NCBI RefSeq assembly: GCF_030653755.1
Contig: NZ_JAURYU010000045.1
Span: 186,001-250,000, forward strand
Direction: 5' to 3'
Source: Methylotenera sp.
Lineage (GTDB): Bacteria > Pseudomonadota > Gammaproteobacteria > Burkholderiales > Methylophilaceae
DNA: 64,000 nt
Shown here: in pieces, positions 1 through 64,000 of the stretch
Position numbering within the stretch: the stretch's first letter is position 1
How the letters are laid out: each line of letters begins with the position of its first letter
Notes under the pieces: generated by a model
The model's input: only the letters and a program-made list of their open reading frames with translations
What the model was told of the DNA's origin: nothing
The model's database searches: none
Position numbers and translations under genes: made by a program

Positions 1-1155
1 CAACAAACATTAGATGCCCTACTACACGCACGGCAAGGGCTTAAACCTTGTGATTTTGAAACCGTAGACCTGCCTACTTTCATCGGCGAAGTTGACGACT
101 TAGATGATGTGCAGATGCGTGACGGCATGGCTGAATATGACTGCCGCAACAACCGTCTAGCACAACTTGGACTAGAACAGGATGGCTTCAATAATGCTGT
201 GAATGCTGCCGTTGCAAAATATGGGCATGATCGCATAGGCGTATTCTTGGGTACCAGTACATCTGGAATATTAGAAACTGAGCTAGCTTTCCGTCATCGG
301 GACAAGCTCACCGGGGCGTTACCCGAAGATTTTATCTACAGCAAAACCCAGAACACTTATTCAGTCGCAGATTTCACTCGACACTATTTTAAGCTAGCAG
401 GGCCAGCAGTGGTGGTGTCATCCGCCTGCTCTTCTAGCGCCAAAGTGTTTAGCGTGGCAAGGCGCATGATAGAGGCTGGCTTAATTGATGCCGCAATAGT
501 TGGCGGTGTCGACACGCTATGCTTAACGACCTTATATGGATTCAATTCACTGGGACTACTCTCAACTCAAGCCTGCCGCCCGTATGACGTTGCGCGAGAT
601 GGCATCTCTATTGGCGAAGCCGCGGCTTTTGCCTTGCTAGAGCGCCCATCCGCTACTATGGATGATAGCGCCGTACTATTGCTAGGTATCGGTGAGTCCA
701 GCGATGCCTACCATATGTCATCCCCACACCCAGAGGGGCTGGGCGCAAAAATAGCCATGCAGCAAGCGTTGCAAAGCGCGAGCTTGGCGCCAACGGATAT
801 CGACTACATCAACCTGCATGGCACGGCTACTCCCAGCAATGATGCGGCAGAAGCCAAGGCCGTTAGCGCCATATTCACACAACCTATTCCATGCAGTTCT
901 AGCAAAGGGGCTACTGGGCATACACTTGGCGCTGCTGGTGCTGTAGAGGCCGTGATCTGTGCACTAGCGTTACAGCATAGCTTCATTCCTGGCGGGCTTA
1001 ATACAAAAAAAGTGGATGCTGAACTAAAACTGGATTATCAGTTACAGAATACTAACCAACCCTTAAAACTAGTCATGAGTAACTCCTTTGGCTTTGGCGG
1101 CACCAATTGCAGTCTGATTTTTGGCCTAGCAGAAACGACAGGAGACGCCAAATGA
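1..1155 (+). CDS. Beta-ketoacyl-ACP synthase (FabF-like), 5' end outside window
   Basis: The frame is open from base 1, so the true start lies upstream and the protein is partial. It is a thiolase-fold ketosynthase expected to condense malonyl-ACP units onto an acyl chain. The Cys nucleophile lies in SSACSSS, the first His in NLHGTATPSND, and the Lys/His pair in SSKGATGHTLGAAG, so the Cys-His-His triad is intact. The ending SFGFGGTNCSLIF is typical. Its stop overlaps the next start (ATGA). The gene heads a ketosynthase, partner, dehydratase, reductase run that faces a chorismatase operon, which points to aryl polyene (xanthomonadin-like) synthesis rather than housekeeping FabF. The family is certain and the pathway is inferred. 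Confidence 0.9.
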   Translation, partial: QQTLDALLHARQGLKPCDFETVDLPTFIGEVDDLDDVQMRDGMAEYDCRNNRLAQLGLEQDGFNNAVNAAVAKYGHDRIGVFLGTSTSGILETELAFRHRDKLTGALPEDFIYSKTQNTYSVADFTRHYFKLAGPAVVVSSACSSSAKVFSVARRMIEAGLIDAAIVGGVDTLCLTTLYGFNSLGLLSTQACRPYDVARDGISIGEAAAFALLERPSATMDDSAVLLLGIGESSDAYHMSSPHPEGLGAKIAMQQALQSASLAPTDIDYINLHGTATPSNDAAEAKAVSAIFTQPIPCSSSKGATGHTLGAAGAVEAVICALALQHSFIPGGLNTKKVDAELKLDYQLQNTNQPLKLVMSNSFGFGGTNCSLIFGLAETTGDAK

Positions 1156-1961
1156 CTCCCAAGCTCACCGCCTACATTGAAGGCGTAGGCCTAATAGGTC
1201 CAGGCTTTAACGGCTGGGCTAGTGGCCGCCAGATATTGGCTGGCCAGCAGCCTTACCAATCAGCTAAAACAGTCATCCCTACACCAGAACTATTACCTGC
1301 GGCTGAACGCAGGCGCGCCAGTGATATCGTCAAGCTAACACTGGCCACTTCGCTAGAAGCGATTGCCGAAGCAAGCTTACAAGGTGAAAACTTGCCTAGT
1401 GTATTTTCTTTCTCAAATGGCGATGGCCTTAATTGCCATACCATCTGTGAAATGCTAGCCACTGATGACAGAGAGATATCACCGACGCGATTTCATAATT
1501 CCGTACATAACGCCGCAGCAGGTTATTGGAGCATCGCCACCAAAACCATGGCGACCTCCTCGGTGCTATGCGCCTTTGATGCCAGCTTTGGCGCAGGCTT
1601 ACTTGATGCATTAACGCAAGTAACGGTAGATGGCACACGTTGCATCTTAATGGCGAGTGATACACCTTATCCTGAGCCCATGTTCAGCAAACGGCCTATT
1701 CCCGATAATTGCGGTATTGCGCTGCTACTTGCGCCACAGAAAAGTGAGCAAAGTGAGAAAAGTATCACGCAGATTCAGGTAAGTTTTACGCATGAAGAAG
1801 CCTTTAAATTTTCTGACACAGCCTTAGAAACTTTGCGTCTCGCCATCCCTGCTGCACGCGGCTTACCACTATTACAACTGATTGCCAAAGCGCAGGCTGG
1901 CAGCGTAGTGCTGGATTACCTCGATGATTTACGTTTATTAGTAGAGGTAAAACCTTGCTGA
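1152..1961 (+). CDS. Ketosynthase-like partner protein (chain-length-factor type)
   Basis: This 269-residue protein resembles the N-terminal half of ketosynthases (PF13723-type proteins of aryl polyene clusters). The start at 1152 is preferred over an ATG at 1107 because it has an AGGAG site just upstream and forms the ATGA overlap with the preceding stop. Where the active-site Cys is expected, the sequence reads CAFDASFGAG, and the C-terminal His motifs of full ketosynthases are absent. It is therefore probably a non-catalytic partner of the upstream enzyme. The same arrangement of an active ketosynthase with a degenerate partner is known from type II polyketide and aryl polyene systems. Confidence 0.8.
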   Translation: MTPKLTAYIEGVGLIGPGFNGWASGRQILAGQQPYQSAKTVIPTPELLPAAERRRASDIVKLTLATSLEAIAEASLQGENLPSVFSFSNGDGLNCHTICEMLATDDREISPTRFHNSVHNAAAGYWSIATKTMATSSVLCAFDASFGAGLLDALTQVTVDGTRCILMASDTPYPEPMFSKRPIPDNCGIALLLAPQKSEQSEKSITQIQVSFTHEEAFKFSDTALETLRLAIPAARGLPLLQLIAKAQAGSVVLDYLDDLRLLVEVKPC

Positions 1962-2407
1962 GTCAGTTGCTAGATAAAGTGTGGATTGCGAACCATATCC
2001 CGCATCAGGGCAGTATGTGCCTATTAGATAACGTGCAAACGTGGGACCATGCAAATATTAGCTGCATAGCCACCAGCCACCGTAACGCTGACAACCCCCT
2101 ACGCGCACATGGTCAGCTAGGCATCGCCTGCGGTATCGAATATGCCGCCCAAGCAATGGCGATACATGGTGCATTATCGGCGCCTGCAAATAGCCCACGC
2201 CCCCAAGTAGGTTATCTGGTAAGTGTGCGTGGGGTAAATATGTACGCAACGCGCTTAGATGATATCGCTACAGATTTATGTATAAATGCAACATGTATGA
2301 TGGCGAACGAAAGTAATATGCTTTATGAATTTAGCGTGAGTGCAAATGACCAAGTGCTGCTAGAAGGCCGTGCGACAGTGGTGTTAAACGCTGATTCATT
2401 ACAATAG
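1955..2407 (+). CDS. 3-hydroxyacyl-ACP dehydratase, hotdog fold (ApeP-like)
   Basis: A 150-residue hotdog-fold protein. The N-terminal IPHQGSMCLLD matches the IPHxGxMxLLD signature of FabZ-like and ApeI/ApeP-like dehydratases, and an IEYAAQAMAIHGAL helix follows. It should remove water from 3-hydroxyacyl-ACP, leaving the conjugated double bonds that a polyene needs. Translation appears to start at TTG 1955, which overlaps the end of the upstream gene and is preceded by AGAGGT. The overlap indicates translational coupling within the polyene operon. Confidence 0.8.
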   Translation: MLSQLLDKVWIANHIPHQGSMCLLDNVQTWDHANISCIATSHRNADNPLRAHGQLGIACGIEYAAQAMAIHGALSAPANSPRPQVGYLVSVRGVNMYATRLDDIATDLCINATCMMANESNMLYEFSVSANDQVLLEGRATVVLNADSLQ

Positions 2408-2447
2408 CCACTACATTTGAGCCATTAAAATTAATTCAGGAAAACAC

Positions 2448-3167
2448 ATGAAAAGAGCTTTAATAACTGGGGGTAGCGGTGGAATTGGCGCTGCCATTTG
2501 CAAGCGGCTTGCCACGGATGGTTGCCACGTTTATATTCATGCGAACAATGGCATCCAAAGTGCAACACAACTAGCAGCAGAGATTAATGCTGCGGGTGGC
2601 AATGCTTCCGTTTTGCAATTCGATGTGACTGATCAGGCCGCCGTGAATGCTGTGCTTAGCCCATTGGTAGAAAATGAACCCATTCAGATTTTAATCAATA
2701 ATGCGGGCATACATGATGATGCGGTATTTCCAGGGATGAGTTCAACACAATGGCATCGCGTTATAGACGTATCGGTACACGGCTTCTTTAACGTCACCCA
2801 ACCCTTAATGATGCCCATGATACGCAGTCGCTGGGGGCGTATTATCAATGTGTCATCCATCTCTGGCATTACAGGCAACCGAGGCCAAACAAACTATTCC
2901 GCAGCCAAGGGTGCATTAAACGCAGCGACTAAATCCCTATCCCAAGAAGTTGCCAGCCGAGGTATTACTGTCAATGCAGTGGCGCCTGGCATCATTCAAA
3001 CCAGCATGAGTGAAAGCACTTTTGATGCACAAGCCATTGCCAATATGGTGCCCATGAAACGCGCTGGCACGGCCAAAGAAGTGGCGGATTTGGTCAGTTT
3101 CCTAGCGTCTGATCAAGCAACTTACATCACTGGACAGATTATCTCCATCAATGGCGGGATGATTTAA
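2448..3167 (+). CDS. 3-oxoacyl-ACP reductase (FabG-like short-chain dehydrogenase)
   Basis: A 239-residue short-chain dehydrogenase. The NADPH-binding TGGSGGIGAA is at residues 7-16, NNAG lies in the middle, and the catalytic Ser is followed by YSAAK. The C-terminal half has the PG-and-T pattern VAPGIIQTSM. It would reduce the 3-keto group produced by the ketosynthase. It is the last gene of the rightward polyene operon and has an AGGAAAACAC Shine-Dalgarno region. Family assignment is firm. The link to the pigment rather than to fatty acids comes from context. Confidence 0.88.
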   Translation: MKRALITGGSGGIGAAICKRLATDGCHVYIHANNGIQSATQLAAEINAAGGNASVLQFDVTDQAAVNAVLSPLVENEPIQILINNAGIHDDAVFPGMSSTQWHRVIDVSVHGFFNVTQPLMMPMIRSRWGRIINVSSISGITGNRGQTNYSAAKGALNAATKSLSQEVASRGITVNAVAPGIIQTSMSESTFDAQAIANMVPMKRAGTAKEVADLVSFLASDQATYITGQIISINGGMI

Positions 3168-3208
3168 CTCTCGGACATGGTTGCTGATTCGTTAATCTCG
3201 CTGACGCA

Positions 3209-3982
3209 TTAATTACTCTGTAAAAATCGCGACAGACGTCGCAACAATAGTACTGGCAATCGCAACACAAAGCCCACAAACAGTCGCGCATACATCCAAG
3301 TCAGCAATATATTATCGCGTAAGTAACGAAAATGAGAAACGCCACCTTCATCAGTACTAAAATAGCGCACCGATGCAAGCAGATTCACTACTTTGACACC
3401 TCGCCAGCTTAGCCGCACGGCAGCTTCAGGGTCAAAATCGAAATGCCGCATCCAAGGATTGAAGCGCATCACCTTTCTGAGTGGCTCAATAGGATAAACG
3501 CGAAATCCAAATAGCGAATCTCCAATACCGCCTCCCAGCGTTTCTAGGTTCGCCCACCAGTTTGAAATTTTGCGACCCTGCACACGAATATTGGGTGCAC
3601 TAGCATCAAAGATGGGTTTCCCTAGAATCATAGCATCAAGATTTTTCATGGATTCATCCATAAACTTTGGGATTAAATCAGAGGGGTGTTGTCCATCGGA
3701 ATCCATCGTAAGTACATGGGTAAATCCTTCGGCAGAAGCAATATGAAGTCCGTGCAGTACGGCTGCGCCCTTACCTTGATTACGCGGTAAATGAATCACC
3801 TGCAAACCACTATCTGAGTTCGCCATCTGCTGTAAAGTGATTTCCGACCCATCGGTACTACCGTCAATGATTACCCAAACTGGGTTCCAGAATTGACGCG
3901 CAGCACGTACAGTTTCATAGACTTTGGCACCGGGGTTATAACTGGGAATAAGGACGACATGCGTTTCTGAAGGACTGCTCAT
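3209..3982 (-). CDS. Family 2 glycosyltransferase
   Basis: A GT-A fold glycosyltransferase of 257 residues. The nucleotide-binding start is HVVLIPSYNPG, and the metal-binding DSDGQHPSD motif falls near residue 95. The C-terminal part is hydrophobic and basic (LLTWMYARLFVGFVLRLP), which suggests membrane contact. Its ATG overlaps the stop of the acyltransferase gene (ATGA), so the two are probably co-translated. Glycosyltransferases occur in xanthomonadin and aryl polyene loci, where the polyene is attached to a lipid or sugar carrier. The donor and acceptor cannot be read from the sequence. Confidence 0.85.
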   Translation of the reverse strand: MSSPSETHVVLIPSYNPGAKVYETVRAARQFWNPVWVIIDGSTDGSEITLQQMANSDSGLQVIHLPRNQGKGAAVLHGLHIASAEGFTHVLTMDSDGQHPSDLIPKFMDESMKNLDAMILGKPIFDASAPNIRVQGRKISNWWANLETLGGGIGDSLFGFRVYPIEPLRKVMRFNPWMRHFDFDPEAAVRLSWRGVKVVNLLASVRYFSTDEGGVSHFRYLRDNILLTWMYARLFVGFVLRLPVLLLRRLSRFLQSN

Positions 3983-4833
3983 GACAATGTGGTCCCTTGT
4001 GAATTAAGTGTGGTGCTCGGTTTATTATAATCAGCCCCTGAAGTTAAACGTTGGTTAGCGTAAGGGTTTAGCTCATCGCTCTTTAACGCATGACTAAAGT
4101 ACTCTTCTAGCTCTGCCATAAACTGGTGGGTATTGTCGGGCGGTGGGAAACGTTTACCTAATTTTATTTTATAACTCACAGGCATAATCGGCTTACGAAA
4201 CAGTGACCAGCCTTTACTTAAATAGGGTGAGTTAGTTTCGATGATGAGTGTTTGCACAGGTACTTTTGCCTGATGCGCAATCAAGGCAATACTACCCTTC
4301 AAAGCATTAATAGGTTGCCGCACAGTGCGTGTGCCTTCTGGAAACAAAAGTAAATGGCTTCCAGTTTCAAAGTCTTCAGTAGACTGCATCACCATACGCC
4401 GTATCGGTTCATTACGGATATAGCGTGCTAACCGAGCACCTGCACCTAAGAAAACATTGTTCATGAGCTCTGCTTTCATGACACATGCAACGTTTGGTAA
4501 GCGTGAGATCACCATGACGGCATCCAATAAACATGGATGGTTAGGCGCGATGATCATTGGGGTGTCGTTACGTAGTACATCTAACTCAGTTAAATCAAAG
4601 TGACAGCGCTGTGAGAGACTCAAGCTGGCTAAATAAGCACGGAAAGAGATCATAATCACATAGCGGCCTAGGGTGATGCCATAACGCTTAGGCAACAGAG
4701 GGTAAAGCATACAGGCAATCAATGTCCAACATAAACTCAGAAAACCCAGCCAGATCAATCCTAAATACAGGACAAGATAATCATAAAGTTGCAGGCAGAA
4801 ACCCGAAACGGAATTTGTCTTTATCCAACTCAT
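3979..4833 (-). CDS. Membrane lysophospholipid-type acyltransferase (PlsC family)
   Basis: A 284-residue PlsC-fold acyltransferase. After an N-terminal hydrophobic segment comes NHPCLLD, the H-x4-D catalytic motif. FPEGTRT is the acceptor-binding motif, and a later VPVQTLIIE is typical of the fold. In aryl polyene clusters such enzymes are thought to esterify the polyene to a glycerol or lipid backbone. The gene sits between chorismatase and glycosyltransferase and overlaps both by 4 bp, which indicates tight coupling. The acyl donor is unknown. Confidence 0.85.
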   Translation of the reverse strand: MSWIKTNSVSGFCLQLYDYLVLYLGLIWLGFLSLCWTLIACMLYPLLPKRYGITLGRYVIMISFRAYLASLSLSQRCHFDLTELDVLRNDTPMIIAPNHPCLLDAVMVISRLPNVACVMKAELMNNVFLGAGARLARYIRNEPIRRMVMQSTEDFETGSHLLLFPEGTRTVRQPINALKGSIALIAHQAKVPVQTLIIETNSPYLSKGWSLFRKPIMPVSYKIKLGKRFPPPDNTHQFMAELEEYFSHALKSDELNPYANQRLTSGADYNKPSTTLNSQGTTLS

Positions 4834-5906
4834 GCAACTTCAACCCTATCAAATTCCGTCACACATTGGATGGTGGCTTCAATCTCAACTAATAAATCGT
4901 GACGACAGATATCAGCTTGTATAAACATGGCGTTAATCTCGCCTTTCAAATAACGCTGCAATTCTGCACGTACCGCATTAAAATCTTTAGGGTAGCGGAT
5001 ATACACCCTGAGAAAAGTATCATGCAGGTTAAACCTCGGCTGGCCCAACACACGATTGGCTTCTGCAATCACAGCATCAAGATTCAATAAGGTTTCCCTA
5101 GTTTGCGCTGCAACATCTGATGTATGCTGTGTTTGGTGACCGACAATACTAGCCGTACCAGAGATGAATAAAGTAGCCTGCTTGCCGCTGTGTAATAAAG
5201 TAGCACGCGAGAAACTTGGTGTAATTGGTCCGTATTGCTCAGGATAGTCATATGCTTTGATTTGGCGAGGATTCTCAATGGCAACGGCCTTAGTCTTGCC
5301 TGCCAGAAATGCAATGCTTAATGGACCATTGGCTAAGCCTAGCGCACAGGCTGCGGGCATTTCGCTCCCTAGGTCCCGACTACTCTGCATCAAAGCATTT
5401 TTGCGACCCACGTTAAACTGGCGATATCGCTCTAAACCATGACTAATATCATTAATATCCGCCAAGTAATTCCAGAAGCGATAGAGATTCGAATAACCTA
5501 GCTCATCGATCAATGCGAATATTTGGCGATAAGCGGATTCGGTAGCTTGCTGCAATGGAGAACTCTCATTTCCTGTTTGCTGAGTTTGTCCTTGTGAAAA
5601 TGTTAACTCATCTAAACTAATAACACCGAACAGCAGCTCATCATTCAGTCGATACTGAATCGCCCCTTTGTTACTGCTTACCACATCACTGCTACTATTA
5701 TTTCTTGGGGAGGTATCGCTCAGCCAAACTTCACAGGCGATATCCTCGCCTGCTAACACTGGTGTATTTAAATGGATTCCTGGCACTTCGTTAAAGCTGC
5801 CCAGATTAGACTCATTAAAACACACAATCCCTAATGCTCTGTCTTGCCACGCCTGTGCTTGCCGTCGCACATCAGGAAAAGGCATGCACTCTATTTTCAT
5901 GCCCAT
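4830..5906 (-). CDS. Chorismatase, FkbO/Hyg5/XanB2-like
   Basis: A 358-residue protein whose C-terminal half is YjgF-like (FISGTASIVGH, then a run around TRETLLNLDAVIAEANRV), as in the FkbO/Hyg5/XanB2 chorismatase family. XanB2 converts chorismate to 3- and 4-hydroxybenzoate, which prime xanthomonadin and feed ubiquinone. It is first in the leftward operon with the acyltransferase and glycosyltransferase, convergent with the ketosynthase operon, which is strong contextual support. An in-frame ATG at 5900 is an alternative start, and neither start has a strong Shine-Dalgarno site. Which isomer is made cannot be told from the sequence. Confidence 0.8.
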   Translation of the reverse strand: MGMKIECMPFPDVRRQAQAWQDRALGIVCFNESNLGSFNEVPGIHLNTPVLAGEDIACEVWLSDTSPRNNSSSDVVSSNKGAIQYRLNDELLFGVISLDELTFSQGQTQQTGNESSPLQQATESAYRQIFALIDELGYSNLYRFWNYLADINDISHGLERYRQFNVGRKNALMQSSRDLGSEMPAACALGLANGPLSIAFLAGKTKAVAIENPRQIKAYDYPEQYGPITPSFSRATLLHSGKQATLFISGTASIVGHQTQHTSDVAAQTRETLLNLDAVIAEANRVLGQPRFNLHDTFLRVYIRYPKDFNAVRAELQRYLKGEINAMFIQADICRHDLLVEIEATIQCVTEFDRVEVA

Positions 5907-6056
5907 TATCGATAACTCACTAATTTAATATCATATGAAAGTAGGGATGTAGCTTCAGAGAGCGTTCTTACAGAATATCTCTTCACTATTATGCGGATGA
6001 TTATAGCGCACGGTTCTTAAATATGAACGCAGCTTTTTATTTCCTCTTCACAAAAC

Positions 6057-6083
6057 AAAAAGCCTAGTCATTTCTGACTAGGC
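6057..6083 (-). terminator. Rho-independent terminator after tRNA-Lys
   Basis: A perfect 9-bp stem (GCCTAGTCA / TGACTAGGC) with a 4-nt loop is followed, on the minus strand, by a run of five T. It lies immediately beyond the tRNA 3' end, so it should end the tRNA transcript. Confidence 0.85.
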
Positions 6084-6090
6084 TTTAAAT

Positions 6091-6166
6091 TGGTAGGGTG
6101 TGCGGGGATCGAACCCACGACAAACGGATTAAAAGTCCGCTGCTCTACCAGCTGAGCTAACACCCC
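6091..6166 (-). tRNA. tRNA-Lys (UUU anticodon)
   Basis: A 76-nt cloverleaf on the minus strand. The acceptor stem GGGGTGT pairs with ACACCCT (one G-U pair), the D-arm contains AGCTCAGCTGGTAGAGC, the anticodon loop is CTTTTAA with anticodon TTT, the T-arm contains GGTTCGATCC, and CCA is encoded. It is a single-gene unit with its own promoter and terminator. Confidence 0.95.
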
Positions 6167-6208
6167 CTTTATTTCTCAAGCAACTTGCGTCACTCAGGAA
6201 AGGGCGCA

Positions 6209-6237
6209 ATTATGCTAGAAACTATTGAGTTGGTCAA
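6209..6237 (-). promoter_or_regulatory. Sigma70-type promoter of tRNA-Lys
   Basis: On the minus strand TTGACC (6237-6232) and CATAAT (6214-6209) are separated by exactly 17 bp. Transcription would start near 6202, about 36 nt before the mature tRNA 5' end. The hexamers are close to consensus and the position fits. Confidence 0.7.
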
Positions 6238-6395
6238 TCATAAATGTGCAAATAATTTAATTATTTTGTAAAAATATTTACGTTATTTCGTAAGAGACTG
6301 TTTTAACAAGACTTAACAAAAAAGCACAATCCATTATTCCATCACACAATACAGCGTACCACTCAAAATCCAGGACTCTACTCAGAACTCCAGGA

Positions 6396-7760
6396 CTAGC
6401 GCATCCCTGGAAGTTTACCGCCCATCAGTCCGCCCATACTGCGCATCATTTTCGCCATGCCGCCTTTACTAAACATTTTCATCATTTTTTGCGTTTCTTC
6501 AAACTGCTTTAATAAGCGGTTCACTTCTTGCACTTGTACGCCAGACCCATCTGCAATACGTTTTTTACGCGTTGCTTTAATCACTTCAGGTTTACGGCGC
6601 TCGAGCGGGGTCATGCTATTAATAATGCCCTCAATACGGCGGATGCTTTTGTCAGCATCCTCTGGGTTCACTTTAGCCGCCATGCCTGCAATCTGTGATG
6701 GCATTTTGTCCATCAATGCACCCATACCACCCATTTTTCGCATTTGTGACATTTGCGCTTTAAAATCGTCTAAATCAAAGTTCTTACCAGATTTAACTTT
6801 ATCGGCTAATTTCTGAGCTTCAGCTAAATCAACATTTTTATGTGCTTGCTCAATTAACCCAAGCACATCACCCATACCAAGAATGCGTGACGCCATACGA
6901 TCTGGATAAAATGGCTCAAGACCATCCACTTTTTCACTGACACCAATAAATTTAATTGGCTTACCAATCACATGACGCACTGATAGCGCTGCACCACCAC
7001 GTGAGTCACCATCTAACTTGGTTAAAACAATACCCGTTAGCGGTAAAGTGTCGCCAAAAGCTTTCGCAGTATTAATCGCATCTTGCCCCTGCATCGCATC
7101 AACGACGAACAAAGTTTCAATCGGGTTTAAGAACGCGTGCAGTGCTTTAATCTCGGCCATCATGGCTTCGTCGATACCTAAACGACCCGCCGTATCGAAA
7201 ATCACCACATCATAATAGCCACGTTTAGCGAAATCTAAAGTTGCGGTCGCAATATCAATTGGTGCTTGGCTAGCATTACTATCAAAACACTCTACTTCAA
7301 GTTGCTTCGCTAGTGTTTTAAGTTGCTCAATCGCTGCTGGTCTATACACATCAGCACTGGCTAACAGGACTTTCTTTTTTTGCTCTTTTAATAATTTTGC
7401 CAGTTTTGCAGAAGTGGTGGTTTTACCTGAGCCCTGTAAGCCAGCCATGAGAATGATAGCGGGGGGCACTGCTGACAAATTCAAGCCCTCATTCGCTTTA
7501 CCCATGAGCGATGTCAGCTCGTCATTTACAACTTCAATCACAGCCTGACCAGGGGTTAAGCTTTGCAGAACCTCTTTACCCTGCGCACGCAACTTAACGG
7601 CGGCAATAAAATCTTTCACTACTGGCAACGCAACGTCGGCTTCTAGCAAAGCCATACGCACTTCACGCATTGCATCTGCAATATTCTCTTCAGTTAAGCG
7701 TGCTTGTCCACGTAAATTTTTAATGACGCCTTGTAGGCGCCCAGTCAAATTTTCTAGCAT
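6396..7760 (-). CDS. ffh: Signal recognition particle protein Ffh (SRP54)
   Basis: A 454-residue SRP GTPase that binds 4.5S RNA and signal sequences on nascent membrane proteins. The N domain is followed by the G domain with the P-loop GLQGSGKTTT (about residues 108-117), DTAGRLG and TKLDGDSRGG. The C-terminal M domain is Met-rich (KMMKMFSKGGMAKMMRSMGG), as expected for the signal-peptide groove. Length is normal for the family. It is divergent from the cytochrome c assembly-type gene at 7981, the arrangement seen in many proteobacteria. Confidence 0.98.
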   Translation of the reverse strand: MLENLTGRLQGVIKNLRGQARLTEENIADAMREVRMALLEADVALPVVKDFIAAVKLRAQGKEVLQSLTPGQAVIEVVNDELTSLMGKANEGLNLSAVPPAIILMAGLQGSGKTTTSAKLAKLLKEQKKKVLLASADVYRPAAIEQLKTLAKQLEVECFDSNASQAPIDIATATLDFAKRGYYDVVIFDTAGRLGIDEAMMAEIKALHAFLNPIETLFVVDAMQGQDAINTAKAFGDTLPLTGIVLTKLDGDSRGGAALSVRHVIGKPIKFIGVSEKVDGLEPFYPDRMASRILGMGDVLGLIEQAHKNVDLAEAQKLADKVKSGKNFDLDDFKAQMSQMRKMGGMGALMDKMPSQIAGMAAKVNPEDADKSIRRIEGIINSMTPLERRKPEVIKATRKKRIADGSGVQVQEVNRLLKQFEETQKMMKMFSKGGMAKMMRSMGGLMGGKLPGMR

Positions 7761-7980
7761 TTTTATACTCTTACTAATAATCTAATGTTTAATTTTACAT
7801 CAAGCGATAGGCCAGTCCTATCAATACATTTTTTAAATCAAAGGCACAGGCAAATACTCGCTAACAAGGTAGCATGCACAACCTACATATCTGCGCTATA
7901 AACTTAGCCACTTGCCACAAACGCTATATTTATTACAATCAGCTATTATATTTACAGCTTAATTGCGCCATAATTGCACT

Positions 7981-8802
7981 ATGCAGAAATTAATTCCCTA
8001 TTTTATCGTTGCTTTCATTTACATAGCAGTCGCTATTGATTTTTGGCGCGAGGCCAAAACGCAAGAAAGCAATGCTTCCATTAGGCTTAATGCACTGAAG
8101 CTACACTCTACGATGATTGCTTTAGGCTTACTGATTCACGGATGGCTACTCCATCAAAGTATTTTTTCGGTAGGATTCAATTTAGGTTTTTATCAATCGA
8201 TTTCCGCTATTCTATGGCTAACTGTTTTGGTGTACTGGGTTACAGACCGCAACCATCAACTTTACAGCCTCCAAGCATTTGTACTGCCTCCAGCTGCGTT
8301 GTTCTCGCTGTTGCCTGCATTTTTCACGGAGACACATTTCCTGCCAGAGTCAAGCAACCCTCTTTTTATCGCACATATCTGGGTAGCGATGATTGCTTAC
8401 AGCTTGTTCACATTTGCAGCGCTTCATGCACTACTCATGGCAGTAGCAGAACGCAGTCTGCATCATAAACCCACCTTGATCAAACTGCCAAACTTCCCAC
8501 CATTAATGGTGATGGAAAGTCTGTTATTTAAAATGATTGGATTTGGGTTGATTCTACTGACCATCACCTTGGCGAGCGGCATGTGGTTTTCTGAATCACT
8601 TTTTCACAAGCCAATGCAATTTAACCACAAAACTATTTTTTCAATCGCTAGCTGGTTTATTTATGCAGGCTTGCTGTTTGGCAGATATCAATATGGATGG
8701 CGCGGGCTCAAGGCAATTCGCTGGACGCTAGCAGGCTTCATATTGCTAGTACTCGCCTATATCGGCAGTAAGTTTGTTTCACAGATACTTCTTGGCCACT
8801 AA
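7981..8802 (+). CDS. Cytochrome c assembly-type inner membrane protein (YpjD/CcsA family)
   Basis: A 273-residue, very hydrophobic protein with about eight predicted transmembrane segments. It resembles the YpjD/HemX/CcsA group, including conserved His residues (LHALLMAVAE, LIHGWLLHQ) that could contact heme. ATG 7981 is chosen over a TTG at 7963 that lies only six codons upstream and has no ribosome site. The gene is divergent from ffh, a conserved neighbourhood for this family in proteobacteria. The exact role is uncertain, and a heme-handling function is inferred from the family. Confidence 0.8.
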   Translation: MQKLIPYFIVAFIYIAVAIDFWREAKTQESNASIRLNALKLHSTMIALGLLIHGWLLHQSIFSVGFNLGFYQSISAILWLTVLVYWVTDRNHQLYSLQAFVLPPAALFSLLPAFFTETHFLPESSNPLFIAHIWVAMIAYSLFTFAALHALLMAVAERSLHHKPTLIKLPNFPPLMVMESLLFKMIGFGLILLTITLASGMWFSESLFHKPMQFNHKTIFSIASWFIYAGLLFGRYQYGWRGLKAIRWTLAGFILLVLAYIGSKFVSQILLGH

Positions 8803-8804
8803 TT

Positions 8805-8840
8805 ACATTTAAAGCTTCACTGATGCGCAGCTTTAAATGT
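8805..8840 (+). terminator. Perfect 12-bp inverted repeat, weak terminator candidate
   Basis: ACATTTAAAGCT and its exact reverse complement are separated by 12 nt, starting 3 bp after the stop of the ypjD-like gene. A short T-containing tail follows (TTGCTTCT). The position fits a terminator, but the U-tract is poor. Confidence 0.45.
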
Positions 8841-8922
8841 TTGCTTCTATATTCAAAACCTAGCTATATATAAACAGCGGCGGCTGGCAGTTAATCACCC
8901 ACGCCAGCCCTATTCAGTAGGT

Positions 8923-9648
8923 CTAGTTACGTAAACTGATATGAGGCCATTGGTTTTGCTCTGCATACGCAGTGAGCGTCGGGTCTGCATCGACAGCCAC
9001 TGGATTGGTCACCCGCTTCATTAGTGGCAAGTCATTGTGTGAATCGCTATAAAAATAACTTTTACCAAAGTCATCTAAATGCTGACCGCGTGCTTTTAAC
9101 CAATCATTAATGCGTGTCACCTTACCCTCTTGAAAACTTGGCACACCTTGCACGCCACCTGTATATTGACCATCTTTGATTTCTGGGTCTGTCCCGATTA
9201 AGTGCTCAATCCCGTACGCTGTAGCAATTGGTTTGGTTACAAAACTATTGGTTGCTGTAATCACAACACATAAGTCACCTGCTGCCTTATGCGTATCTAC
9301 TAAATCTTGGGCTTTTTGGGTCATCATCGGACGGATGACATTTTCCATATATTTCAAATGCAGGGTATCTAAAAACGCTTTTGAATGCTCACTTAATGGC
9401 TTCAACTGAAACTCAAGAAATTTATAAATATCTAAATTACCATTTTTATAATCTTGGTAAAACTGATCATTGCGCGCCTGATGCGTTTTGCCATCTAGTA
9501 GGCCTTCATTAATCAAAAACAAACCCCAGTTATAATCACTATCTCCAGCAAGCAAAGTATTATCTAAATCAAACAAAGCTATATTTTGTTTTGAAGCCAG
9601 ATTTTGCTTAGAATCTAGGTCTTGCTTTGAATTTATGTCTTGTTTCAT
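8923..9648 (-). CDS. HAD-superfamily phosphatase (SerB-like, HAD-IB)
   Basis: A 241-residue HAD hydrolase. The nucleophile motif is ALFDLDNTLL (DxDxT), the middle TATNS supplies the motif II Thr/Ser, and the C-terminal SYFYSDSHNDLPLM gives the acidic motif. The DSDYNWG sequence after motif I is typical of the betaproteobacterial HAD-IB subgroup, often annotated as phosphoserine or histidinol phosphatase. The N-terminus carries four hexapeptide repeats beginning KQD or KQN (residues 2-25), probably a slipped extension outside the fold. It starts 1 bp after the EamA gene stop, so the two are coupled. Substrate unknown. Confidence 0.85.
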   Translation of the reverse strand: MKQDINSKQDLDSKQNLASKQNIALFDLDNTLLAGDSDYNWGLFLINEGLLDGKTHQARNDQFYQDYKNGNLDIYKFLEFQLKPLSEHSKAFLDTLHLKYMENVIRPMMTQKAQDLVDTHKAAGDLCVVITATNSFVTKPIATAYGIEHLIGTDPEIKDGQYTGGVQGVPSFQEGKVTRINDWLKARGQHLDDFGKSYFYSDSHNDLPLMKRVTNPVAVDADPTLTAYAEQNQWPHISLRN

Positions 9649-9649
9649 A

Positions 9650-10534
9650 TTAAATATCTTTATTGTTGGTTACAGAAAGTACTAAAAAAACACCCACTAA
9701 AATCACACCAAGTGCGACCATCTCAACCATGGTTACATGTTCAGCGGCAAACCATACCCCTACCGCAAAAGCCACAATCGGGTTTACAAAAGTATTGCTA
9801 CTAGCCACTAACGGGCGCACTGTTTTAAGCAAGTATTGGTATGCACTGTATGCGACTAGCGACCCTAATACGATTAAAAACAACATAGCGCCCCAAGACT
9901 TCAAAGAAATTTCGGCAGGCCAAGTTTCGCCAGCGTAAGCACTCACCATCATCAGTGCCAATCCACCCGTAAGCATCTGACAAGCAGCACCCATCAAGCC
10001 TTTAGGCATAGCTAAATGCTTGCCCCAAACTGAACCAAATGACCAACTGGCGGCAGCAAATATCAACAAAAATGCACTCATAAAGTCACCGTCAAAACTA
10101 CCACCTAAATTCAGCAATACAATGCCCACTAAACCGATAGCGATACCTAGCCACTCTTTAGGGGTAATTTTATGTCCCCAAATAGAAGAGAAAATTGCCA
10201 TCCAAATAGGTGCAGTTGCAATAGAAAGTGCAGCAACGCTTGAAGAGACAGTTTGTTGCACATAGCACACTGTGCCATTACCTAATGCAGGCAATAACAA
10301 CCCAACCACACTTGCGCCTAGCCATTCATGTGCGGAAGGCATCGCTGAACCTAAAGAGCGCATCACCACAAACAAAATTACACCTGCAACCGTAAAGCGT
10401 ACTCCGCCCATCAAAAATGGTGGAAAACTCTCTATACCAAAACGAATGGCTAAGTAAGTTGAGCCCCAAATAAAATAGGTACAAAACAGCGCCAAGACAA
10501 TCAAGATTGATTGGCGATTCATATGTAGGCGCAT
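9650..10534 (-). CDS. EamA/DMT-family transporter (YedA-like)
   Basis: A 294-residue inner-membrane protein with ten hydrophobic segments arranged as two EamA repeats. The opening FCTYFIWGSTYLAIRFG matches the YedA/RhaT-type drug/metabolite exporters. The first ATG (10534) and a second one four codons downstream (10522) are both possible, and neither has a clear Shine-Dalgarno sequence. It lies 12 bp after the unknown gene at 10547-11203 and 1 bp before the HAD phosphatase, in an apparent operon below leuA. An amino acid or related metabolite would be a reasonable substrate guess, but the sequence does not show it. Confidence 0.88.
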   Translation of the reverse strand: MRLHMNRQSILIVLALFCTYFIWGSTYLAIRFGIESFPPFLMGGVRFTVAGVILFVVMRSLGSAMPSAHEWLGASVVGLLLPALGNGTVCYVQQTVSSSVAALSIATAPIWMAIFSSIWGHKITPKEWLGIAIGLVGIVLLNLGGSFDGDFMSAFLLIFAAASWSFGSVWGKHLAMPKGLMGAACQMLTGGLALMMVSAYAGETWPAEISLKSWGAMLFLIVLGSLVAYSAYQYLLKTVRPLVASSNTFVNPIVAFAVGVWFAAEHVTMVEMVALGVILVGVFLVLSVTNNKDI

Positions 10535-10546
10535 ATTCTTATGCTG

Positions 10547-11203
10547 CTAGAATTTAGCCAGCTTCCAAAAAGAGCTTTCCTGACCGAGCAACAATTTAGA
10601 GAACTCATCCAGAAAAGTTGCATCCACTTGATCAAACGGCATTTCCAACTCCATTTCACCTAGCTTTGCTATATTTTTTAATGAAAAATGCAATACATTT
10701 GAATTAGGTAAAGGCGTCACAAATACTGAGCCTTTTACTTGCCAAGGGATGGTAAAGGAGACTGCAACCACCCGTCCCTGTTCACTTTTCACATCCTCAG
10801 CAGTATGTACAACACCATAGCGCCACAACACGTCTTTAATGCGCGACGCAATTCCAAGCTCACGCTCAAACTCAAAAACCTGTGGCGCTTTGTAAAAATA
10901 AAATAATGAAACGTGACTAATTTCATCAGAAAATGTTTCGTTGCTTAAGAGTGCATATCGATACTCTGCAAAAGGCTCAGTCACTTTCAGCCCAGATAAT
11001 TCACCAACACTAGGCAATGAAATAACATGCGTAAAATCAGGCTCTATCACTCTGATTAACTCAGAGAATTCGCGCCAATAGTCAAATATCTCTTTAAGCT
11101 TTGCATTACGCAAAGCGAGCGAATCAGCACTTAGTTTGACTTGGTTACTTTTTTCTTCAAGCGCCTGTTGCGCTTGAAGTTTCATCTGCCCTAACAAACT
11201 CAT
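10547..11203 (-). CDS. Conserved protein of unknown function, 218 residues
   Basis: I do not recognise a named domain. The protein is soluble, without signal peptide or membrane segment. It has an N-terminal Gln/Glu/Lys-rich helical region (about residues 5-35, coiled-coil-like) and then a mixed alpha/beta body. ATG 11203 is preferred over a TTG at 11215. It sits 45 bp after leuA and 12 bp before an EamA transporter, so it is probably co-transcribed with both. No catalytic motif stands out. Confidence 0.7.
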   Translation of the reverse strand: MSLLGQMKLQAQQALEEKSNQVKLSADSLALRNAKLKEIFDYWREFSELIRVIEPDFTHVISLPSVGELSGLKVTEPFAEYRYALLSNETFSDEISHVSLFYFYKAPQVFEFERELGIASRIKDVLWRYGVVHTAEDVKSEQGRVVAVSFTIPWQVKGSVFVTPLPNSNVLHFSLKNIAKLGEMELEMPFDQVDATFLDEFSKLLLGQESSFWKLAKF

Positions 11204-11248
11204 GGATTCACCCAACTTATTTTCAACAACACATCTGGATTCAAAAAA

Positions 11249-12787
11249 CTACACTTGAGGGTGTGCACGCTCAAACTTGCTATGCAACTTATTTAAACCA
11301 TTCAAATAAGCTTTCGCAGAGGCCACAACGATATCAGTATCTGCACCCTGTCCGTTAACAATACGCCCACCTTTTGAAAGGCGCACGGTCACTTCACCTT
11401 GTGCATCTGTACCGCTAGTAATGTTATTGACGGAGTAAAGTAACAATTCAGCGCCGCTATTCACGATAAGCTCAATTGCTTTAAACGATGCATCTACAGG
11501 GCCACCACCATCAGCTTCAGCTTTTTTCTCACTACCGTTGTCGCTCACTGTAATCAAGGCGTGTGGCACTTCTCCTGTTTGCGATGCTACTTGTAAATAC
11601 ACCAACTTATAATTCTCGGTGGCCTCTGAAACAAACTCATCACTCACCAAGGCATGCAAGTCTTCGTCGAAAATTTCAGATTTTTTATCCGCTAAATCTT
11701 TAAAACGTGCAAACGCTGCATTTAACAAATCTTCAGTTTCAAGCTCAATGCCCAATTCCTTCAAGCGTGTTCTAAACGCATTACGGCCAGACAATTTACC
11801 TAAGGTTAACTTGTTTGCGTTCCAACCTACATCTTCAGCACGCATAATTTCATAAGTCTCTCGGTGCTTCAACACGCCATCTTGATGAATCCCAGACTCA
11901 TGTGCAAAGGCATTTGCACCCACAATCGCCTTATTAGGCTGCACAGGGTATCCAGTAATTGAAGAGACTAATTTGCTGGTTGGTACGATTTGTGTAGTAT
12001 CAATGCTTGTTGTTAAATTAAAGATGTCACTGCGCGTTTTCACCGCCATGACAACTTCTTCCAAGCTTGCATTCCCCGCACGCTCACCCAAGCCATTAAT
12101 GGTACATTCAACTTGGCGCGCACCGCCCATTACCGCTGCCAATGAATTTGCGACGGCCATACCAAGATCGTTATGGCAATGTGTTGACCAAACCACTTGA
12201 TTACTATTAGGCACGCGCGCAATCAATTCACGCATACGATCGCCCCATGGGGCAGGAATAGAATAGCCTACCGTATCTGGCACGTTAATCGTTTTTGCAC
12301 CCGCTTGAATCACAGCATCAAACACGCGAATCAAGAAGTCCATCTCTGATCGCACAGCATCCTCAGCGGAGAACTCAACATCATCTGTATATTCCAACGC
12401 CCATTTCACTGCCTGCACAGCACGCTCAACGACTTGGTCTTCTGTCATACGGAGTTTATTTTCCATATGGATTTTACTAGTCGCAATAAATGTATGAATA
12501 CGGCCCTTTGCCGCAGGCTTAATTGCCTCACCAGCACGGCGCACATCATTCTCGCTAGCTCGTGCTAATGAACAGACGGTTGAATTTTTAATGATTTTTG
12601 CAATTTCGTGAATCGCATCAAAATCACCTGGGCTCGCCGCAGCAAAACCAGCTTCAATCACGTTGACGCCCAACTTTTCAAGCTGGCGTGCAATACGGAT
12701 TTTTTCCTCTTTAGTCATTGAAGCGCCTGGGCTCTGCTCGCCATCACGCAATGTCGTATCAAAAATTATAATTTGGTCTTGTGTCAT
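11249..12787 (-). CDS. leuA: 2-isopropylmalate synthase
   Basis: A 512-residue LeuA, catalysing acetyl-CoA plus 2-oxoisovalerate to 2-isopropylmalate, the first committed step of leucine synthesis. The TIM barrel begins [18 protein letters not shown]. The metal-binding [13 protein letters not shown] and [14 protein letters not shown] motifs are present, and the C-terminal regulatory domain ends with the [15 protein letters not shown] pattern. Length is normal. It follows pssA on the same strand as in other betaproteobacteria. A Leu-rich small ORF and a hairpin lie upstream (12905-13024), which suggests leucine-responsive attenuation. Confidence 0.98.
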
Positions 12788-12904
12788 GATAATTACCTTA
12801 GTTTTATTTTATTCAGCCTATCACTGCTTTAAATAACAGGCTGGTTGCTGACAATTCACTTAATATAGTGAATGCGCGAAGTAATACTTAAATTTTGAGT
12901 GTGT

Positions 12905-12933
12905 TTAGTCTGCGCACTAGCGCAGAAAACTAA
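12905..12933 (-). promoter_or_regulatory. Hairpin overlapping the end of the leuA leader ORF
   Basis: On the minus strand TTAGT-TTT-CTGCGC, a 4-nt loop, then GCGCAG-ACTAA forms an 11-bp stem with one 3-nt bulge. It covers the last Leu codons and the stop of the small ORF at 12917-13024, so ribosome position would decide whether it folds. No U-tract follows, so it could act as an alternative stem rather than a terminator. Confidence 0.5.
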
Positions 12934-13024
12934 GAAGACGTAACGCAGATAAATTGCGTAGCAGATCCGCACTTGCATGATGATGAAGTGCGTTTTGAGT
13001 AAATGTAATATTTAAATTGAACAT
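12917..13024 (-). CDS. Putative Leu-rich leader peptide of leuA (35 codons)
   Basis: An ATG-started ORF of 35 codons, 129 bp upstream of leuA on the same strand. Nine codons are Leu, and seven of them fall in the last 16 residues (pattern DLLRNLSALRLLSFLR). This is the layout of attenuation leader peptides, in which ribosomes stall at codons for the end product. The last codons form part of a hairpin. There is no clear Shine-Dalgarno sequence, and the predicted promoter would start transcription only about 3 nt before the ATG, so it may be read leaderless. Function is inferred from composition and position only. Confidence 0.45.
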   Translation of the reverse strand: MFNLNITFTQNALHHHASADLLRNLSALRLLSFLR

Positions 13025-13033
13025 AGTGATAGT

Positions 13034-13062
13034 AATATAATGTTTTTTAAGGCATTTCGCAA
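13034..13062 (-). promoter_or_regulatory. Candidate sigma70 promoter of leuA
   Basis: TTGCGA (13062-13057) and TATATT (13039-13034) on the minus strand are separated by 17 bp. The predicted start is near 13027, giving a long transcribed leader of about 240 nt before leuA that contains the Leu-rich ORF and hairpins. Confidence 0.5.
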
Positions 13063-13080
13063 GTGCTTAAGTATTTGAAT

Positions 13081-13103
13081 TTACTTATCATGATGATAAG
13101 TAA
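13081..13103 (-). terminator. Inverted repeat downstream of pssA
   Basis: A 9-bp perfect stem (TTACTTATC / GATAAGTAA) with a 5-nt loop lies about 20 bp beyond the pssA stop. It is AT-rich and lacks a long U-tract, so it is only a weak terminator candidate separating pssA from the leuA promoter. Confidence 0.4.
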
Positions 13104-13123
13104 ACCTTACGCACTATTACCAA

Positions 13124-13930
13124 TTACTTGGGCCCTGAAGCAGACTTAAACTTGCCTCGCAACCACATCGCATAACCAGAGAGCGCATACAGAGCCATAA
13201 TCAAAAATAACACCTCTGGCGGGCTGTATGAAATAAGCACAAACGCTAACATGATGCCTAGAATCACAAAAAATGGCACACTGGCTTTTAAATTAATATC
13301 TTTACCGCTGTAGTAACGCAGGTCACTCACCATAGAAGCCCCAGCAAACACAGTGATACTCCATGCCATCCACTTCATTTTAAGCACACCAAAAAATACA
13401 TCACGACCACTCACGCCATATTCATAAGACACCCACACAAATCCTGCTAACAAGGCAGCAGCGGCAGGGCTAGGCAGGCCTTGGAAATAACGCTTATCTT
13501 GATTAACATCATCAAGCTTAGTATTAAATCGCGCCAATCGAAGTGCCGCACAAGCGCAATAAATAAAAGCAGCTATCCAACCCAATTTACCTAAAGGCTT
13601 AAGCGCCCATACGTACAGAATAAGTGCTGGTGCTACACCAAATGACACCATATCAGACAAGCTATCGTATTCCGCACCAAAAGCACTCTGTGTATTGGTC
13701 ATACGTGCAACACGACCATCCAAGCCATCCATCACCATCGCAATAAAAATTGCAATCGCAGCGAGTTCAAAGTTCCCGTTCATTGCCTGCACAATGGCGT
13801 AAAATCCAGCAAATAGGGCAGCCGAAGTGAATAAATTAGGCAGTAAATAAATGCCTCGCTCACGCAAAGATGGCGAGTCTGTATTACGACGAGATGGTTT
13901 TTGCTTAGATTCAATCATGTTTTGTATCAT
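13124..13930 (-). CDS. pssA: CDP-diacylglycerol-serine O-phosphatidyltransferase
   Basis: A 268-residue inner-membrane enzyme that makes phosphatidylserine, the precursor of phosphatidylethanolamine. The CDP-alcohol phosphotransferase motif D-x2-DG-x2-AR-x8-G-x3-D-x3-D is complete (DGLDGRVARM, then FGAEYDSLSD, about residues 67-92). Several hydrophobic helices follow. An in-frame ATG at 13918 is an alternative start. The pssA-leuA order is common in betaproteobacteria. Confidence 0.95.
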   Translation of the reverse strand: MIQNMIESKQKPSRRNTDSPSLRERGIYLLPNLFTSAALFAGFYAIVQAMNGNFELAAIAIFIAMVMDGLDGRVARMTNTQSAFGAEYDSLSDMVSFGVAPALILYVWALKPLGKLGWIAAFIYCACAALRLARFNTKLDDVNQDKRYFQGLPSPAAAALLAGFVWVSYEYGVSGRDVFFGVLKMKWMAWSITVFAGASMVSDLRYYSGKDINLKASVPFFVILGIMLAFVLISYSPPEVLFLIMALYALSGYAMWLRGKFKSASGPK

Positions 13931-14080
13931 ACCTTTATATATGATAATTCTTTAATTTTGATTAGTATAACAAAGCCTACAGCGATACTTGAAATCAAAT
14001 TTGGGTTAACCCTTGAAAGAAACTCAACTTCAATTACCACTTTAACACTCACTCATCCTGTCAAAATTATAACCAGCCAA

Positions 14081-14110
14081 AACAAAGCCGGCATATTCGC
14101 CGGCTTTGTT
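14081..14110 (-). terminator. Strong bidirectional-looking terminator
   Basis: A perfect 12-bp stem (AACAAAGCCGGC / GCCGGCTTTGTT) has a 6-nt loop and T-rich ends on both strands. It sits 46 bp beyond the stop of the OmpA-like lipoprotein gene and most likely ends that leftward transcript. Confidence 0.85.
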
Positions 14111-14155
14111 TAGTACTTTAATGATCAATATTTGATCAAAAGGCTATATTCACTG

Positions 14156-14806
14156 TTAATTAGCTGGCTCTGCAACAAAAATCTCTACACGACGATTTTT
14201 TGCTCTATTCGCTGCAGTGTCATTCGCTACCAAAGGCTCACGAGAACCTCTGCCGTCAATCACGATCCGAGATGACTGCACACCGCGCGTCACTACATAG
14301 TCACGAACACTCGCAGCACGATTTAACGACAATGGGTTATTAACCGCATCGCTACCTGTACTATCGGTATGCCCAATAATGGTCACGTTACTTGCAGGGT
14401 TATTGACTAAACTAGTGGCAAAAGCATCAAGCACAGCTCTAAAGTTAGATTTAATATCTGAACGGCCCACATCAAAAGAAACATCGCTAGGAATATCAAG
14501 TTTTAGGCGATTATCTGCAGTTTGCGTCACACCTACACCAGTTCCAGCTGTAGCCTCTTCCATTTGCCTTTTTTGTTCTTCTTGGCGCTTAGTCCATACG
14601 TTACCTGCCACAGCACCCACACCAGCGCCCACTGCAGCACCAATCGCAGCACCTTTACCTTTACCAGCAATAGCACCAACAACAGCACCAGCACCAGCGC
14701 CAATTGCAGCGCCCTTAGCAGTACCTTTTTGTGTCTCAGTCATGCTAGCGCAACCCCCAAGTACAAATGCCAATAAGCATGAACCTAAAATCATCGTATT
14801 TTTCAT
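14156..14806 (-). CDS. OmpA-family peptidoglycan-binding lipoprotein (YiaD-like)
   Basis: A 216-residue outer-membrane lipoprotein. ATG 14806 is chosen over an upstream in-frame start at 14869 because GGAGG lies just before it and it places a proper signal peptide with the lipobox LGGC near residues 15-18. A Gly/Ala-rich glycine-zipper stretch of about 45 residues follows, then an OmpA C-terminal domain with IIGHTDSTGSD and NRAASVRDYV, ending NRRVEIFV. The domain should hold peptidoglycan while the lipid anchors the protein in the membrane. It is monocistronic, with its own terminator. Confidence 0.92.
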   Translation of the reverse strand: MKNTMILGSCLLAFVLGGCASMTETQKGTAKGAAIGAGAGAVVGAIAGKGKGAAIGAAVGAGVGAVAGNVWTKRQEEQKRQMEEATAGTGVGVTQTADNRLKLDIPSDVSFDVGRSDIKSNFRAVLDAFATSLVNNPASNVTIIGHTDSTGSDAVNNPLSLNRAASVRDYVVTRGVQSSRIVIDGRGSREPLVANDTAANRAKNRRVEIFVAEPAN

Positions 14807-14956
14807 ATATCCTCCATTGTTTGGTTTACTACTTTTCATTTGAGTATATTCTAATAAATTAGTTTTCACTAAGACTCAATATAAATGTTTCAATACTGTA
14901 GGCTCGTATGCCCATACACCAACAGGCTTACCTACAAACCAAACATATTATGTTAG

Positions 14957-16093
<1,137 letters not shown>

Positions 16094-16177
16094 TTTCACT
16101 GAACTCATATCTGCACCATCTGCATTCAAATAGAGTATGTGCTAGAATTAAAGGCTAATTTTTACATTAATCCTAAG

Positions 16178-16318
16178 GAAACACGGAATAAGTCGCCGAG
16201 CGAGATAAAGGGCAAGGCGCACGGAACGCAGAAGCCGAGATAGTATGCGGTATACAGCGAGGTTGCGAGTACCGCGCAACGCAGCAATTTGCTTGCGCAG
16301 GCACTTATTCCGCATTTC
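16178..16318. mobile_element. 141-bp MITE-like element with 6-bp target duplication
   Basis: The ends form a 16-bp terminal inverted repeat (GAAACACGGAATAAGT versus the complement of ACTTATTCCGCATTTC, 14 of 16 matching). The element is flanked on both sides by the direct repeat CCTAAG (16172-16177 and 16319-16324), as expected of a target-site duplication. It is GC-richer than its surroundings and has no convincing gene. A short minus-strand ORF across it is Arg-rich and has no recognisable family. It lies between tgt and yajC. The size and structure suit a non-autonomous element moved by a transposase encoded elsewhere. Confidence 0.75.
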
Positions 16319-16365
16319 CCTAAGTTTATTCATTTTTTAAGTTTATTTTTTAAGAGAGTTATATC

Positions 16366-16680
16366 GTGTTTATTTCAAATGCTTATGCTGCAACAGCACC
16401 TGCTACAGACTTCACTAGTTTCTTACCGTTGATCGTGATTTTTTTGTTATTCTTCTTCATGATTATTCGTCCTCAAATGAAACAAGCAAAAGAGCAACGT
16501 AATATGATTGCTGCCTTGCAAAAAGGCGATGAAGTGGTCACTTCTGGTGGCATTGTTGGCAAAATCACTAAAGTCACTGACACTTTTGTTACTGTCGAAA
16601 TTGCACCGAATACTGAAATTACCGTTCAAAAGCATGCGATACAAAGCGCATTGCCAAAAGGTACGATTAAAAGCATTTAA
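16366..16680 (+). CDS. yajC: Sec translocon accessory protein YajC
   Basis: A 104-residue single-span membrane protein of the SecDF-YajC complex, which aids protein export. A hydrophobic helix (LIVIFLLFFFMIIRP) near residues 22-38 is followed by a cytoplasmic domain with the family pattern GDEVVTSGGIVGKI. The start is GTG 16366 with GAGAG upstream. It lies directly before secD and secF. Confidence 0.96.
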   Translation: MFISNAYAATAPATDFTSFLPLIVIFLLFFFMIIRPQMKQAKEQRNMIAALQKGDEVVTSGGIVGKITKVTDTFVTVEIAPNTEITVQKHAIQSALPKGTIKSI

Positions 16681-16762
16681 TCAAAAGTATCTGCCTACAA
16701 ATTTATTAAACAATTTGCACACTACTATATAAGTAATGCAAACCGTTGATTAGAGCCTGACT

Positions 16763-18592
16763 ATGAACCGCTACCCGCTGTGGAAAAACATTTTTGTTGT
16801 CTTCATGATTTTAATGGGGCTGATTTACGCCATCCCTAATATGTTTGGCGAGTCGCCTGCGGTTCAAGTCACTCCTGCAAAAAGCACAAGTAAGGTTGAC
16901 CCTGCCTTACTAGCGCAAGTAGAGCAGATTCTTCAACAAGAAAAAATTGCATACGATGGCATCTACTTAGATGCGCGCGGCGTAAAAGCACGCTTTGCAA
17001 ATACTGACACGCAAATCAAAGCCAAAGACCTATTGCAAGCAAACTTGAATAGTGACTACACGGTAGCACTCAACTTGCTATCACGCTCACCAGACTGGCT
17101 GCGTAGTCTGGGCGCTAAGCCAATGTACTTAGGTTTAGATTTACGTGGAGGCGTGCACTTTCTTTTGCAAGTGGACATGAAAGCTGCTTTAGATAAAGCT
17201 GCCGAACGTTTTGTGGGTGACTTTAGAACAGCTTTACGTAAAGAGCGTGTTTCTTACGCAGGCGTAACGCGAGAAGGCCAAACAGTGCAGATTCGCTTTA
17301 CCAGCGATTCTGAATTAACTAAAGCAAAGAAAATTATCAGCAATCAATATCCAGACCTCACGCTTAAAGACAGTGTTAATGGTGAAGAGATCATCCTGAG
17401 CGCGTCTCTTAATGCCGTTGAGCAAAAGCGCATTCAGGAGTTTGCACTAAAACAAAACATTCAAACGTTGCACAATCGTATTAACGAGCTAGGTGTTGCT
17501 GAGCCAATCATTCAACAACAAGGTGCAGACCGCGTGGTGGTTCAGTTACCAGGTGTGCAAGACACAGCAAAAGCGAAAGAAATATTAGGTCGCACCGCTA
17601 CACTTGAGATTCGTTTAGTCGATGAAGAAAAATCTGACGCCATGACCTTAGAAAAAGCAGCACAAGGTCAAGCGCCAATGGGTACTGACGCATTTAAAGA
17701 CCGCGAAGGTGGTGTCATCTTAGTGAAAAAAAACGTTGTCCTCACCGGTGATTACATCACTGATGCAGGCCCTGGCGTTAATAATCAAACTGGGCAATCT
17801 GTTGTTAATGTGACGCTTGATGCTCGTGGTGCGCGAGTGTTCCAACAAGTAACGCGTGAAAACGTGGGCAAGCGCATGGCCATTTTACTGATTGAAAAAG
17901 GCAACACTGAAGTAGTCACTGCACCTGTGATTAACGAAGAAATTGGTGGCGGTCGCGTACAGATCTCTGGCATGGCAAACACACAAGAAGCGACGGACAT
18001 CTCTTTACTACTACGTGCTGGTGCATTAGCAGCACCAATGGACATTATTGAAGAGCGGACTGTAGGCCCTAGCATGGGTGAAGAAAATATCAAACGCGGT
18101 ATGCATTCCACCTTGTGGGGCTTTGCAGCGATTGCCGTGTTCATGGTTATTTACTATTTGATATTTGGTGGGATTTCAGTATTAGCACTCGGCATTAACT
18201 TACTGTTGCTGGTTGCGGTATTGTCCATGCTACAAGCAACCCTAACGTTACCTGGCTTAGCTGCAGTAGCCTTAACTCTAGGGATGGCAATTGATGCTAA
18301 CGTATTGATTAATGAACGAATTCGAGAAGAGTTACGCAATGGCAACACGCCTCAAGCCTCAATACACGTAGGTTATGACCGTGCTTGGGATACGATTCTT
18401 GACTCCAACGTCACCACGATGATTGCTGGTATTGCGTTGTTCCTATTTGGCTCAGGTCCAGTTAAAGGCTTTGCAGTGGTGCATGTGCTTGGGATTCTGA
18501 CTTCGATGTTCAGTGCAGTGGTCGTTTCACGTGCGATTGTTAATTGGGTTTATGGAAGCCGTCGCAAAACAACACACCTTTCAATTGGTTAA
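16763..18592 (+). CDS. secD: Protein translocase subunit SecD
   Basis: A 609-residue subunit of the proton-driven SecDF export motor. The N-terminal transmembrane helix is followed by a large periplasmic region. The GLDLRGGVHFLLQVD motif is at about residues 121-135, and the second periplasmic half includes DARGARVFQQVT. Five further helices end in the RND-like domain with MAIDANVLINERIREE, the conserved D-x-N of SecD. Length is normal. Confidence 0.97.
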   Translation: MNRYPLWKNIFVVFMILMGLIYAIPNMFGESPAVQVTPAKSTSKVDPALLAQVEQILQQEKIAYDGIYLDARGVKARFANTDTQIKAKDLLQANLNSDYTVALNLLSRSPDWLRSLGAKPMYLGLDLRGGVHFLLQVDMKAALDKAAERFVGDFRTALRKERVSYAGVTREGQTVQIRFTSDSELTKAKKIISNQYPDLTLKDSVNGEEIILSASLNAVEQKRIQEFALKQNIQTLHNRINELGVAEPIIQQQGADRVVVQLPGVQDTAKAKEILGRTATLEIRLVDEEKSDAMTLEKAAQGQAPMGTDAFKDREGGVILVKKNVVLTGDYITDAGPGVNNQTGQSVVNVTLDARGARVFQQVTRENVGKRMAILLIEKGNTEVVTAPVINEEIGGGRVQISGMANTQEATDISLLLRAGALAAPMDIIEERTVGPSMGEENIKRGMHSTLWGFAAIAVFMVIYYLIFGGISVLALGINLLLLVAVLSMLQATLTLPGLAAVALTLGMAIDANVLINERIREELRNGNTPQASIHVGYDRAWDTILDSNVTTMIAGIALFLFGSGPVKGFAVVHVLGILTSMFSAVVVSRAIVNWVYGSRRKTTHLSIG

Positions 18593-18639
18593 GCGCTCCA
18601 GTTAACTAGCGCCCTCAGTCAAAAAATAGAGCAAACACT

Positions 18640-19605
18640 ATGGAATTTTTTAGAGTAAAAAAAGACATCCCGTTCATGAGCTATGGCCGCCTAACGACAG
18701 CCATCTCAATGATTACATTCATCCTTGCCATCGTTTTTCTGGCGACAAAAGGTTTGAACTTTGGTGTGGACTTCACTGGTGGCACCATGATTGAAGTGAA
18801 CTACCCTCATGCCGCTGACTTGAATAAGATTCGTAAGACGGTTGATGGCATCGGTTTAAAAGATGCTACTGTGCAAAATTTTGGTACTAGTCGCGACGTG
18901 CTCATCCGCCTACCAGTAAGGGCTGGCCTTACAGGTGCACAGCTTTCTGACAAAGTGCTGGACTCACTTAAAGAAGTAGACAGCTCAGTGCAAATGAACC
19001 GCATTGAGTTCGTGGGCCCACAAGTGGGTGCCGAACTGTATGAGAAAGGCTCATTGGCTTTACTCTTAGTGATTGTTGGCATTATGATTTATCTAGCGAT
19101 GCGTTTTGAATGGCGCTTTGCTGTAGCAGCCATTATTGCAAACATGCATGATGTGATTATCATCTTAGGCTTTTTCGCATTCTTTCAATGGGAGTTTAAC
19201 CTCACAGTGCTAGCTGCGGTGCTCGCGGTATTAGGTTACTCTGTTAACGAGTCTGTGGTAGTGTTTGACCGAGTACGTGAGAACTTTCGTAAAATGCGTA
19301 AAGCTAGCGTGACACAAGTGATTGATAACGCCATTACTCGCACCATGTCACGCACCGTCATTACCCACTTCTCAACGCAGCTCATGGTATTGTCTATGTT
19401 GCTATTTGGCGGCGAAGTGCTACATAACTTTGCACTAGCGCTTACTATTGGTATTTTGTTTGGTATCTACTCTTCAGTATTAGTTGCTTGCCCAATCGCC
19501 ATGTGGCTAGGCATCAACCGTGCAAATTTGATGAGCGATGTTGAAAAGAAAGAGGGCGAGAAAAAAGACGCTGTAACTGAACCAGACCCATCAGAGTTTG
19601 CTTAA
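18640..19605 (+). CDS. secF: Protein translocase subunit SecF
   Basis: A 321-residue partner of SecD. The first helix is followed by FGVDFTGGTMIEV, the SecF signature. Five C-terminal helices contain the conserved pattern GYSVNESVVVFDRVREN. It sits 47 bp after secD in the same operon. A charged tail (EKKEGEKKD) ends the protein. Confidence 0.97.
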   Translation: MEFFRVKKDIPFMSYGRLTTAISMITFILAIVFLATKGLNFGVDFTGGTMIEVNYPHAADLNKIRKTVDGIGLKDATVQNFGTSRDVLIRLPVRAGLTGAQLSDKVLDSLKEVDSSVQMNRIEFVGPQVGAELYEKGSLALLLVIVGIMIYLAMRFEWRFAVAAIIANMHDVIIILGFFAFFQWEFNLTVLAAVLAVLGYSVNESVVVFDRVRENFRKMRKASVTQVIDNAITRTMSRTVITHFSTQLMVLSMLLFGGEVLHNFALALTIGILFGIYSSVLVACPIAMWLGINRANLMSDVEKKEGEKKDAVTEPDPSEFA

Positions 19606-19617
19606 GCAACACTAATG

Positions 19618-19667
19618 ACCGCTATAATGCTTAATATTTAAAAAATTAAGCGGTTGTAGCGGTTTAA
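19618..19667 (+). terminator. Nested inverted repeat after secF
   Basis: An outer stem ACCGCT / AGCGGT (19618-19623, 19658-19663) encloses an inner stem GCTTAAT / ATTAAGC (19629-19635, 19645-19651). It begins 12 bp after the secF stop, and TTTAATTC follows. It probably ends the yajC-secD-secF transcript. Confidence 0.55.
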
Positions 19668-19836
19668 TTCATCTACCCCAACGATTCAAAACAACAGCAA
19701 GATATAAATAGTGACGTTACTATCATTCAGGAACCTATCAGAGATCTACAATGAGAAGCCTGAAAAATTAGAACACTTGCCTCTAACACCCCATCACGTA
19801 TACACTACATCTTCGTAGTAACCATCAAATAATACT

Positions 19837-21108
19837 TTGAACAACATACCTATATCTTGGCAGCTTGGCGCGCTTGCCGTTCTGCTTTTAATTTCTGGAT
19901 TTTTCTCACTGGCTGAAACCAGCCTGATGTCTGTCAATCGCTATCGCTTAAAACATTTGGCAAACCAAGGGCATAGAGGCGCTCGGCTCGCCACATTTTT
20001 GCTACTTAAAACTGACAAGCTGTTAGGCGTCATTTTGCTGTGCAATAACTTTGCCAATGCAGCTTCTGCCACTTTAGTCACTATTATTGTCGTAGAGTTG
20101 TTTGGTGAGGGTGAATGGACACTGATGTTTGGCACAATGACAGTGACATTTGCTATTTTAGTGTTTAGTGAAATCTCACCTAAAGTAATTGCGGCAGCAT
20201 ACCCAGAGAAACTCGCATTCTTTTGTAGCTACATTTTGTACCCATTACTTAAAGCACTGTACCCAATCGTATGGTTTGTTAACTTGTTCGTTGTTGGTCT
20301 ATTGCGGGTACTTAGAGTCAAAGTAAACTTTGAGGGCCCCACACAATCACTCTCGATGGATGAATTACGTAGCATCGTGACTGACGCTGGTCATTTTATG
20401 CCTAAAAAACATCGTACGATTTTATTAAACTTATTTGAGCTAGAAAAAATTACGGTAGATGATGTCATGACGGCTCATACCATGATTGAAAGTATTAACT
20501 TTGATGCGTCAATCGACGATATTTTAAATCACATCACCAACACGCATCACACACGCCTACCTGTGCGACAAGGTGAGTCTGAAGAAATCATTGGTATTTT
20601 GCAAGTGCGTAAGGTCATCAGCCAACTACGTGAACACCACCAAAGAGATGAATTTGATAAAGCAGCATTACTTGAAATAATTGACGACTCTTATTTTATT
20701 CCATCAGGCACACCACTCTTTACGCAAATTCAACAGTTCCAAGAAAATCAGGAACGTATTGCCTTGGTGGTGGATGAGTACGGTGAATTAAAAGGATTAG
20801 TGACACTAGAGGATATTTTAGAAGAAGTGATTGGCGACTTTAGCACTCACCTGCCTTCTCGACTTGGTAGCTACCATCAAGAAGAAGATGGCAGTTGGTT
20901 GGTAGATGGCACCAGCACATTACGCGACCTGAATAAAAAATTAAATCTTGATTTACCATTAGATGGTCCTCGTACGCTCAACGGTTTGATTCTGGAACAT
21001 TTTGAAGATATTCCCGAGCCTAATACCAGCTTTAAAATTGGCGAACATCGACTCGAAATATTGCAAACTCAAGACAGAATTGTAAAAAGCGTCAAAATAT
21101 TCCCTTAG
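19837..21108 (+). CDS. CNNM/HlyC-CorC family membrane protein (CorB/YfjD-like)
   Basis: A 423-residue protein. An N-terminal DUF21 transmembrane domain (GFFSLAETSLMSVNRYR at about residues 22-38) is followed by a CBS pair around residues 200-335 and a C-terminal CorC_HlyC domain (DGTSTLRDLNKKLNLDL). Such proteins take part in magnesium/cobalt export. The start is apparently TTG 19837, since no better codon is in frame upstream and the ribosome site is weak. It stands alone between secF and clpS. Confidence 0.9.
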   Translation: MNNIPISWQLGALAVLLLISGFFSLAETSLMSVNRYRLKHLANQGHRGARLATFLLLKTDKLLGVILLCNNFANAASATLVTIIVVELFGEGEWTLMFGTMTVTFAILVFSEISPKVIAAAYPEKLAFFCSYILYPLLKALYPIVWFVNLFVVGLLRVLRVKVNFEGPTQSLSMDELRSIVTDAGHFMPKKHRTILLNLFELEKITVDDVMTAHTMIESINFDASIDDILNHITNTHHTRLPVRQGESEEIIGILQVRKVISQLREHHQRDEFDKAALLEIIDDSYFIPSGTPLFTQIQQFQENQERIALVVDEYGELKGLVTLEDILEEVIGDFSTHLPSRLGSYHQEEDGSWLVDGTSTLRDLNKKLNLDLPLDGPRTLNGLILEHFEDIPEPNTSFKIGEHRLEILQTQDRIVKSVKIFP

Positions 21109-21208
21109 TCCATGCAATTGATTGTTGCGGCTACGTAGTACGATCACATCAAGATACATCAAATTACACTTGAATTTTTTACAGTTTGGCTCAAAATAGA
21201 TTCATACT

Positions 21209-21520
21209 ATGGCAAATAAACCGCATGAAAGTAACACTGCACTGAAACCTGAGGTTGCAAAACCAAAATTGCCCCCCATGTTTAAGGTGCTACTGTTAAA
21301 TGATGATTACACACCGATGGAGTTCGTCGTTGAGGTTATTGAGCATTTTTTTAACAAAAGCCGTGAACAAGCAACGCAAATTATGCTCAAAGTACATACT
21401 GAGGGCGCTGGTGTATGTGGTGTATATCCACAAGACATCGCGGAAACAAAGATGAATCAAGTAGTTAGCCATGCGAGAACATCGCAACATCCATTACAGT
21501 GCATCATTGAAATGGCATAA
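21209..21520 (+). CDS. clpS: ATP-dependent Clp protease adaptor ClpS
   Basis: A 103-residue adaptor that delivers N-end-rule substrates to ClpAP. The core [17 protein letters not shown] contains the conserved binding residues, and [20 protein letters not shown] is the family signature. It lies 38 bp before clpA, its partner. Confidence 0.97.
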
Positions 21521-21558
21521 ATGTAAGAAAGATACATAAAAGAAAGTTAGGTACCGAG

Positions 21559-23832
21559 ATGATAGCGCAGGAATTAGAAGTTAGTTTGCACATGGCGTTT
21601 ATGGACGCAAGACAAAAGCGTCACGAGCTCATCACGGTTGAGCATTTGCTACTCGCAATGATTGATAACCCAACCGCGGCAGAGGTTTTGCGTGCGTGCG
21701 GTGCAAAATTAGAAACATTGCGTACCGAACTAAACCAATACATTGAAGAACACACCCCAACGGTGATTGGGCAAGACGATGTTGACACACAGCCGACACT
21801 AGGTTTTCAACGGGTGATTCAACGTGCAATGTTGCATGTGCAGTCATCTGGCAAAAAAGAGGTGACTGGTGCCAATGTACTGGTGGCTATTTTTGGTGAA
21901 AAAGATTCACATGCCGTGTTCTTCTTGCATCAACAAGGCATTACTCGCTTAGACATTGTTAACTTTATTTCTCATGGCGTTTCAAAAGTAGGTGAAACTG
22001 CTAAACCTGAAGGTGGTGAGCAAGAAGCTGACGCAGAAGCTCCACCAAATGGCGCACTTGAAAACTATACTCTGAATCTGAACTTACAAGTGGTAGCAGG
22101 TAAAATCGACCCGCTTATTGGCCGCGCATCCGAGCTAGAGCGTGTTGTACAAACCTTATGCCGTCGCCGTAAAAACAACCCACTACTTGTGGGTGAAGCT
22201 GGCGTTGGCAAGACTGCGATTGCTGAAGGCCTAGCTCGCCGTATTGTAGAAAAAGATATCCCAGATGTACTCGCGAATGCAGTAGTGTACTCACTTGACA
22301 TGGGTGCATTGCTGGCTGGCACAAAATACCGTGGAGACTTTGAGCAACGCCTAAAAGCGGTCATGAAACAATTAGAAGAAAAGCCAGAGGCTATTCTATT
22401 TATTGATGAAATTCATACGCTCATCGGTGCAGGTTCAGCTAGTGGCGGCACATTGGATGCAAGCAATTTATTGAAACCAGCATTATCTAATGGCTCACTC
22501 AAATGCATAGGCGCTACCACCTATCAAGAGTATCGTGGCATCTTTGAAAAAGACCACGCACTATCTCGTCGCTTCCAAAAAGTGGATGTGGTTGAGCCTA
22601 GTGTAGCCGAGACCATCGAGATTCTTAAAGGGCTGAAATCACGCTTTGAATCACACCATAGCGTGAAGTACACTGCTGCGGCGTTAAGCACGGCTGCTGA
22701 ATTATCAGCCAAATATATCAATGACCGTCACTTACCAGATAAGGCAATTGATGTGATTGATGAAGCTGGTGCTGCGCAACGCATTTTGCCGAAATCTAAA
22801 CAGAAAAAAGTGATTGGCAATAAAGAAATTGAAGACATTATTGCCAAAATTGCGCGCATTCCGCCAAAAAACATTTCTTCTGATGATCGTAACGCACTTA
22901 AAACCCTAGAGCGTGACTTAAAAGCCGTGGTATTTGGTCAAGATAAAGCCATTGAGGCGCTGTCTTCTGCCGTTAAAATGGCCCGTAGTGGCTTAGGTCA
23001 AAACAACAAACCGATTGGTAGCTTCTTGTTCAGCGGCCCTACTGGCGTAGGTAAAACAGAAGTTGCAAAACAGCTGGCTTACATTATGGGCATTGAGCTG
23101 ATTCGCTTTGATATGAGTGAATACATGGAGCGCCATGCGGTATCACGCTTGATTGGTGCACCTCCAGGCTATGTAGGCTTTGAGCAAGGCGGCCTAATGA
23201 CCGAGGCGATTACTAAGCACCCATATTGCGTGTTGCTATTGGATGAAATTGAGAAAGCACACCCAGACATTTTCAATATCTTATTGCAAGTGATGGACCA
23301 CGGTACTTTGACAGACAACAATGGCCGTAAAGCAGACTTTAGAAACGTGACAATCATCATGACCACCAATGCAGGTGCGGAAGGCCTTTCTAAATCAAGC
23401 ATGGGCTTTACGACAGCGAAACAAGCTGGAGATGAGCAAGCGGACATCAAACGCTTATTCTCACCAGAGTTCCGTAACAGATTAGATGCTACTGTTTCGT
23501 TCACGGCTTTGTCACAAGATATTATTATCCGTGTTGTGGATAAGTTCTTGATTCAGCTTGAAGATCAACTGCATGAGAAAAAAGTTGAAGCAACATTTAG
23601 CGATGCATTAAAAGCATACTTAGGCAAAAAAGGCTTTGACCCACTCATGGGTGCGCGTCCAATGGCGAGATTGATTCAAGATACTATTCGTAAGGCGCTT
23701 GCTGATGAACTACTGTTTGGTAAGCTGTCGAATGGCGGTAACGTACATGTTGATATTGATGACAAAGATGAAGTTAAGCTTATATTTGAAGAAAACAATC
23801 AAAACGAAGCTAAGGATTTAGCAACGACTTAA
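21559..23832 (+). CDS. clpA: ATP-dependent Clp protease ATP-binding subunit ClpA
   Basis: A 757-residue AAA+ unfoldase that feeds ClpP. An N-terminal double Clp-N repeat precedes two ATPase modules. The first has Walker A GEAGVGKTA (about residue 212) and Walker B ILFIDEIHT. The second has GPTGVGKTE (about residue 495) and VLLLDEIEKAHPD. The middle domain is short, as in ClpA rather than ClpB. Length is normal and it is co-transcribed with clpS. Confidence 0.97.
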   Translation: MIAQELEVSLHMAFMDARQKRHELITVEHLLLAMIDNPTAAEVLRACGAKLETLRTELNQYIEEHTPTVIGQDDVDTQPTLGFQRVIQRAMLHVQSSGKKEVTGANVLVAIFGEKDSHAVFFLHQQGITRLDIVNFISHGVSKVGETAKPEGGEQEADAEAPPNGALENYTLNLNLQVVAGKIDPLIGRASELERVVQTLCRRRKNNPLLVGEAGVGKTAIAEGLARRIVEKDIPDVLANAVVYSLDMGALLAGTKYRGDFEQRLKAVMKQLEEKPEAILFIDEIHTLIGAGSASGGTLDASNLLKPALSNGSLKCIGATTYQEYRGIFEKDHALSRRFQKVDVVEPSVAETIEILKGLKSRFESHHSVKYTAAALSTAAELSAKYINDRHLPDKAIDVIDEAGAAQRILPKSKQKKVIGNKEIEDIIAKIARIPPKNISSDDRNALKTLERDLKAVVFGQDKAIEALSSAVKMARSGLGQNNKPIGSFLFSGPTGVGKTEVAKQLAYIMGIELIRFDMSEYMERHAVSRLIGAPPGYVGFEQGGLMTEAITKHPYCVLLLDEIEKAHPDIFNILLQVMDHGTLTDNNGRKADFRNVTIIMTTNAGAEGLSKSSMGFTTAKQAGDEQADIKRLFSPEFRNRLDATVSFTALSQDIIIRVVDKFLIQLEDQLHEKKVEATFSDALKAYLGKKGFDPLMGARPMARLIQDTIRKALADELLFGKLSNGGNVHVDIDDKDEVKLIFEENNQNEAKDLATT

Positions 23833-23858
23833 GTCTGTCTGATAAGCTGTGTTCTAAC

Positions 23859-23894
23859 AAGCTGTATCGTCTAATATAATTCACGATACAGCTT
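23859..23894 (+). terminator. Perfect 11-bp inverted repeat after clpA
   Basis: AAGCTGTATCG and CGATACAGCTT are separated by a 14-nt AT-rich loop, 27 bp beyond the clpA stop. A T-containing tail follows. It is a probable terminator of the clpSA transcript. Confidence 0.55.
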
Positions 23895-24023
23895 ACTTCG
23901 TTTAATATTTTCTTTTTTAACGCTAGGTTTATTAACACAAAGCTCATATATCGCTTGGTTGATTTAAGGCTTAGTTGATTTAAGCTAATCTCAGCGACCA
24001 CTTGTGATTAAGGTTTCGCATCT

Positions 24024-24665
24024 ATGGTTGATGTCAACACATCTACACTACAAGTGGTCATTGAGATTTGTGCAACATCAGCTTTTGCACTTTCTGGTCT
24101 CATTGCAGGTGCCAGAAAAAAACTAGATGCTTTTGGTGTGTTTGTTGTGACTGGCGTAGCGGCGTTCGGTGGCGGAACGTTGCGAGACGTACTACTTGAT
24201 CGACGTCCATTCTTCTGGGTGGATCATGCCAACTGGATATGGCTCATGCTGTTTTTATGCATGCTTGCTATGCTGTTTATGCGCAATAAACATATTCAGC
24301 TAACAGAACGCGCCATACTCATCCCTGATGCACTGGGCTTAGGTCTATACGCAGCATTAGGCACCCAAATAGCATTGCAGCAACAACTACCTGTGATTGT
24401 GTGCGCATTGATGGGGGTGATGACTGCGGTGTTTGGCGGTGTGCTAAGAGACATCTTTTGCAACGAAATCCCCAAAGCGTTTAGTGATTACCAACCGTAT
24501 GCGGTCATCGCATTCTTAGGTGGCTTGTTAGTGTTACTGCTTAATCAATTAGGCCTCGCCGCTTGGATTTGTATCTTTATCCCCGCGTCACTCATGACAT
24601 TACTCAGAATATTAGCCATTTACTTCGAGTGGCGTCTACCTGGCTGGAAAATTGAATCTAATTAA
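24024..24665 (+). CDS. TRIC-type trimeric cation channel family protein (YadS/UPF0126)
   Basis: A 213-residue membrane protein with seven hydrophobic segments, built from two UPF0126 repeats. The first has AFALSGLIAGARKKLDAFG and GGGTLRDVLLDRRPFFWV. The second has MTAVFGGVLRDIFCNEIP. The GGxxRD motifs are those of bacterial TRIC channels, which conduct monovalent cations. It is monocistronic. The physiological role in bacteria is unclear. Confidence 0.9.
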   Translation: MVDVNTSTLQVVIEICATSAFALSGLIAGARKKLDAFGVFVVTGVAAFGGGTLRDVLLDRRPFFWVDHANWIWLMLFLCMLAMLFMRNKHIQLTERAILIPDALGLGLYAALGTQIALQQQLPVIVCALMGVMTAVFGGVLRDIFCNEIPKAFSDYQPYAVIAFLGGLLVLLLNQLGLAAWICIFIPASLMTLLRILAIYFEWRLPGWKIESN

Positions 24666-24699
24666 GCGCTGTTGACTCGTAATATTGATGAGTCGAGCG

Positions 24700-25320
24700 T
24701 TAATTCTCAACATCTGAATAAACTGGGTGTTTGTTCATAATGCTGTTAAATAGCTCTGATTCAACCATCAAGCTTAACCAAGCTTTCAACTTAATATATT
24801 TGGTAGATTCAAACCAATCAGCATCTACCGCAGAGAATTGACGAATAAAAGGAAAAATTGCAATATCAGCCAAACTCATTTGTTTACCCGCTAGAAAGCT
24901 TGTTTGAGTTAGTCGCTGTTCCAGTTTAGCCAAAAAAGCCTCACCTTGTGACCGATAATCTTCCATAGCTTGCTCAGGAAACCGAATCGCATATTTATAA
25001 CGGTCTAAAGCTTGTTTAAAACTGGTATCGTTCTCTGCAATTAGTTGCTGTGCTTGCTCATCGTGAGCTAACAACCATCCATCAATATCACGTTGCTGTA
25101 AAGCCCAGTGCATAATGTCTAGGCTTTGCTCAAGCACAGCGCCATCTAGCAACACTAGCACGGGCACCGTAGCTTTAGGTGATACCTCTAATAAGTGTGC
25201 AGGCTTATCTCGTAATGATATCTCACGTATTTCTATTGCAATACCAGCGTACTTCAACGCCATGCGGGCGCGCATGGCATAGGGGCAACGTCGATAAGAA
25301 TATAAAATAGGCAATGTCAT
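24700..25320 (-). CDS. Glutathione S-transferase family protein
   Basis: A 206-residue GST-like protein. The N-terminal thioredoxin-fold domain has YSYRRCPYAMRARMAL, a CPYA motif close to glutaredoxin-like GSTs. PKATVPVLVL and EQSLDIMHW form the glutathione site, and an all-helical C-terminal domain follows. ATG 25320 is preferred to a TTG at 25335. It lies 20 bp downstream of pyrD on the same strand and is probably co-transcribed. Substrate unknown. Confidence 0.85.
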   Translation of the reverse strand: MTLPILYSYRRCPYAMRARMALKYAGIAIEIREISLRDKPAHLLEVSPKATVPVLVLLDGAVLEQSLDIMHWALQQRDIDGWLLAHDEQAQQLIAENDTSFKQALDRYKYAIRFPEQAMEDYRSQGEAFLAKLEQRLTQTSFLAGKQMSLADIAIFPFIRQFSAVDADWFESTKYIKLKAWLSLMVESELFNSIMNKHPVYSDVEN

Positions 25321-25340
25321 ACTAATCAAAAGCAAGATGA

Positions 25341-26357
25341 CTAACCAAGCGCCTGTGCTACATCACGAATTAACTGTGGCCCTTTGTAGATTAATCCGCT
25401 ATATAACTGTACTAAGCTAGCGCCAGCCGCAATTTTCTCTATCGCATCAGTACCGCTCAAAATACCGCCCACACCGATAATAGGTAAAGCGCCTTGCAAA
25501 CGCTGTGATAGCTGCTGAATCACCACAGTCGATTTATCTCGCACTGGCGCACCAGACAATCCACCTGTTTCCGCAGCATTTGGTAGCCCTTGCACAGCCT
25601 CACGAGACAGTGTGGTGTTAGTTGCAATCACAGCATCAATGTTATGCGCCATCAACAAATCTGCAATTTCATTCACCTGAGCTAGCTCTAAATCTGGTGC
25701 AATTTTTAAAGCAACTGGTACATAACGGCCAAATTGTTCAGCCAATTTCAACTGCTCTGCTTTTAATGTAGCAAGCAAATCTGACAACGCCTCTTTTTCT
25801 TGCAAAGCGCGTAAGTTTTTAGTGTTAGGCGAGGAAATATTCACGGTGATATAACTCGCATACGCGTACACTTTACGCATGCAAATCAAATAATCATCCA
25901 CTGCTTTTTCATTTGGCGTATCAAAGTTTTTACCGATATTAATGCCCAGCACACCTTTATATTTAGCCGCTTTAACATTTTCTATCAGGTTATCTACGCC
26001 CAAGTTATTAAAACCAAATCGGTTAACAATCCCTTGCGCTTTTTCCACGCGGAATAAGCGTGGTTTAGGATTACCTGGCTGCGGCCTAGGCGTAACCGTG
26101 CCTACCTCAATAAAGCCAAAACCTAATGCCGCCATCCCATCAATCACCGCAGCATTTTTATCTAACCCTGCCGCTAAACCTACCGCATTAGGAAACGTAA
26201 TACCCATCACCGTGCGAGGCTGACAAATAGGCGGAGATGCACACAATTTTAAAGCCCCCAACCGCTCAGCAGTTTTTAAGCTTTTTAAAGTAAAGTCGTG
26301 AACAGATTCAGCGTCAAACTGAAATAACAAAGGACGTGCAAGAGAGTAAATATTCAT
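25341..26357 (-). CDS. pyrD: Dihydroorotate dehydrogenase (quinone), class 2
   Basis: A 338-residue flavoenzyme of pyrimidine synthesis that oxidises dihydroorotate to orotate and passes electrons to quinone. The N-terminal membrane-associating helix ([18 protein letters not shown]) marks class 2. FMN-binding [16 protein letters not shown] and [14 protein letters not shown] are present, along with the Ser-based active-site loop and [15 protein letters not shown]. Length is normal. Confidence 0.97.
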
Positions 26358-26406
26358 AACGTGATTTTACTGCATTACCAGCTATCTCCAAAGTTCATCA
26401 AAGCCA

Positions 26407-26736
26407 CTGGATTCCCGCCTACGCGGGAATGACGGAACTGAAGTATTGATAAATAAAATAAGCAGCGCTTAAACCACAGTGGTTTTGACATTAACTCCCC
26501 TGCTACCGCGCCTGCGCTGCGCAGTTTTATGGGAGCTTTCGGCAAGCGGCTGTTTGAACGAAGTGAGTTTCCGATTGCCGCCCATAGAACTGCGCAGCAC
26601 AGGAAACAAGCGGTAGGGGGTGGGGTTTCACAACCGACTTAGTGCTTTAGCACTTAGCGAGGTTGGGGACACCCCTTGCGGGTGTTCTTTGGTTTCTTTC
26701 TTTTGGCTAAGCAAAAGAAAGAAACTCGCTAGTCGC
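26407..26736. repeat. Palindrome-rich intergenic repeat block
   Basis: This block lies within the gene-free gap 26358-26899. It starts with a dRS3-like unit, ATTCCCGC-CTAC-GCGGGAAT (26411-26430). A large imperfect inverted repeat follows (about 26497-26540 against 26578-26622, sharing CTGCGCAG and TACCGC arms). Then come AGTGCT-TT-AGCACT near 26641, ACACCC/GGGTGT near 26670, a perfect 14-bp stem GTTTCTTTCTTTTG/CAAAAGAAAGAAAC with a 6-nt loop (26692-26725), and GTCGC/GCGAC. Composite arrays of this kind are dispersed REP-type repeats in betaproteobacteria. The rest of the gap shows nothing further. Confidence 0.7.
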
Positions 26737-26899
26737 GCGAGAGCGACAAACATTGTGGCTCTAATCTCAATTAGTTATGATGTGATTCATAGCAATTTAA
26801 ACATTCTAATTAAAATAACTATTACCCCCTTATCACTAAATAACATTATGAATATTAAAGTTATATTTTTCTTCCATTAACTATCTAGTCCTCAAAGAT

Positions 26900-27577
26900 A
26901 TGGTTAATAAAGTCAACGAACGCTTGTATGCAGAATCCGCCGCGAGACTTCTAGGATTCGAATGGGAACTCATCGACATTGAAGAACCATTAGACTTCGA
27001 AGTCAAAGTTGGTAACGAAACATTTGGCCTCGAAGTACGGCAAATATTCACTGATCCAGAGGGTAGAGCTGGATCAAAATCTAAACAAAATGAATCTAAA
27101 AACCAAAAACGCGCATCTGCACTCGCGAGGATGTACAAAGCTAAAGGTGGTACGCCAGTCAATGTCAAATTTCTTGGCTCATTAGAAGCTATCTCAGATG
27201 AAGAGCTAGTGGCAGAAATTATCGCCAACTGCTCAAGCCTCCCAAGCCTAGACAAAAGGCTTGAGTTCAACGGACTAATAATGTTCTTGTCACCTCAGAC
27301 TTTAGGCCATGACAACGTTGTTTGGTCCTGTATCGAGGATCGTGTCGGTTGGGTTAGAGCAGTAACATCTAGCACGCTTCAAGATGCAGTAAACAAAAAG
27401 CAAGAAAAGTTACCTTTATATCTACGGAAATACAGCAATATAGTGCTCTTACTGGTTGCCGATAGAACATTAAACTCTGGCAGACTAAGCGCATCCCAAG
27501 CAATCACTGTAGTTAACCCTGGCTTTAGTGCAATCTACTTTTTGTCTTATCCAGAAGAGGTGATCCGTGTCGCCTGA
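26900..27577 (+). CDS. Orphan protein of unknown function, 225 residues
   Basis: I do not recognise a family. The protein is soluble and charged. Residues 32-47 (LDFEVKVGNETFGLEVRQ) look like two beta strands carrying D/E and E-x-R, which weakly recalls a PD-(D/E)xK nuclease core, but the Lys is replaced by Arg. A Lys/Gln/Ser-rich segment follows (59-75). It lies between a repeat block and the oxidoreductase gene, and its stop abuts that gene's stop with no bases between. The isolated position beside repeats suggests an acquired gene. The ribosome site is weak. Confidence 0.6.
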   Translation: MVNKVNERLYAESAARLLGFEWELIDIEEPLDFEVKVGNETFGLEVRQIFTDPEGRAGSKSKQNESKNQKRASALARMYKAKGGTPVNVKFLGSLEAISDEELVAEIIANCSSLPSLDKRLEFNGLIMFLSPQTLGHDNVVWSCIEDRVGWVRAVTSSTLQDAVNKKQEKLPLYLRKYSNIVLLLVADRTLNSGRLSASQAITVVNPGFSAIYFLSYPEEVIRVA

Positions 27578-29719
27578 CTAGATACCACTACCCAATGCCA
27601 CTTCCACCAAATTATCACTAAACGTAGTCGAGTGCCCCATATCCCCAAACTCCGCCGAACTAATACAATTCACCGTCCCATTATTCAACTGCCGCCAATA
27701 ACCAAGCGTAGCCACCACAATCCCTGCATTCACATCATCAGATATTCTCGCCAGCCCCTCAAACGCACCACGGTCATTAAACACCTTCACCACGTCGCCT
27801 TCTTTAATATTACGCGCTGTAGCATCTAGCTGATTTATCATCACAAACTGCTCGCCCTGACCCTTAATTTTTTCTGTCACATTGGCATAGCATGAGTTTA
27901 AAAAGCCATGGCTCTTAGGCGAAATAATATTCAAAGGGTATTTAGCTGCGAGCTCAGGATTCGTTGCTGGCGTTTCACGAGATGGTACGTAATCTGGCAA
28001 GCTATCTAAATCTTCACCCGGCTGAAAACCATCATACATTTGGCGGAAAGGTCCTGCGACAAAGTTTTTTGCCCCCTCCACCAAGAAGTGGCATTTGCCT
28101 GTAGGGGTAGGAAACTCACCTTTGGCATGACGTGCGCGTGTATCTTTATCTCCGAAAGCTTTTAATCGTGCAAAACCATGCTGGCGTAAATAATCTAAAT
28201 CGATACCATCACAGGTAGGTGAGTTCCAATCTACATAATTCTCTAAGCACTCGGTATCATTCCACTGGAAATTATCATCGTTATAGCCCATACGCTTGGC
28301 TAACTGTCTAAAAATCTCATTATTGGGTATCGCCTCACCTGGTGGGTCTATACATTTTTCATTGTAGGTCAGGTACAAATGACCCCATGAGAGCACCATA
28401 TCCTCCATCTCTGCACCCATCGCGGCTGGCAATAGAATATCCGCGTAAGCCGCGGTATCCGACATAAAATGCTCAGCGACGACTAAGAACAGGTCTTCAC
28501 GCTCCAGACCTTTGACTATTTTGTCAGTCTCAGGCGCTTGCGTAAGCGGATTAGTATTCCACACCATCATCGATTTAATCGGTGTTTTAAGGTCTAACTC
28601 ACCTGTAAGTGCCCGCCCTAATTGCAGGTTATTCACCACGGGCGTTCCTTCAGGAATTAAATCTGGGCGCGAAATCACGTCAAATTTATAAGGATGCTCC
28701 CATACTGGAAACTGTAATGCTCCACCACCGACATGACGCCACGCACCAATTAGCGCAGGCAAACTTGTCACAGCACGAATGGCTTGGCTACCACCGTAAC
28801 TTCGTTCCAGCGCAACGCCTAGGCGGATTGCTGCTGGCGGTGTCGTCGCGTATTCGCGTGCAAACTTTCTAATATCGTCCGCTGAAATGCCAGTAATTTC
28901 CGCTGCCCATTCTGGCGTTCTAGTTTTAGCGCGCTCGGCTAGTTCTTGATAACCTACGGTGTACTGATCAACATAGTCTTGGTCTGTTAAACCTTCACTA
29001 ATAATCACATTCATCATTGCCATGGCTAACGCACCATCAGTGCCAGGTTTCGGTGCAATGTGCCAATCGGCTTCTTTTGCGGTTTTAGATGCGTAAGAAT
29101 CCACTACCACAACTTTAGCCCCTCGTTTTTGTGCCTCATGAATGATGTGCCAATGGTGTAAGTTAGTACTCACTGAGTTGCACGCCCATATAATAATGTA
29201 CTTTGAGTGACTAAAACTTTCTGGATCAACCCCTGCTGTAGGCCCTACCGTTAGTAGCCATGCGGTACAGGAGCCCTCGCCACAGAACGTACGCTCACAC
29301 ACCGTTGCACCCATACGGTTAAAAAAAGCATCACCACCGTTTAGCCCATGCACCAAACCTTGGTTGCCTAAATAACTATTGGGCATAATCGCATGTGGAC
29401 CATCTGTATCAATAATCGCTTTCCACTTGCTCGTAATCTCATCTAGCGCCTCATTCCAAGAGATACGCTTAAATTGCTTACTTCCCTTTGGTCCAGTACG
29501 CTTGAGCGGATAAAGTAAACGATCTGGGTGATAATGGCGTTTTTCGTAATCTTTTAATTTCACACATAAACCACCGCGCGTCATTGGATGAGATTTATTA
29601 CCCGTCACTGAGATTAGCTTTTTATCTTTAACCGTGTACACCATTGAGCAGGTGTCTGGGCAATCATGCGGGCATCCACCATGAAATGTTTGAACAGAAG
29701 AGTCAGTAGGAGCGTTCAT
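27578..29719 (-). CDS. Molybdopterin-dependent oxidoreductase (formate dehydrogenase/DMSO reductase family)
   Basis: A 713-residue protein of the DMSO-reductase superfamily. An N-terminal [4Fe-4S] site uses Cys16, Cys20, Cys24 and Cys52. The molybdopterin domains follow, with a C-terminal dinucleotide-binding domain around residue 600. ERTFCGEGSC near residues 146-155 is the likely position of the Mo-ligating residue (Cys). No twin-arginine signal is visible, so it should be cytoplasmic. No electron-transfer subunit or accessory gene is adjacent. Formate oxidation fits a methylotroph, but the substrate cannot be assigned from sequence. Confidence 0.85.
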   Translation of the reverse strand: MNAPTDSSVQTFHGGCPHDCPDTCSMVYTVKDKKLISVTGNKSHPMTRGGLCVKLKDYEKRHYHPDRLLYPLKRTGPKGSKQFKRISWNEALDEITSKWKAIIDTDGPHAIMPNSYLGNQGLVHGLNGGDAFFNRMGATVCERTFCGEGSCTAWLLTVGPTAGVDPESFSHSKYIIIWACNSVSTNLHHWHIIHEAQKRGAKVVVVDSYASKTAKEADWHIAPKPGTDGALAMAMMNVIISEGLTDQDYVDQYTVGYQELAERAKTRTPEWAAEITGISADDIRKFAREYATTPPAAIRLGVALERSYGGSQAIRAVTSLPALIGAWRHVGGGALQFPVWEHPYKFDVISRPDLIPEGTPVVNNLQLGRALTGELDLKTPIKSMMVWNTNPLTQAPETDKIVKGLEREDLFLVVAEHFMSDTAAYADILLPAAMGAEMEDMVLSWGHLYLTYNEKCIDPPGEAIPNNEIFRQLAKRMGYNDDNFQWNDTECLENYVDWNSPTCDGIDLDYLRQHGFARLKAFGDKDTRARHAKGEFPTPTGKCHFLVEGAKNFVAGPFRQMYDGFQPGEDLDSLPDYVPSRETPATNPELAAKYPLNIISPKSHGFLNSCYANVTEKIKGQGEQFVMINQLDATARNIKEGDVVKVFNDRGAFEGLARISDDVNAGIVVATLGYWRQLNNGTVNCISSAEFGDMGHSTTFSDNLVEVALGSGI

Positions 29720-29870
29720 TATTAATAATCCTTAAAAATAATATAGCGATGATTCGAGATACTAGATTGCAACAGATTGGTTTATTTTTACATTTTTTTA
29801 ATAATATATACTCACCTGTATAGTAATGCAATGGCATAATTATCGACTGAGTTTTTAATTAAATCCGCAC

Positions 29871-31064
29871 ATGAACAATCACAACCAACCTCTACAAATA
29901 CTTGGCGGCATCACAGCGACTGAGTTTTTAACGCATTACTGGCATAAAAAACCTTTACTGATTAAAAATGCAATTCCAAACTTTAAAGGCCTATTAAGCC
30001 CAGAAGAACTCGCGGGATTAGCATGCGAAGATGAAGTACAATCTCGCATCGTGGAAGAAATCAAAGGAAAATGGCACGCATCACATGGTCCTTTTGATGA
30101 AGATGACTTTGCTAACTTACCTGAAAAGCCAGACCCAAAGCACCGCTGGACATTGCTGGTACAGAGTGTGAACCATCACTTACCTGAAGGTGCTGAACTG
30201 CTAGGGCAGTTCAACTTTATTCCACATGCGCGACTAGATGACCTCATGGTAAGTTACGCGCCAGATGGCGGTGGGGTAGGCCCACACTTTGATAGTTACG
30301 ATGTCTTTTTGTTACAGGGTCAAGGCAAGAGATTATGGCGTATCAGTGAGCAAACCGATTTAAGTCTAGTAGAAGGTGCGCCACTACGTATTTTAAAAAA
30401 CTTTGACACAGCGCAAGAGTGGCTAGTTGAGTCAGGTGATTTACTTTATTTACCACCACACTTAGCACACTGGGGAATTGCTGTCTCTGATGGCGATACA
30501 GACTGCATGACGTATTCAATTGGCTTTCGTGCCCCTAAAGTGCAAGAACTAGCCACAGAGTTTCTTGGCTTTATGCAAGATAATCTAAACAAAGAGGGTA
30601 AAGCTTTACCTGGCATTTATCAGGATGCCGACCTCACGCTACAAGCCCACCCTGCTGAAATCAGTAGCAGCATGATTAGCAAGGTGACTAATATATTAAA
30701 AACCATTCAATGGTCAGAGCAAGAAGTCGCAGCCTTTTTAGGAACCTATTTATCAGAACCCAAAGCAGATGTTATTTTTAACCCTAATAAAAAAATGTCT
30801 TTGCCAAAGTTTAATGAGCGCCTAATGCAGGATGGCATTAGCTTAGACTTAAAAAGCCAAATGCTATTTGCTGATCACTGCTTTTATTTAAACGGCGAAT
30901 CTATAAGTGCTTCAGCCAAATCTGCATCACTATTAAAAATACTGGCTGATTACCGAACTATAAGCGCAAAAGAGATTAAGCAATTGGGCGAGATTGATAC
31001 AACACTAATCGCACAACTGCATGATTGGTATCTGGCAGGCTACCTTTACTTTAACAAAGCATAG
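29871..31064 (+). CDS. JmjC-type ribosomal oxygenase (RoxA/YcfD-like)
   Basis: A 397-residue Fe(II)/2-oxoglutarate oxygenase. The iron triad is visible as HFD (His139, Asp141) and the distal His200 in LPPHLAHWG. The N-terminal TATEFLTHYWHKKPLL is the ROX family opening, and a C-terminal winged-helix-like domain follows. YcfD hydroxylates an arginine of ribosomal protein L16. The same role is inferred here. Length matches the family. Two small genes follow on the same strand. Confidence 0.9.
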   Translation: MNNHNQPLQILGGITATEFLTHYWHKKPLLIKNAIPNFKGLLSPEELAGLACEDEVQSRIVEEIKGKWHASHGPFDEDDFANLPEKPDPKHRWTLLVQSVNHHLPEGAELLGQFNFIPHARLDDLMVSYAPDGGGVGPHFDSYDVFLLQGQGKRLWRISEQTDLSLVEGAPLRILKNFDTAQEWLVESGDLLYLPPHLAHWGIAVSDGDTDCMTYSIGFRAPKVQELATEFLGFMQDNLNKEGKALPGIYQDADLTLQAHPAEISSSMISKVTNILKTIQWSEQEVAAFLGTYLSEPKADVIFNPNKKMSLPKFNERLMQDGISLDLKSQMLFADHCFYLNGESISASAKSASLLKILADYRTISAKEIKQLGEIDTTLIAQLHDWYLAGYLYFNKA

Positions 31065-31081
31065 CGATTACTATTAAACCT

Positions 31082-31579
31082 ATGGATAACAACCAGACAC
31101 TGACGCCTAATCGAATCATCGTTGGGGAGCATTTGTATAATGAGGCAATCAATCTCATCATACAAAGCGCTGAGCATGAGCTTTTAATTTTTGACCAAGA
31201 CCTAAGCCACGGTAATTTCTCTAGCCTAGCCACATATGAATTACTGCAAAAATTCTTAAGTCAACATATCGCAAGCCATTTATCAATCATCTTGCAAGAC
31301 ACCGCGCATTTTCAGCATCAATGTCCAAGACTTCTTAACCTACTTAAAACCTTTGGGCACAAAATGAACGTGCACGTGACTAATCAATCAGCAAAGCACG
31401 CAAAAGACTGCTTTATCTTAGCCGATGGGAAACATTACATTAAGCGCATTCATATCGACCAAGCGCGCTTTAAATACGCCTATGATGATGCAGTAAACGT
31501 TAAAGCCTTAAGAACACGGTTTGATGAATTAAAAGAGGCGATTGAAGATATCGTTAGCATTTCACCATTAGGTTTATGA
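31082..31579 (+). CDS. Small protein, possibly phospholipase-D-like fold
   Basis: A 165-residue soluble protein starting 17 bp after the RoxA-like gene, so probably co-transcribed. Its layout (IIVGEHLYNEAINLIIQSAEHELLIFDQDL near the start and DCFILADGKHYIKRIHID near residue 117) resembles the half-domain of phospholipase-D-like proteins. A full HKD catalytic motif is missing, so it may be non-catalytic. I cannot assign a function. Confidence 0.65.
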   Translation: MDNNQTLTPNRIIVGEHLYNEAINLIIQSAEHELLIFDQDLSHGNFSSLATYELLQKFLSQHIASHLSIILQDTAHFQHQCPRLLNLLKTFGHKMNVHVTNQSAKHAKDCFILADGKHYIKRIHIDQARFKYAYDDAVNVKALRTRFDELKEAIEDIVSISPLGL

Positions 31580-31600
31580 AGTAGATTTGTGAGGACATGA

Positions 31601-32434
31601 ATGATGATATCGAAACTCACCTTCAAGCATATTTTACCGCTGCTGATTATGCTCAGCATTTCACTGTTAAGCGATGCCGTGTCAGAGTTCAAAATATTCA
31701 CACTACAGCATCGCTTTGCTGAAGATATCCTACCCACCATTCAGGCTATCATAAGCAGCAATGGCACGACCTATGCCATACAAAACCAACTCATCGTCCG
31801 TACAGATAGCCAAACGATGATTGAGGTAGAGCAAACCATCGCGACACTTGACACGGCACGTGAAAATTTAAAAATTAGGGTCAAACGTCAAGGCAACATG
31901 ACAGAATCATCCAACAACACTTCTGTCAGAGGGCGCACCCGCATCGGTAACGCAACAATAGTAACGGGGAATGATTCCAGACATAGCAGAGACGGCGTTA
32001 ATATCAACTTAGAAAACAATCAAACTAGATCACTACAAAGTAGCGAACAGTTTATTCAAGTCTTAGATGGCGCACCGGCATATATCAGCGTAGGCGAATC
32101 TGTGCCATACACCAGCGAGTGGATATTGCTTACACAACGCTATGCCGTTACGCAAACTAACACAGAGTTTATTGAAATAGGCACAGGATTCACTGTACGC
32201 GCACGCAGCATAGGGAGCCGCGTTGAGCTTGATATTACGCCTACCTTTTCAAAGCTCAAACAGCATGGCCGATTGGAGTTCGAACAATTAACTTCCACTG
32301 TGATGGTAAATCGCAATGAATGGGTCAATATAGGTGGCATCATGCAAGAAAACGATGATGTAAGCCGAACCATTTTAAGCAGTAAAAATGGGCGCACTTA
32401 CGAAAATAATCAAATTTTTATCCGTGTTGAATAA
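31601..32434 (+). CDS. Secretin-domain-like periplasmic protein
   Basis: A 277-residue exported protein. A hydrophobic N-terminus (ILPLLIMLSISLLS) acts as signal peptide. An N1-like domain typical of secretins follows (FTLQHRFAEDILPTIQAIIS, then IVRTDSQTMIEVEQTIATLD). The C-terminal half resembles the start of a secretin beta domain (SVPYTSEW, GFTVRARSIGSRVELDITPTF). It is far shorter than a pore-forming secretin, and no other secretion genes are nearby. It could be an accessory or remnant protein. Function unknown. Confidence 0.75.
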   Translation: MMISKLTFKHILPLLIMLSISLLSDAVSEFKIFTLQHRFAEDILPTIQAIISSNGTTYAIQNQLIVRTDSQTMIEVEQTIATLDTARENLKIRVKRQGNMTESSNNTSVRGRTRIGNATIVTGNDSRHSRDGVNINLENNQTRSLQSSEQFIQVLDGAPAYISVGESVPYTSEWILLTQRYAVTQTNTEFIEIGTGFTVRARSIGSRVELDITPTFSKLKQHGRLEFEQLTSTVMVNRNEWVNIGGIMQENDDVSRTILSSKNGRTYENNQIFIRVE

Positions 32435-32620
32435 TCATTTTTTTTAAACATCAATAAAAGCAGGAACTTTTTTACTATATTTAAGGTTAATCTTTGAAAT
32501 GTAGTGTTTTTTTTTTTAATTCCTGCTAGAATTTGCGCCACTCGATATAGCTAATTAGTCACTTTTGAAGTAGTATCGAAAACAGTTTTTTAACCAGTTA
32601 AACTCTTAAGGAAATTTAAA

Positions 32621-32818
32621 ATGACACGTTCTATTTTATTAGCTGCATTGTTAGCTCTTGCTGTTACTGCTTGTGGCGAAAAAGCTGCTGAAGAAGCTCC
32701 AGCTGTTGAAGCTCCAGCTGTTGAAGAAGTTGCACCAGCTGCTGATGCTGCTGTTGAAGCTCCAGCTGTTGAAGAAGCACCTGCAGCTACTGAAGAAGCA
32801 CCAGCTGCTGCAGAGTAA
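32621..32818 (+). CDS. Small Ala/Glu/Pro-rich lipoprotein, 65 residues
   Basis: The start has a good site (AAGGA eight bases upstream). A signal peptide with lipobox VTAC puts the lipidated Cys at residue 18. The mature part is almost entirely Ala, Glu, Pro and Val, built from repeats of APAVEE/EAPA type, and so is strongly acidic and disordered. A terminator follows 45 bp later, so it is a single-gene unit. Such a design suggests an abundant envelope lipoprotein or spacer. The function is unknown. Confidence 0.8.
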   Translation: MTRSILLAALLALAVTACGEKAAEEAPAVEAPAVEEVAPAADAAVEAPAVEEAPAATEEAPAAAE

Positions 32819-32863
32819 TTTTCTGCAAAATAATTTATTGTTAACTCAATAAATAATAAAAAT

Positions 32864-32885
32864 GCCGACGCAAGTCGGCTTTTTT
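32864..32885 (+). terminator. Rho-independent terminator of the small lipoprotein gene
   Basis: GCCGAC / GTCGGC stem with a GCAA tetraloop, followed directly by six T. It is a textbook intrinsic terminator. Confidence 0.9.
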
Positions 32886-32951
32886 ATGTCTGGAATTTTT
32901 GCGATACCACGTATCAGCATCAACGCCATACGACAACTCAAATAGTAAAAT

Positions 32952-33725
32952 CTAGCTAATCTGTCTCCAGTCAAACCCCATCACCTGATCTGCCACGCCA
33001 ATCCAATCAAGCTCACACCCTGAAGCATTAGCAAGCGCTGACTTTGCCAACAACGGTGTATTATTTTTTGCACTTAAATGTGCGGCAATAATATGCTGTA
33101 ATTTAGAGCGATCTATCTTGGAGAGTAACTCGGCAGCGGCTGAGTTCTCTAAATGCCCCCACTCACCTCCTACCCGTTGCTTTAGAGAGCTAGCGTAAGG
33201 TCCATTACGCAACATAGCAGCATCATGATTACACTCCAACACTAGCGCATCACAAGCACTAAGCTGCTGTTCAATATGCACAGTTGTCCGTCCTACGTCT
33301 GTTAATACGCCTAAGCGATGATGACCATTACTAAATACAAATTGGACTGGTTCACGTGCATCATGCGGCACTGGGTATGGTTGCACTTCAATATCAGCGA
33401 TATTAAATGCATTGTGGCTATCAATCACATGAAGCTGTAGCTTGTGTTGATTCGGAAAGTAACGCTCAGCCATTTTGAGCGTGCCATAAGTTAACCAGAC
33501 GGGAATATTGTGTTTTGCAGCAAATTTGAAAGCGCCACCTGCGTGATCATCATGCTCGTGCGTGATCACTACACCAGCAAGGCTCTCAGGACTTAAATCT
33601 AGTCGAGCTAAGCGGCTTGTGGCTTCTTTAATACTAAATCCGCAATCAAGCATTAGCCGCGTATTATTCACTTCAACGACTAGCGCATTGCCAGCGCTAC
33701 CGCTACCGAGCGAAGCAAAACGCAT
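32952..33725 (-). CDS. MBL-fold metallohydrolase (YycJ/WalJ-like)
   Basis: A 257-residue metallo-beta-lactamase-fold protein. The metal motif is THEHDDHAGG (HxHxDH), with Asp and His ligands further on (VGRTTVHIEQ, HIIAAHLSAKNNTP). The start, MRFASLGSGSAGNALVVE, is typical of the YycJ-like group of small MBL hydrolases, probably nucleases or phosphodiesterases. It lies downstream of bamC on the same strand but is separated by a strong inverted repeat. Substrate unknown. Confidence 0.9.
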   Translation of the reverse strand: MRFASLGSGSAGNALVVEVNNTRLMLDCGFSIKEATSRLARLDLSPESLAGVVITHEHDDHAGGAFKFAAKHNIPVWLTYGTLKMAERYFPNQHKLQLHVIDSHNAFNIADIEVQPYPVPHDAREPVQFVFSNGHHRLGVLTDVGRTTVHIEQQLSACDALVLECNHDAAMLRNGPYASSLKQRVGGEWGHLENSAAAELLSKIDRSKLQHIIAAHLSAKNNTPLLAKSALANASGCELDWIGVADQVMGFDWRQIS

Positions 33726-33784
33726 TTTTAGACTTTCTTAATGAAATTACGCAAAACTAAAAAAGACATGTAAAGAACAAGCAA

Positions 33785-33820
33785 AATATTAAAAGTAGCA
33801 GGGACACTACTTTTAATATT
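33785..33820 (-). terminator. Perfect 14-bp inverted repeat between bamC and the MBL gene
   Basis: AATATTAAAAGTAG and its exact complement are separated by 8 nt (33799-33806). On the minus strand the right arm ends in TTTTAATATTTT. It lies 72 bp after the bamC stop and is likely its terminator. Confidence 0.65.
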
Positions 33821-33891
33821 CATATATCATCACATGACTAAATGTTGGCGATCTACATGTAGGCAAACTACAACCGTCGCCCATCGCTTAT

Positions 33892-35187
33892 TTATCGCAA
33901 CTGCTCATACATTAAAGCAATAATTCTATTGGCAGTTGTGGTGCGTACGCGCGCGCCATCTTTATCGACCACAGTGACTTCTGCACCTGACTCAGCTTCT
34001 TCCACTTTAATACGATATTGACGATCAGGATTAGTTTTCTGTTTGTCATCGCTACCCCAGAACTTCAAGCTATCTATAACGCTTTTATCTTCTTTCTTAG
34101 CAGCTGACTCAGGCTGTTTTGAATCATCGTTACCCCAGAATTTAAGCGTTTCAAATAAACCCTTTTTCTTCTTAGGCGTGTCATCAATATCAACATCTGC
34201 ATAGCGCACAAAAAATAGACCATTTGAGCGATCTCTATCTTCAATCACAAAACCAATTCGATCCAACGCCAAACCAACACGACGCCACGCACGATCAAAC
34301 GGATCGCTTACCAACAATCTTGCGCTACCATCAGACTCTTTAACCACTTCTGCACGCTTAGTCGTCGTTGCATCAGCAAGAATCGTTTGTGATTTTTGCT
34401 CCTCCACACCCAACTTCACCATCAAGCGACGTAACAACTCAGCATCTAACTCAGCATCAAATGCATCACCTCTAGGGTTGGTTGCAGTTTCTGCTTTATA
34501 GCCAGTTTCAATCTCACCTAACTGGGTTCTAATGCGATTTTTGCCATCATCAGGGGCACCAACCACAGAGCGGTGCGTCATGAAAATCTCGGTTGTGCCT
34601 GAATCAGCGCCATGCTCTAATCGAGTACGAAACTTCTTCTTGTCGGCAAAGCCTGATAATTTATCTAGCCATTTATCAAATTTATTCAGTGCGCCAATGG
34701 TTTCATCTTTTTTAATGGCTTCAGAGTCAATCCACTCTGTTTCCATGACACCGATTTGTGGGTTTTCTACACGAACAGCAAAGCCCATTTCTGTCCAGAA
34801 ATCACGAATAACAGGCCATATTTTTTCTGCTGGCGCATTCACAACCAACCAGCGCTGAGTGCCTGATTTTTCCATCCGCACACCATCTGGCGTCTGTAAT
34901 ATTTTTTCAACACCCGCCTCTTGTCCTTCTTGCGCTTGACTATAACTTGAATAGCTAGCACTACCAGGAATAGCATAAGCATCACTCACTGGACTTGCCG
35001 TTAAATCTGGAGGAACTTCAAGCGGACGTGAACGACCTGCACCTTTATAGTCAGATGTATTATCTATAAACGGAATCGAATCACATGCACTTAAACTTGC
35101 CATTAAAATCAAAGGCAACATCACAGACTTTGCTTTACGCACCACACTTAGACGATAAACGCCCGAGTTAAAATTCACTTGTTTCAT
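33892..35187 (-). CDS. bamC: Outer membrane assembly lipoprotein BamC
   Basis: A 431-residue lipoprotein of the BAM complex that inserts beta-barrel proteins. The signal peptide ends at lipobox LSAC. The segment DYKGAGRSRPLEVPPDLT (about residues 46-63) is the conserved BamC region that binds BamD. Two helix-grip domains follow. At 431 residues it is longer than E. coli BamC (344); part of the excess is the linker around KKKKGLFETLKFWGNDD and a second, similar SLKFWGSDDKQ copy. It lies 30 bp after dapA, the usual order. Confidence 0.93.
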   Translation of the reverse strand: MKQVNFNSGVYRLSVVRKAKSVMLPLILMASLSACDSIPFIDNTSDYKGAGRSRPLEVPPDLTASPVSDAYAIPGSASYSSYSQAQEGQEAGVEKILQTPDGVRMEKSGTQRWLVVNAPAEKIWPVIRDFWTEMGFAVRVENPQIGVMETEWIDSEAIKKDETIGALNKFDKWLDKLSGFADKKKFRTRLEHGADSGTTEIFMTHRSVVGAPDDGKNRIRTQLGEIETGYKAETATNPRGDAFDAELDAELLRRLMVKLGVEEQKSQTILADATTTKRAEVVKESDGSARLLVSDPFDRAWRRVGLALDRIGFVIEDRDRSNGLFFVRYADVDIDDTPKKKKGLFETLKFWGNDDSKQPESAAKKEDKSVIDSLKFWGSDDKQKTNPDRQYRIKVEEAESGAEVTVVDKDGARVRTTTANRIIALMYEQLR

Positions 35188-35217
35188 TCAAACCTCGTTT
35201 TAAAACTCTATTGTTCG

Positions 35218-36093
35218 TTATAAAATTTGTGCAGGCGCACATGCCTTGCGCAAAACTTCATGATACTGAGCTGATAAAGTGACCATAGGCAATCGAATGC
35301 CAGTTTTAATCATGCCCATCTCTGACAATACCCATTTAACAGGAATTGGATTTGCTTCAACAAACAGCTTTTGATGTAAGCCAAACAGTTTAGCATTAAT
35401 TTCACGTGCAACTTTTACGTCACCTGCTAATGCTGACACACACATTTCATGCATCAGTTTAGGCGCCACGTTTGCTGTCACTGAAATAACACCATGCCCG
35501 CCCAATAACATTAAAGACAAGGCTGTTGCATCGTCTCCACTGTAAATGGCAAATTCTTTAGGTGCTCGCAACAGTAAATCTGTTCCACGTTCAATTCCGC
35601 CAGTAGCATCTTTAATACCCACAATATTGGCGTGTGTCGCTAGACGCAACACCGTGTCATTACTGATATCACAGCCTGTACGACCAGGTACGTTATATAG
35701 GATTTGTGGAATATCTACAGCATCGGCTACTGCGTTAAAATGCTGATACAAACCCTCTTGTGTAGGCTTATTGTAATAAGGTGCAACGAGAAGGCAGGCA
35801 TCTGCACCTAACGCTTTGGCCTTTTGAGTTAGCACGATGGCTTCTTTTGTGGAATTAGCGCCTGTACCTGCAATCACTGGTATACGACCATTCACCTGCG
35901 TGACGGCTGTTTGAATTAGCAAGCAATGCTCTTCAAAATCTACAGTGGGAGACTCCCCTGTAGTGCCAACAATCACAATACCATCTGTCCCTTGATCAAT
36001 ATGATAATCAATCAATGTTTTTAAAGATGGGATATCTAAACGCCCGTCTTCAAACATGGGCGAAACAATAGCGACTAAACTGCCTTGCAACAT
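35218..36093 (-). CDS. dapA: 4-hydroxy-tetrahydrodipicolinate synthase
   Basis: A 291-residue aldolase that condenses pyruvate with aspartate semialdehyde in lysine and peptidoglycan precursor synthesis. GTTGESPTV binds pyruvate, [10 protein letters not shown] holds the catalytic Tyr, and VGIKDATGG holds the Schiff-base Lys. Length is normal. It is first in the dapA-bamC operon. Confidence 0.97.
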
Positions 36094-36523
36094 AGGAAAT
36101 CTACCTGATTCATAATGTTATATTTTAACCCGAATGTTCTACAATTTTCTTTATTTATTAAGCGCAATTCTGATTTGCCAATAAATTTGTATCAACATTA
36201 CCCCGCTATCACTTCAATTTTCATCCTATAACCAACTATTTCAAAACGTTACAATACATAATGAATCAAAAAAAAGGGAAGTAATCTTAGATGTTTACTC
36301 GCTAAGCCTACGCTAGAACCGTGACAAACTCATTAAAAACTAGCGCTTAATTAAACATATTACATTCCAATTCAATATTGATCAGCGGCACAAAAAGATG
36401 AAGTTAAAACTAATTGCGTTATTTATCGATCCAAGACTTAGCAAGTGAGGCTTTTACTGTTTATCAGAGCAACAAACACGGTATAATCTTAAGAATTACC
36501 GTTGGAAAACCCATACTTAGAAT
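36094..36523. other. 430-bp intergenic region between dapA and rnfA
   Basis: This is the divergent gap between dapA and the rnf operon. It is AT-rich and contains no ORF above about 16 codons. The only site I can support is a perfect TATAAT at 36482-36487. I see no repeat or RNA structure. Confidence 0.6.
36460..36487 (+). promoter_or_regulatory. Candidate promoter of the rnf operon
   Basis: A perfect -10 hexamer TATAAT (36482-36487) has a poor -35 (TTTATC, 36460-36465) at 16-bp spacing. Transcription would begin near 36494, 30 bp before the rnfA ATG. The weak -35 leaves room for an activator. Confidence 0.45.
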
Positions 36524-37117
36524 ATGTCTTTTGATTTTCATCACTACATTATGATTTTAGTCGGCACCGTGTTTGTCAATAACATCGTGCTGGTGAAGAT
36601 TCTTGGCTTATGTCCATTCATGGGCGTTTCTAAAAAATTAGAAGCCTCTATTGGCATGGCAGGTGCTACTGCGTTTGTTCTTAGTATCGGCTCAATGACC
36701 AGTTGGGGTATTAACTATTATTTACTTGAGCCCAATGGTTTGTTTTACCTAAGAACGCTCTCCTTCATTGTGATTATTGCTGGCGTGGTTCAGTTTACAG
36801 AAATGGTCATGGAAAAAAACTTCCCTACCCTTTACCAAGGCTTAGGTATTTTTCTACCACTCATCACAACAAACTGCGCAGTACTTGGCATCCCATTACT
36901 AAATGCACAGGCCAGCCATAGTTTTATAGAGTCTTTATTTTTTGGGCTAGGTGGCGCGCTTGGTTTTTCATTAGTGCTCATTCTGTTTGCTTCTATGCGA
37001 GAGCGATTAGAAGGCGCAGACGTGCCTGCTGCATTTAAAGGTTCTGCGATTGGGATGATTACTGCCGCACTCATGAGCTTGGCATTTATGGGCTTTATGG
37101 GGTTAGATAAGTACTAG
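36524..37117 (+). CDS. rsxA: Electron transport complex subunit RnfA/RsxA
   Basis: A 197-residue integral membrane subunit with six predicted helices. The conserved [21 protein letters not shown] (written in part) near residue 18 carries the Cys that binds the membrane iron-sulfur centre together with RnfE. The Rnf complex couples electron flow between NADH and ferredoxin to ion movement, and in gammaproteobacteria it also resets SoxR. It begins the complete rsxABCDGE-nth cluster. Confidence 0.96.
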
Positions 37118-37188
37118 GCAGCCACAAATGACAAACACTCAATTATTAAGCAATTGTATTTAACTAAAAATAATCAAAAATTAGCGAT

Positions 37189-37767
37189 ATGTTATTAACT
37201 TCCATCTACATCATGCTTGGGCTGGCTTTAGTGCTCGGCATTTTGTTAGGCATTGCAGCCTTACTTTTTAAAGTAGAAGGCGATCCATTAGTCGCGCGTA
37301 TTGATGCGATCCTACCTCAAACGCAATGTGGCCAATGTGGCTATCCTGGTTGCAAACCTTACGCAACCGCCATTGCTAACGGCGAGGCAGACATTAACCA
37401 ATGTCCACCTGGTGGCGATGCTGGCGTTCATGCACTGGCTGACTTACTTGGCGTAGAGTACAAGCCGCTCAATGCTGAGCATGGTCTACCCAAACCAAAG
37501 TCTGTCGCCTTTATTGATGAAGCCACTTGTATTGGTTGCACTTTGTGCATACAAGCATGCCCTGTCGATGCCATTTTAGGCGCGGCTAAACATATGCATA
37601 CGATTATTGCTTCAGAGTGTACTGGCTGCGAACTATGCTTAGCGCCCTGCCCTGTTGACTGCATCACGATGGAGCCTGTGGCGGAAACACCCGACAACTG
37701 GAAATGGAAATATCCTGTATTTCCAATCAAGGCATTGCCTGCGACTCAAGGCAAGGCATCATCATGA
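37189..37767 (+). CDS. rsxB: Electron transport complex subunit RnfB/RsxB (ferredoxin-like)
   Basis: A 192-residue iron-sulfur subunit. It has an N-terminal membrane helix, a [4Fe-4S] domain CGQCGYPGC...CPPGGD (about residues 46-85), then two ferredoxin motifs, [12 protein letters not shown] and [12 protein letters not shown]. All cluster Cys are present. Its stop overlaps the rnfC start (ATGA). It accepts electrons from or passes them to soluble ferredoxin. Confidence 0.96.
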
Positions 37768-39677
37768 ACAACATCATTCAATTCGCTAGCAAGCTCATTA
37801 AAGACCTCACCTCAGACAATGCAAATGAAGTGTATAAATTTCATGGTGGTGTGCATCCAGACGGGCACAAGCATGAGTCAACAACGCACCCAATTGCACA
37901 ACTTGCGATTCCAGAAACGCTGACCTTACCACTGCGTCAACACGTAGGCTACATCCCAAAAGTAAAAGTAAAAGTAGGTGATTATGTTTTAAAGGGCGAG
38001 ATGATTGCAGAGGCAGAGGGCAATGTGTCTGCGGCTATCCATGCACCGACCTCTGGCACGATTACTGCCATTGAGGAAGCTGTCATTCCGCATCCCTCTG
38101 GCCTGCCAGATATGTGCGTGACATTAGCACCAGATGGCAAAGATCAATGGACACCACTCAACCCGATTGATTGGAAAAACACACCTATCAACGAGTTGAT
38201 TACTAGCTTACGCTCATCTGGTATCGTAGGTCTAGGTGGGGCTACATTCCCCACGCACATTAAACTACGCAAAGATGGCGCTTCAGACATCCATACATTA
38301 GTCATTAATGCAGCAGAATGCGAACCTTACATCACTTGTGATGACATGCTAATGCGAGAGCGTGCTGATGAAATCATCAAAGGTATCGAGATTGTCCAGC
38401 ACTTACTTGGTGCCGCTAAAGTGATGATTGGCATTGAAGACAACAAACCTGAAGCAACTAGCGCGATGCACTCAGCTAGCCAGACATTAGCCAATGTATC
38501 AGTAAAAACAGTGCCGACACTATATCCAAGTGGCGATGCACGTAGGCTTATTCATCTATTATTAGGCGTAGAAGTACCGCACCACAAGCGCTCAACTGAG
38601 GTGGGAATCCAAGTATTTAACGTGGCAACAGTGTTGGCCATTTATCGTTATTTCACATTTGGTGAACCTAGCGTCAGTCGCGTTGTAACAGTGACAGGTA
38701 ATGTTGACACCCCTCAAAACTTTGAAGTTTTGCTTGGTACTCCCGTACCACTACTTATTGCTGCCGCTGGCGGCGCCAAAACAGACACCACCCACTTTGT
38801 GATGGGCGGCCCTATGATGGGTTTTGACTTACCAGGTATTAATGTACCAATCACAAAAGCTGCCAATTGCATCATCGCAGCAAGCCCAAGCTTATTTGCC
38901 CCACCACCCCCTGCGATGCCATGCATACGTTGCACACGTTGTGCAGATGTTTGCCCAGTGAATCTGCAACCACAAGAGCTTTACTGGTTTGCTAAGTCAG
39001 AAAATTTAGAAAAAGCGCGTGATTACCATTTATTTGATTGTATTGAATGCGGTTGCTGCACTTATGTGTGTCCAAGCAATATCCCACTAGTGCAATATTA
39101 TCGCTACGCAAAAAGTGAGATTATCGCAGCGGATAAAGCACAAGAGGCCGCCGACTTAGCGCGTGAGCGCAATGAGTTTAGATTAGCTCGCATCGAACGC
39201 GAAAAACTAGAGCGTGCGCAAAAACATGCAGAGCGTGCGGCTAGTGCAAAAAATGACGAATCTAAACCTGAACCAGTTAAAGCAGATAAAGAAAGACCTG
39301 CAAGTAGCGCTGAGGCAGATGATGCAAAAAAAGCAGCGATTGCGGCTGCCGTAGCGCGTGCAAAAGCACTTAAACTAGCCGCTGCGCAGTCTGACGCAAC
39401 AAAGACGGGCAGTGAAGAGGCGCCCGCACCAGCAATTGTCGAAAATAAATCTGAGCCTACGGCTACAGACAATGATGAGCAAGCTAAAAAAGACAAGCAA
39501 GCATTGATTGCAGCAGCCATTGAGCGCGCTAAAGCTCAAAAACTAGCAGCGGCTCAAGCAGGGGTTGCGCCAAAAAACACTGACGACCTCAGCCCTAAAG
39601 TCAAAGCTGAAATCACTGAAATTGAAACCATACGTGCAAGAGCAAAGCAGATGGTTGAAAATAAAGACGCCGACTAA
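37764..39677 (+). CDS. rsxC: Electron transport complex subunit RnfC/RsxC
   Basis: A 637-residue peripheral subunit, the NADH-binding input of Rnf. [14 protein letters not shown] is the NADH/FMN region, and [12 protein letters not shown] and [12 protein letters not shown] ligate two [4Fe-4S] clusters (about residues 390-440). Beyond residue 460 the chain is Ala/Lys/Glu-rich, with two repeats of the form AAA-(V/I)-x-RAKA-x-KLAAAQ. Start 37764 is chosen because it overlaps the rnfB stop; an upstream in-frame ATG at 37704 lies well inside rnfB. Confidence 0.95.
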
Positions 39678-39692
39678 TGGCTATACTTACTT

Positions 39693-39737
39693 AATTGTTA
39701 TTAGCTAAATTGTCATTAGCTCAATTGTTACTAGGAT
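39693..39737. repeat. 15-bp tandem repeat, three copies
   Basis: Three copies of a 15-bp unit starting AATTGTTATTAGCTA (copies at 39693, 39708 and 39723, two or more mismatches between copies) fill most of the rnfC-rnfD gap. The last copy runs into the rnfD ribosome-binding site. Confidence 0.7.
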
Positions 39738-39744
39738 AAAACGC

Positions 39745-40764
39745 TTGAACCGCTCACCTTACATTACCGACGCACCTACCGTTAGCGTCATTATGCTAAA
39801 AGTACTACTCGCGCTCGTGCCTGGCATCATGGCTTACGTGTGGGTTTATGGCGCAGGTATTTTAGTGACTCTTTCACTAGCCACTGTTACGGCTCTAGTG
39901 ACTGAAGCCGCAATTCTGAAAATCAGGCAGCGCCCTATCTCACCCAGCCTTGCAGATCTGAGCGCTGTTGTCACCGCATGGTTGTTAGCACTAGCATTGC
40001 CACCTCTCGCACCATGGTGGTTAGTGGTGGTGGGGTCGTTTTTTGCAATCGCCATTGCCAAGCAACTTTATGGTGGGCTAGGCTACAACCCATTTAACCC
40101 TGCGATGGTGGGTTATGCCGTGCTGCTGATTTCTTTTCCAGTCATCATGACTAAATGGCCTGCGCCGTTAATGCTTGCTGATGCGCCTTTAAGTGCGTTC
40201 GACCAATTAAAATTCATCTTTAACCATGCATTACCTGTAGGCGTTCAGTTAGATGCGGTGACCTCAGCAACGCCCTTAGATTATCTAAAAACACAATTGA
40301 TGCTTAAACACGAAGTTGCTGACATTACACAAGCGCCTATTTTTGGTCAATTCGGTGCCAAAGGCGGGGAAATGGTGACAGCTGGCTATCTACTAGGTGG
40401 CCTGTATTTAGTCCAGCAACGTATTATTTCTTGGCATTTGCCCACTGCATTTATTGCTACGCTGGCTTTGATTTCCTTAATATTTAATATTATGGACCCT
40501 ACGCACTTCACTAACCCAGCTTTTCATCTAATGACTGGTGCATCTATGCTTTGTGCGTTTTTTATTATTACAGATCCAATCAGTGGCCCAACCACACCCA
40601 AAGGCAAGCTGTACTTTGCGGCTGGCGTTGCTGTACTCACTTATTTAATTCGCGTATATGGTGGCTACCCTGATGGCGTGGCATTTGCGGTATTAATCAT
40701 GAACATGTGCGTACCCTTGATAGATGCTTACACGCAACCACGTGTATTTGGACATAAGCATTAG
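39745..40764 (+). CDS. rsxD: Electron transport complex subunit RnfD/RsxD
   Basis: A 339-residue membrane subunit with about nine helices. Its covalent FMN site is the Thr in AVTSATPL (about residues 174-181). FNPAMVGYAVLLISFP is the family motif. Translation starts at TTG 39745, preceded by AGGA. A central segment facing the periplasm separates two helix groups, as in other RnfD proteins. Confidence 0.94.
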   Translation: MNRSPYITDAPTVSVIMLKVLLALVPGIMAYVWVYGAGILVTLSLATVTALVTEAAILKIRQRPISPSLADLSAVVTAWLLALALPPLAPWWLVVVGSFFAIAIAKQLYGGLGYNPFNPAMVGYAVLLISFPVIMTKWPAPLMLADAPLSAFDQLKFIFNHALPVGVQLDAVTSATPLDYLKTQLMLKHEVADITQAPIFGQFGAKGGEMVTAGYLLGGLYLVQQRIISWHLPTAFIATLALISLIFNIMDPTHFTNPAFHLMTGASMLCAFFIITDPISGPTTPKGKLYFAAGVAVLTYLIRVYGGYPDGVAFAVLIMNMCVPLIDAYTQPRVFGHKH

Positions 40765-40772
40765 GAATACAA

Positions 40773-41435
40773 ATGTCAGACACTCTATTTAAACACACCT
40801 TTAAAACAGCGAGCACGCTCACTGCATTTTCACTGGTTGGCACTGCAATACTTGCTTATATTTTCATGATTACACGCGCACCAATTGAAGCGAGTGAGGC
40901 GGAAGCACGTTTGGCGCTTTTTTCACAAATACTACCGCATGGCCTGTACGATAATGATTTATTGAAAACCGAGTTGCTGATTCCACCTAACCCACTTCTT
41001 GGTAATCGAGTGACTAGCAAAGCTAACATTGCTAAATTAGACAATGAGCCTGTAGGTGTTATTTTAGAAGCGATTGCGCACGATGGCTACGCAGGCGATA
41101 TTAAATTGCTCATTGCCATTCGTACTGATGGCTCCATCAGCGGCGTGCGCGTCCTTACCCATAAAGAAACGCCTGGCCTTGGGGATTATATTGAAATCGA
41201 GCGTAACGATTGGATCACTCAATTCAATGATGAATCTTTAGTTAAAACAGCTGCCAAAGATTGGGTGGTGGTAAAAGATGGTGGAAAGTTTGAATACATG
41301 GCGGGTGCGACCATTACACCTCGCGCAGTGGTAAAAGCCGTTGCAAAAGCACTACAATTTTTTAATGAGAACAAATCAAGATTATTAGAAAATAATACTG
41401 TAGATAAAGCACTACCAGGTAAGGACAACTCATGA
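40773..41435 (+). CDS. rsxG: Electron transport complex subunit RnfG/RsxG
   Basis: A 220-residue subunit with one N-terminal membrane helix and a periplasmic FMN-binding domain. The covalent flavin site is the second Thr in GATITPRAVV (about residue 177). HKETPGLGDYIE is the conserved loop before it. It starts 8 bp after rnfD and its stop overlaps the rnfE start. Confidence 0.95.
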   Translation: MSDTLFKHTFKTASTLTAFSLVGTAILAYIFMITRAPIEASEAEARLALFSQILPHGLYDNDLLKTELLIPPNPLLGNRVTSKANIAKLDNEPVGVILEAIAHDGYAGDIKLLIAIRTDGSISGVRVLTHKETPGLGDYIEIERNDWITQFNDESLVKTAAKDWVVVKDGGKFEYMAGATITPRAVVKAVAKALQFFNENKSRLLENNTVDKALPGKDNS

Positions 41436-42130
41436 GCATTTATAAAGAAATCACCCTTAATGGGATTTGGAAACAAAATCCTGGTGTTGTCCAACTATTA
41501 GGCCTTTGCCCAACGCTGGCTGTCACAACCACTGTTGTGAATGGTGTAAGTCTTGGCTTGGCAACTGTATTGGTGATGGCGGCGGCAAATGGTGCAATCT
41601 CACCTGTGCGTAAATATGTACCGAATGAGATTCGAGTACCCGTCTTTATTTTGGTGATTGCTGCGCTCGTTACCATCATCGACTTATCCATCAATGCATT
41701 TGCACACCCATTGCATAAAGTGTTAGGAATTTTCATCCCTTTAATCGTGGTCAATTGTATCGTGCTAGCACGTGTTGAGTCATTTGCGGCTAAAAATGCG
41801 CCGATACCCTCTATTCTTGATGGCTTTATGATGGGGATGGGGCTAACTTTAGTCCTAGCGCTACTCAGTGGAATGCGTGAAATTGTAGGGAAAGGCACTT
41901 TATTCTCTGGTTTAGATTTAGTATTTGGGCCATCAGCCAAGCAGTTTATGCTCACGGTTATTCCTGATTACCATGGCTTTTTATTAGCGGTCTTACCACC
42001 TGGCGCATTTTTAGGTTTAGGCATACTCATCGCTGCACGTAACTGGATAGAGTTAAGAAACAAAGCTAAAGACAGTACTCACGACAATCATGCAATAACA
42101 CCTGAAATTCAACCTGCGCTTAACGCTTAG
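41432..42130 (+). CDS. rsxE: Electron transport complex subunit RnfE/RsxE
   Basis: A 232-residue membrane subunit homologous to RnfA. NPGVVQLLGLCPTLAVTTT carries the conserved Cys that shares the intramembrane cluster with RnfA. GMGLTLVLALLSGMREIVGKG is the second conserved segment. Translation is coupled to rnfG by an ATGA overlap. Confidence 0.96.
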   Translation: MSIYKEITLNGIWKQNPGVVQLLGLCPTLAVTTTVVNGVSLGLATVLVMAAANGAISPVRKYVPNEIRVPVFILVIAALVTIIDLSINAFAHPLHKVLGIFIPLIVVNCIVLARVESFAAKNAPIPSILDGFMMGMGLTLVLALLSGMREIVGKGTLFSGLDLVFGPSAKQFMLTVIPDYHGFLLAVLPPGAFLGLGILIAARNWIELRNKAKDSTHDNHAITPEIQPALNA

Positions 42131-42147
42131 TCTGTCAGGCGCATCAT

Positions 42148-42813
42148 ATGAATGCAGAAAAACGCTTAGAGATATTCAAACGTCTAAAGCTAGCGATTCC
42201 AAACCCAGCAACAGAGCTGAACTACAGCAGCCACTTTGAGTTACTGATTGCAGTGATGCTCTCTGCACAAGCAACTGATAAAAGCGTTAATCTAGCAACA
42301 GACAAACTTTTTGCAGTCGCTAATACACCAGAAAGCATGTTGGCACTAGGGTTAATCAACCTAGAGAGTTACATTAAAACCATCGGCCTGTATCACGCTA
42401 AAGCCAAAAATGTTTTAGCCACCTGTCAAATACTCATCCATCAACATCAATCCCAAGTACCACACTCACGCGTTGCTTTAGAGGCATTGCCAGGAGTTGG
42501 CCGCAAAACAGCTAATGTTGTTTTAAATACGGCATTTGGTGAACCCACCATTGCCGTGGACACGCATTTATTCAGACTAGGCAACCGCATTAAGCTGGCT
42601 GTGGGCAAAACCGTTCTGGAAGTAGAAAAGAAATATATTAAAACGATTCCAGCGGAATTTATGCAGGATGCGCATCACCTGCTCATACTGCATGGCCGTT
42701 ACGTATGCACTGCGCGTAAACCAAAATGCGCAGAATGTTGCATAGAAGACTTATGTGAATATCAGGCAAAAGAATATCAGTTGCCACAGATGACTCTATC
42801 AGCACAAAGATGA
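42148..42813 (+). CDS. nth: Endonuclease III (DNA glycosylase/AP lyase)
   Basis: A 221-residue base-excision repair enzyme that removes oxidised pyrimidines. The helix-hairpin-helix is LPGVGRKTANVV with the catalytic Lys, and the catalytic Asp is in AVDTHLFRLGNRI. The C-terminal [4Fe-4S] cluster is C-x6-C-x2-C-x5-C (CTARKPKCAECCIEDLC). It ends the rsx-nth operon as in enterobacteria, and its stop overlaps the next gene. Confidence 0.97.
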   Translation: MNAEKRLEIFKRLKLAIPNPATELNYSSHFELLIAVMLSAQATDKSVNLATDKLFAVANTPESMLALGLINLESYIKTIGLYHAKAKNVLATCQILIHQHQSQVPHSRVALEALPGVGRKTANVVLNTAFGEPTIAVDTHLFRLGNRIKLAVGKTVLEVEKKYIKTIPAEFMQDAHHLLILHGRYVCTARKPKCAECCIEDLCEYQAKEYQLPQMTLSAQR

Positions 42814-43889
42814 AAGTCGCTACCAGCATTGTACTAGGCCGCCAAGCTCTACCCACTTTGGCTAGTCAAGCCGTTAACAATGCAATGAGCAAAGCAGGCA
42901 TCACGACAGCCAATGGTGTTTTATTGCTGCTGACTTCAGAATTTGCAAGCAACCCACAAGCCGCCATTATGGCTGCGGCGAAAGCTGCTGGTTGTACGCA
43001 AGTGGCTGGTTGTTCAGCAACAGGTATTTTTACTGAAGAAGACTGGGTACTCGACACACCTGCTGCTGCCGCGATGGTATTTGGCGGTGACATCAAGTTA
43101 GCACTAGCGCAACATAACGATGCTGGACAACCCCTGCTTACAATGGCCGCCCCCAGCGCGATTAACAGCACATGGCTTAATCATCATATTCGTTATGGTG
43201 GAATATCTGGCGACGCAACAGGGCATGGGCCATTTTCAGTATGGCAAAATGCAAAAGGTGATGTAAAAGGTCATATCGAGATGTTTTTATCTGGTGTAAA
43301 AATGGCAACAAAAGCCTCTCACGGCTTAATGTTACTCAGTACACCAAAGCAAGTGAATGCAAGCAAGCAGTTTGATCTGGAAATATTAGGTAAACAAAAA
43401 GCACTAAGAGCATTACAAAAAGCTTGGAAGAATCATCATCAAACCGAAGAAGCATTTCCCCTACATTTAATGATGGCTGTTTATGCTGAGAGTGCAGATG
43501 CAATTACTCAGGGGAACTATCATCAAACCTCTATCATTAGCTATGATGAGGAAAATGGCAGCATTACACTCGCACATGCACTGCCTGTTGGTCACTATGT
43601 AAGCTGGGCTCTACGCGATGCAACCACAGCTGAAGCTGATATGGCGCTAACAGCAGACACACTGGCAAATGAGCTGGCTAGCCACCCAGACTTTGGATTG
43701 TTATTCTCCTGTTTAGGCCGAGGCCCATATCTGTATAACGGAGAAGATCTCGATTTAAAAGTCATTACGCAGAAGTTCCCAAATATGCCATTATTAGGGT
43801 TTTACGGTAACGGTGAAATTACCTGTATTGATGGGCAGAATCAGCTACTGCCTTACTCTACCGTTCTTTCATTATTTACAGCATTATAG
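42810..43889 (+). CDS. FIST-domain sensory protein
   Basis: A 359-residue protein with FIST_N (about residues 25-210) and FIST_C (220-340) domains. VAGCSATGIFTEED and LFSCLGRGPYLYNGEDLD are their characteristic Cys-Gly-rich segments. FIST domains are predicted small-ligand (amino-acid-like) sensors. Here there is no output domain, so it probably acts with a partner. It overlaps nth by 4 bp and is followed by DUF1841 and an ECF sigma factor gene, so it may feed a signal into that system. Confidence 0.85.
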   Translation: MKVATSIVLGRQALPTLASQAVNNAMSKAGITTANGVLLLLTSEFASNPQAAIMAAAKAAGCTQVAGCSATGIFTEEDWVLDTPAAAAMVFGGDIKLALAQHNDAGQPLLTMAAPSAINSTWLNHHIRYGGISGDATGHGPFSVWQNAKGDVKGHIEMFLSGVKMATKASHGLMLLSTPKQVNASKQFDLEILGKQKALRALQKAWKNHHQTEEAFPLHLMMAVYAESADAITQGNYHQTSIISYDEENGSITLAHALPVGHYVSWALRDATTAEADMALTADTLANELASHPDFGLLFSCLGRGPYLYNGEDLDLKVITQKFPNMPLLGFYGNGEITCIDGQNQLLPYSTVLSLFTAL

Positions 43890-43896
43890 GTACCTT

Positions 43897-44334
43897 ATGA
43901 GTTTATATAACCCCAGCCGCGACCAAGCCAGACAATTTTTGTTTGACGCATGGGCTAAATTTAAACAACACTCACCACTCACTGATTTAGAAAAAATTGC
44001 AGTTGAAGTGATGCAAATGCATCCTGAATATCACACGATACTAGATGCACCTGAGCGCTACATGCAGCAGCAATATTTTCCAGAACAGGGTGAAACAAAC
44101 CCTTTTTTGCATTTAAGCTTACACTTATCAGTCATTGAGCAAATATCGATTAACCAACCAATCGGCATTGCCCCGATTTATGAAAAGCTCAAACTGAAAC
44201 ACAGCGACCAGCATATGGCACAACACGATATATTAGAGTGTCTTGCTGAAACGATTTGGCAATCTCAACGCAACAATACACCATTAGACTCGGCGCATTA
44301 TCTTAGCCTTTTAGAACAAAGGGCAGCCGTTTAA
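43897..44334 (+). CDS. DUF1841 family protein
   Basis: A 145-residue, all-helical soluble protein. LHLSLHLSVIEQISINQP and HDILECLAETIWQSQR are the conserved DUF1841 segments, with repeated His residues that might bind metal. ATG 43897 with AGGT upstream is chosen over an upstream in-frame ATG at 43813 that overlaps the FIST gene. It ends 1 bp before the sigma factor gene. The family has no known function. Confidence 0.8.
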   Translation: MSLYNPSRDQARQFLFDAWAKFKQHSPLTDLEKIAVEVMQMHPEYHTILDAPERYMQQQYFPEQGETNPFLHLSLHLSVIEQISINQPIGIAPIYEKLKLKHSDQHMAQHDILECLAETIWQSQRNNTPLDSAHYLSLLEQRAAV

Positions 44335-44335
44335 T

Positions 44336-44893
44336 ATGAGCAACAATGTCAACGATTGGCTCAACGACCACGGCGACTACTTGTATCGTTTTGCCTTAGC
44401 ACGTTTAAAAGACACCCACCAAGCGGAAGATGCAGTGCAAGAAACCATGCTCGCAGCCATCAAAAACAATAGCTTTGAGGGTGATTCATCAATACGCACA
44501 TGGCTCACTGGCATACTCAAACATAAAATCATTGATATGCAGCGTAAACTCATCCGTGAACAGCCTGTATCTGACATTATCGATCTAGATGCTTCAGATG
44601 AAAGTATGGATGATTTCTTCGATAAAACTGGCCATTGGTTAGACAAACCACAATCCTTTGACATGCCAGACCATGCTTTAGAACAAAGCCAATTTCTAAG
44701 TGTGTTGGATGCCTGTATGCAAAAACTACCAAAAAAGCTAAAAGTGATTTTCATGTTACGAGACGTACATGAAATGGAGAATGAAAACATTTGTAAGGAA
44801 CTGGATATTACTCCGACCAATGCTTGGGTAATGTTATATAGAGCTAGGATGGGATTAAGAAAATGTTTAGAGATGAATTGGGTTAAAGGTTAG
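44336..44893 (+). CDS. ECF-type RNA polymerase sigma factor
   Basis: A 185-residue sigma factor with region 2 (YLYRFALARLKDTHQAEDAVQETM, written in part) and region 4 (LPKKLKVIFMLRDVHEMENENICKELDI, partly). The two are joined by an acidic linker of about 55 residues rich in Asp, and there is no region 3. An anti-sigma gene follows 9 bp later, then a secreted Cys-rich peptide and its modifying enzymes. In Neisseria a similar ECF sigma sits with DUF692 and DUF2063 genes. It probably controls the peptide system. Confidence 0.92.
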   Translation: MSNNVNDWLNDHGDYLYRFALARLKDTHQAEDAVQETMLAAIKNNSFEGDSSIRTWLTGILKHKIIDMQRKLIREQPVSDIIDLDASDESMDDFFDKTGHWLDKPQSFDMPDHALEQSQFLSVLDACMQKLPKKLKVIFMLRDVHEMENENICKELDITPTNAWVMLYRARMGLRKCLEMNWVKG

Positions 44894-44902
44894 GTTTATC
44901 AT

Positions 44903-45160
44903 ATGCTTACCTGTAAACAAGCAAGCCAATTAATCTCTCAATCTTTAGACCATCCTTTATCTTGGTATGAACTTATGCAACTCAGACTGCATCTTATGAT
45001 GTGCGGTGCATGCAATCGATTCAGGAAACAATTAAATGTATTGCGTGTTGGGTTGCGTAAGATTAGAGCCAATGTAGAAAACGATAGCGCTATTCAGCTC
45101 CCATTAGATGCAAAAGCGAGAATTGTTGAAAAGGTAAGGTCTGATCAACACGCTAAGTAA
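44903..45160 (+). CDS. Zinc-finger anti-sigma factor (zf-HC2/ZAS type)
   Basis: An 85-residue soluble protein. Cys4 and the H-x3-C-x2-C motif (His30, Cys34, Cys37) form the ZAS zinc site, where metal or oxidation often releases the sigma factor. There is no membrane segment, so it should sense a cytoplasmic signal. It follows the sigma gene by 9 bp and is almost certainly its cognate regulator. The signal is unknown, and copper or thiol stress would fit the neighbouring peptide. Confidence 0.88.
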   Translation: MLTCKQASQLISQSLDHPLSWYELMQLRLHLMMCGACNRFRKQLNVLRVGLRKIRANVENDSAIQLPLDAKARIVEKVRSDQHAK

Positions 45161-45215
45161 CTTTCGTTAGTTGAAACACAGTAAGTATTAACTATTTAAT
45201 CTAAAGGAAACGACA

Positions 45216-45542
45216 ATGAACAAAACACAAAAAACACTTTCTCTTGCTATTGGTGGTGCTTTAGCACTTTCTGTTGCAACAACCACTATTAATGCGGCAG
45301 AAAATCCATTTGCATTGAAATCACTCTCAAGTGGCTACCAAGTTGCAGATGCACATGATGCAAAAGCAACCGATGGCAAATGCGGCACTGGTAAATGTGG
45401 TACCGCTGAAAAAGCTAAAGAAATGAAAATGAAAGATGGTAAATGTGGTACTGGCAAATGCGGCAGTGCAGAAAAAATGAAAGAAGGTTCTTGCGGCGGG
45501 GAGAAAGCTAAAGAAGGTTCATGTGGTGGTGAAAAGAAATAA
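45216..45542 (+). CDS. Cys-rich secreted RiPP precursor (bufferin/HvfA-like)
   Basis: A 108-residue precursor. A signal peptide (residues 1-28, ending INAA) is followed by a spacer and then a Cys-containing repeat region. DGKCGTGKCG occurs twice (Cys56/61 and Cys77/82) and EGSCGGEK twice (Cys93, Cys103), separated by Lys/Glu/Met segments. Precursors of this kind are modified on Cys by MNIO enzymes to copper-binding thiooxazole or oxazolone/thioamide groups. AGGA lies seven bases before the ATG. The MNIO gene begins 24 bp after the stop. The modification itself is inferred. Confidence 0.85.
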   Translation: MNKTQKTLSLAIGGALALSVATTTINAAENPFALKSLSSGYQVADAHDAKATDGKCGTGKCGTAEKAKEMKMKDGKCGTGKCGSAEKMKEGSCGGEKAKEGSCGGEKK

Positions 45543-45566
45543 GCACGACTCAATTTAATATTACGG

Positions 45567-46472
45567 ATGGTGAGTCGTAATCAAATTCATGGTGCAGGTC
45601 TGGGGTTGAAGCGAGCGCTAATACCCCAGATTCAGTCACTCTATCACCAACCATCAATATCAAACATTCAGTTTGTTGAAATTGCACCAGAAAACTGGAT
45701 TGAAGCTGGCAGCAAAGCAACAAAACAGCTAGATTGGTTTGCAGCACACTACCCTATTGTATGTCATGGCCTTTGCTTATCGCTAGGTGGCATCAGCCCG
45801 CTAAATGTTGATTTCTTACATCAGGTTAAGCAACTCTTAGACCACTACGATATAGGCATTTATACTGAACACTTAAGCTACTGCACGGATGCCTACCAAG
45901 GTAAGCAAGGTTATTTATATGACCTGCTACCTATTCCCTTTACTGAAGAAGCGGTGCACTACGTGGCTAAGCGCATACGTCAAACACAAGATACTCTTGG
46001 TCGTCGCATAGGCATCGAAAATGCCTCATTTTATGCGGCTGCGCCTATCTCAGAAATGAGCGAACTTACCTTTCTTAACGCAGTACTCAGCGAGGCGGAT
46101 TGTCTTTTACACTTAGATATTAATAATATTTACGTTAATAGCGTGAATTTTAACTTTGATCCGCATGCATTTCTGCGTGGCATTCCACATGAACGGATTA
46201 TTTACAGCCATATTGCAGGGCATTATCAACAAACACCCGAATTACTCATTGATACGCATGGTGAAAATGTCATCGACCCAGTTTGGGCACTACTTGAAGA
46301 TGCCTATGATTTATTTGGTGCGTTCCCTACGCTACTTGAACGCGATAGCAACATTCCTACCCTAGATGTATTAATGAAAGAAGTGAACAAGATTGCCGAC
46401 TTACAACATCAGGCGAATCAACGCACAGTCAAAACTAACCCTCAAACATTAGCCACGCTCACTTTGACGTAA
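45567..46472 (+). CDS. MNIO-family multinuclear iron oxygenase (DUF692, BufB/HvfB-like)
   Basis: A 301-residue TIM-barrel enzyme. Likely iron ligands and conserved sites are visible: His67 in CHGLCLSLGG, Glu101-His102 in YTEHLSY, Glu151 in GIENASF, Asp184 in LHLDINN, His215 in SHIAGH, Asp229 and His231 in LIDTHGE, and Glu258 in LLERD. The family oxidises Cys residues in peptide precursors with two or three irons. Its place between a Cys-rich precursor and a DUF2063 gene makes peptide modification its probable job. The final product is not known. Confidence 0.92.
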   Translation: MVSRNQIHGAGLGLKRALIPQIQSLYHQPSISNIQFVEIAPENWIEAGSKATKQLDWFAAHYPIVCHGLCLSLGGISPLNVDFLHQVKQLLDHYDIGIYTEHLSYCTDAYQGKQGYLYDLLPIPFTEEAVHYVAKRIRQTQDTLGRRIGIENASFYAAAPISEMSELTFLNAVLSEADCLLHLDINNIYVNSVNFNFDPHAFLRGIPHERIIYSHIAGHYQQTPELLIDTHGENVIDPVWALLEDAYDLFGAFPTLLERDSNIPTLDVLMKEVNKIADLQHQANQRTVKTNPQTLATLTLT

Positions 46473-46485
46473 TTGAAACTTTGCG

Positions 46486-47262
46486 ATGACAGACAATCTA
46501 CCAAGCTTCCAACGCTACCAACTAGCATTTACATCACGGATACGCGACCCACGTAATCAGCCCATCCCTGCAGGCGTAGCACCTGAGCGCATGGCGGTGT
46601 ATGACGAAATTGTATTTAACAACCTATTTGAGTCTGTCTCTGCATGCTTCCCTGTTGCGCGTAAAACGGTAGGCAAACGCATTTGGCTGAAACTAGTGCA
46701 AGCTTTCTTAAAAGATTACGCCACTGACACCCCACTTTTTCGTAAAATCCCACAAGAGTTTTTAACTTTTTTACAGCAAACTAACCTAGCCTCACCTCAA
46801 CAACTACCTGTTTATTTAGTGGCACTATGTCATTACGAATGGATAGAACTCTATCTCAGCACTCTACCAAGCATGGCAGATAACGCCACTAACATAGCGC
46901 CAAATGGCGATCTAGCAAAACATAGCATTGTATTTACCAACACCATGCAACTGCTGGAATATGACTTTGCAGTGCATAAGATTTCCCCAAAACACAAGCC
47001 TAAGATTAAAGAACCTACTCAGCTGTTAGTGTATCGAAACCCCGAAGATGATATTAAGTTTATAGAACTCAACCAGATGTCCTTTAGATTACTGAAGCTA
47101 TGTCAGCAAGAGAGCATGCTAGCAGAGCAAGCGCTGATAATGCTGGCGGATGAGTTAAAACATCCCCAGCCTGAGCTAATCATACAATTTGGATTGAATA
47201 TTTTAGAAGATTTAAGAGGCCAAGGGGCTATTCTTGGCACCGCTCGTTCACATCTAACATAA
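46486..47262 (+). CDS. DUF2063 partner protein (BufC/HvfC-like)
   Basis: A 258-residue protein starting 13 bp after the MNIO gene. The N-terminal DUF2063 domain (LPSFQRYQLAFTSRIRD; AVYDEIVFNNLFESVSACFPVARK) is the helical part that in related systems presents the precursor to the MNIO enzyme. The C-terminal half is a mixed domain similar to RiPP recognition elements. The usual fourth gene (DoxX-type membrane protein) is missing here, since the next gene is on the opposite strand. Confidence 0.9.
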   Translation: MTDNLPSFQRYQLAFTSRIRDPRNQPIPAGVAPERMAVYDEIVFNNLFESVSACFPVARKTVGKRIWLKLVQAFLKDYATDTPLFRKIPQEFLTFLQQTNLASPQQLPVYLVALCHYEWIELYLSTLPSMADNATNIAPNGDLAKHSIVFTNTMQLLEYDFAVHKISPKHKPKIKEPTQLLVYRNPEDDIKFIELNQMSFRLLKLCQQESMLAEQALIMLADELKHPQPELIIQFGLNILEDLRGQGAILGTARSHLT

Positions 47263-47392
47263 CCACTATTAAAGATAGGTTCTTGGCGGTTTTGGATAAT
47301 AAGTAAAAGCGTAAATAGAGAAACCACATATTGCAATAAATTTACTAAAACCCTTACAAAGTCTAGGATACCCTATGGAACTTCGGTAAAAC

Positions 47393-48466
47393 TCAAAAGT
47401 GTAATATTGCGCTTGTAGTAGCAGTCAAACTATCAGCTGAAAATCCTTTGTGTTGTTGAAAGATCTTATCTTTACTGTGAAACTTTCTTATCTCCGCCCT
47501 TATCGCTAAATTATTTGATACGCTATAATCAAGATTGACAGAGTAACTGAACGTCCTAAAACCGTTTGGCGTGTCGGTATTAATAATCACTTGGTCTTTG
47601 TCCTGATAATATTCAGCTCTAGCAGAAAAACTCAACTTGTCTGAGTATGAGTATCTGGTAATGATAATCGGGCTAAGCCAGACGTTATAGCTTTTACTAT
47701 TTTTTTGGCTTTGCTCTGCGCCTACATCAAAGCCAGCCATCAAACTCCACTGATCATTTATTTTATATTGCCCATAAAAATTGTGGAAATAGCGCATTCT
47801 TCTATCAGCGTCTGATTTATCGTTGCCGATATAAGAGCTGCTGTTTAAAGTAATGTTTGAATTAGGTTTGTACGTGACTTGATGTCCAACAGACGGCGTT
47901 GTATTACCATCTGGTCTTTGAATTCGCTGCCAGCCGTTCAAAAGGAGGCCGCTGATATACAATTTCCCATCATCTGATGCATAGGAGAGCTTAATGCCAG
48001 TTTCGAAATAAGGCGAGTTATCAGCCAACATGCTTCTAGTCACCGTCCAATTGTCTAATCCTATCGCACTTTCAAACCCTATATGAGAGGGCATCACCCC
48101 TGCATCAAGCCATAAATTGTCGCTGAGCTTAAATCCAACATTGGCCTCCAATATCTTTTGCAAATCTCTAGGCTCCGATGCGTAATTAGCACGCATATAA
48201 GATCCAGAGCCGACAGAAAAGTTGGCCCGCATTCGTTCATCGATGAAATTAGCTTTGATAAGTGCTAGATTAATACTCGGTTTATTTGTGACATTATGGC
48301 TATATGTATAGCTAGGTCTGACACTATTTGATGGTTCGTTAAAGTCGTGCAAATAATAGGTTTCTAGATATCCAATAAAGCTAAGCTTTTCTTGATGTAC
48401 CTCCGCTGCAAACACTTGATGCTCACAAAGCAATAACAACACACTTACACAAACTCTAATTTTCAT
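47393..48466 (-). CDS. Outer membrane beta-barrel porin (porin-2-like)
   Basis: A 357-residue exported beta-barrel. The signal peptide is at residues 1-20 (ending FAAEV). Many alternating amphipathic strands follow, and the chain ends in Phe (TTSAILHF), the BamA recognition signature. The start of the mature part (KLSFIGYLETYYLHDFNEPSN) is typical of the OmpL-like porin-2 group. It is monocistronic and convergent with the MNIO cluster. Transported solute unknown; a link to the peptide system is possible but unsupported. Confidence 0.85.
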   Translation of the reverse strand: MKIRVCVSVLLLLCEHQVFAAEVHQEKLSFIGYLETYYLHDFNEPSNSVRPSYTYSHNVTNKPSINLALIKANFIDERMRANFSVGSGSYMRANYASEPRDLQKILEANVGFKLSDNLWLDAGVMPSHIGFESAIGLDNWTVTRSMLADNSPYFETGIKLSYASDDGKLYISGLLLNGWQRIQRPDGNTTPSVGHQVTYKPNSNITLNSSSYIGNDKSDADRRMRYFHNFYGQYKINDQWSLMAGFDVGAEQSQKNSKSYNVWLSPIIITRYSYSDKLSFSARAEYYQDKDQVIINTDTPNGFRTFSYSVNLDYSVSNNLAIRAEIRKFHSKDKIFQQHKGFSADSLTATTSAILHF

Positions 48467-48944
48467 AATACATCCTTGTCTGTAATTTAGAGTTAAATGC
48501 TTATAGGCCTTGTTACTTTAGTTATTATGGATAAACACGAGATTTCGAAGTTAATTCAATTTCTTAGAGCGCTTGCAAGACTCAAGGTACACAAGAACAA
48601 GACTGCTTTTGATTTTGGTTTAAACAAGCGGGTTGCCATCGACTTTCATCAAATAGTTTATAGAAAATTGCGGAAGGCATAAACTCAGCCTCCTGCCTAA
48701 ACAAAATAATCGAATAAACTAAATGGACAGGCTCTATCCTATATTTTTGAGCTAAGCGGCTTTAATTTGCACTTTGAGCACCTGCTAATATACAGATAAT
48801 TTAACCTAGGCAACAAACATTGGTCTACTTAGATATTGATCTATGTAACTTAGCCTATTTGATTGACTAAATTCACCTTAAAATGCAAATTAGGTAGAGT
48901 GCTACTGCATGCCCCTACTGATTTGAATTAGGAGCAAATCTTAT
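48467..48944. other. 478-bp region without a supported gene
   Basis: The gap between the porin start and the DUF1289 stop is AT-rich. A 61-codon plus-strand ORF at 48497-48682 has no ribosome site and no recognisable family, so I do not call it. No strong inverted repeat or promoter pair is visible. The right part (48683-48944) shows nothing. Confidence 0.5.
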
Positions 48945-49142
48945 TTAGTCATCAAAACTAACCGTCTCACTTAGACGCGCGTCCAACACTGACAGCAAAC
49001 TCTTTTGTTCGGTTGGTGCCATGTTCCACCAACCTTTAATTTCTTCTATCGTGCGGTAACATCCATGGCAGAACCCTGTTGCTTCATCCATGCTACATAC
49101 ACCAATACAAGGGGATTGAATTTCTTCTGTATTTTCTGACAT
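48945..49142 (-). CDS. DUF1289 small Cys protein
   Basis: A 65-residue protein with CIGVC and CHGC, four Cys that probably bind zinc or a cluster, and the WWN segment (GWWNMAPTEQK) typical of DUF1289. ATG 49142, with AGGG six bases upstream, is chosen over an upstream in-frame start within secA. It begins 14 bp after the secA stop and is likely co-transcribed. Function unknown. Confidence 0.85.
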   Translation of the reverse strand: MSENTEEIQSPCIGVCSMDEATGFCHGCYRTIEEIKGWWNMAPTEQKSLLSVLDARLSETVSFDD

Positions 49143-49156
49143 TTCTAACCCTACTA

Positions 49157-51883
49157 TTAACTTAATATGCCGTGGCACTGTTTGTATTTCTTGCCAGATC
49201 CGCATGGGCATGGATCATTACGACCTACTTTAACGCCATCACGTACCATCGGTTGTTGTGGGTCTGCTGCAAACTCATCTGAAACAACTTCACTCGCTAG
49301 CGCTTCATCATAATCTGCATGCTGATACTGTACATTTTCAACTTCTACTGGTTTCTCAACGGCTTCAACATCAGCTTCAGTCTTAACCTGTACTAACATC
49401 GTCACTTTAGTAACTTCTGATTTAATGGTATTTAACAAGCCTTCAAACAGTTCAAATGCCTCACGTTTGTATTCTTGCTTAGGGTTCTTTTGCGCATAAG
49501 AGCGTAAATGAATGCCTTGGCGCAGATGATCTAACGCGGCTAAATGCTCACGCCAGTGGTTATCCAAGCTTTGCAACATCACTGAGCGTTCAAATTGACG
49601 CAATATATCTGGGCTAGCAAGGTCTTCTTTTGCTTGATAAGCTTCATTGGCTGCGGCAAAAATACGCTCACGCAATGTTTCTTCGTGTAAGTCTGGGTTT
49701 TCTTCCAGCATTTTTTGCAATGCAATCTCTAAACCAAGCTCAGATTTCAGCTCACGCTCCAACGCTGGCACATCCCATAACTCTTCAACGCTATCTGGTG
49801 GAATATGTGTTGCGATCATCACTGCAATCACGTCTTCACGCATTGCTTTGATCGTATCGCCTACATCAACGGCTTCAAGTAACTCATTACGTTGCTCATA
49901 AATCACTTTACGCTGGTCGTTAGATACATCATCAAACTCTAATAATTGTTTACGAATATCAAAGTTACGGCCTTCAACTTTACGCTGTGCATTCTCAATC
50001 GCGCGCGTTACCCATGGATGCTCAATCGCCTCACCGTCTGGCATATTGAGCTTACCCATAATCGCTGAAACACGGTCTGAGGCAAAAATTCTTAACAACT
50101 GATCTTCTAAAGATAAATAGAAACGGCTAGAGCCTGCATCACCTTGACGACCTGAACGACCACGTAGCTGATTATCTACACGGCGTGATTCATGACGCTC
50201 TGTACCCACAATGTGCAAACCACCAGCAGCCAACACCGCATCATGCACTACTTGCCAAGCGGCTTTAATTTCAGCCACTTTGCTCGTTTTTTGTGCGTCG
50301 GTTAATGTTTCATCTGCATGGATTGCTGAAATTTCAGGCTCAGGGTTACCACCCAATACAATGTCAGTACCACGGCCTGCCATGTTAGTTGCAATCGTAA
50401 TCACACCAGGACGACCCGCTTGCACAATAATATGCGCTTCACGCTCATGCTGTTTCGCGTTCAATACCTGATGTTCCAGTTTTGCCTCAGTCAATAAGTT
50501 AGAAATCAACTCTGAGTTTTCAATCGAAGTCGTACCCACCAACACTGGCTGTCCACGACTTTGGCAATCTTTAATATCTAAAATAACTGCCTCGTATTTT
50601 TCACGAGATGTCCTATACACTTTATCCATTGCATCTTTACGTTGCATCGGACGATGTGTTGGAATCACAACAGTTTCTAGACCGTAAATTTGGTTAAACT
50701 CATAAGCTTCTGTATCGGCAGTACCTGTCATACCAGACAGTTTGTTGTACATACGGAAGTAATTTTGGAAAGTAATGGAAGCTAAGGTTTGATTTTCTTT
50801 TTGAATCTCAACGCCTTCTTTAGCTTCAACCGCTTGATGCAAACCATCAGACCAACGACGACCAGACATCATACGACCAGTGAACTCATCCACAATGATG
50901 ATTTCACCATCACGCACCACATAGTGCTGGTCACGATGATAAAGGTTACGCGCACGTAGTGAAGCGTATAAATGATGCACTAATGTGATGTTAGAAGCTT
51001 CGTACAAACTTGAGCCTTCTGCCAATAAACCTGCTTCAGCCAATATCGCCTCAGCGTGCTCATGGCCTTGCTCCGACATCACCACATTCTGTGCTTTTTC
51101 ATCTACCCAGAAGTCGCCTTCACCCTCTTCTTCTGTTTGTGGAATCAGTTTGGCAGCAACATCGTTGATTTGCTTATACAAGGCAACACTGTCATCCGCT
51201 TGGCCTGAAATAATCAACGGCGTACGCGCTTCATCGATCAAAATTGAATCGACCTCATCAATCAGTGCATAATTTAAGCCACGTTGTACGCGCTCTTCAC
51301 GGCTATACACCATATTGTCGCGCAGGTAGTCAAAACCAAACTCATTATTAGTACCGTATGTAATGTCTGCCGCGTAAGCATCACGTTTTGCATCGTGTGG
51401 CATTTGCGATAAGTTAATACCAATTGATAAGCCTAAAAAGTTATATAGCTTACCCATCCACTCCGCATCGCGTTTTGCGAGGTAATCGTTCACGGTAATG
51501 ACATGTACGCCTTTACCTGTGATGGCGTTTAGGTAAGTAGGTAATGTCGCTACCAAGGTTTTACCCTCACCAGTACGCATCTCGGAAATTTTGCCGGCAT
51601 TCAGCACCATACCGCCGATGAGCTGCACATCAAAGTGGCGCATACCCAAAGCACGTTGCCCACCTTCGCGAACCACAGCAAACGCTTCAGGAAGCAGCTT
51701 TTCTAGAGACTCACCATTGGTATAACGTTGCTTAAACTCTTCTGTTTTCGCGCGTAGTTCATCATCACTTAGTGCCTGCATCGCCGGCTCTAATGCATTA
51801 ATTTGCTCTACTTTCTGTGCATATTGCTTAACAAGCCTATCGTTACGGCTACCGAATAATTTTTTGAACAACGTAGATATCAT
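49157..51883 (-). CDS. secA: Preprotein translocase ATPase SecA
   Basis: A 908-residue motor that drives proteins through SecYEG. Walker A is [11 protein letters not shown] (about residues 102-112), and Walker B with the DEVD-like box is [17 protein letters not shown]. Motif [10 protein letters not shown] is also present. The C-terminal zinc-binding tail has [13 protein letters not shown], which contacts SecB and lipids. Length is normal. An M23 peptidase gene lies upstream on the same strand. Confidence 0.98.
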
Positions 51884-52048
51884 GAAATGAAGGACTTTCC
51901 GCTAGAGGATAAACAACTTTAATTGAGTAAATAATTGAAATTAAGAGTGTGATTGTAAACTTGAAATGGCTGTGAGGTAATAAATCATAAAGAATTTAAT
52001 GGAGTTTATTTTTATTATTTCAAGGACTAAATTACTTAAGGTTAATCA

Positions 52049-53017
52049 TTAACGTGACGCACTCAGATATTTTCTTGGGTCCAAAGGGTTACCATTTAAT
52101 CTAATTTCATAATGCAAATGTGGCCCTGTCGACCGCCCCGTACTACCAACTTCTGCAATCTTTTGCCCTTTTGCCACGCGCTGACCTGCGCTAACAAGCA
52201 GTTTAGAAGCATGTGCATAACGTGTTTCTAAACCAGATCCGTGATCAATCTTAACGATTTTACCATAATCAGGGGTCTGACCTGCCACTGAAACAATACC
52301 ACTGGCCGCCGCATAAATCGCTGCCCCTGTGGACGCAGTGAAGTCTAATCCTTCATGAAATGCTCTATAGCCATTAAACGGGTCTAAACGCCAACCAAAG
52401 CTTGATGAGTTAAACGCGGCATCAACAGGGCTGCTATTTGGTAGCGTGTTTTTTAATACGCTTTGGTGTAGCAATTTTGCTTCAATATCATTTAAGTATT
52501 CTGTATTGAACTCAACCTTTGCCATTAACTCGGCAATCTTATTTTGCAGCTCAGTTTCAGACAGCGGGGCACTATGCACTAGTGGCCCTCCTTGATTTGC
52601 ACCGACCCCTACATTAATGATAGGCTCAGCGAGTGCTGGCACTGAACTTGATGTTGACGTGTAATTTGGCTTAGGCAACGTAGGTGAATCTGGCCTGTTA
52701 TTGCTAATGTTCTTTTTATCGCCAGCAAGCTTAGCTAAACGCTCACTTTGTGCATCTAGCCGCATCATACGTGCTTGCATTTCACCTAATTGCACAGCGT
52801 AGGCATCAAGATGTTTTTGTGGGTTATTAAAAGAAAAACGCAAATGATGTGGGATCAATGACTTAACACCCTGTTGTGCAGTTGGCTCCTGTGGCACAAT
52901 GAACATAAGCACAGTGAGTACTGGCAACATCACCAGTGCAAACACAATCATACCGACTTGCAGTAATGAGAGCGTTCTGGCTTTTGCCATATTATTTGAG
53001 ACCAAGATGATATTCAT
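52049..53017 (-). CDS. M23-family murein endopeptidase-like protein
   Basis: A 322-residue inner-membrane or exported protein. ATG 53017 is chosen for its AGGGG site, though an upstream in-frame start at 53041 exists. A membrane helix (VGMIVFALVMLPVLTVLMFI) is near residue 25, a coiled-coil follows, and the C-terminal LytM/M23 domain spans about residues 205-315. The zinc ligands are His and Asp in FHEGLDF and the His pair in HLHYEI, so it may be active. It lies upstream of secA, an arrangement common in betaproteobacteria. Confidence 0.88.
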   Translation of the reverse strand: MNIILVSNNMAKARTLSLLQVGMIVFALVMLPVLTVLMFIVPQEPTAQQGVKSLIPHHLRFSFNNPQKHLDAYAVQLGEMQARMMRLDAQSERLAKLAGDKKNISNNRPDSPTLPKPNYTSTSSSVPALAEPIINVGVGANQGGPLVHSAPLSETELQNKIAELMAKVEFNTEYLNDIEAKLLHQSVLKNTLPNSSPVDAAFNSSSFGWRLDPFNGYRAFHEGLDFTASTGAAIYAAASGIVSVAGQTPDYGKIVKIDHGSGLETRYAHASKLLVSAGQRVAKGQKIAEVGSTGRSTGPHLHYEIRLNGNPLDPRKYLSASR

Positions 53018-53085
53018 GCTACCCCTAACCCCTGCCAGCACCTTACAATGGCACTATAGAAAAATATAGTACGCAAAGATTTACT

Positions 53086-53502
53086 ATGCAAAGATTTAAT
53101 ACATTACTTAAGCAACCCGAGTTAAATGAGCTCAATAAACGAACGCTGGAAACTCAGGCTGCACAAAAACTTTGGGCGGAAATCGCACCTGACAACATGG
53201 CGCAATATAGCCATATCAGCAGCATCAAGAACAATCAATTCACCGTATATGCAAACAACAACGCGGTTGCTGCAAAAATTAAACTTTTAATCCCTAGCTT
53301 ATTGATTAGGCTAGAAAAGCAAGGCTACGAAGTTACTGCAATTCGAGTAAAAGTGCAAGCAAAATCTAGCCCACTTCCTGTACCTAAATCCACAAAATCA
53401 CTCAGCCCAGAGGCTGTTAATCAGCTACAAAAACTAGAGGCAAAATTATCTGGTACAACGCTGGGCGACTCATTAGCAAAACTACTTAAAAACGCAAAGT
53501 GA
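53086..53502 (+). CDS. DUF721 (DciA-like) protein
   Basis: A 138-residue protein with a DUF721 domain (ETQAAQKLWAEIAPDNMAQYSHI, in part; VYANNNAVAAKIKLLIPSLL). DciA, the loader of replicative helicase DnaB in many bacteria, has this domain, but short members vary and that role is only inferred. It is divergent from the M23/secA pair. A direct repeat of GCAAAGATTTA straddles its start. Confidence 0.75.
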   Translation: MQRFNTLLKQPELNELNKRTLETQAAQKLWAEIAPDNMAQYSHISSIKNNQFTVYANNNAVAAKIKLLIPSLLIRLEKQGYEVTAIRVKVQAKSSPLPVPKSTKSLSPEAVNQLQKLEAKLSGTTLGDSLAKLLKNAK

Positions 53503-53719
53503 GTGACTCACTCACCTTAAGAGTGAAGTTATAGGCTAGCGCTATTGTTCGCCTAACTTAATAATGCAATAATAAAGCTAGGTTACAATTTATTTACAAA
53601 TTTCAAGGAGTATTAAACCTCAACTTAAGCTTTACCTGCAACAAACGTTTAGCACTTGGTTTCGTTTTCACACTAGTTTTATTTTGCAGTTTTAATAAAA
53701 ATTTAGATAGGGAGAAGTC

Positions 53720-55747
53720 ATGTCAGTCGAACTAATGATTGCCATAGGCGCCGCGATATTGGCGGTACTGTATGGTGCAGTAATGAGTAAGTGGATTTCA
53801 GGTTTACCCGCAGGCAATGCACGTATGCAAGAAATTGCGAGTGCAATTCAACAAGGCGCAGCAGCTTATCTCGCCCGTCAGTACAAAACCATCACTATCG
53901 TTGGCGTTATCCTAGCCATTTTAATTGGCATTTTCCTAAACATTCCTACGTCGATTGGCTTCGTTTTAGGTGCCGTGCTATCGGGCGCATGCGGCTTTAT
54001 TGGCATGAACGTTTCTGTGAAGGCAAACGTACGCACTGCCCAAGCCGCAACAAAAGGCATTGCACCAGCACTTGATGTGGCATTTAAAGGCGGTGCGATT
54101 ACAGGCATGCTAGTGGTAGGCTTAGGCTTGTTAGGTGTGACAGGCTTTTATGCCTATTTGGGTGGTGAAGCTGCAACAGACTTAGATCCGTTAATTGGCC
54201 TTGCATTTGGCTCATCTCTTATTTCTATATTTGCGCGTTTAGGTGGTGGTATTTTTACCAAGGGTGCAGATGTAGGCGCTGACCTAGTAGGTAAAGTTGA
54301 GGCAGGCATCCCAGAAGATGACCCACGCAACCCAGCCGTGATTGCGGACAATGTAGGCGATAACGTAGGTGACTGTGCTGGTATGGCAGCAGACTTATTT
54401 GAAACCTACGCAGTCACGATTATCGCGACGATGGTATTAGGTAGCTTATTGATTACAACCGATGGTGCAAACGGTGTGCTTTATCCACTCATGCTAGGCG
54501 CGGTTTCTATTGTTGCTTCTATCATTGGCTGTTTTTTTGTAAAAGCATCCCCTGGCATGAAAAACGTAATGCCCGCCTTATACAAAGGGCTTGCGGTGGC
54601 AGGTTTGTTATCTTTAGGCGCATTTTACTTTGTAACAACCACAATGTTCCCAAACGGGTTAACTGCTGGCGACTTGGTTATTTCTGCTAACCAGCTATTT
54701 GGCGCATGTGCAGTAGGTTTGGTATTAACTGCCGCTTTGGTTTGGATTACAGAATACTACACAGGCACAGATTACGCACCTGTAAGGCACGTGGCACAGG
54801 CTTCTACCACTGGACACGCAACCAACATCATTGCTGGTATTGGTATTTCAATGAAATCAACCGCTTGGCCAGTACTCTCAGTGTGCCTTGCTATTTGGTC
54901 CGCTTATTACTTGGGAGGCCTATACGGTATTGCAATCGCGGCAACCTCAATGTTAAGTATGGCAGGCATTGTGGTAGCTTTAGATGCTTATGGCCCAATT
55001 ACTGACAACGCAGGTGGCATTGCTGAAATGGCAGAGCTACCTAGCAGTGTGCGGGATGTTACCGACCCACTTGATGCGGTTGGCAACACCACAAAAGCTG
55101 TCACTAAAGGCTATGCGATAGGTTCAGCTGGCTTAGCCGCACTAGTGTTGTTTGCTGACTACACACACAAACTTGAAGGCGCTGGTATTGATGTTAAGTT
55201 TGATTTAAGTGACCCAATGGTGATTATTGGTTTATTTATTGGCGGCTTAATTCCATTCCTATTTGCCGCGATGGCAATGGAGGCTGTTGGCCGTGCAGCT
55301 GGCGCTGTGGTTGAAGAAGTACGCCGTCAGTTCCGCGACATTAAAGGCATCATGGAAGGCACGGCCAAACCTGAGTATGGCAAAGCGGTTGATATGCTGA
55401 CTACTGCAGCCATTAAAGAAATGATGATTCCATCACTATTACCAGTGGCTGTACCAGTTGCCGTTGGCCTCATATTAGGCCCAGTAGCACTTGGCGGCTT
55501 ATTGATGGGGACGATTGTGACTGGCCTATTTGTTGCAATCTCCATGTGTACTGGTGGTGGCGCTTGGGACAATGCTAAAAAGTACATTGAAGATGGCAAC
55601 CACGGTGGCAAGGGCTCTGATGCTCACAAGGCCGCAGTAACTGGCGATACAGTTGGCGACCCATACAAAGATACAGCTGGGCCAGCGGTTAATCCATTAA
55701 TTAAGATTATCAATATCGTGGCTTTATTGATAGTGCCATTACTATAA
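53720..55747 (+). CDS. hppA: Proton-translocating pyrophosphatase, K+-independent type
   Basis: A 675-residue membrane pump with about 16 helices that uses pyrophosphate hydrolysis to move protons. [13 protein letters not shown] and [19 protein letters not shown] carry the pyrophosphate and magnesium ligands. The GNTTKA motif (Lys near residue 459), instead of GNTTAA, marks the K+-independent class. [10 protein letters not shown] and [13 protein letters not shown] close the active site. GGGAG-type ribosome site (GGGAGAAGTC) upstream. It could conserve energy from biosynthetic pyrophosphate. Confidence 0.97.
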
Positions 55748-55766
55748 GCACCTACTCACCCATATC

Positions 55767-55789
55767 AGGCGGCTTCGGTCGCCTTTTTT
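55767..55789 (+). terminator. Rho-independent terminator of hppA
   Basis: A GGCGGC / GTCGCC stem with a UUCG-type tetraloop and six T after it, 20 bp beyond the hppA stop. Confidence 0.88.
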
Positions 55790-55897
55790 ATCTATCGAAT
55801 GGCCTCAAATGCGATATTTCAAAATTTGTATTTATGTAAAATGTTGAGTGAATACCCCTATCTCCCAGTTGTAAAACAGGGGTATCCTAATTTTCTA

Positions 55898-56134
55898 TCA
55901 GCTATTTGATATGCTAATCTCGACTAATTTAATCACAGCTGGTCTGATCAACTGAATGAAGATAAACGCTGAAGGCATTGCCAACTCATATGCTTTTATA
56001 ACACGGTACAAGTAATTTCCGTTAAAACCTGTATTTAGCCCAACAATAACTAAGCACATCAGAATTGCCATGATTGCAGACATGTAAAACGCAAATGTGA
56101 TAGTCGCATATCTTTTTGGTAGTTTGAATTTCAT
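55898..56134 (-). CDS. DUF2798 small membrane protein
   Basis: A 78-residue protein with two hydrophobic helices (TITFAFYMSAIMAILMCLVI; AYELAMPSAFIFIQLI), as in DUF2798. ATG 56134 with GGAG upstream is chosen over the longer in-frame start. It lies 49 bp after the DUF2938 gene on the same strand, so the two form an operon under the MerR-type promoter. Function unknown. Confidence 0.8.
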   Translation of the reverse strand: MKFKLPKRYATITFAFYMSAIMAILMCLVIVGLNTGFNGNYLYRVIKAYELAMPSAFIFIQLIRPAVIKLVEISISNS

Positions 56135-56183
56135 AATTACTCCTTTTAATAAAATATTTTTGATATCGCTTTTTGCTTGCAAG

Positions 56184-56681
56184 TTAAAAATTTAGCTTAG
56201 CCAGTAACAACCCAGACAAGTAAAGACATCCGCCAAAAACCGTATGGTTTAATGCACTTTTTAAGCTGTTTTTAATAGGGTGTGCAGTATTAAGGAATGA
56301 AAATCCAGCACCCATTGCTGGTTGCATAATGAGTAATGGAAAAACCACAGTTGCAATCCCTATTAATATTGCTGAGATGACATCAGGACTCTTTAACCAA
56401 GACTCTCCATTAATCATTATTAAGAGAAATGCTATGAATATACCAATCAGATAGTGCGCAACAATGCCAACATAAAGCTCGAATTTCACTTTGGGAGCTT
56501 CTTTAATAGCCGTATGTGTAAATTTTAGACTCTTAAAGTTTGCAACCCATCTGCCAAGAAAATTGAAGTTTAATGCTGGTAACCCCAGACTCTTTTGCAG
56601 CAGAATCCACACATCGAAAATAACAGTCGCTGCAATACCTAATAGAACTCCACTTATCAAAACATCAATTGTTCCGCTCAT
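56184..56681 (-). CDS. DUF2938 membrane protein
   Basis: A 165-residue integral membrane protein with four or five helices, beginning VLISGVLLGIAATVIFDVW. A cytoplasmic or periplasmic loop with GRWVANF is typical of DUF2938. GGAGG lies before the ATG. It is divergent from a MerR regulator, and its promoter has the 19-bp spacer that MerR proteins twist to activate. An inducible stress or transport role is likely, with substrate unknown. Confidence 0.82.
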   Translation of the reverse strand: MSGTIDVLISGVLLGIAATVIFDVWILLQKSLGLPALNFNFLGRWVANFKSLKFTHTAIKEAPKVKFELYVGIVAHYLIGIFIAFLLIMINGESWLKSPDVISAILIGIATVVFPLLIMQPAMGAGFSFLNTAHPIKNSLKSALNHTVFGGCLYLSGLLLAKLNF

Positions 56682-56721
56682 TTACGCCTCCTTTTTATTG
56701 ACTGAAACTACAATATGTAGC

Positions 56722-56752
56722 ACTATACAAGTTCAAGTTAACTTGAGGTCAA
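56722..56752 (-). promoter_or_regulatory. MerR-type promoter and operator
   Basis: On the minus strand TTGACC (56752-56747) and TATAGT (56727-56722) are separated by 19 bp, too long for normal sigma70 use but the norm for MerR-activated promoters. The spacer holds a perfect 14-bp palindrome, TCAAGTTAACTTGA (56733-56746). It drives the DUF2938-DUF2798 pair, with predicted start near 56715. Confidence 0.8.
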
Positions 56753-56759
56753 GCGCTAA

Positions 56760-57176
56760 ATGAACATTTCTGAAGTGGTTAAGAAAACGGGAATTCCAGC
56801 ATCCACCTTAAGATACTATGAGGAAAAGGGATTAATTAAATCACTTGGAAGAAGCGGACTTCAAAGAAGATTCTCTGACACGATAATTGATCAACTAGCA
56901 CTCATATCACTTGCACAAAGCGCGGACTTCTCGTTAGATGAAATATCTACTATGTTTAGCTTAGATGGGCAAAATCTAATTAATCGAGATATGCTGTTAG
57001 AAAAGGCAGACCAAATTGATGAGGCTATCAAAAGGTTAACTATTATGAGTAACAGCTTAAAACACGCTGCAGTATGCAAGGCACATAGCCATTTAGAGTG
57101 TGCGTCTTTTAAACGTTTAATGAAAGCTGCAATACAAGGAAAGCTTTATAAAAATACGTTAAGAAAACGGAAATAG
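56760..57176 (+). CDS. MerR-family transcriptional regulator
   Basis: A 138-residue regulator. The winged HTH (ISEVVKKTGIPASTLRYYEEKGLI) starts at residue 3, and the dimerisation helix lies around residues 76-105. The C-terminal effector part has Cys106, His109, His111 and Cys114 (C-x2-H-x-H-x2-C), which could bind a metal or sense oxidation. It is divergent from DUF2938-DUF2798 and next to a 19-bp-spacer promoter, so it probably activates them. The inducer is unknown. Confidence 0.92.
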   Translation: MNISEVVKKTGIPASTLRYYEEKGLIKSLGRSGLQRRFSDTIIDQLALISLAQSADFSLDEISTMFSLDGQNLINRDMLLEKADQIDEAIKRLTIMSNSLKHAAVCKAHSHLECASFKRLMKAAIQGKLYKNTLRKRK

Positions 57177-57399
57177 CATAAGATTAAAGCATTCAACACA
57201 TGTGCAGTAGTTGAAGGTCGGCGTCCGAAATTCATATACCAACGACCTCTTTGGGGATTTAACGGTCATATCCTCTAAATTGGCTCTCGAGAATAAATAC
57301 CAATTTTTAATCACCAAAATCAAACTGCTCCGCTAAAATAACAAACTGATTCATCATTAATGGTTTTTATCCAACTCTACACAACCCAAGGCTCCAATT

Positions 57400-58092
57400 A
57401 TGAGACATTCTGAATTTCACCGCTCTCACCGTATTGGCTGGCTACGCGCCGCAGTGTTAGGTGCCAATGATGGCATTATCTCTACCGCCAGCCTTATCAT
57501 AGGCGTTGCCGCTGCTGGCGCCTCTAACGAGAGCATACTTATCACAGGCGTGGCTTGTTTAGTTTCAGGGTCTATGTCGATGGCCGCAGGTGAGTACGTC
57601 TCCGTCAGCTCGCAATCAGACACGGAAGCAGCAGACCTTGCACGCGAGCGCTTAGAGCTGGCAAATGATCATGAAAGCGAGCTAAAAGAGTTGACGGGGA
57701 TTTATATGCAGCGTGGTTTAACGGCAGATTTAGCACACGAGGTTGCTGTTCAGCTCACAGCGCATGATGCACTTGGTGCCCATGCCAGAGATGAGCTTGG
57801 CATTACTGACACAATGAATGCTAAACCAATGCAGGCTGCGGTTGCTTCTGCGGCCACCTTTGCGCTCGGTGCTGCATTGCCGCTATTAGTCACATACTTT
57901 GCACCAGCCTCTAATACGGCTACTTATGTGAGCACCACATCACTCGTCTTTTTAGCCGCTCTTGGTGGGCTTGCGGCAAAGGCTGGCGGAGCAAATATAA
58001 CGGTTGGCATTGCGCGTGTAGCATTTTGGGGCGTAATCGCCATGGCTGCGACTGCAGGGGTTGGCAAACTTTTTGGTGTTGTCACCGCTTAA
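57400..58092 (+). CDS. VIT1/CCC1-family iron/manganese transporter
   Basis: A 230-residue membrane protein with five helices. GANDGIISTASLIIGVAAAG at residues 19-38 and MSMAAGEYVSVSSQSD carry the charged and Met residues of the VIT1 metal site. The central loop ([22 protein letters not shown], in part) is the acidic metal-binding region. It likely exports Fe2+ or Mn2+. It is monocistronic, ending at a strong terminator. Confidence 0.9.
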   Translation: MRHSEFHRSHRIGWLRAAVLGANDGIISTASLIIGVAAAGASNESILITGVACLVSGSMSMAAGEYVSVSSQSDTEAADLARERLELANDHESELKELTGIYMQRGLTADLAHEVAVQLTAHDALGAHARDELGITDTMNAKPMQAAVASAATFALGAALPLLVTYFAPASNTATYVSTTSLVFLAALGGLAAKAGGANITVGIARVAFWGVIAMAATAGVGKLFGVVTA

Positions 58093-58112
58093 TCTATTTT
58101 AGACGCAAAAAA

Positions 58113-58134
58113 AGGCAGCCTAAGCTGCCTTTTT
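58113..58134. terminator. Bidirectional terminator between VIT gene and ppa
   Basis: GGCAGC / GCTGCC stem with a 4-nt loop, flanked by A-runs on the left and T-runs on the right. It can end both the rightward VIT transcript and the leftward ppa transcript. Confidence 0.88.
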
Positions 58135-58167
58135 ATTTGTCCGACCAGTATGCTATCTGTAATTTAC

Positions 58168-58716
58168 TTAGAACGCTGGTTTAACTTGTGCGTTATTGTA
58201 ATTCTCTACACTTTGTAAGATTTCTTTTTTAGCTGCTTCGATATCGCCCCAGCCATTAATCTTAACCCATTTGCCTTTATCTAAATCTTTGTAGTGTTCA
58301 AAGAAGTGAGCAATCATATTCAAACGCCATTCTGATACATCAGTATGTGCTTTCAAATGACCATATAAACCACACACTTTATCAACAGGTACGGCTAGTA
58401 CTTTTGCATCTAAGCCAGCTTCATCTTCCATCAGCAACACGCCTAAAGGACGGCAACGCACAACCACACCAGGAATTAATGGGACTGGTGTCATCACCAA
58501 CACATCAACAGGGTCGCCATCATCAGAGAGTGTATGTGGCACATAGCCGTAGTTGGTTGGGTATTGCATTGCAGTACCCATGAAGCGATCAACAAAAATT
58601 GCGCCGCTTTCTTTATCTACTTCATATTTTACTGGGTCACCCTGCATCGGAATCTCAATAATCACATTGAAATCGTTCGGGACATCTTTACCGGTTGGCA
58701 CTTGGTTTAATGACAT
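58168..58716 (-). CDS. ppa: Inorganic pyrophosphatase
   Basis: A 182-residue soluble enzyme that hydrolyses pyrophosphate. [24 protein letters not shown] (in part) contains the metal-binding DGDPVDVLV signature. The start [18 protein letters not shown] is typical. Both this soluble form and the membrane pump HppA occur within 5 kb, so pyrophosphate can be spent with or without energy recovery. Confidence 0.97.
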
Positions 58717-58818
58717 GGTCTATTCCTAAATATAAATACTACTAATGAATTTTGAGGCGCAATTATAGCAAGCCCACAAAGAACGCACAGAAAAAAGTCG
58801 TAACAAAGTGTAGGATGC

Positions 58819-59115
58819 CTAAATCGGCGATGAAACATCGGCTTGTTGTACTTGTTCGCGACATTCTTTAATGAGTGCTGCAGGGATTAGCAACAGCGCA
58901 AAGTAAAGCAATGTTGGAATAATAATGACTTCATCAAGCTGACCTAATATTGGTATAAAGTCTGGGATAAGATCAAACGGTAGCAATAAATAACCCACAG
59001 CCAGCCACAACAGGCATTTAGCCAGCCAAGGTGTTTGTGGGTGTTTTAAGACTAATCGATAGACGGCTAGCTCTCTTTTGAGCTGTTTAGCCAGTGATTT
59101 CAGTTTATTGAGCAC
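58819..59115 (-). CDS. DUF1232 (YkvA-like) membrane protein
   Basis: A 98-residue protein with a basic N-terminus and two hydrophobic helices. LLWLAVGYLLLPFDLIPDFIPILGQLDEV (in part) is the DUF1232 signature. It lies 22 bp after purC on the same strand. Function unknown. Confidence 0.88.
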   Translation of the reverse strand: MLNKLKSLAKQLKRELAVYRLVLKHPQTPWLAKCLLWLAVGYLLLPFDLIPDFIPILGQLDEVIIIPTLLYFALLLIPAALIKECREQVQQADVSSPI

Positions 59116-59137
59116 AACTGTCTAATGCACTAATGAC

Positions 59138-60040
59138 TTACTCAAGCGTTAATGGCTGGCCTGTTAATCGTTCAAAGGCCTCCATGTATTTTTCGCTTGT
59201 TTTGCTGGCAACGTCTGCTGGCAAGGCTGGTGCAGGCGGTGTTTTATTCCAGCCACTGGCTTCCAACCAATCACGCACATACTGTTTGTCGTAGCTTGGT
59301 GGGTTTTTACCCACGACATAGCTCTCAGCAGGCCAAAACCTTGATGAGTCTGGTGTTAGCACTTCATCCATCACATGTAACACACCGTTTTCATCTAAAC
59401 CAAACTCAAATTTAGTATCCGCAATAATAATACCGCGTGTGAGTGCATATTCAGCAGCTTGTGTGTAAAGCGCTATTGCTGCTTTGGCCACTTGTTCGGC
59501 CATGTCAACACCAATCAGCTCAGCACATTGCGCTAAGCTGATATTTTCATCATGCTCACCTACTGCGGCTTTGCTAGATGGCGTAAATAAAGGCGCTGGT
59601 AGCTTAGATGCCTCTTGCAACCCTGCTGGCAGGGAAATATCACACACAGTGCCCTTAGCTTTATATTCTTTCCAGCCACTACCCACTAAATAGCCACGCA
59701 CAATCGCTTCTATCGGTAATGCTTTTAGCTTTTTAACCACTACTGAGCGATTGACTAATTGTGCTTTTTCTACAGGATCACTTACTACGCTAGCAGGCGC
59801 TATCCCTGTTAAATGGTTAGGCACCACGTTTTGTAGCTTATCAAACCAGAAATTTGCCATCTGTGTGAGCATTGCACCTTTGTTTGCAATCCCTGTAGGC
59901 AAAATTACGTCAAATGCAGAGAGTCTATCGGTACTCACTAACAACATGGTGTTTGCATCGATGTCATAAATATCACGCACTTTACCTTGGTGAATACGTT
60001 TTAGACTTTTAATGCTGGTTTCTAATAATGGATTATTCAT
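59138..60040 (-). CDS. purC: Phosphoribosylaminoimidazole-succinocarboxamide synthase
   Basis: A 300-residue SAICAR synthase of purine synthesis. GKVRDIYDID near residue 19 is the ATP site. EAIVRGYLVGSGWKEY and LTPDSSRFWPAESY are conserved substrate-binding segments. At about 300 residues it is the longer form seen in many proteobacteria and eukaryotes. Confidence 0.96.
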   Translation of the reverse strand: MNNPLLETSIKSLKRIHQGKVRDIYDIDANTMLLVSTDRLSAFDVILPTGIANKGAMLTQMANFWFDKLQNVVPNHLTGIAPASVVSDPVEKAQLVNRSVVVKKLKALPIEAIVRGYLVGSGWKEYKAKGTVCDISLPAGLQEASKLPAPLFTPSSKAAVGEHDENISLAQCAELIGVDMAEQVAKAAIALYTQAAEYALTRGIIIADTKFEFGLDENGVLHVMDEVLTPDSSRFWPAESYVVGKNPPSYDKQYVRDWLEASGWNKTPPAPALPADVASKTSEKYMEAFERLTGQPLTLE

Positions 60041-60436
60041 GTGTGATGATGACTATATTAATGAGTAAGTTGAGCTAAGTACGTATTATAAACGCACTTT
60101 ATTGATGAATTCTAAAAAGACTGATTGATACTAAAAATATTGAAAAAAATCAGTCTGAACTATCAAAACGGCACTTAATCTAATTATGAATGAACGATTA
60201 AATTAGTTTAAAGAATCTAATATTTTTATTATATTTGTACAAATGTATTTTTAGTGGCATGATACTTATACGCGCAATAACTTCAATTGATTCAGCAACG
60301 TCTGGTTAATCTTATATCCAGACTCAGCTTTAAATTGGTCGGTTATCGTTTAATACCCGACCTAGACTCAATCAAACATACATCATGCGCTGATGCTTAT
60401 CACCCAAGATGTATAGCGACAGATTAAGGAGAAGCA
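60041..60436. promoter_or_regulatory. 396-bp region upstream of the sucrose cluster
   Basis: No gene is visible. The region is AT-rich up to about 60260. It contains a perfect 12-bp palindrome ATTTGTACAAAT (60233-60244) and two hairpins, GTCTGG/CCAGAC (60300-60323) and GGTCGG/CCGACC (60337-60362). These could belong to a regulated leader of the fructokinase operon. No good sigma70 pair is evident. Confidence 0.4.
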
Positions 60437-61372
60437 TTGTCACTCTATAATAGCGAGCCTAAGCGGATATCAAAAAAAACTGTGGTCTTATTCGGTGAGG
60501 TGCTTGCCGATCTTTTCCCAGATCAAAGTGTGCTTGGTGGTGCACCATTCAATGTTGCACGACATTTGCAGGCGTTTGACTTACACCCTGTCATGATCAG
60601 TCGAACTGGAAATGACTTGTTGCGAGACGAGTTATTAAGTGAGATGAATCGTCTTGGTATGGACACGACGGGTATCCAATGTGACCAAACTCACCCTACA
60701 GGGCAAGTAGAGGTACAAATGGAAAATGGCAGCCATACCTTTAAAATCTTACCAAATCAAGCATACGACTATATTCACGCTGGCATCACTCATATGATGG
60801 CCATCTCAATAAAACCAGAAATGGTTTACTTTGGAACGCTAGCACAAAGAGGTATGCCGTCGCGTTTGGCGCTCGATAAATTCCTGAGCGACAGCAAATG
60901 TCCGCATTTCTTTGATATAAATCTGCGCACCCCTTGGTATAACAAGCACACCGTTCGGCGATCTTTAATGCGTTCAGATATTGTAAAGATGAATGAAGAT
61001 GAGTTAGATATTGTCGCTAATTATTTTAAAATAAAAGCACCGACCGCACTATTAAAAGCCAAGGCCCTGCAAGATCAATTCGAGTTAACCACTATTCTGG
61101 TCACTTGTGGTGCTAATGGTGCTTGGTTAATCAACCAGCAACAGGAGTCATACAATATTGGGCCTGTCGTCCCAACTCCAAGCGTCATTGATACTGTCGG
61201 CGCTGGTGATGCTTTTGCCTCAACATTTATAATTGGCTTACTGTCTGGCTGGGAGCTGCCTGTGCTGATGCAGCGAGCAAATCAATTTGCTGCTGCCATT
61301 TGTGGAATCAGAGGAGGTGCGCCTCAGCATCTGGATTTTTATACTCCATTTAAGCAGGCATGGAATCTATGA
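60437..61372 (+). CDS. Fructokinase, PfkB family
   Basis: A 311-residue sugar kinase. FGEVLADLFPDQSVLGGAPFNVARHL (in part) is the substrate-binding start, and DTVGAGDAFAS near residue 255 is the PfkB signature with catalytic Asp. It starts at TTG 60437 with AAGGAG seven bases before. In methylotrophs a fructokinase lies in the sucrose cluster and recycles fructose released by amylosucrase or sucrose cleavage. Its end overlaps the next gene. Confidence 0.92.
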   Translation: MSLYNSEPKRISKKTVVLFGEVLADLFPDQSVLGGAPFNVARHLQAFDLHPVMISRTGNDLLRDELLSEMNRLGMDTTGIQCDQTHPTGQVEVQMENGSHTFKILPNQAYDYIHAGITHMMAISIKPEMVYFGTLAQRGMPSRLALDKFLSDSKCPHFFDINLRTPWYNKHTVRRSLMRSDIVKMNEDELDIVANYFKIKAPTALLKAKALQDQFELTTILVTCGANGAWLINQQQESYNIGPVVPTPSVIDTVGAGDAFASTFIIGLLSGWELPVLMQRANQFAAAICGIRGGAPQHLDFYTPFKQAWNL

Positions 61373-63585
61373 ATACCTCTCTGCTCCATAATCCAATTAA
61401 CAAATCAGAAAATCCAATCTATATTTTGATGATTAGTCTGCATGGCTTGATTCGTGGTGATGATATGGAGCTTGGGCGCGATGCTGACACTGGCGGTCAA
61501 ACAACTTACGTGGTGGAGCTTGCGCGCGCGTTGGCACTGCATCAAGAAGTAGACAAGGTTGATTTACTGACGCGCCTGATTGACGACACTAGTGTGAGTG
61601 ATGACTATGCTCAACAACACGAAGATCTGGGTGATGGCGCTCACATTATCCGTCTACCATTTGGCCCTAAACGCTATTTGCGCAAAGAGCTGTTGTGGCC
61701 ACATTTGAATCAAGTCGTTGATAAATGTCTGCACTTTCTGCGCCAACAAGGTCGGCTACCAAATCTTATTCATACGCATTATGCAGATGCAGGTTATGTT
61801 GGTCAGCAACTTTCATTGTTACTGGGAATTCCGCAAGTACATACAGGCCACTCGCTAGGCCGCCCAAAACTCGATCGTATGTTAGCCAGCGGGCGCAAGC
61901 CACATCCACTGGAAAAACAATTTAATTTCGGACGTCGCATCGCTGCTGAAGAGGAAGTTATTCAAAACGCATCGCTGATTATTACAAGTACCCAGCAGGA
62001 AATTGATCAACAGTATGGCCTTTACAATAACTTTAATCACGCACGCTTCCGTGTAATACCACCAGGGACCAATACTTCCAGGTTTTCTCCGCTGATGCGC
62101 AAAGCGATTGATCAAGATACAAAACAACTAGTCGACAAATATCTAGCGAAACCAGAAAAGCCCCTCATTTTTTCAATCAGCCGCCCTGATGCGCGTAAAA
62201 ACATCAAAGGTCTGATTGAAGCCTATGGCAGAAGTCCTGAGTTGCAAACAGCAGCCAACCTGCTTATTGTAGCTGGCACACGTGAAGATATTCGTCAGTT
62301 GGATGAGTCTGAGCAAAAAGTAATGACGGACTTGCTGTTTGATATTGATCGCTACGACCTATGGGGTAAAGTCGCTATTCCAAAATTTGTGTCGCAGGAC
62401 CAAGTACCAGAGTTTTACAGACTGGCAGCAAGGCGCCGTGGTGTGTTCGTTAATCCTGCATTTACAGAACCATTTGGCTTAACACTCATAGAGGCAGCAG
62501 CCAGTGGCCTACCTTTCGTTGCACCAGACGATGGTGGACCTCGTGACATTGTGAGTAATTGCCGTAACGGATTAGTCGTCAATACATTGGAAAGTCAAAA
62601 GATCGGCAATGCACTGTTATATGTGCTGGCAGATAGAAAGCGCTGGCGCCAATTTGCTAAGAACGGTATCGCTGGTGTTTGGCGGCACTATAGCTGGGCG
62701 GCTCATGTAGAAAAATATATGAAAGAAGTACACAGACTGCTTCGCCGAGATAAAAAGCGCCTACGTCGTCAGCATGCCATTATTCTTAATGCTGAAAAAT
62801 CATATATGCCTTTGGTTAAAGAGGCACTGATCAGCGATATTGACAATACCCTGCTTGGAGACAAACGAGCGCTGAAGTTGCTTACTGGCTGGCTACAATC
62901 GCATCGCGCTAAACTAGCATTTGGTATTGCCACAGGACGGAGCATTGAAAGCGCAGTGGCTATCCTGAAGAAAAATAAAGTCAAAATTCCCGATGTACTC
63001 ATTACGTCGGTTGGTTCGGAAATTCATTATGGGAAAAAACTAGTGCCTGATTTGGGCTGGGCTGCCCATATCCGCTATCTATGGCGAAAAGAGTCACTGG
63101 CCGAGGCCTTGGCAAAACTACCTGGCTTAACACTACAAGGGCCTGAAAATCAACGTGAATTTAAAATAAGCTACATCGCCAAACCAGAGAGCATGCCGCC
63201 ACTTAATGAGATTTGCGAATATCTGCAAGATTTAAAACTACATGCCCAGCTGATTTATTCACACGAAGAGTTTCTTGATGTGCTACCAATTCGAGCATCC
63301 AAAGGACATGCTATTCGTTACCTTGCTTACAAATGGGGCTTACCGCTAGAAAGCTTTTTAGTCGCGGGTGACTCTGGGAACGATACGGAAATGTTAGTGG
63401 GTGATACACGTGCTGTGGTCGTAGGTAACCATAGCCCAGAGCTGGCGATATTGCGTGATCAACAGCATATTTATTTTGCTAATGGTCATTATGCAGCGGG
63501 CATTATCGAAGGACTCAATCACTACGGCATGAATGTTATTATGGATAAAGCTTCATTAAAAGAACAGGCGCTCAATCATGTATGA
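61360..63585 (+). CDS. Sucrose-phosphate synthase fused to HAD phosphatase
   Basis: A 741-residue two-domain protein. Residues 1-480 are a GT4 glycosyltransferase (HGLIRGDDMELGRDADTGGQ; nucleotide-sugar motif EPFGLTLIEAA) that joins a UDP- or ADP-glucose to fructose-6-phosphate. Residues 495-735 form a HAD sucrose-phosphatase-like domain (SDIDNTLL, then GDSGNDTEM). The two steps of sucrose synthesis are thus fused. A second ATG (61369) forming an ATGA overlap with the fructokinase stop is an equally good start. The fourth base of overlap suggests coupling. Confidence 0.92.
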   Translation: MESMNTSLLHNPINKSENPIYILMISLHGLIRGDDMELGRDADTGGQTTYVVELARALALHQEVDKVDLLTRLIDDTSVSDDYAQQHEDLGDGAHIIRLPFGPKRYLRKELLWPHLNQVVDKCLHFLRQQGRLPNLIHTHYADAGYVGQQLSLLLGIPQVHTGHSLGRPKLDRMLASGRKPHPLEKQFNFGRRIAAEEEVIQNASLIITSTQQEIDQQYGLYNNFNHARFRVIPPGTNTSRFSPLMRKAIDQDTKQLVDKYLAKPEKPLIFSISRPDARKNIKGLIEAYGRSPELQTAANLLIVAGTREDIRQLDESEQKVMTDLLFDIDRYDLWGKVAIPKFVSQDQVPEFYRLAARRRGVFVNPAFTEPFGLTLIEAAASGLPFVAPDDGGPRDIVSNCRNGLVVNTLESQKIGNALLYVLADRKRWRQFAKNGIAGVWRHYSWAAHVEKYMKEVHRLLRRDKKRLRRQHAIILNAEKSYMPLVKEALISDIDNTLLGDKRALKLLTGWLQSHRAKLAFGIATGRSIESAVAILKKNKVKIPDVLITSVGSEIHYGKKLVPDLGWAAHIRYLWRKESLAEALAKLPGLTLQGPENQREFKISYIAKPESMPPLNEICEYLQDLKLHAQLIYSHEEFLDVLPIRASKGHAIRYLAYKWGLPLESFLVAGDSGNDTEMLVGDTRAVVVGNHSPELAILRDQQHIYFANGHYAAGIIEGLNHYGMNVIMDKASLKEQALNHV

Positions 63586-64000
63586 ACAAGTTTCACACTC
63601 CATGCTTAATGACATTCTGATTGAGCTGGAACACGACATAAAAGATAAGAACCTACAGCATTTCTATATCAGGCTAGGGGCAAATTTTTATGCCATCTAT
63701 TGTTTGTTTCATCAGCTCTATGGGCATCGTCCAGACTTTAAAGCGCAAATGCATAATCTAGTAAAAACGCTAACACGCTCCTATGCAGCAAGACCTCAAG
63801 CGTTGCGAAAATTAGATTTAGCACGTGAAAAAGAGCACGATTGGTTCCTGAGTCAAAAGTGGATCGGCTATGCCCTTTACTGTAAAGAGTTCTCTGAAAA
63901 TTTAGCTGGCTTACAAAGCAAATTGGCTTACCTACAGGATCTTGGCATCAATATGCTGCACATCATGCCAATTTTGGATTGCCCTAAAGGTAAAAGTGAT
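63578..64000 (+). CDS. Amylosucrase (GH13), N-terminal part, truncated by window edge
   Basis: An open frame of 141 codons to the end of the window, starting at ATG 63578, which overlaps the preceding stop. The helical N-terminal domain (FYIRLGANFYAIYCLF) and DWFLSQKWIGYALYCKEF are typical of amylosucrase, followed by the start of the GH13 barrel (LQDLGINMLHIMPILDCP). The catalytic residues lie outside the window. It would turn sucrose into glucan and fructose, closing the cycle with the fructokinase. Confidence 0.9.
   Translation, partial: MYEQVSHSMLNDILIELEHDIKDKNLQHFYIRLGANFYAIYCLFHQLYGHRPDFKAQMHNLVKTLTRSYAARPQALRKLDLAREKEHDWFLSQKWIGYALYCKEFSENLAGLQSKLAYLQDLGINMLHIMPILDCPKGKSD

Follow-up and report, generated by a model that had tools for sequence, protein, structure and literature searches.

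A captophorin-type RiPP locus with an adjoining ECF sigma factor and soluble zinc anti-sigma factor in a Methylotenera relative

Genes and conserved residues of the five-gene run

The window (the whole stretch of 64,000 nucleotides analysed) comes from a Methylotenera relative, a methanol-eating bacterium. A run of five genes was confirmed at 44336-47262, with all ORFs intact and on the plus strand (Table 1), and each product passed curated family cut-offs, which bore out the five gene identities of the preliminary description. On this sequence evidence the locus is a captophorin (Buf_EGKCG/oxazolin-type RiPP) locus, and by analogy with its relatives the product is probably a chemically modified, sulfur-rich, copper-trapping peptide.

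Table 1. Features of the captophorin locus in the window.
Feature	Position	Strand	Length	Basis
ECF sigma factor, TIGR02943 family	44336..44893	+	185 aa	Profile matches
Soluble zinc anti-sigma factor (ZAS)	44903..45160	+	85 aa	zf-HC2 1.9e-8, NF052368
Gap before precursor, widest in the five-gene run	45161..45215	+	55 nt	
Precursor peptide	45216..45542	+	108 aa	ORF; NF050137 above cut-off
HvfB-type MNIO maturase	45567..46472	+	301 aa	PF05114, NF003818
HvfC/PME1 partner (DUF2063 + NGO1945 C-terminal domain)	46486..47262	+	258 aa	PF09836 + PF22106

The sigma factor matched Sigma70_r2 (1.1e-13), Sigma70_r4_2 (7.9e-12) and TIGR02943 (201.6 bits, cut-off 162.2), and the anti-sigma factor scored 73.5 bits against NF052368 (cut-off 50). 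The latter carries the ZAS motif C/H-x23-26-H-x3-C-x2-C, as given in PMC7907618, in the form of Cys4, His30, Cys34 and Cys37, positions identical to the Cys/His positions reported for meningococcal MseR. These residues were conserved in 63/65 (C4), 64/65 (H30), 65/65 (C34) and 64/65 (C37) homologues.

The preliminary description's Cys-rich precursor with a signal sequence was recovered: the signal sequence is typical by eye, and the six Cys lie at residues 56, 61, 77, 82, 93 and 103. A conserved stretch, NPFa.k.L.sGYqVA, is likely the leader, and the core reads, in order, DGKCG, TGKCG, DGKCG, TGKCG, EGSCG and EGSCG (four GKCG and two GSCG), which is nearly canonical. With 24.4 bits against NF050137 KCGExKCG_twice (cut-off 19.5) and 27.5 bits, far under the cut-off of 95, against the HvfA equivalog NF050188, the precursor is, by its profile scores, a relative of HvfA outside the equivalog itself; no Pfam family, DUF2282 included, matched it up to E 0.1.

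The MNIO scored 329.4 against PF05114 and 386.3 against NF003818 HvfB (cut-off 360), while its score against the MNIO_BufB profile (265.2 bits) fell under the cut-off of 310. The conserved MNIO residues are kept; Lys15-Arg16 and Asp260-Ser261 align with Arg15-Arg16 and Asp249-Phe250 of FonB, by an inferred correspondence. Its partner reached 246.4 bits against NF050145 HvfC (cut-off 142), and the MNIO-DUF2063 pairing described earlier is confirmed. The closest solved structures, 3bww (1.7e-71) for the MNIO and 3dee (1.4e-12) for the partner, both fall within the MNIO-PME1 set linked to RiPP making (PMC13097082).

Known counterparts and the predicted product

Clusters of this kind have been described before: the same gene set plus DoxX is on record for Neisseria, and sigma/ZAS control has been reported both there and for Haemophilus. 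The Methylotenera locus is mostly an ordinary further example. An ECF sigma, DUF2063, DUF692, periplasmic protein and DoxX set appears for the gonococcus in the partial text of PMC2954202, a sigma/ZAS pair controls the operon in the meningococcus (PMC2893595, PMC3240639), and RpoE2/ZAS controls a doxX-periplasmic protein-UPF0276-DUF2063 set in Haemophilus, according to the partial text of PMC7907618. In the light of these sources, the novelty first attributed to the product was over-stated. In contrast, the likeness of the system to HvfA and the bufferins held up. A sigma/ZAS-linked captophorin locus is now placed throughout the Methylophilaceae, a methylotroph family in which our literature searches turned up no such locus.

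The Neisseria gonophorin genes (NGO1943-1948/NMB2140-2145) have the ECF sigma, MNIO, DUF2063 partner and periplasmic precursor in common with the window; however, judging by gene numbers in partial source text, the regulators lie at the 3' end of the Neisseria operon and at the 5' end of ours. DoxX, part of the Neisseria set, is absent from the window locus and has three matches elsewhere in the genome, and of the main further Neisseria target, msrA/msrB, the genome has MsrA but no MsrB match. In Haemophilus (RpoE2-HrsE/doxX-hvfABC), a sigma with a soluble ZAS likewise stands over the periplasmic protein-UPF0276-DUF2063 set, but the regulators sit beside msrAB, away from the RiPP genes, whereas here they adjoin them. 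Bufferin 1 loci are also MNIO-DUF2063 RiPP loci with a linked sigma/anti-sigma pair, yet they use an NrsF anti-sigma and a DUF2282 precursor. Fontiphorin (FonABC) and oxazolin (HvfABC) share with the window the precursor-MNIO-PME1 triad, the GKCG motifs and the PME1/MNIO families; the window differs in Lys15 for Arg15 and Ser261 for Phe250 (inferred alignment), in GSCG at 2/6 motifs, and in DGKCG/TGKCG repeats instead of EGKCG.

Thiooxazole chemistry has been published for three captophorin members, and copper binding for at least two. The published product is a 5-thiooxazole, and a two-repeat substrate loses 8 Da (PMC13097082), so about -4 Da per Cys is expected and not one H2; the preliminary description had proposed looking for losses of H2 or similar shifts, and on the chemistry it was over-stated. 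Because FonBC fully processes DGKCG and tolerates Ala and Thr at position 3 (PMC13097082), both motif kinds of the window are plausible substrates.

Taken as a whole, we give a probability of roughly 0.83 to the account of a captophorin made by MNIO and PME1, binding copper and standing under sigma/ZAS control, in which thiooxazole chemistry, metal and export are modelled on relatives. The precursor would carry a Sec signal peptide and the conserved leader and be handed by HvfC/PME1 to the HvfB-type MNIO, which would oxidise the Cys in [DTE]G[KS]CG motifs, with 5-thiooxazoles as the most likely outcome. The periplasmic product would then bind copper(I) or similar soft metals during metal or thiol stress. 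Meanwhile, the ZAS would hold the sigma factor and let go on Cys oxidation or zinc displacement, and the released sigma would switch up the peptide genes, which are probably not its only targets.

That the peptide serves another metal or stress (gold, zinc or hypochlorite) and binds copper only incidentally appears unlikely. A paralogous sigma/anti-sigma pair in one Methylotenera genome (G032) adjoins a DinB-FGE-methyltransferase gene, presumably an OvoA-like thiol-metabolism architecture, which would suit this alternative. It also draws on the response of the Haemophilus sigma/ZAS to hypochlorite (PMC7907618) and on PMC13097082, which leaves metal specificity open; the same paper nevertheless states that known products generally bind copper, as demonstrated for fontiphorin and gonophorin. 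Against the preferred captophorin account count the lack of DoxX at the locus, the low HvfA equivalog score of the precursor and the disagreement among published accounts of the signal that acts on a ZAS of this kind: meningococcal sigma-E transcripts were unresponsive to peroxide, diamide and singlet oxygen (PMC3240639/PMC2893595), whereas PMC7907618 cites H2O2 as a reported Neisseria inducer and has HOCl and H2O2 raising Haemophilus rpoE2.

Linkage of the regulators to the peptide genes

Among 30 loci of the genus, the window's own included, 27 held all five genes, in the same order and on one strand in 27/27; the other three lacked the sigma (L046, at a contig edge), sigma/anti-sigma (L054) or an HvfC match (L069). 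In 71 loci of named relatives with at least 2 kb upstream, sigma and anti-sigma both preceded the precursor in 60, neither did in 11, and one alone in none. With 27/27 complete genus loci and 60/71 named loci, the conserved order counts as more than chance. Broken copies do occur in relatives (the L069 MNIO is in pieces, the L124 sigma in four pieces), as a decaying remnant without function would have it; the five intact window ORFs and the conserved MNIO and zinc-binding residues make that reading highly improbable.

The sigma gene begins one base past the DUF1841 stop, at the end of a same-strand gene run (36524-44334) of rnf-type genes, nth, FIST and DUF1841. Upstream comparisons across relatives, in which a few contig-edge loci were represented by wrong stretches, together with a two-block motif search, found no conserved ECF promoter before the sigma or the precursor in the stretches listed. 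The motif search covered 36 dereplicated loci, with one wrong region in the sigma-upstream set (L158, sigma cut by a contig edge). Its motifs exceeded base-shuffled controls (87.2 versus 34-44; 144.3 versus 39-44) but were rejected as promoters because they lie largely inside conserved coding sequence, at the ends of DUF1841 and the anti-sigma gene. The Neisseria -35/-10 consensus was not enriched in the window (52 and 67 per strand versus 45-71 in ten shuffles), its best match in 42001-45216 (3/17 mismatches) spanning the sigma/anti-sigma junction, and a sigma-70 scan gave 2 sites versus a mean of 8.7 in shuffles.

Sigma control of the window's operon is weakly suggested. It is quite conceivable, if the less probable case, that the pair happens to lie next to the peptide genes and serves a broader redox regulon of its own, and that the peptide genes are expressed mainly by read-through from rnf-nth-DUF1841 or from a housekeeping promoter. 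The abutting gene run and the promoter search fit this alternative, as do 5/62 Methylophilaceae-clade loci that keep the peptide genes without either regulator, and a genome (G009, 82% complete) whose sigma and anti-sigma adjoin DUF1289/secA and in which neither MNIO nor HvfC was matched. Against it stand the 60/71 loci with the pair before the precursor, and four loci (L119, L155, L157, L160) that keep the pair and in which neither nth nor DUF1841 turned up over more than 4.5 kb of upstream sequence. Moreover, a close (75% or more) sigma orthologue is also absent in 7/8 genus genomes without an MNIO match, most of them incomplete, and sigma control is published for Neisseria and Haemophilus. 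Although sigma/ZAS control remains our preferred reading, the initial label "self-contained" finds no support, because regulators and peptide genes each occur without the other, the sigma abuts a dense gene run and no sigma-specific promoter was found. The separation of the two modules in nature makes sigma dependence testable through lineage comparison.

FIST was considered as a third regulator and dropped: in the 56 loci that have DUF1841 and enough flanking sequence to judge, FIST was missing from 5/5 without sigma but also from 11/51 with sigma, and G032 (L076) holds FIST without a sigma at that place.

Covariation between enzyme and precursor

The new element here is a covariation, suggestive but not proven on the sequences compared: the MNIO position that follows the catalytic Asp (Phe250 in FonB, Ser261 here) varies with the residue next to the precursor Cys on its C-terminal side. 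With Phe/Tyr MNIOs, Gly followed the Cys in 69/69 motifs, while many Methylophilaceae have Ser or His; GSCS/GSCH motifs occur naturally in Methylophilus. Tentatively, the post-Asp residue in captophorin MNIOs may set the residue allowed after the modified Cys; Methylophilaceae would have left the strict KCG code via Phe to Ser/Thr/Asn/Leu/Ile, and their precursors would have gained G[SAN]C[SH] motifs as a further zone. The resulting peptides would then have two zones, one with classical thiooxazoles and one with sites that are modified differently or keep a free thiol, and a sigma/ZAS switch common to the whole clade would govern them. The proposal is a concrete rule of one enzyme residue and one motif position and, if true, would help predict which Cys are modified in many MNIO precursors; PMC13097082 puts the number of MNIO-PME1 loci at more than 24,000.

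In a second, class-wide sample, whose core-motif rule was written after the motif table was in view, non-Gly motifs occurred with 3/4 non-Phe versus 2/39 Phe enzymes (Fisher, p = 0.003); with Ala not counted as non-Gly the excess was gone (1/4 versus 1/39), and that count is no evidence for covariation. This sample leaves out three fetched loci (L236-L238) and dropped 18/65 for which no repeat precursor was found; 4/47 of the remainder, set aside in the Fisher test with the residue unread by the pattern, were all Phe by alignment, one (L208) having a doubtful precursor with non-Gly motifs.

In the first sample, 5/89 rows were dropped (no GKCG-type precursor), and long branches (L060, L061, L164) were kept off the careful tree. 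The contrast of Phe/Tyr with all others is untestable, because it involves just 2 changes on the tree. The TNLIM versus FYSV grouping was picked after the data had been seen; on supported branches the pairs divided into 4/0/2 (concordant/discordant/tied) in 182/200 pairings of the quick tree and 3/0/2 in 139/200 of the careful tree, neither significant, and 8/0/3 was the commonest outcome (147/300) on all quick-tree branches whatever their support. Judged by pairs, Ser261 was the top column of 280 on either tree; by mutual information (non-Phe rows) it came only second. The maxima from label shuffles ranged over 4-12 and equalled or exceeded the observed 5 in 98/100, but this control, which multiplies changes too, decides nothing, nor does it support the Ser261 rank. 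Within the Ser261 type itself (n = 23), the precursors were all-Gly in 16 loci and non-Gly in 7.

Gene content and expected chemistry

The preliminary description, of five consecutive genes for an ECF sigma factor, a soluble zinc anti-sigma factor (ZAS), a Cys-rich precursor, an MNIO enzyme and a DUF2063 partner, was borne out, all five genes lying on the + strand and passing NCBIfam cut-offs.

Features of the locus and of the run ahead of it (window coordinates)
Feature	Position	Strand	Assignment or remark
Rnf-type electron-transport subunits	36524-42130	same as locus	
Rnf-type genes, nth, FIST and DUF1841 run	36524-44334	same as locus	directly ahead of sigma gene
ECF sigma factor	44336-44893	+	TIGR02943 over curated cut-off (NCBIfam); Pfam agrees
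Zinc-finger anti-sigma factor, 85 aa	44903-45160	+	NF052368 over curated cut-off; Pfam agrees
Precursor, 108 aa, six Cys	45216-45542	+	NF050137 KCGExKCG repeat over curated cut-off
DUF692/MNIO enzyme	45567-46472	+	NF003818 HvfB-family maturase over curated cut-off; Pfam agrees
DUF2063 protein	46486-47262	+	NF050145 HvfC over curated cut-off; Pfam agrees

The precursor had no match in a Pfam profile search and scored 27.5 bits, under the cut-off of 95, against the HvfA equivalog model. Its core consists of DGKCG TGKCG (twice) and then EGSCG (twice), and the conserved NPFa.k.L.sGYqVA stretch upstream of it is likely to be the leader. In fontiphorin, oxazolin and gonophorin, 5-thiooxazoles are installed by an MNIO with its DUF2063 partner, and copper binding was demonstrated for fontiphorin and gonophorin (PMC13097082, in part). 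According to the portions of PMC13097082 covered here, the fontiphorin pair (FonBC) requires two repeats as minimal substrate, modifies DGKCG fully, tolerates Ala, Arg or Thr before Cys and, after Cys in the EGKCG frame, takes Ala for Gly and no other tested variant. Since the core fits these rules, four to six modified Cys would be expected on the precursor.

The same gene set makes up the Neisseria operon, which differs in that it also contains DoxX and has its regulators at the other end (PMC2954202 and PMC3240639, in part). No DoxX gene adjoins our locus, the three DoxX matches of the genome being located at other places. The survey PMC12452194, in the sections covered, describes sigma/NrsF genes for DUF2282 bufferins and mentions none for the EGKCG group. 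The incompletely covered literature on Methylophilaceae MNIO, bufferins or metallophores, or on ECF factors with DUF692/DUF2063, yielded no report of such a cluster in Methylophilaceae.

Maturase residue 261 and the residue after Cys

The most interesting point is a hint of enzyme specificity, rather than the sigma linkage. FonB Asp249 has been assigned as catalytic base and, in a model, Phe250 contacts the Lys that precedes Cys and the Gly that follows it (PMC13097082, in part). Among 15 enzymes with Phe or Tyr, only one D-F dyad has an invariant Asp, and it aligns to Asp260-Ser261 of the window MNIO, while in the other D-F column pair, near the N-terminus, Asp occurs in just 80%; we infer from this alignment that FonB Asp249-Phe250 correspond to Asp260-Ser261.

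When 84 loci were split by the residue in the Ser261 column, Gly followed Cys in all motifs of the Phe/Tyr enzymes (69/69, n = 15) and of the Val enzymes (10/10, n = 2), in 94/131 motifs of the Ser enzymes (n = 23; Ser in 23, His in 14) and in 94/252 of the Thr/Asn/Leu/Ile/Met enzymes (n = 44; Ser in 131, His in 11). In the window, where Ser261 goes with Gly after every motif Cys, the combination is a conservative one. On the tree, with a residue grouping picked after the fact and few well-supported branches, enzyme and motif changes agreed at every informative place. The Ser261 column ranked first of 280 by the tree measure on both trees, leading narrowly on the careful one (7 vs 6; 5 vs 4), and was not set apart in a label-shuffling control, in which 98 of 100 shuffles gave a value at least as high.

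A second sample comprised 65 other HvfB-type loci from 185 genomes of the organism's class, 47 of them with a repeat precursor; four loci without a read residue were set aside, and the motif rule was formulated after the motif table had been inspected. Here a motif with a non-Gly residue after Cys accompanied 3/4 non-Phe versus 2/39 Phe enzymes (Fisher p 0.003); Ala alone was responsible for two of the three among the non-Phe enzymes and for one of the two among the Phe enzymes. FonBC accepts Ala too (PMC13097082, in part); without Ala the contrast is 1/4 versus 1/39, and gone. These comparisons are suggestive of a link between the Ser261-column residue and the residue after Cys. In one locus of this class sample (L210), the precursor of a Phe-type MNIO lacks Lys-Cys altogether and consists of six EGSCG motifs instead, so that a Ser ahead of Cys is not by itself tied to the Phe change.

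Regulator and peptide modules among relatives

The best 80 of the 369 named relatives found belong mostly to Methylotenera and other Methylophilaceae, the nearest named loci having 93% and 88% MNIO identity. Of these 80 loci, 71 show 2 kb or more ahead of the MNIO, and all 71 contain precursor and HvfC; both sigma and anti-sigma precede the precursor in 60 (with the sigma gene in pieces in L124 and L134), neither in 11 and just one in none. Within the Methylophilaceae clade, 57/62 have both regulators, and in the five loci with neither (L101, L113, L127, L147, L154) the precursor follows nth-DUF1841, as it does in another genome of the genus (G015, locus L089). Conversely, in genus genome G009 (82% complete) a single contig carries sigma and anti-sigma next to DUF1289 and secA (L073:946-4850); this stretch gave no match for the precursor, and the genome gave none for MNIO or HvfC. 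The two modules are therefore usually together yet separable both ways. In the window, closely packed genes on the strand of the locus, for Rnf-type subunits, endonuclease III and a FIST-domain protein, form a run that ends with DUF1841, whose stop precedes the sigma start by one base. On the opposite strand 3' of the locus, a DUF1289 gene is accompanied by a beta-barrel porin and by an ORF of 908 aa, which by eye reads as SecA.

MNIO matches occurred in 42 of the 61 genomes searched (one in the window's own) and were absent from 8/36 other genus genomes (G002, G005, G006, G008, G009, G026, G028, G032), whose completeness of 71-99% means that some absences may be gaps. A close sigma orthologue was also missing from seven of these eight, G032 having only a 46% paralogue and G009 keeping a 77% orthologue; DUF1841 was kept in all but G009. 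Among the matches listed for the class sample, the sigma family exceeded its cut-off at 20 places, at least 5 of them within 5 kb of an MNIO match, and 3/66 MNIO places over the HvfB cut-off, window included, had such a sigma within 5 kb.

Several Methylotenera genomes have another MNIO besides, which is more distant (about 40-43% identity; L063, L064, L065, L066, L067, L068); the stretch covered around it contained no match for sigma, anti-sigma or a GKCG precursor. In relatives, a fragmented MNIO (L069:2405-4026) and a sigma gene split into four (L124:4696-5230) are apparently decaying copies, sequencing error being a possible alternative.

Possible regulation by the sigma/ZAS pair

The anti-sigma factor carries Cys4, His30, Cys34 and Cys37, conserved in 63, 64, 65 and 64 of 65 homologues, respectively; in MseR of Neisseria meningitidis these residues are reported at identical positions (PMC2893595, in part). 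The Neisseria pair autoregulates its own operon and drives msrA/msrB (PMC2893595 and PMC3240639, in part), and RpoE2/HrsE of Haemophilus governs msrAB together with a doxX-periplasmic protein-UPF0276-DUF2063 set, which was studied under hypochlorite (PMC7907618, in part). The window's genome has a match for MsrA and none for MsrB. We found no conserved ECF promoter upstream of the sigma and precursor genes, and no excess of the Neisseria promoter consensus in the window, so that it is position and relatives that suggest control of the peptide operon by the sigma factor, and to call the system self-contained, as was done at first, goes too far.

In G032, the Methylotenera genome with the sigma paralogue, a paralogous sigma/anti-sigma pair lies upstream of a DinB-FGE-methyltransferase protein, an OvoA-like architecture, and an aminotransferase (L075:4376-8745); thiol metabolism is a possible target of this sigma family.
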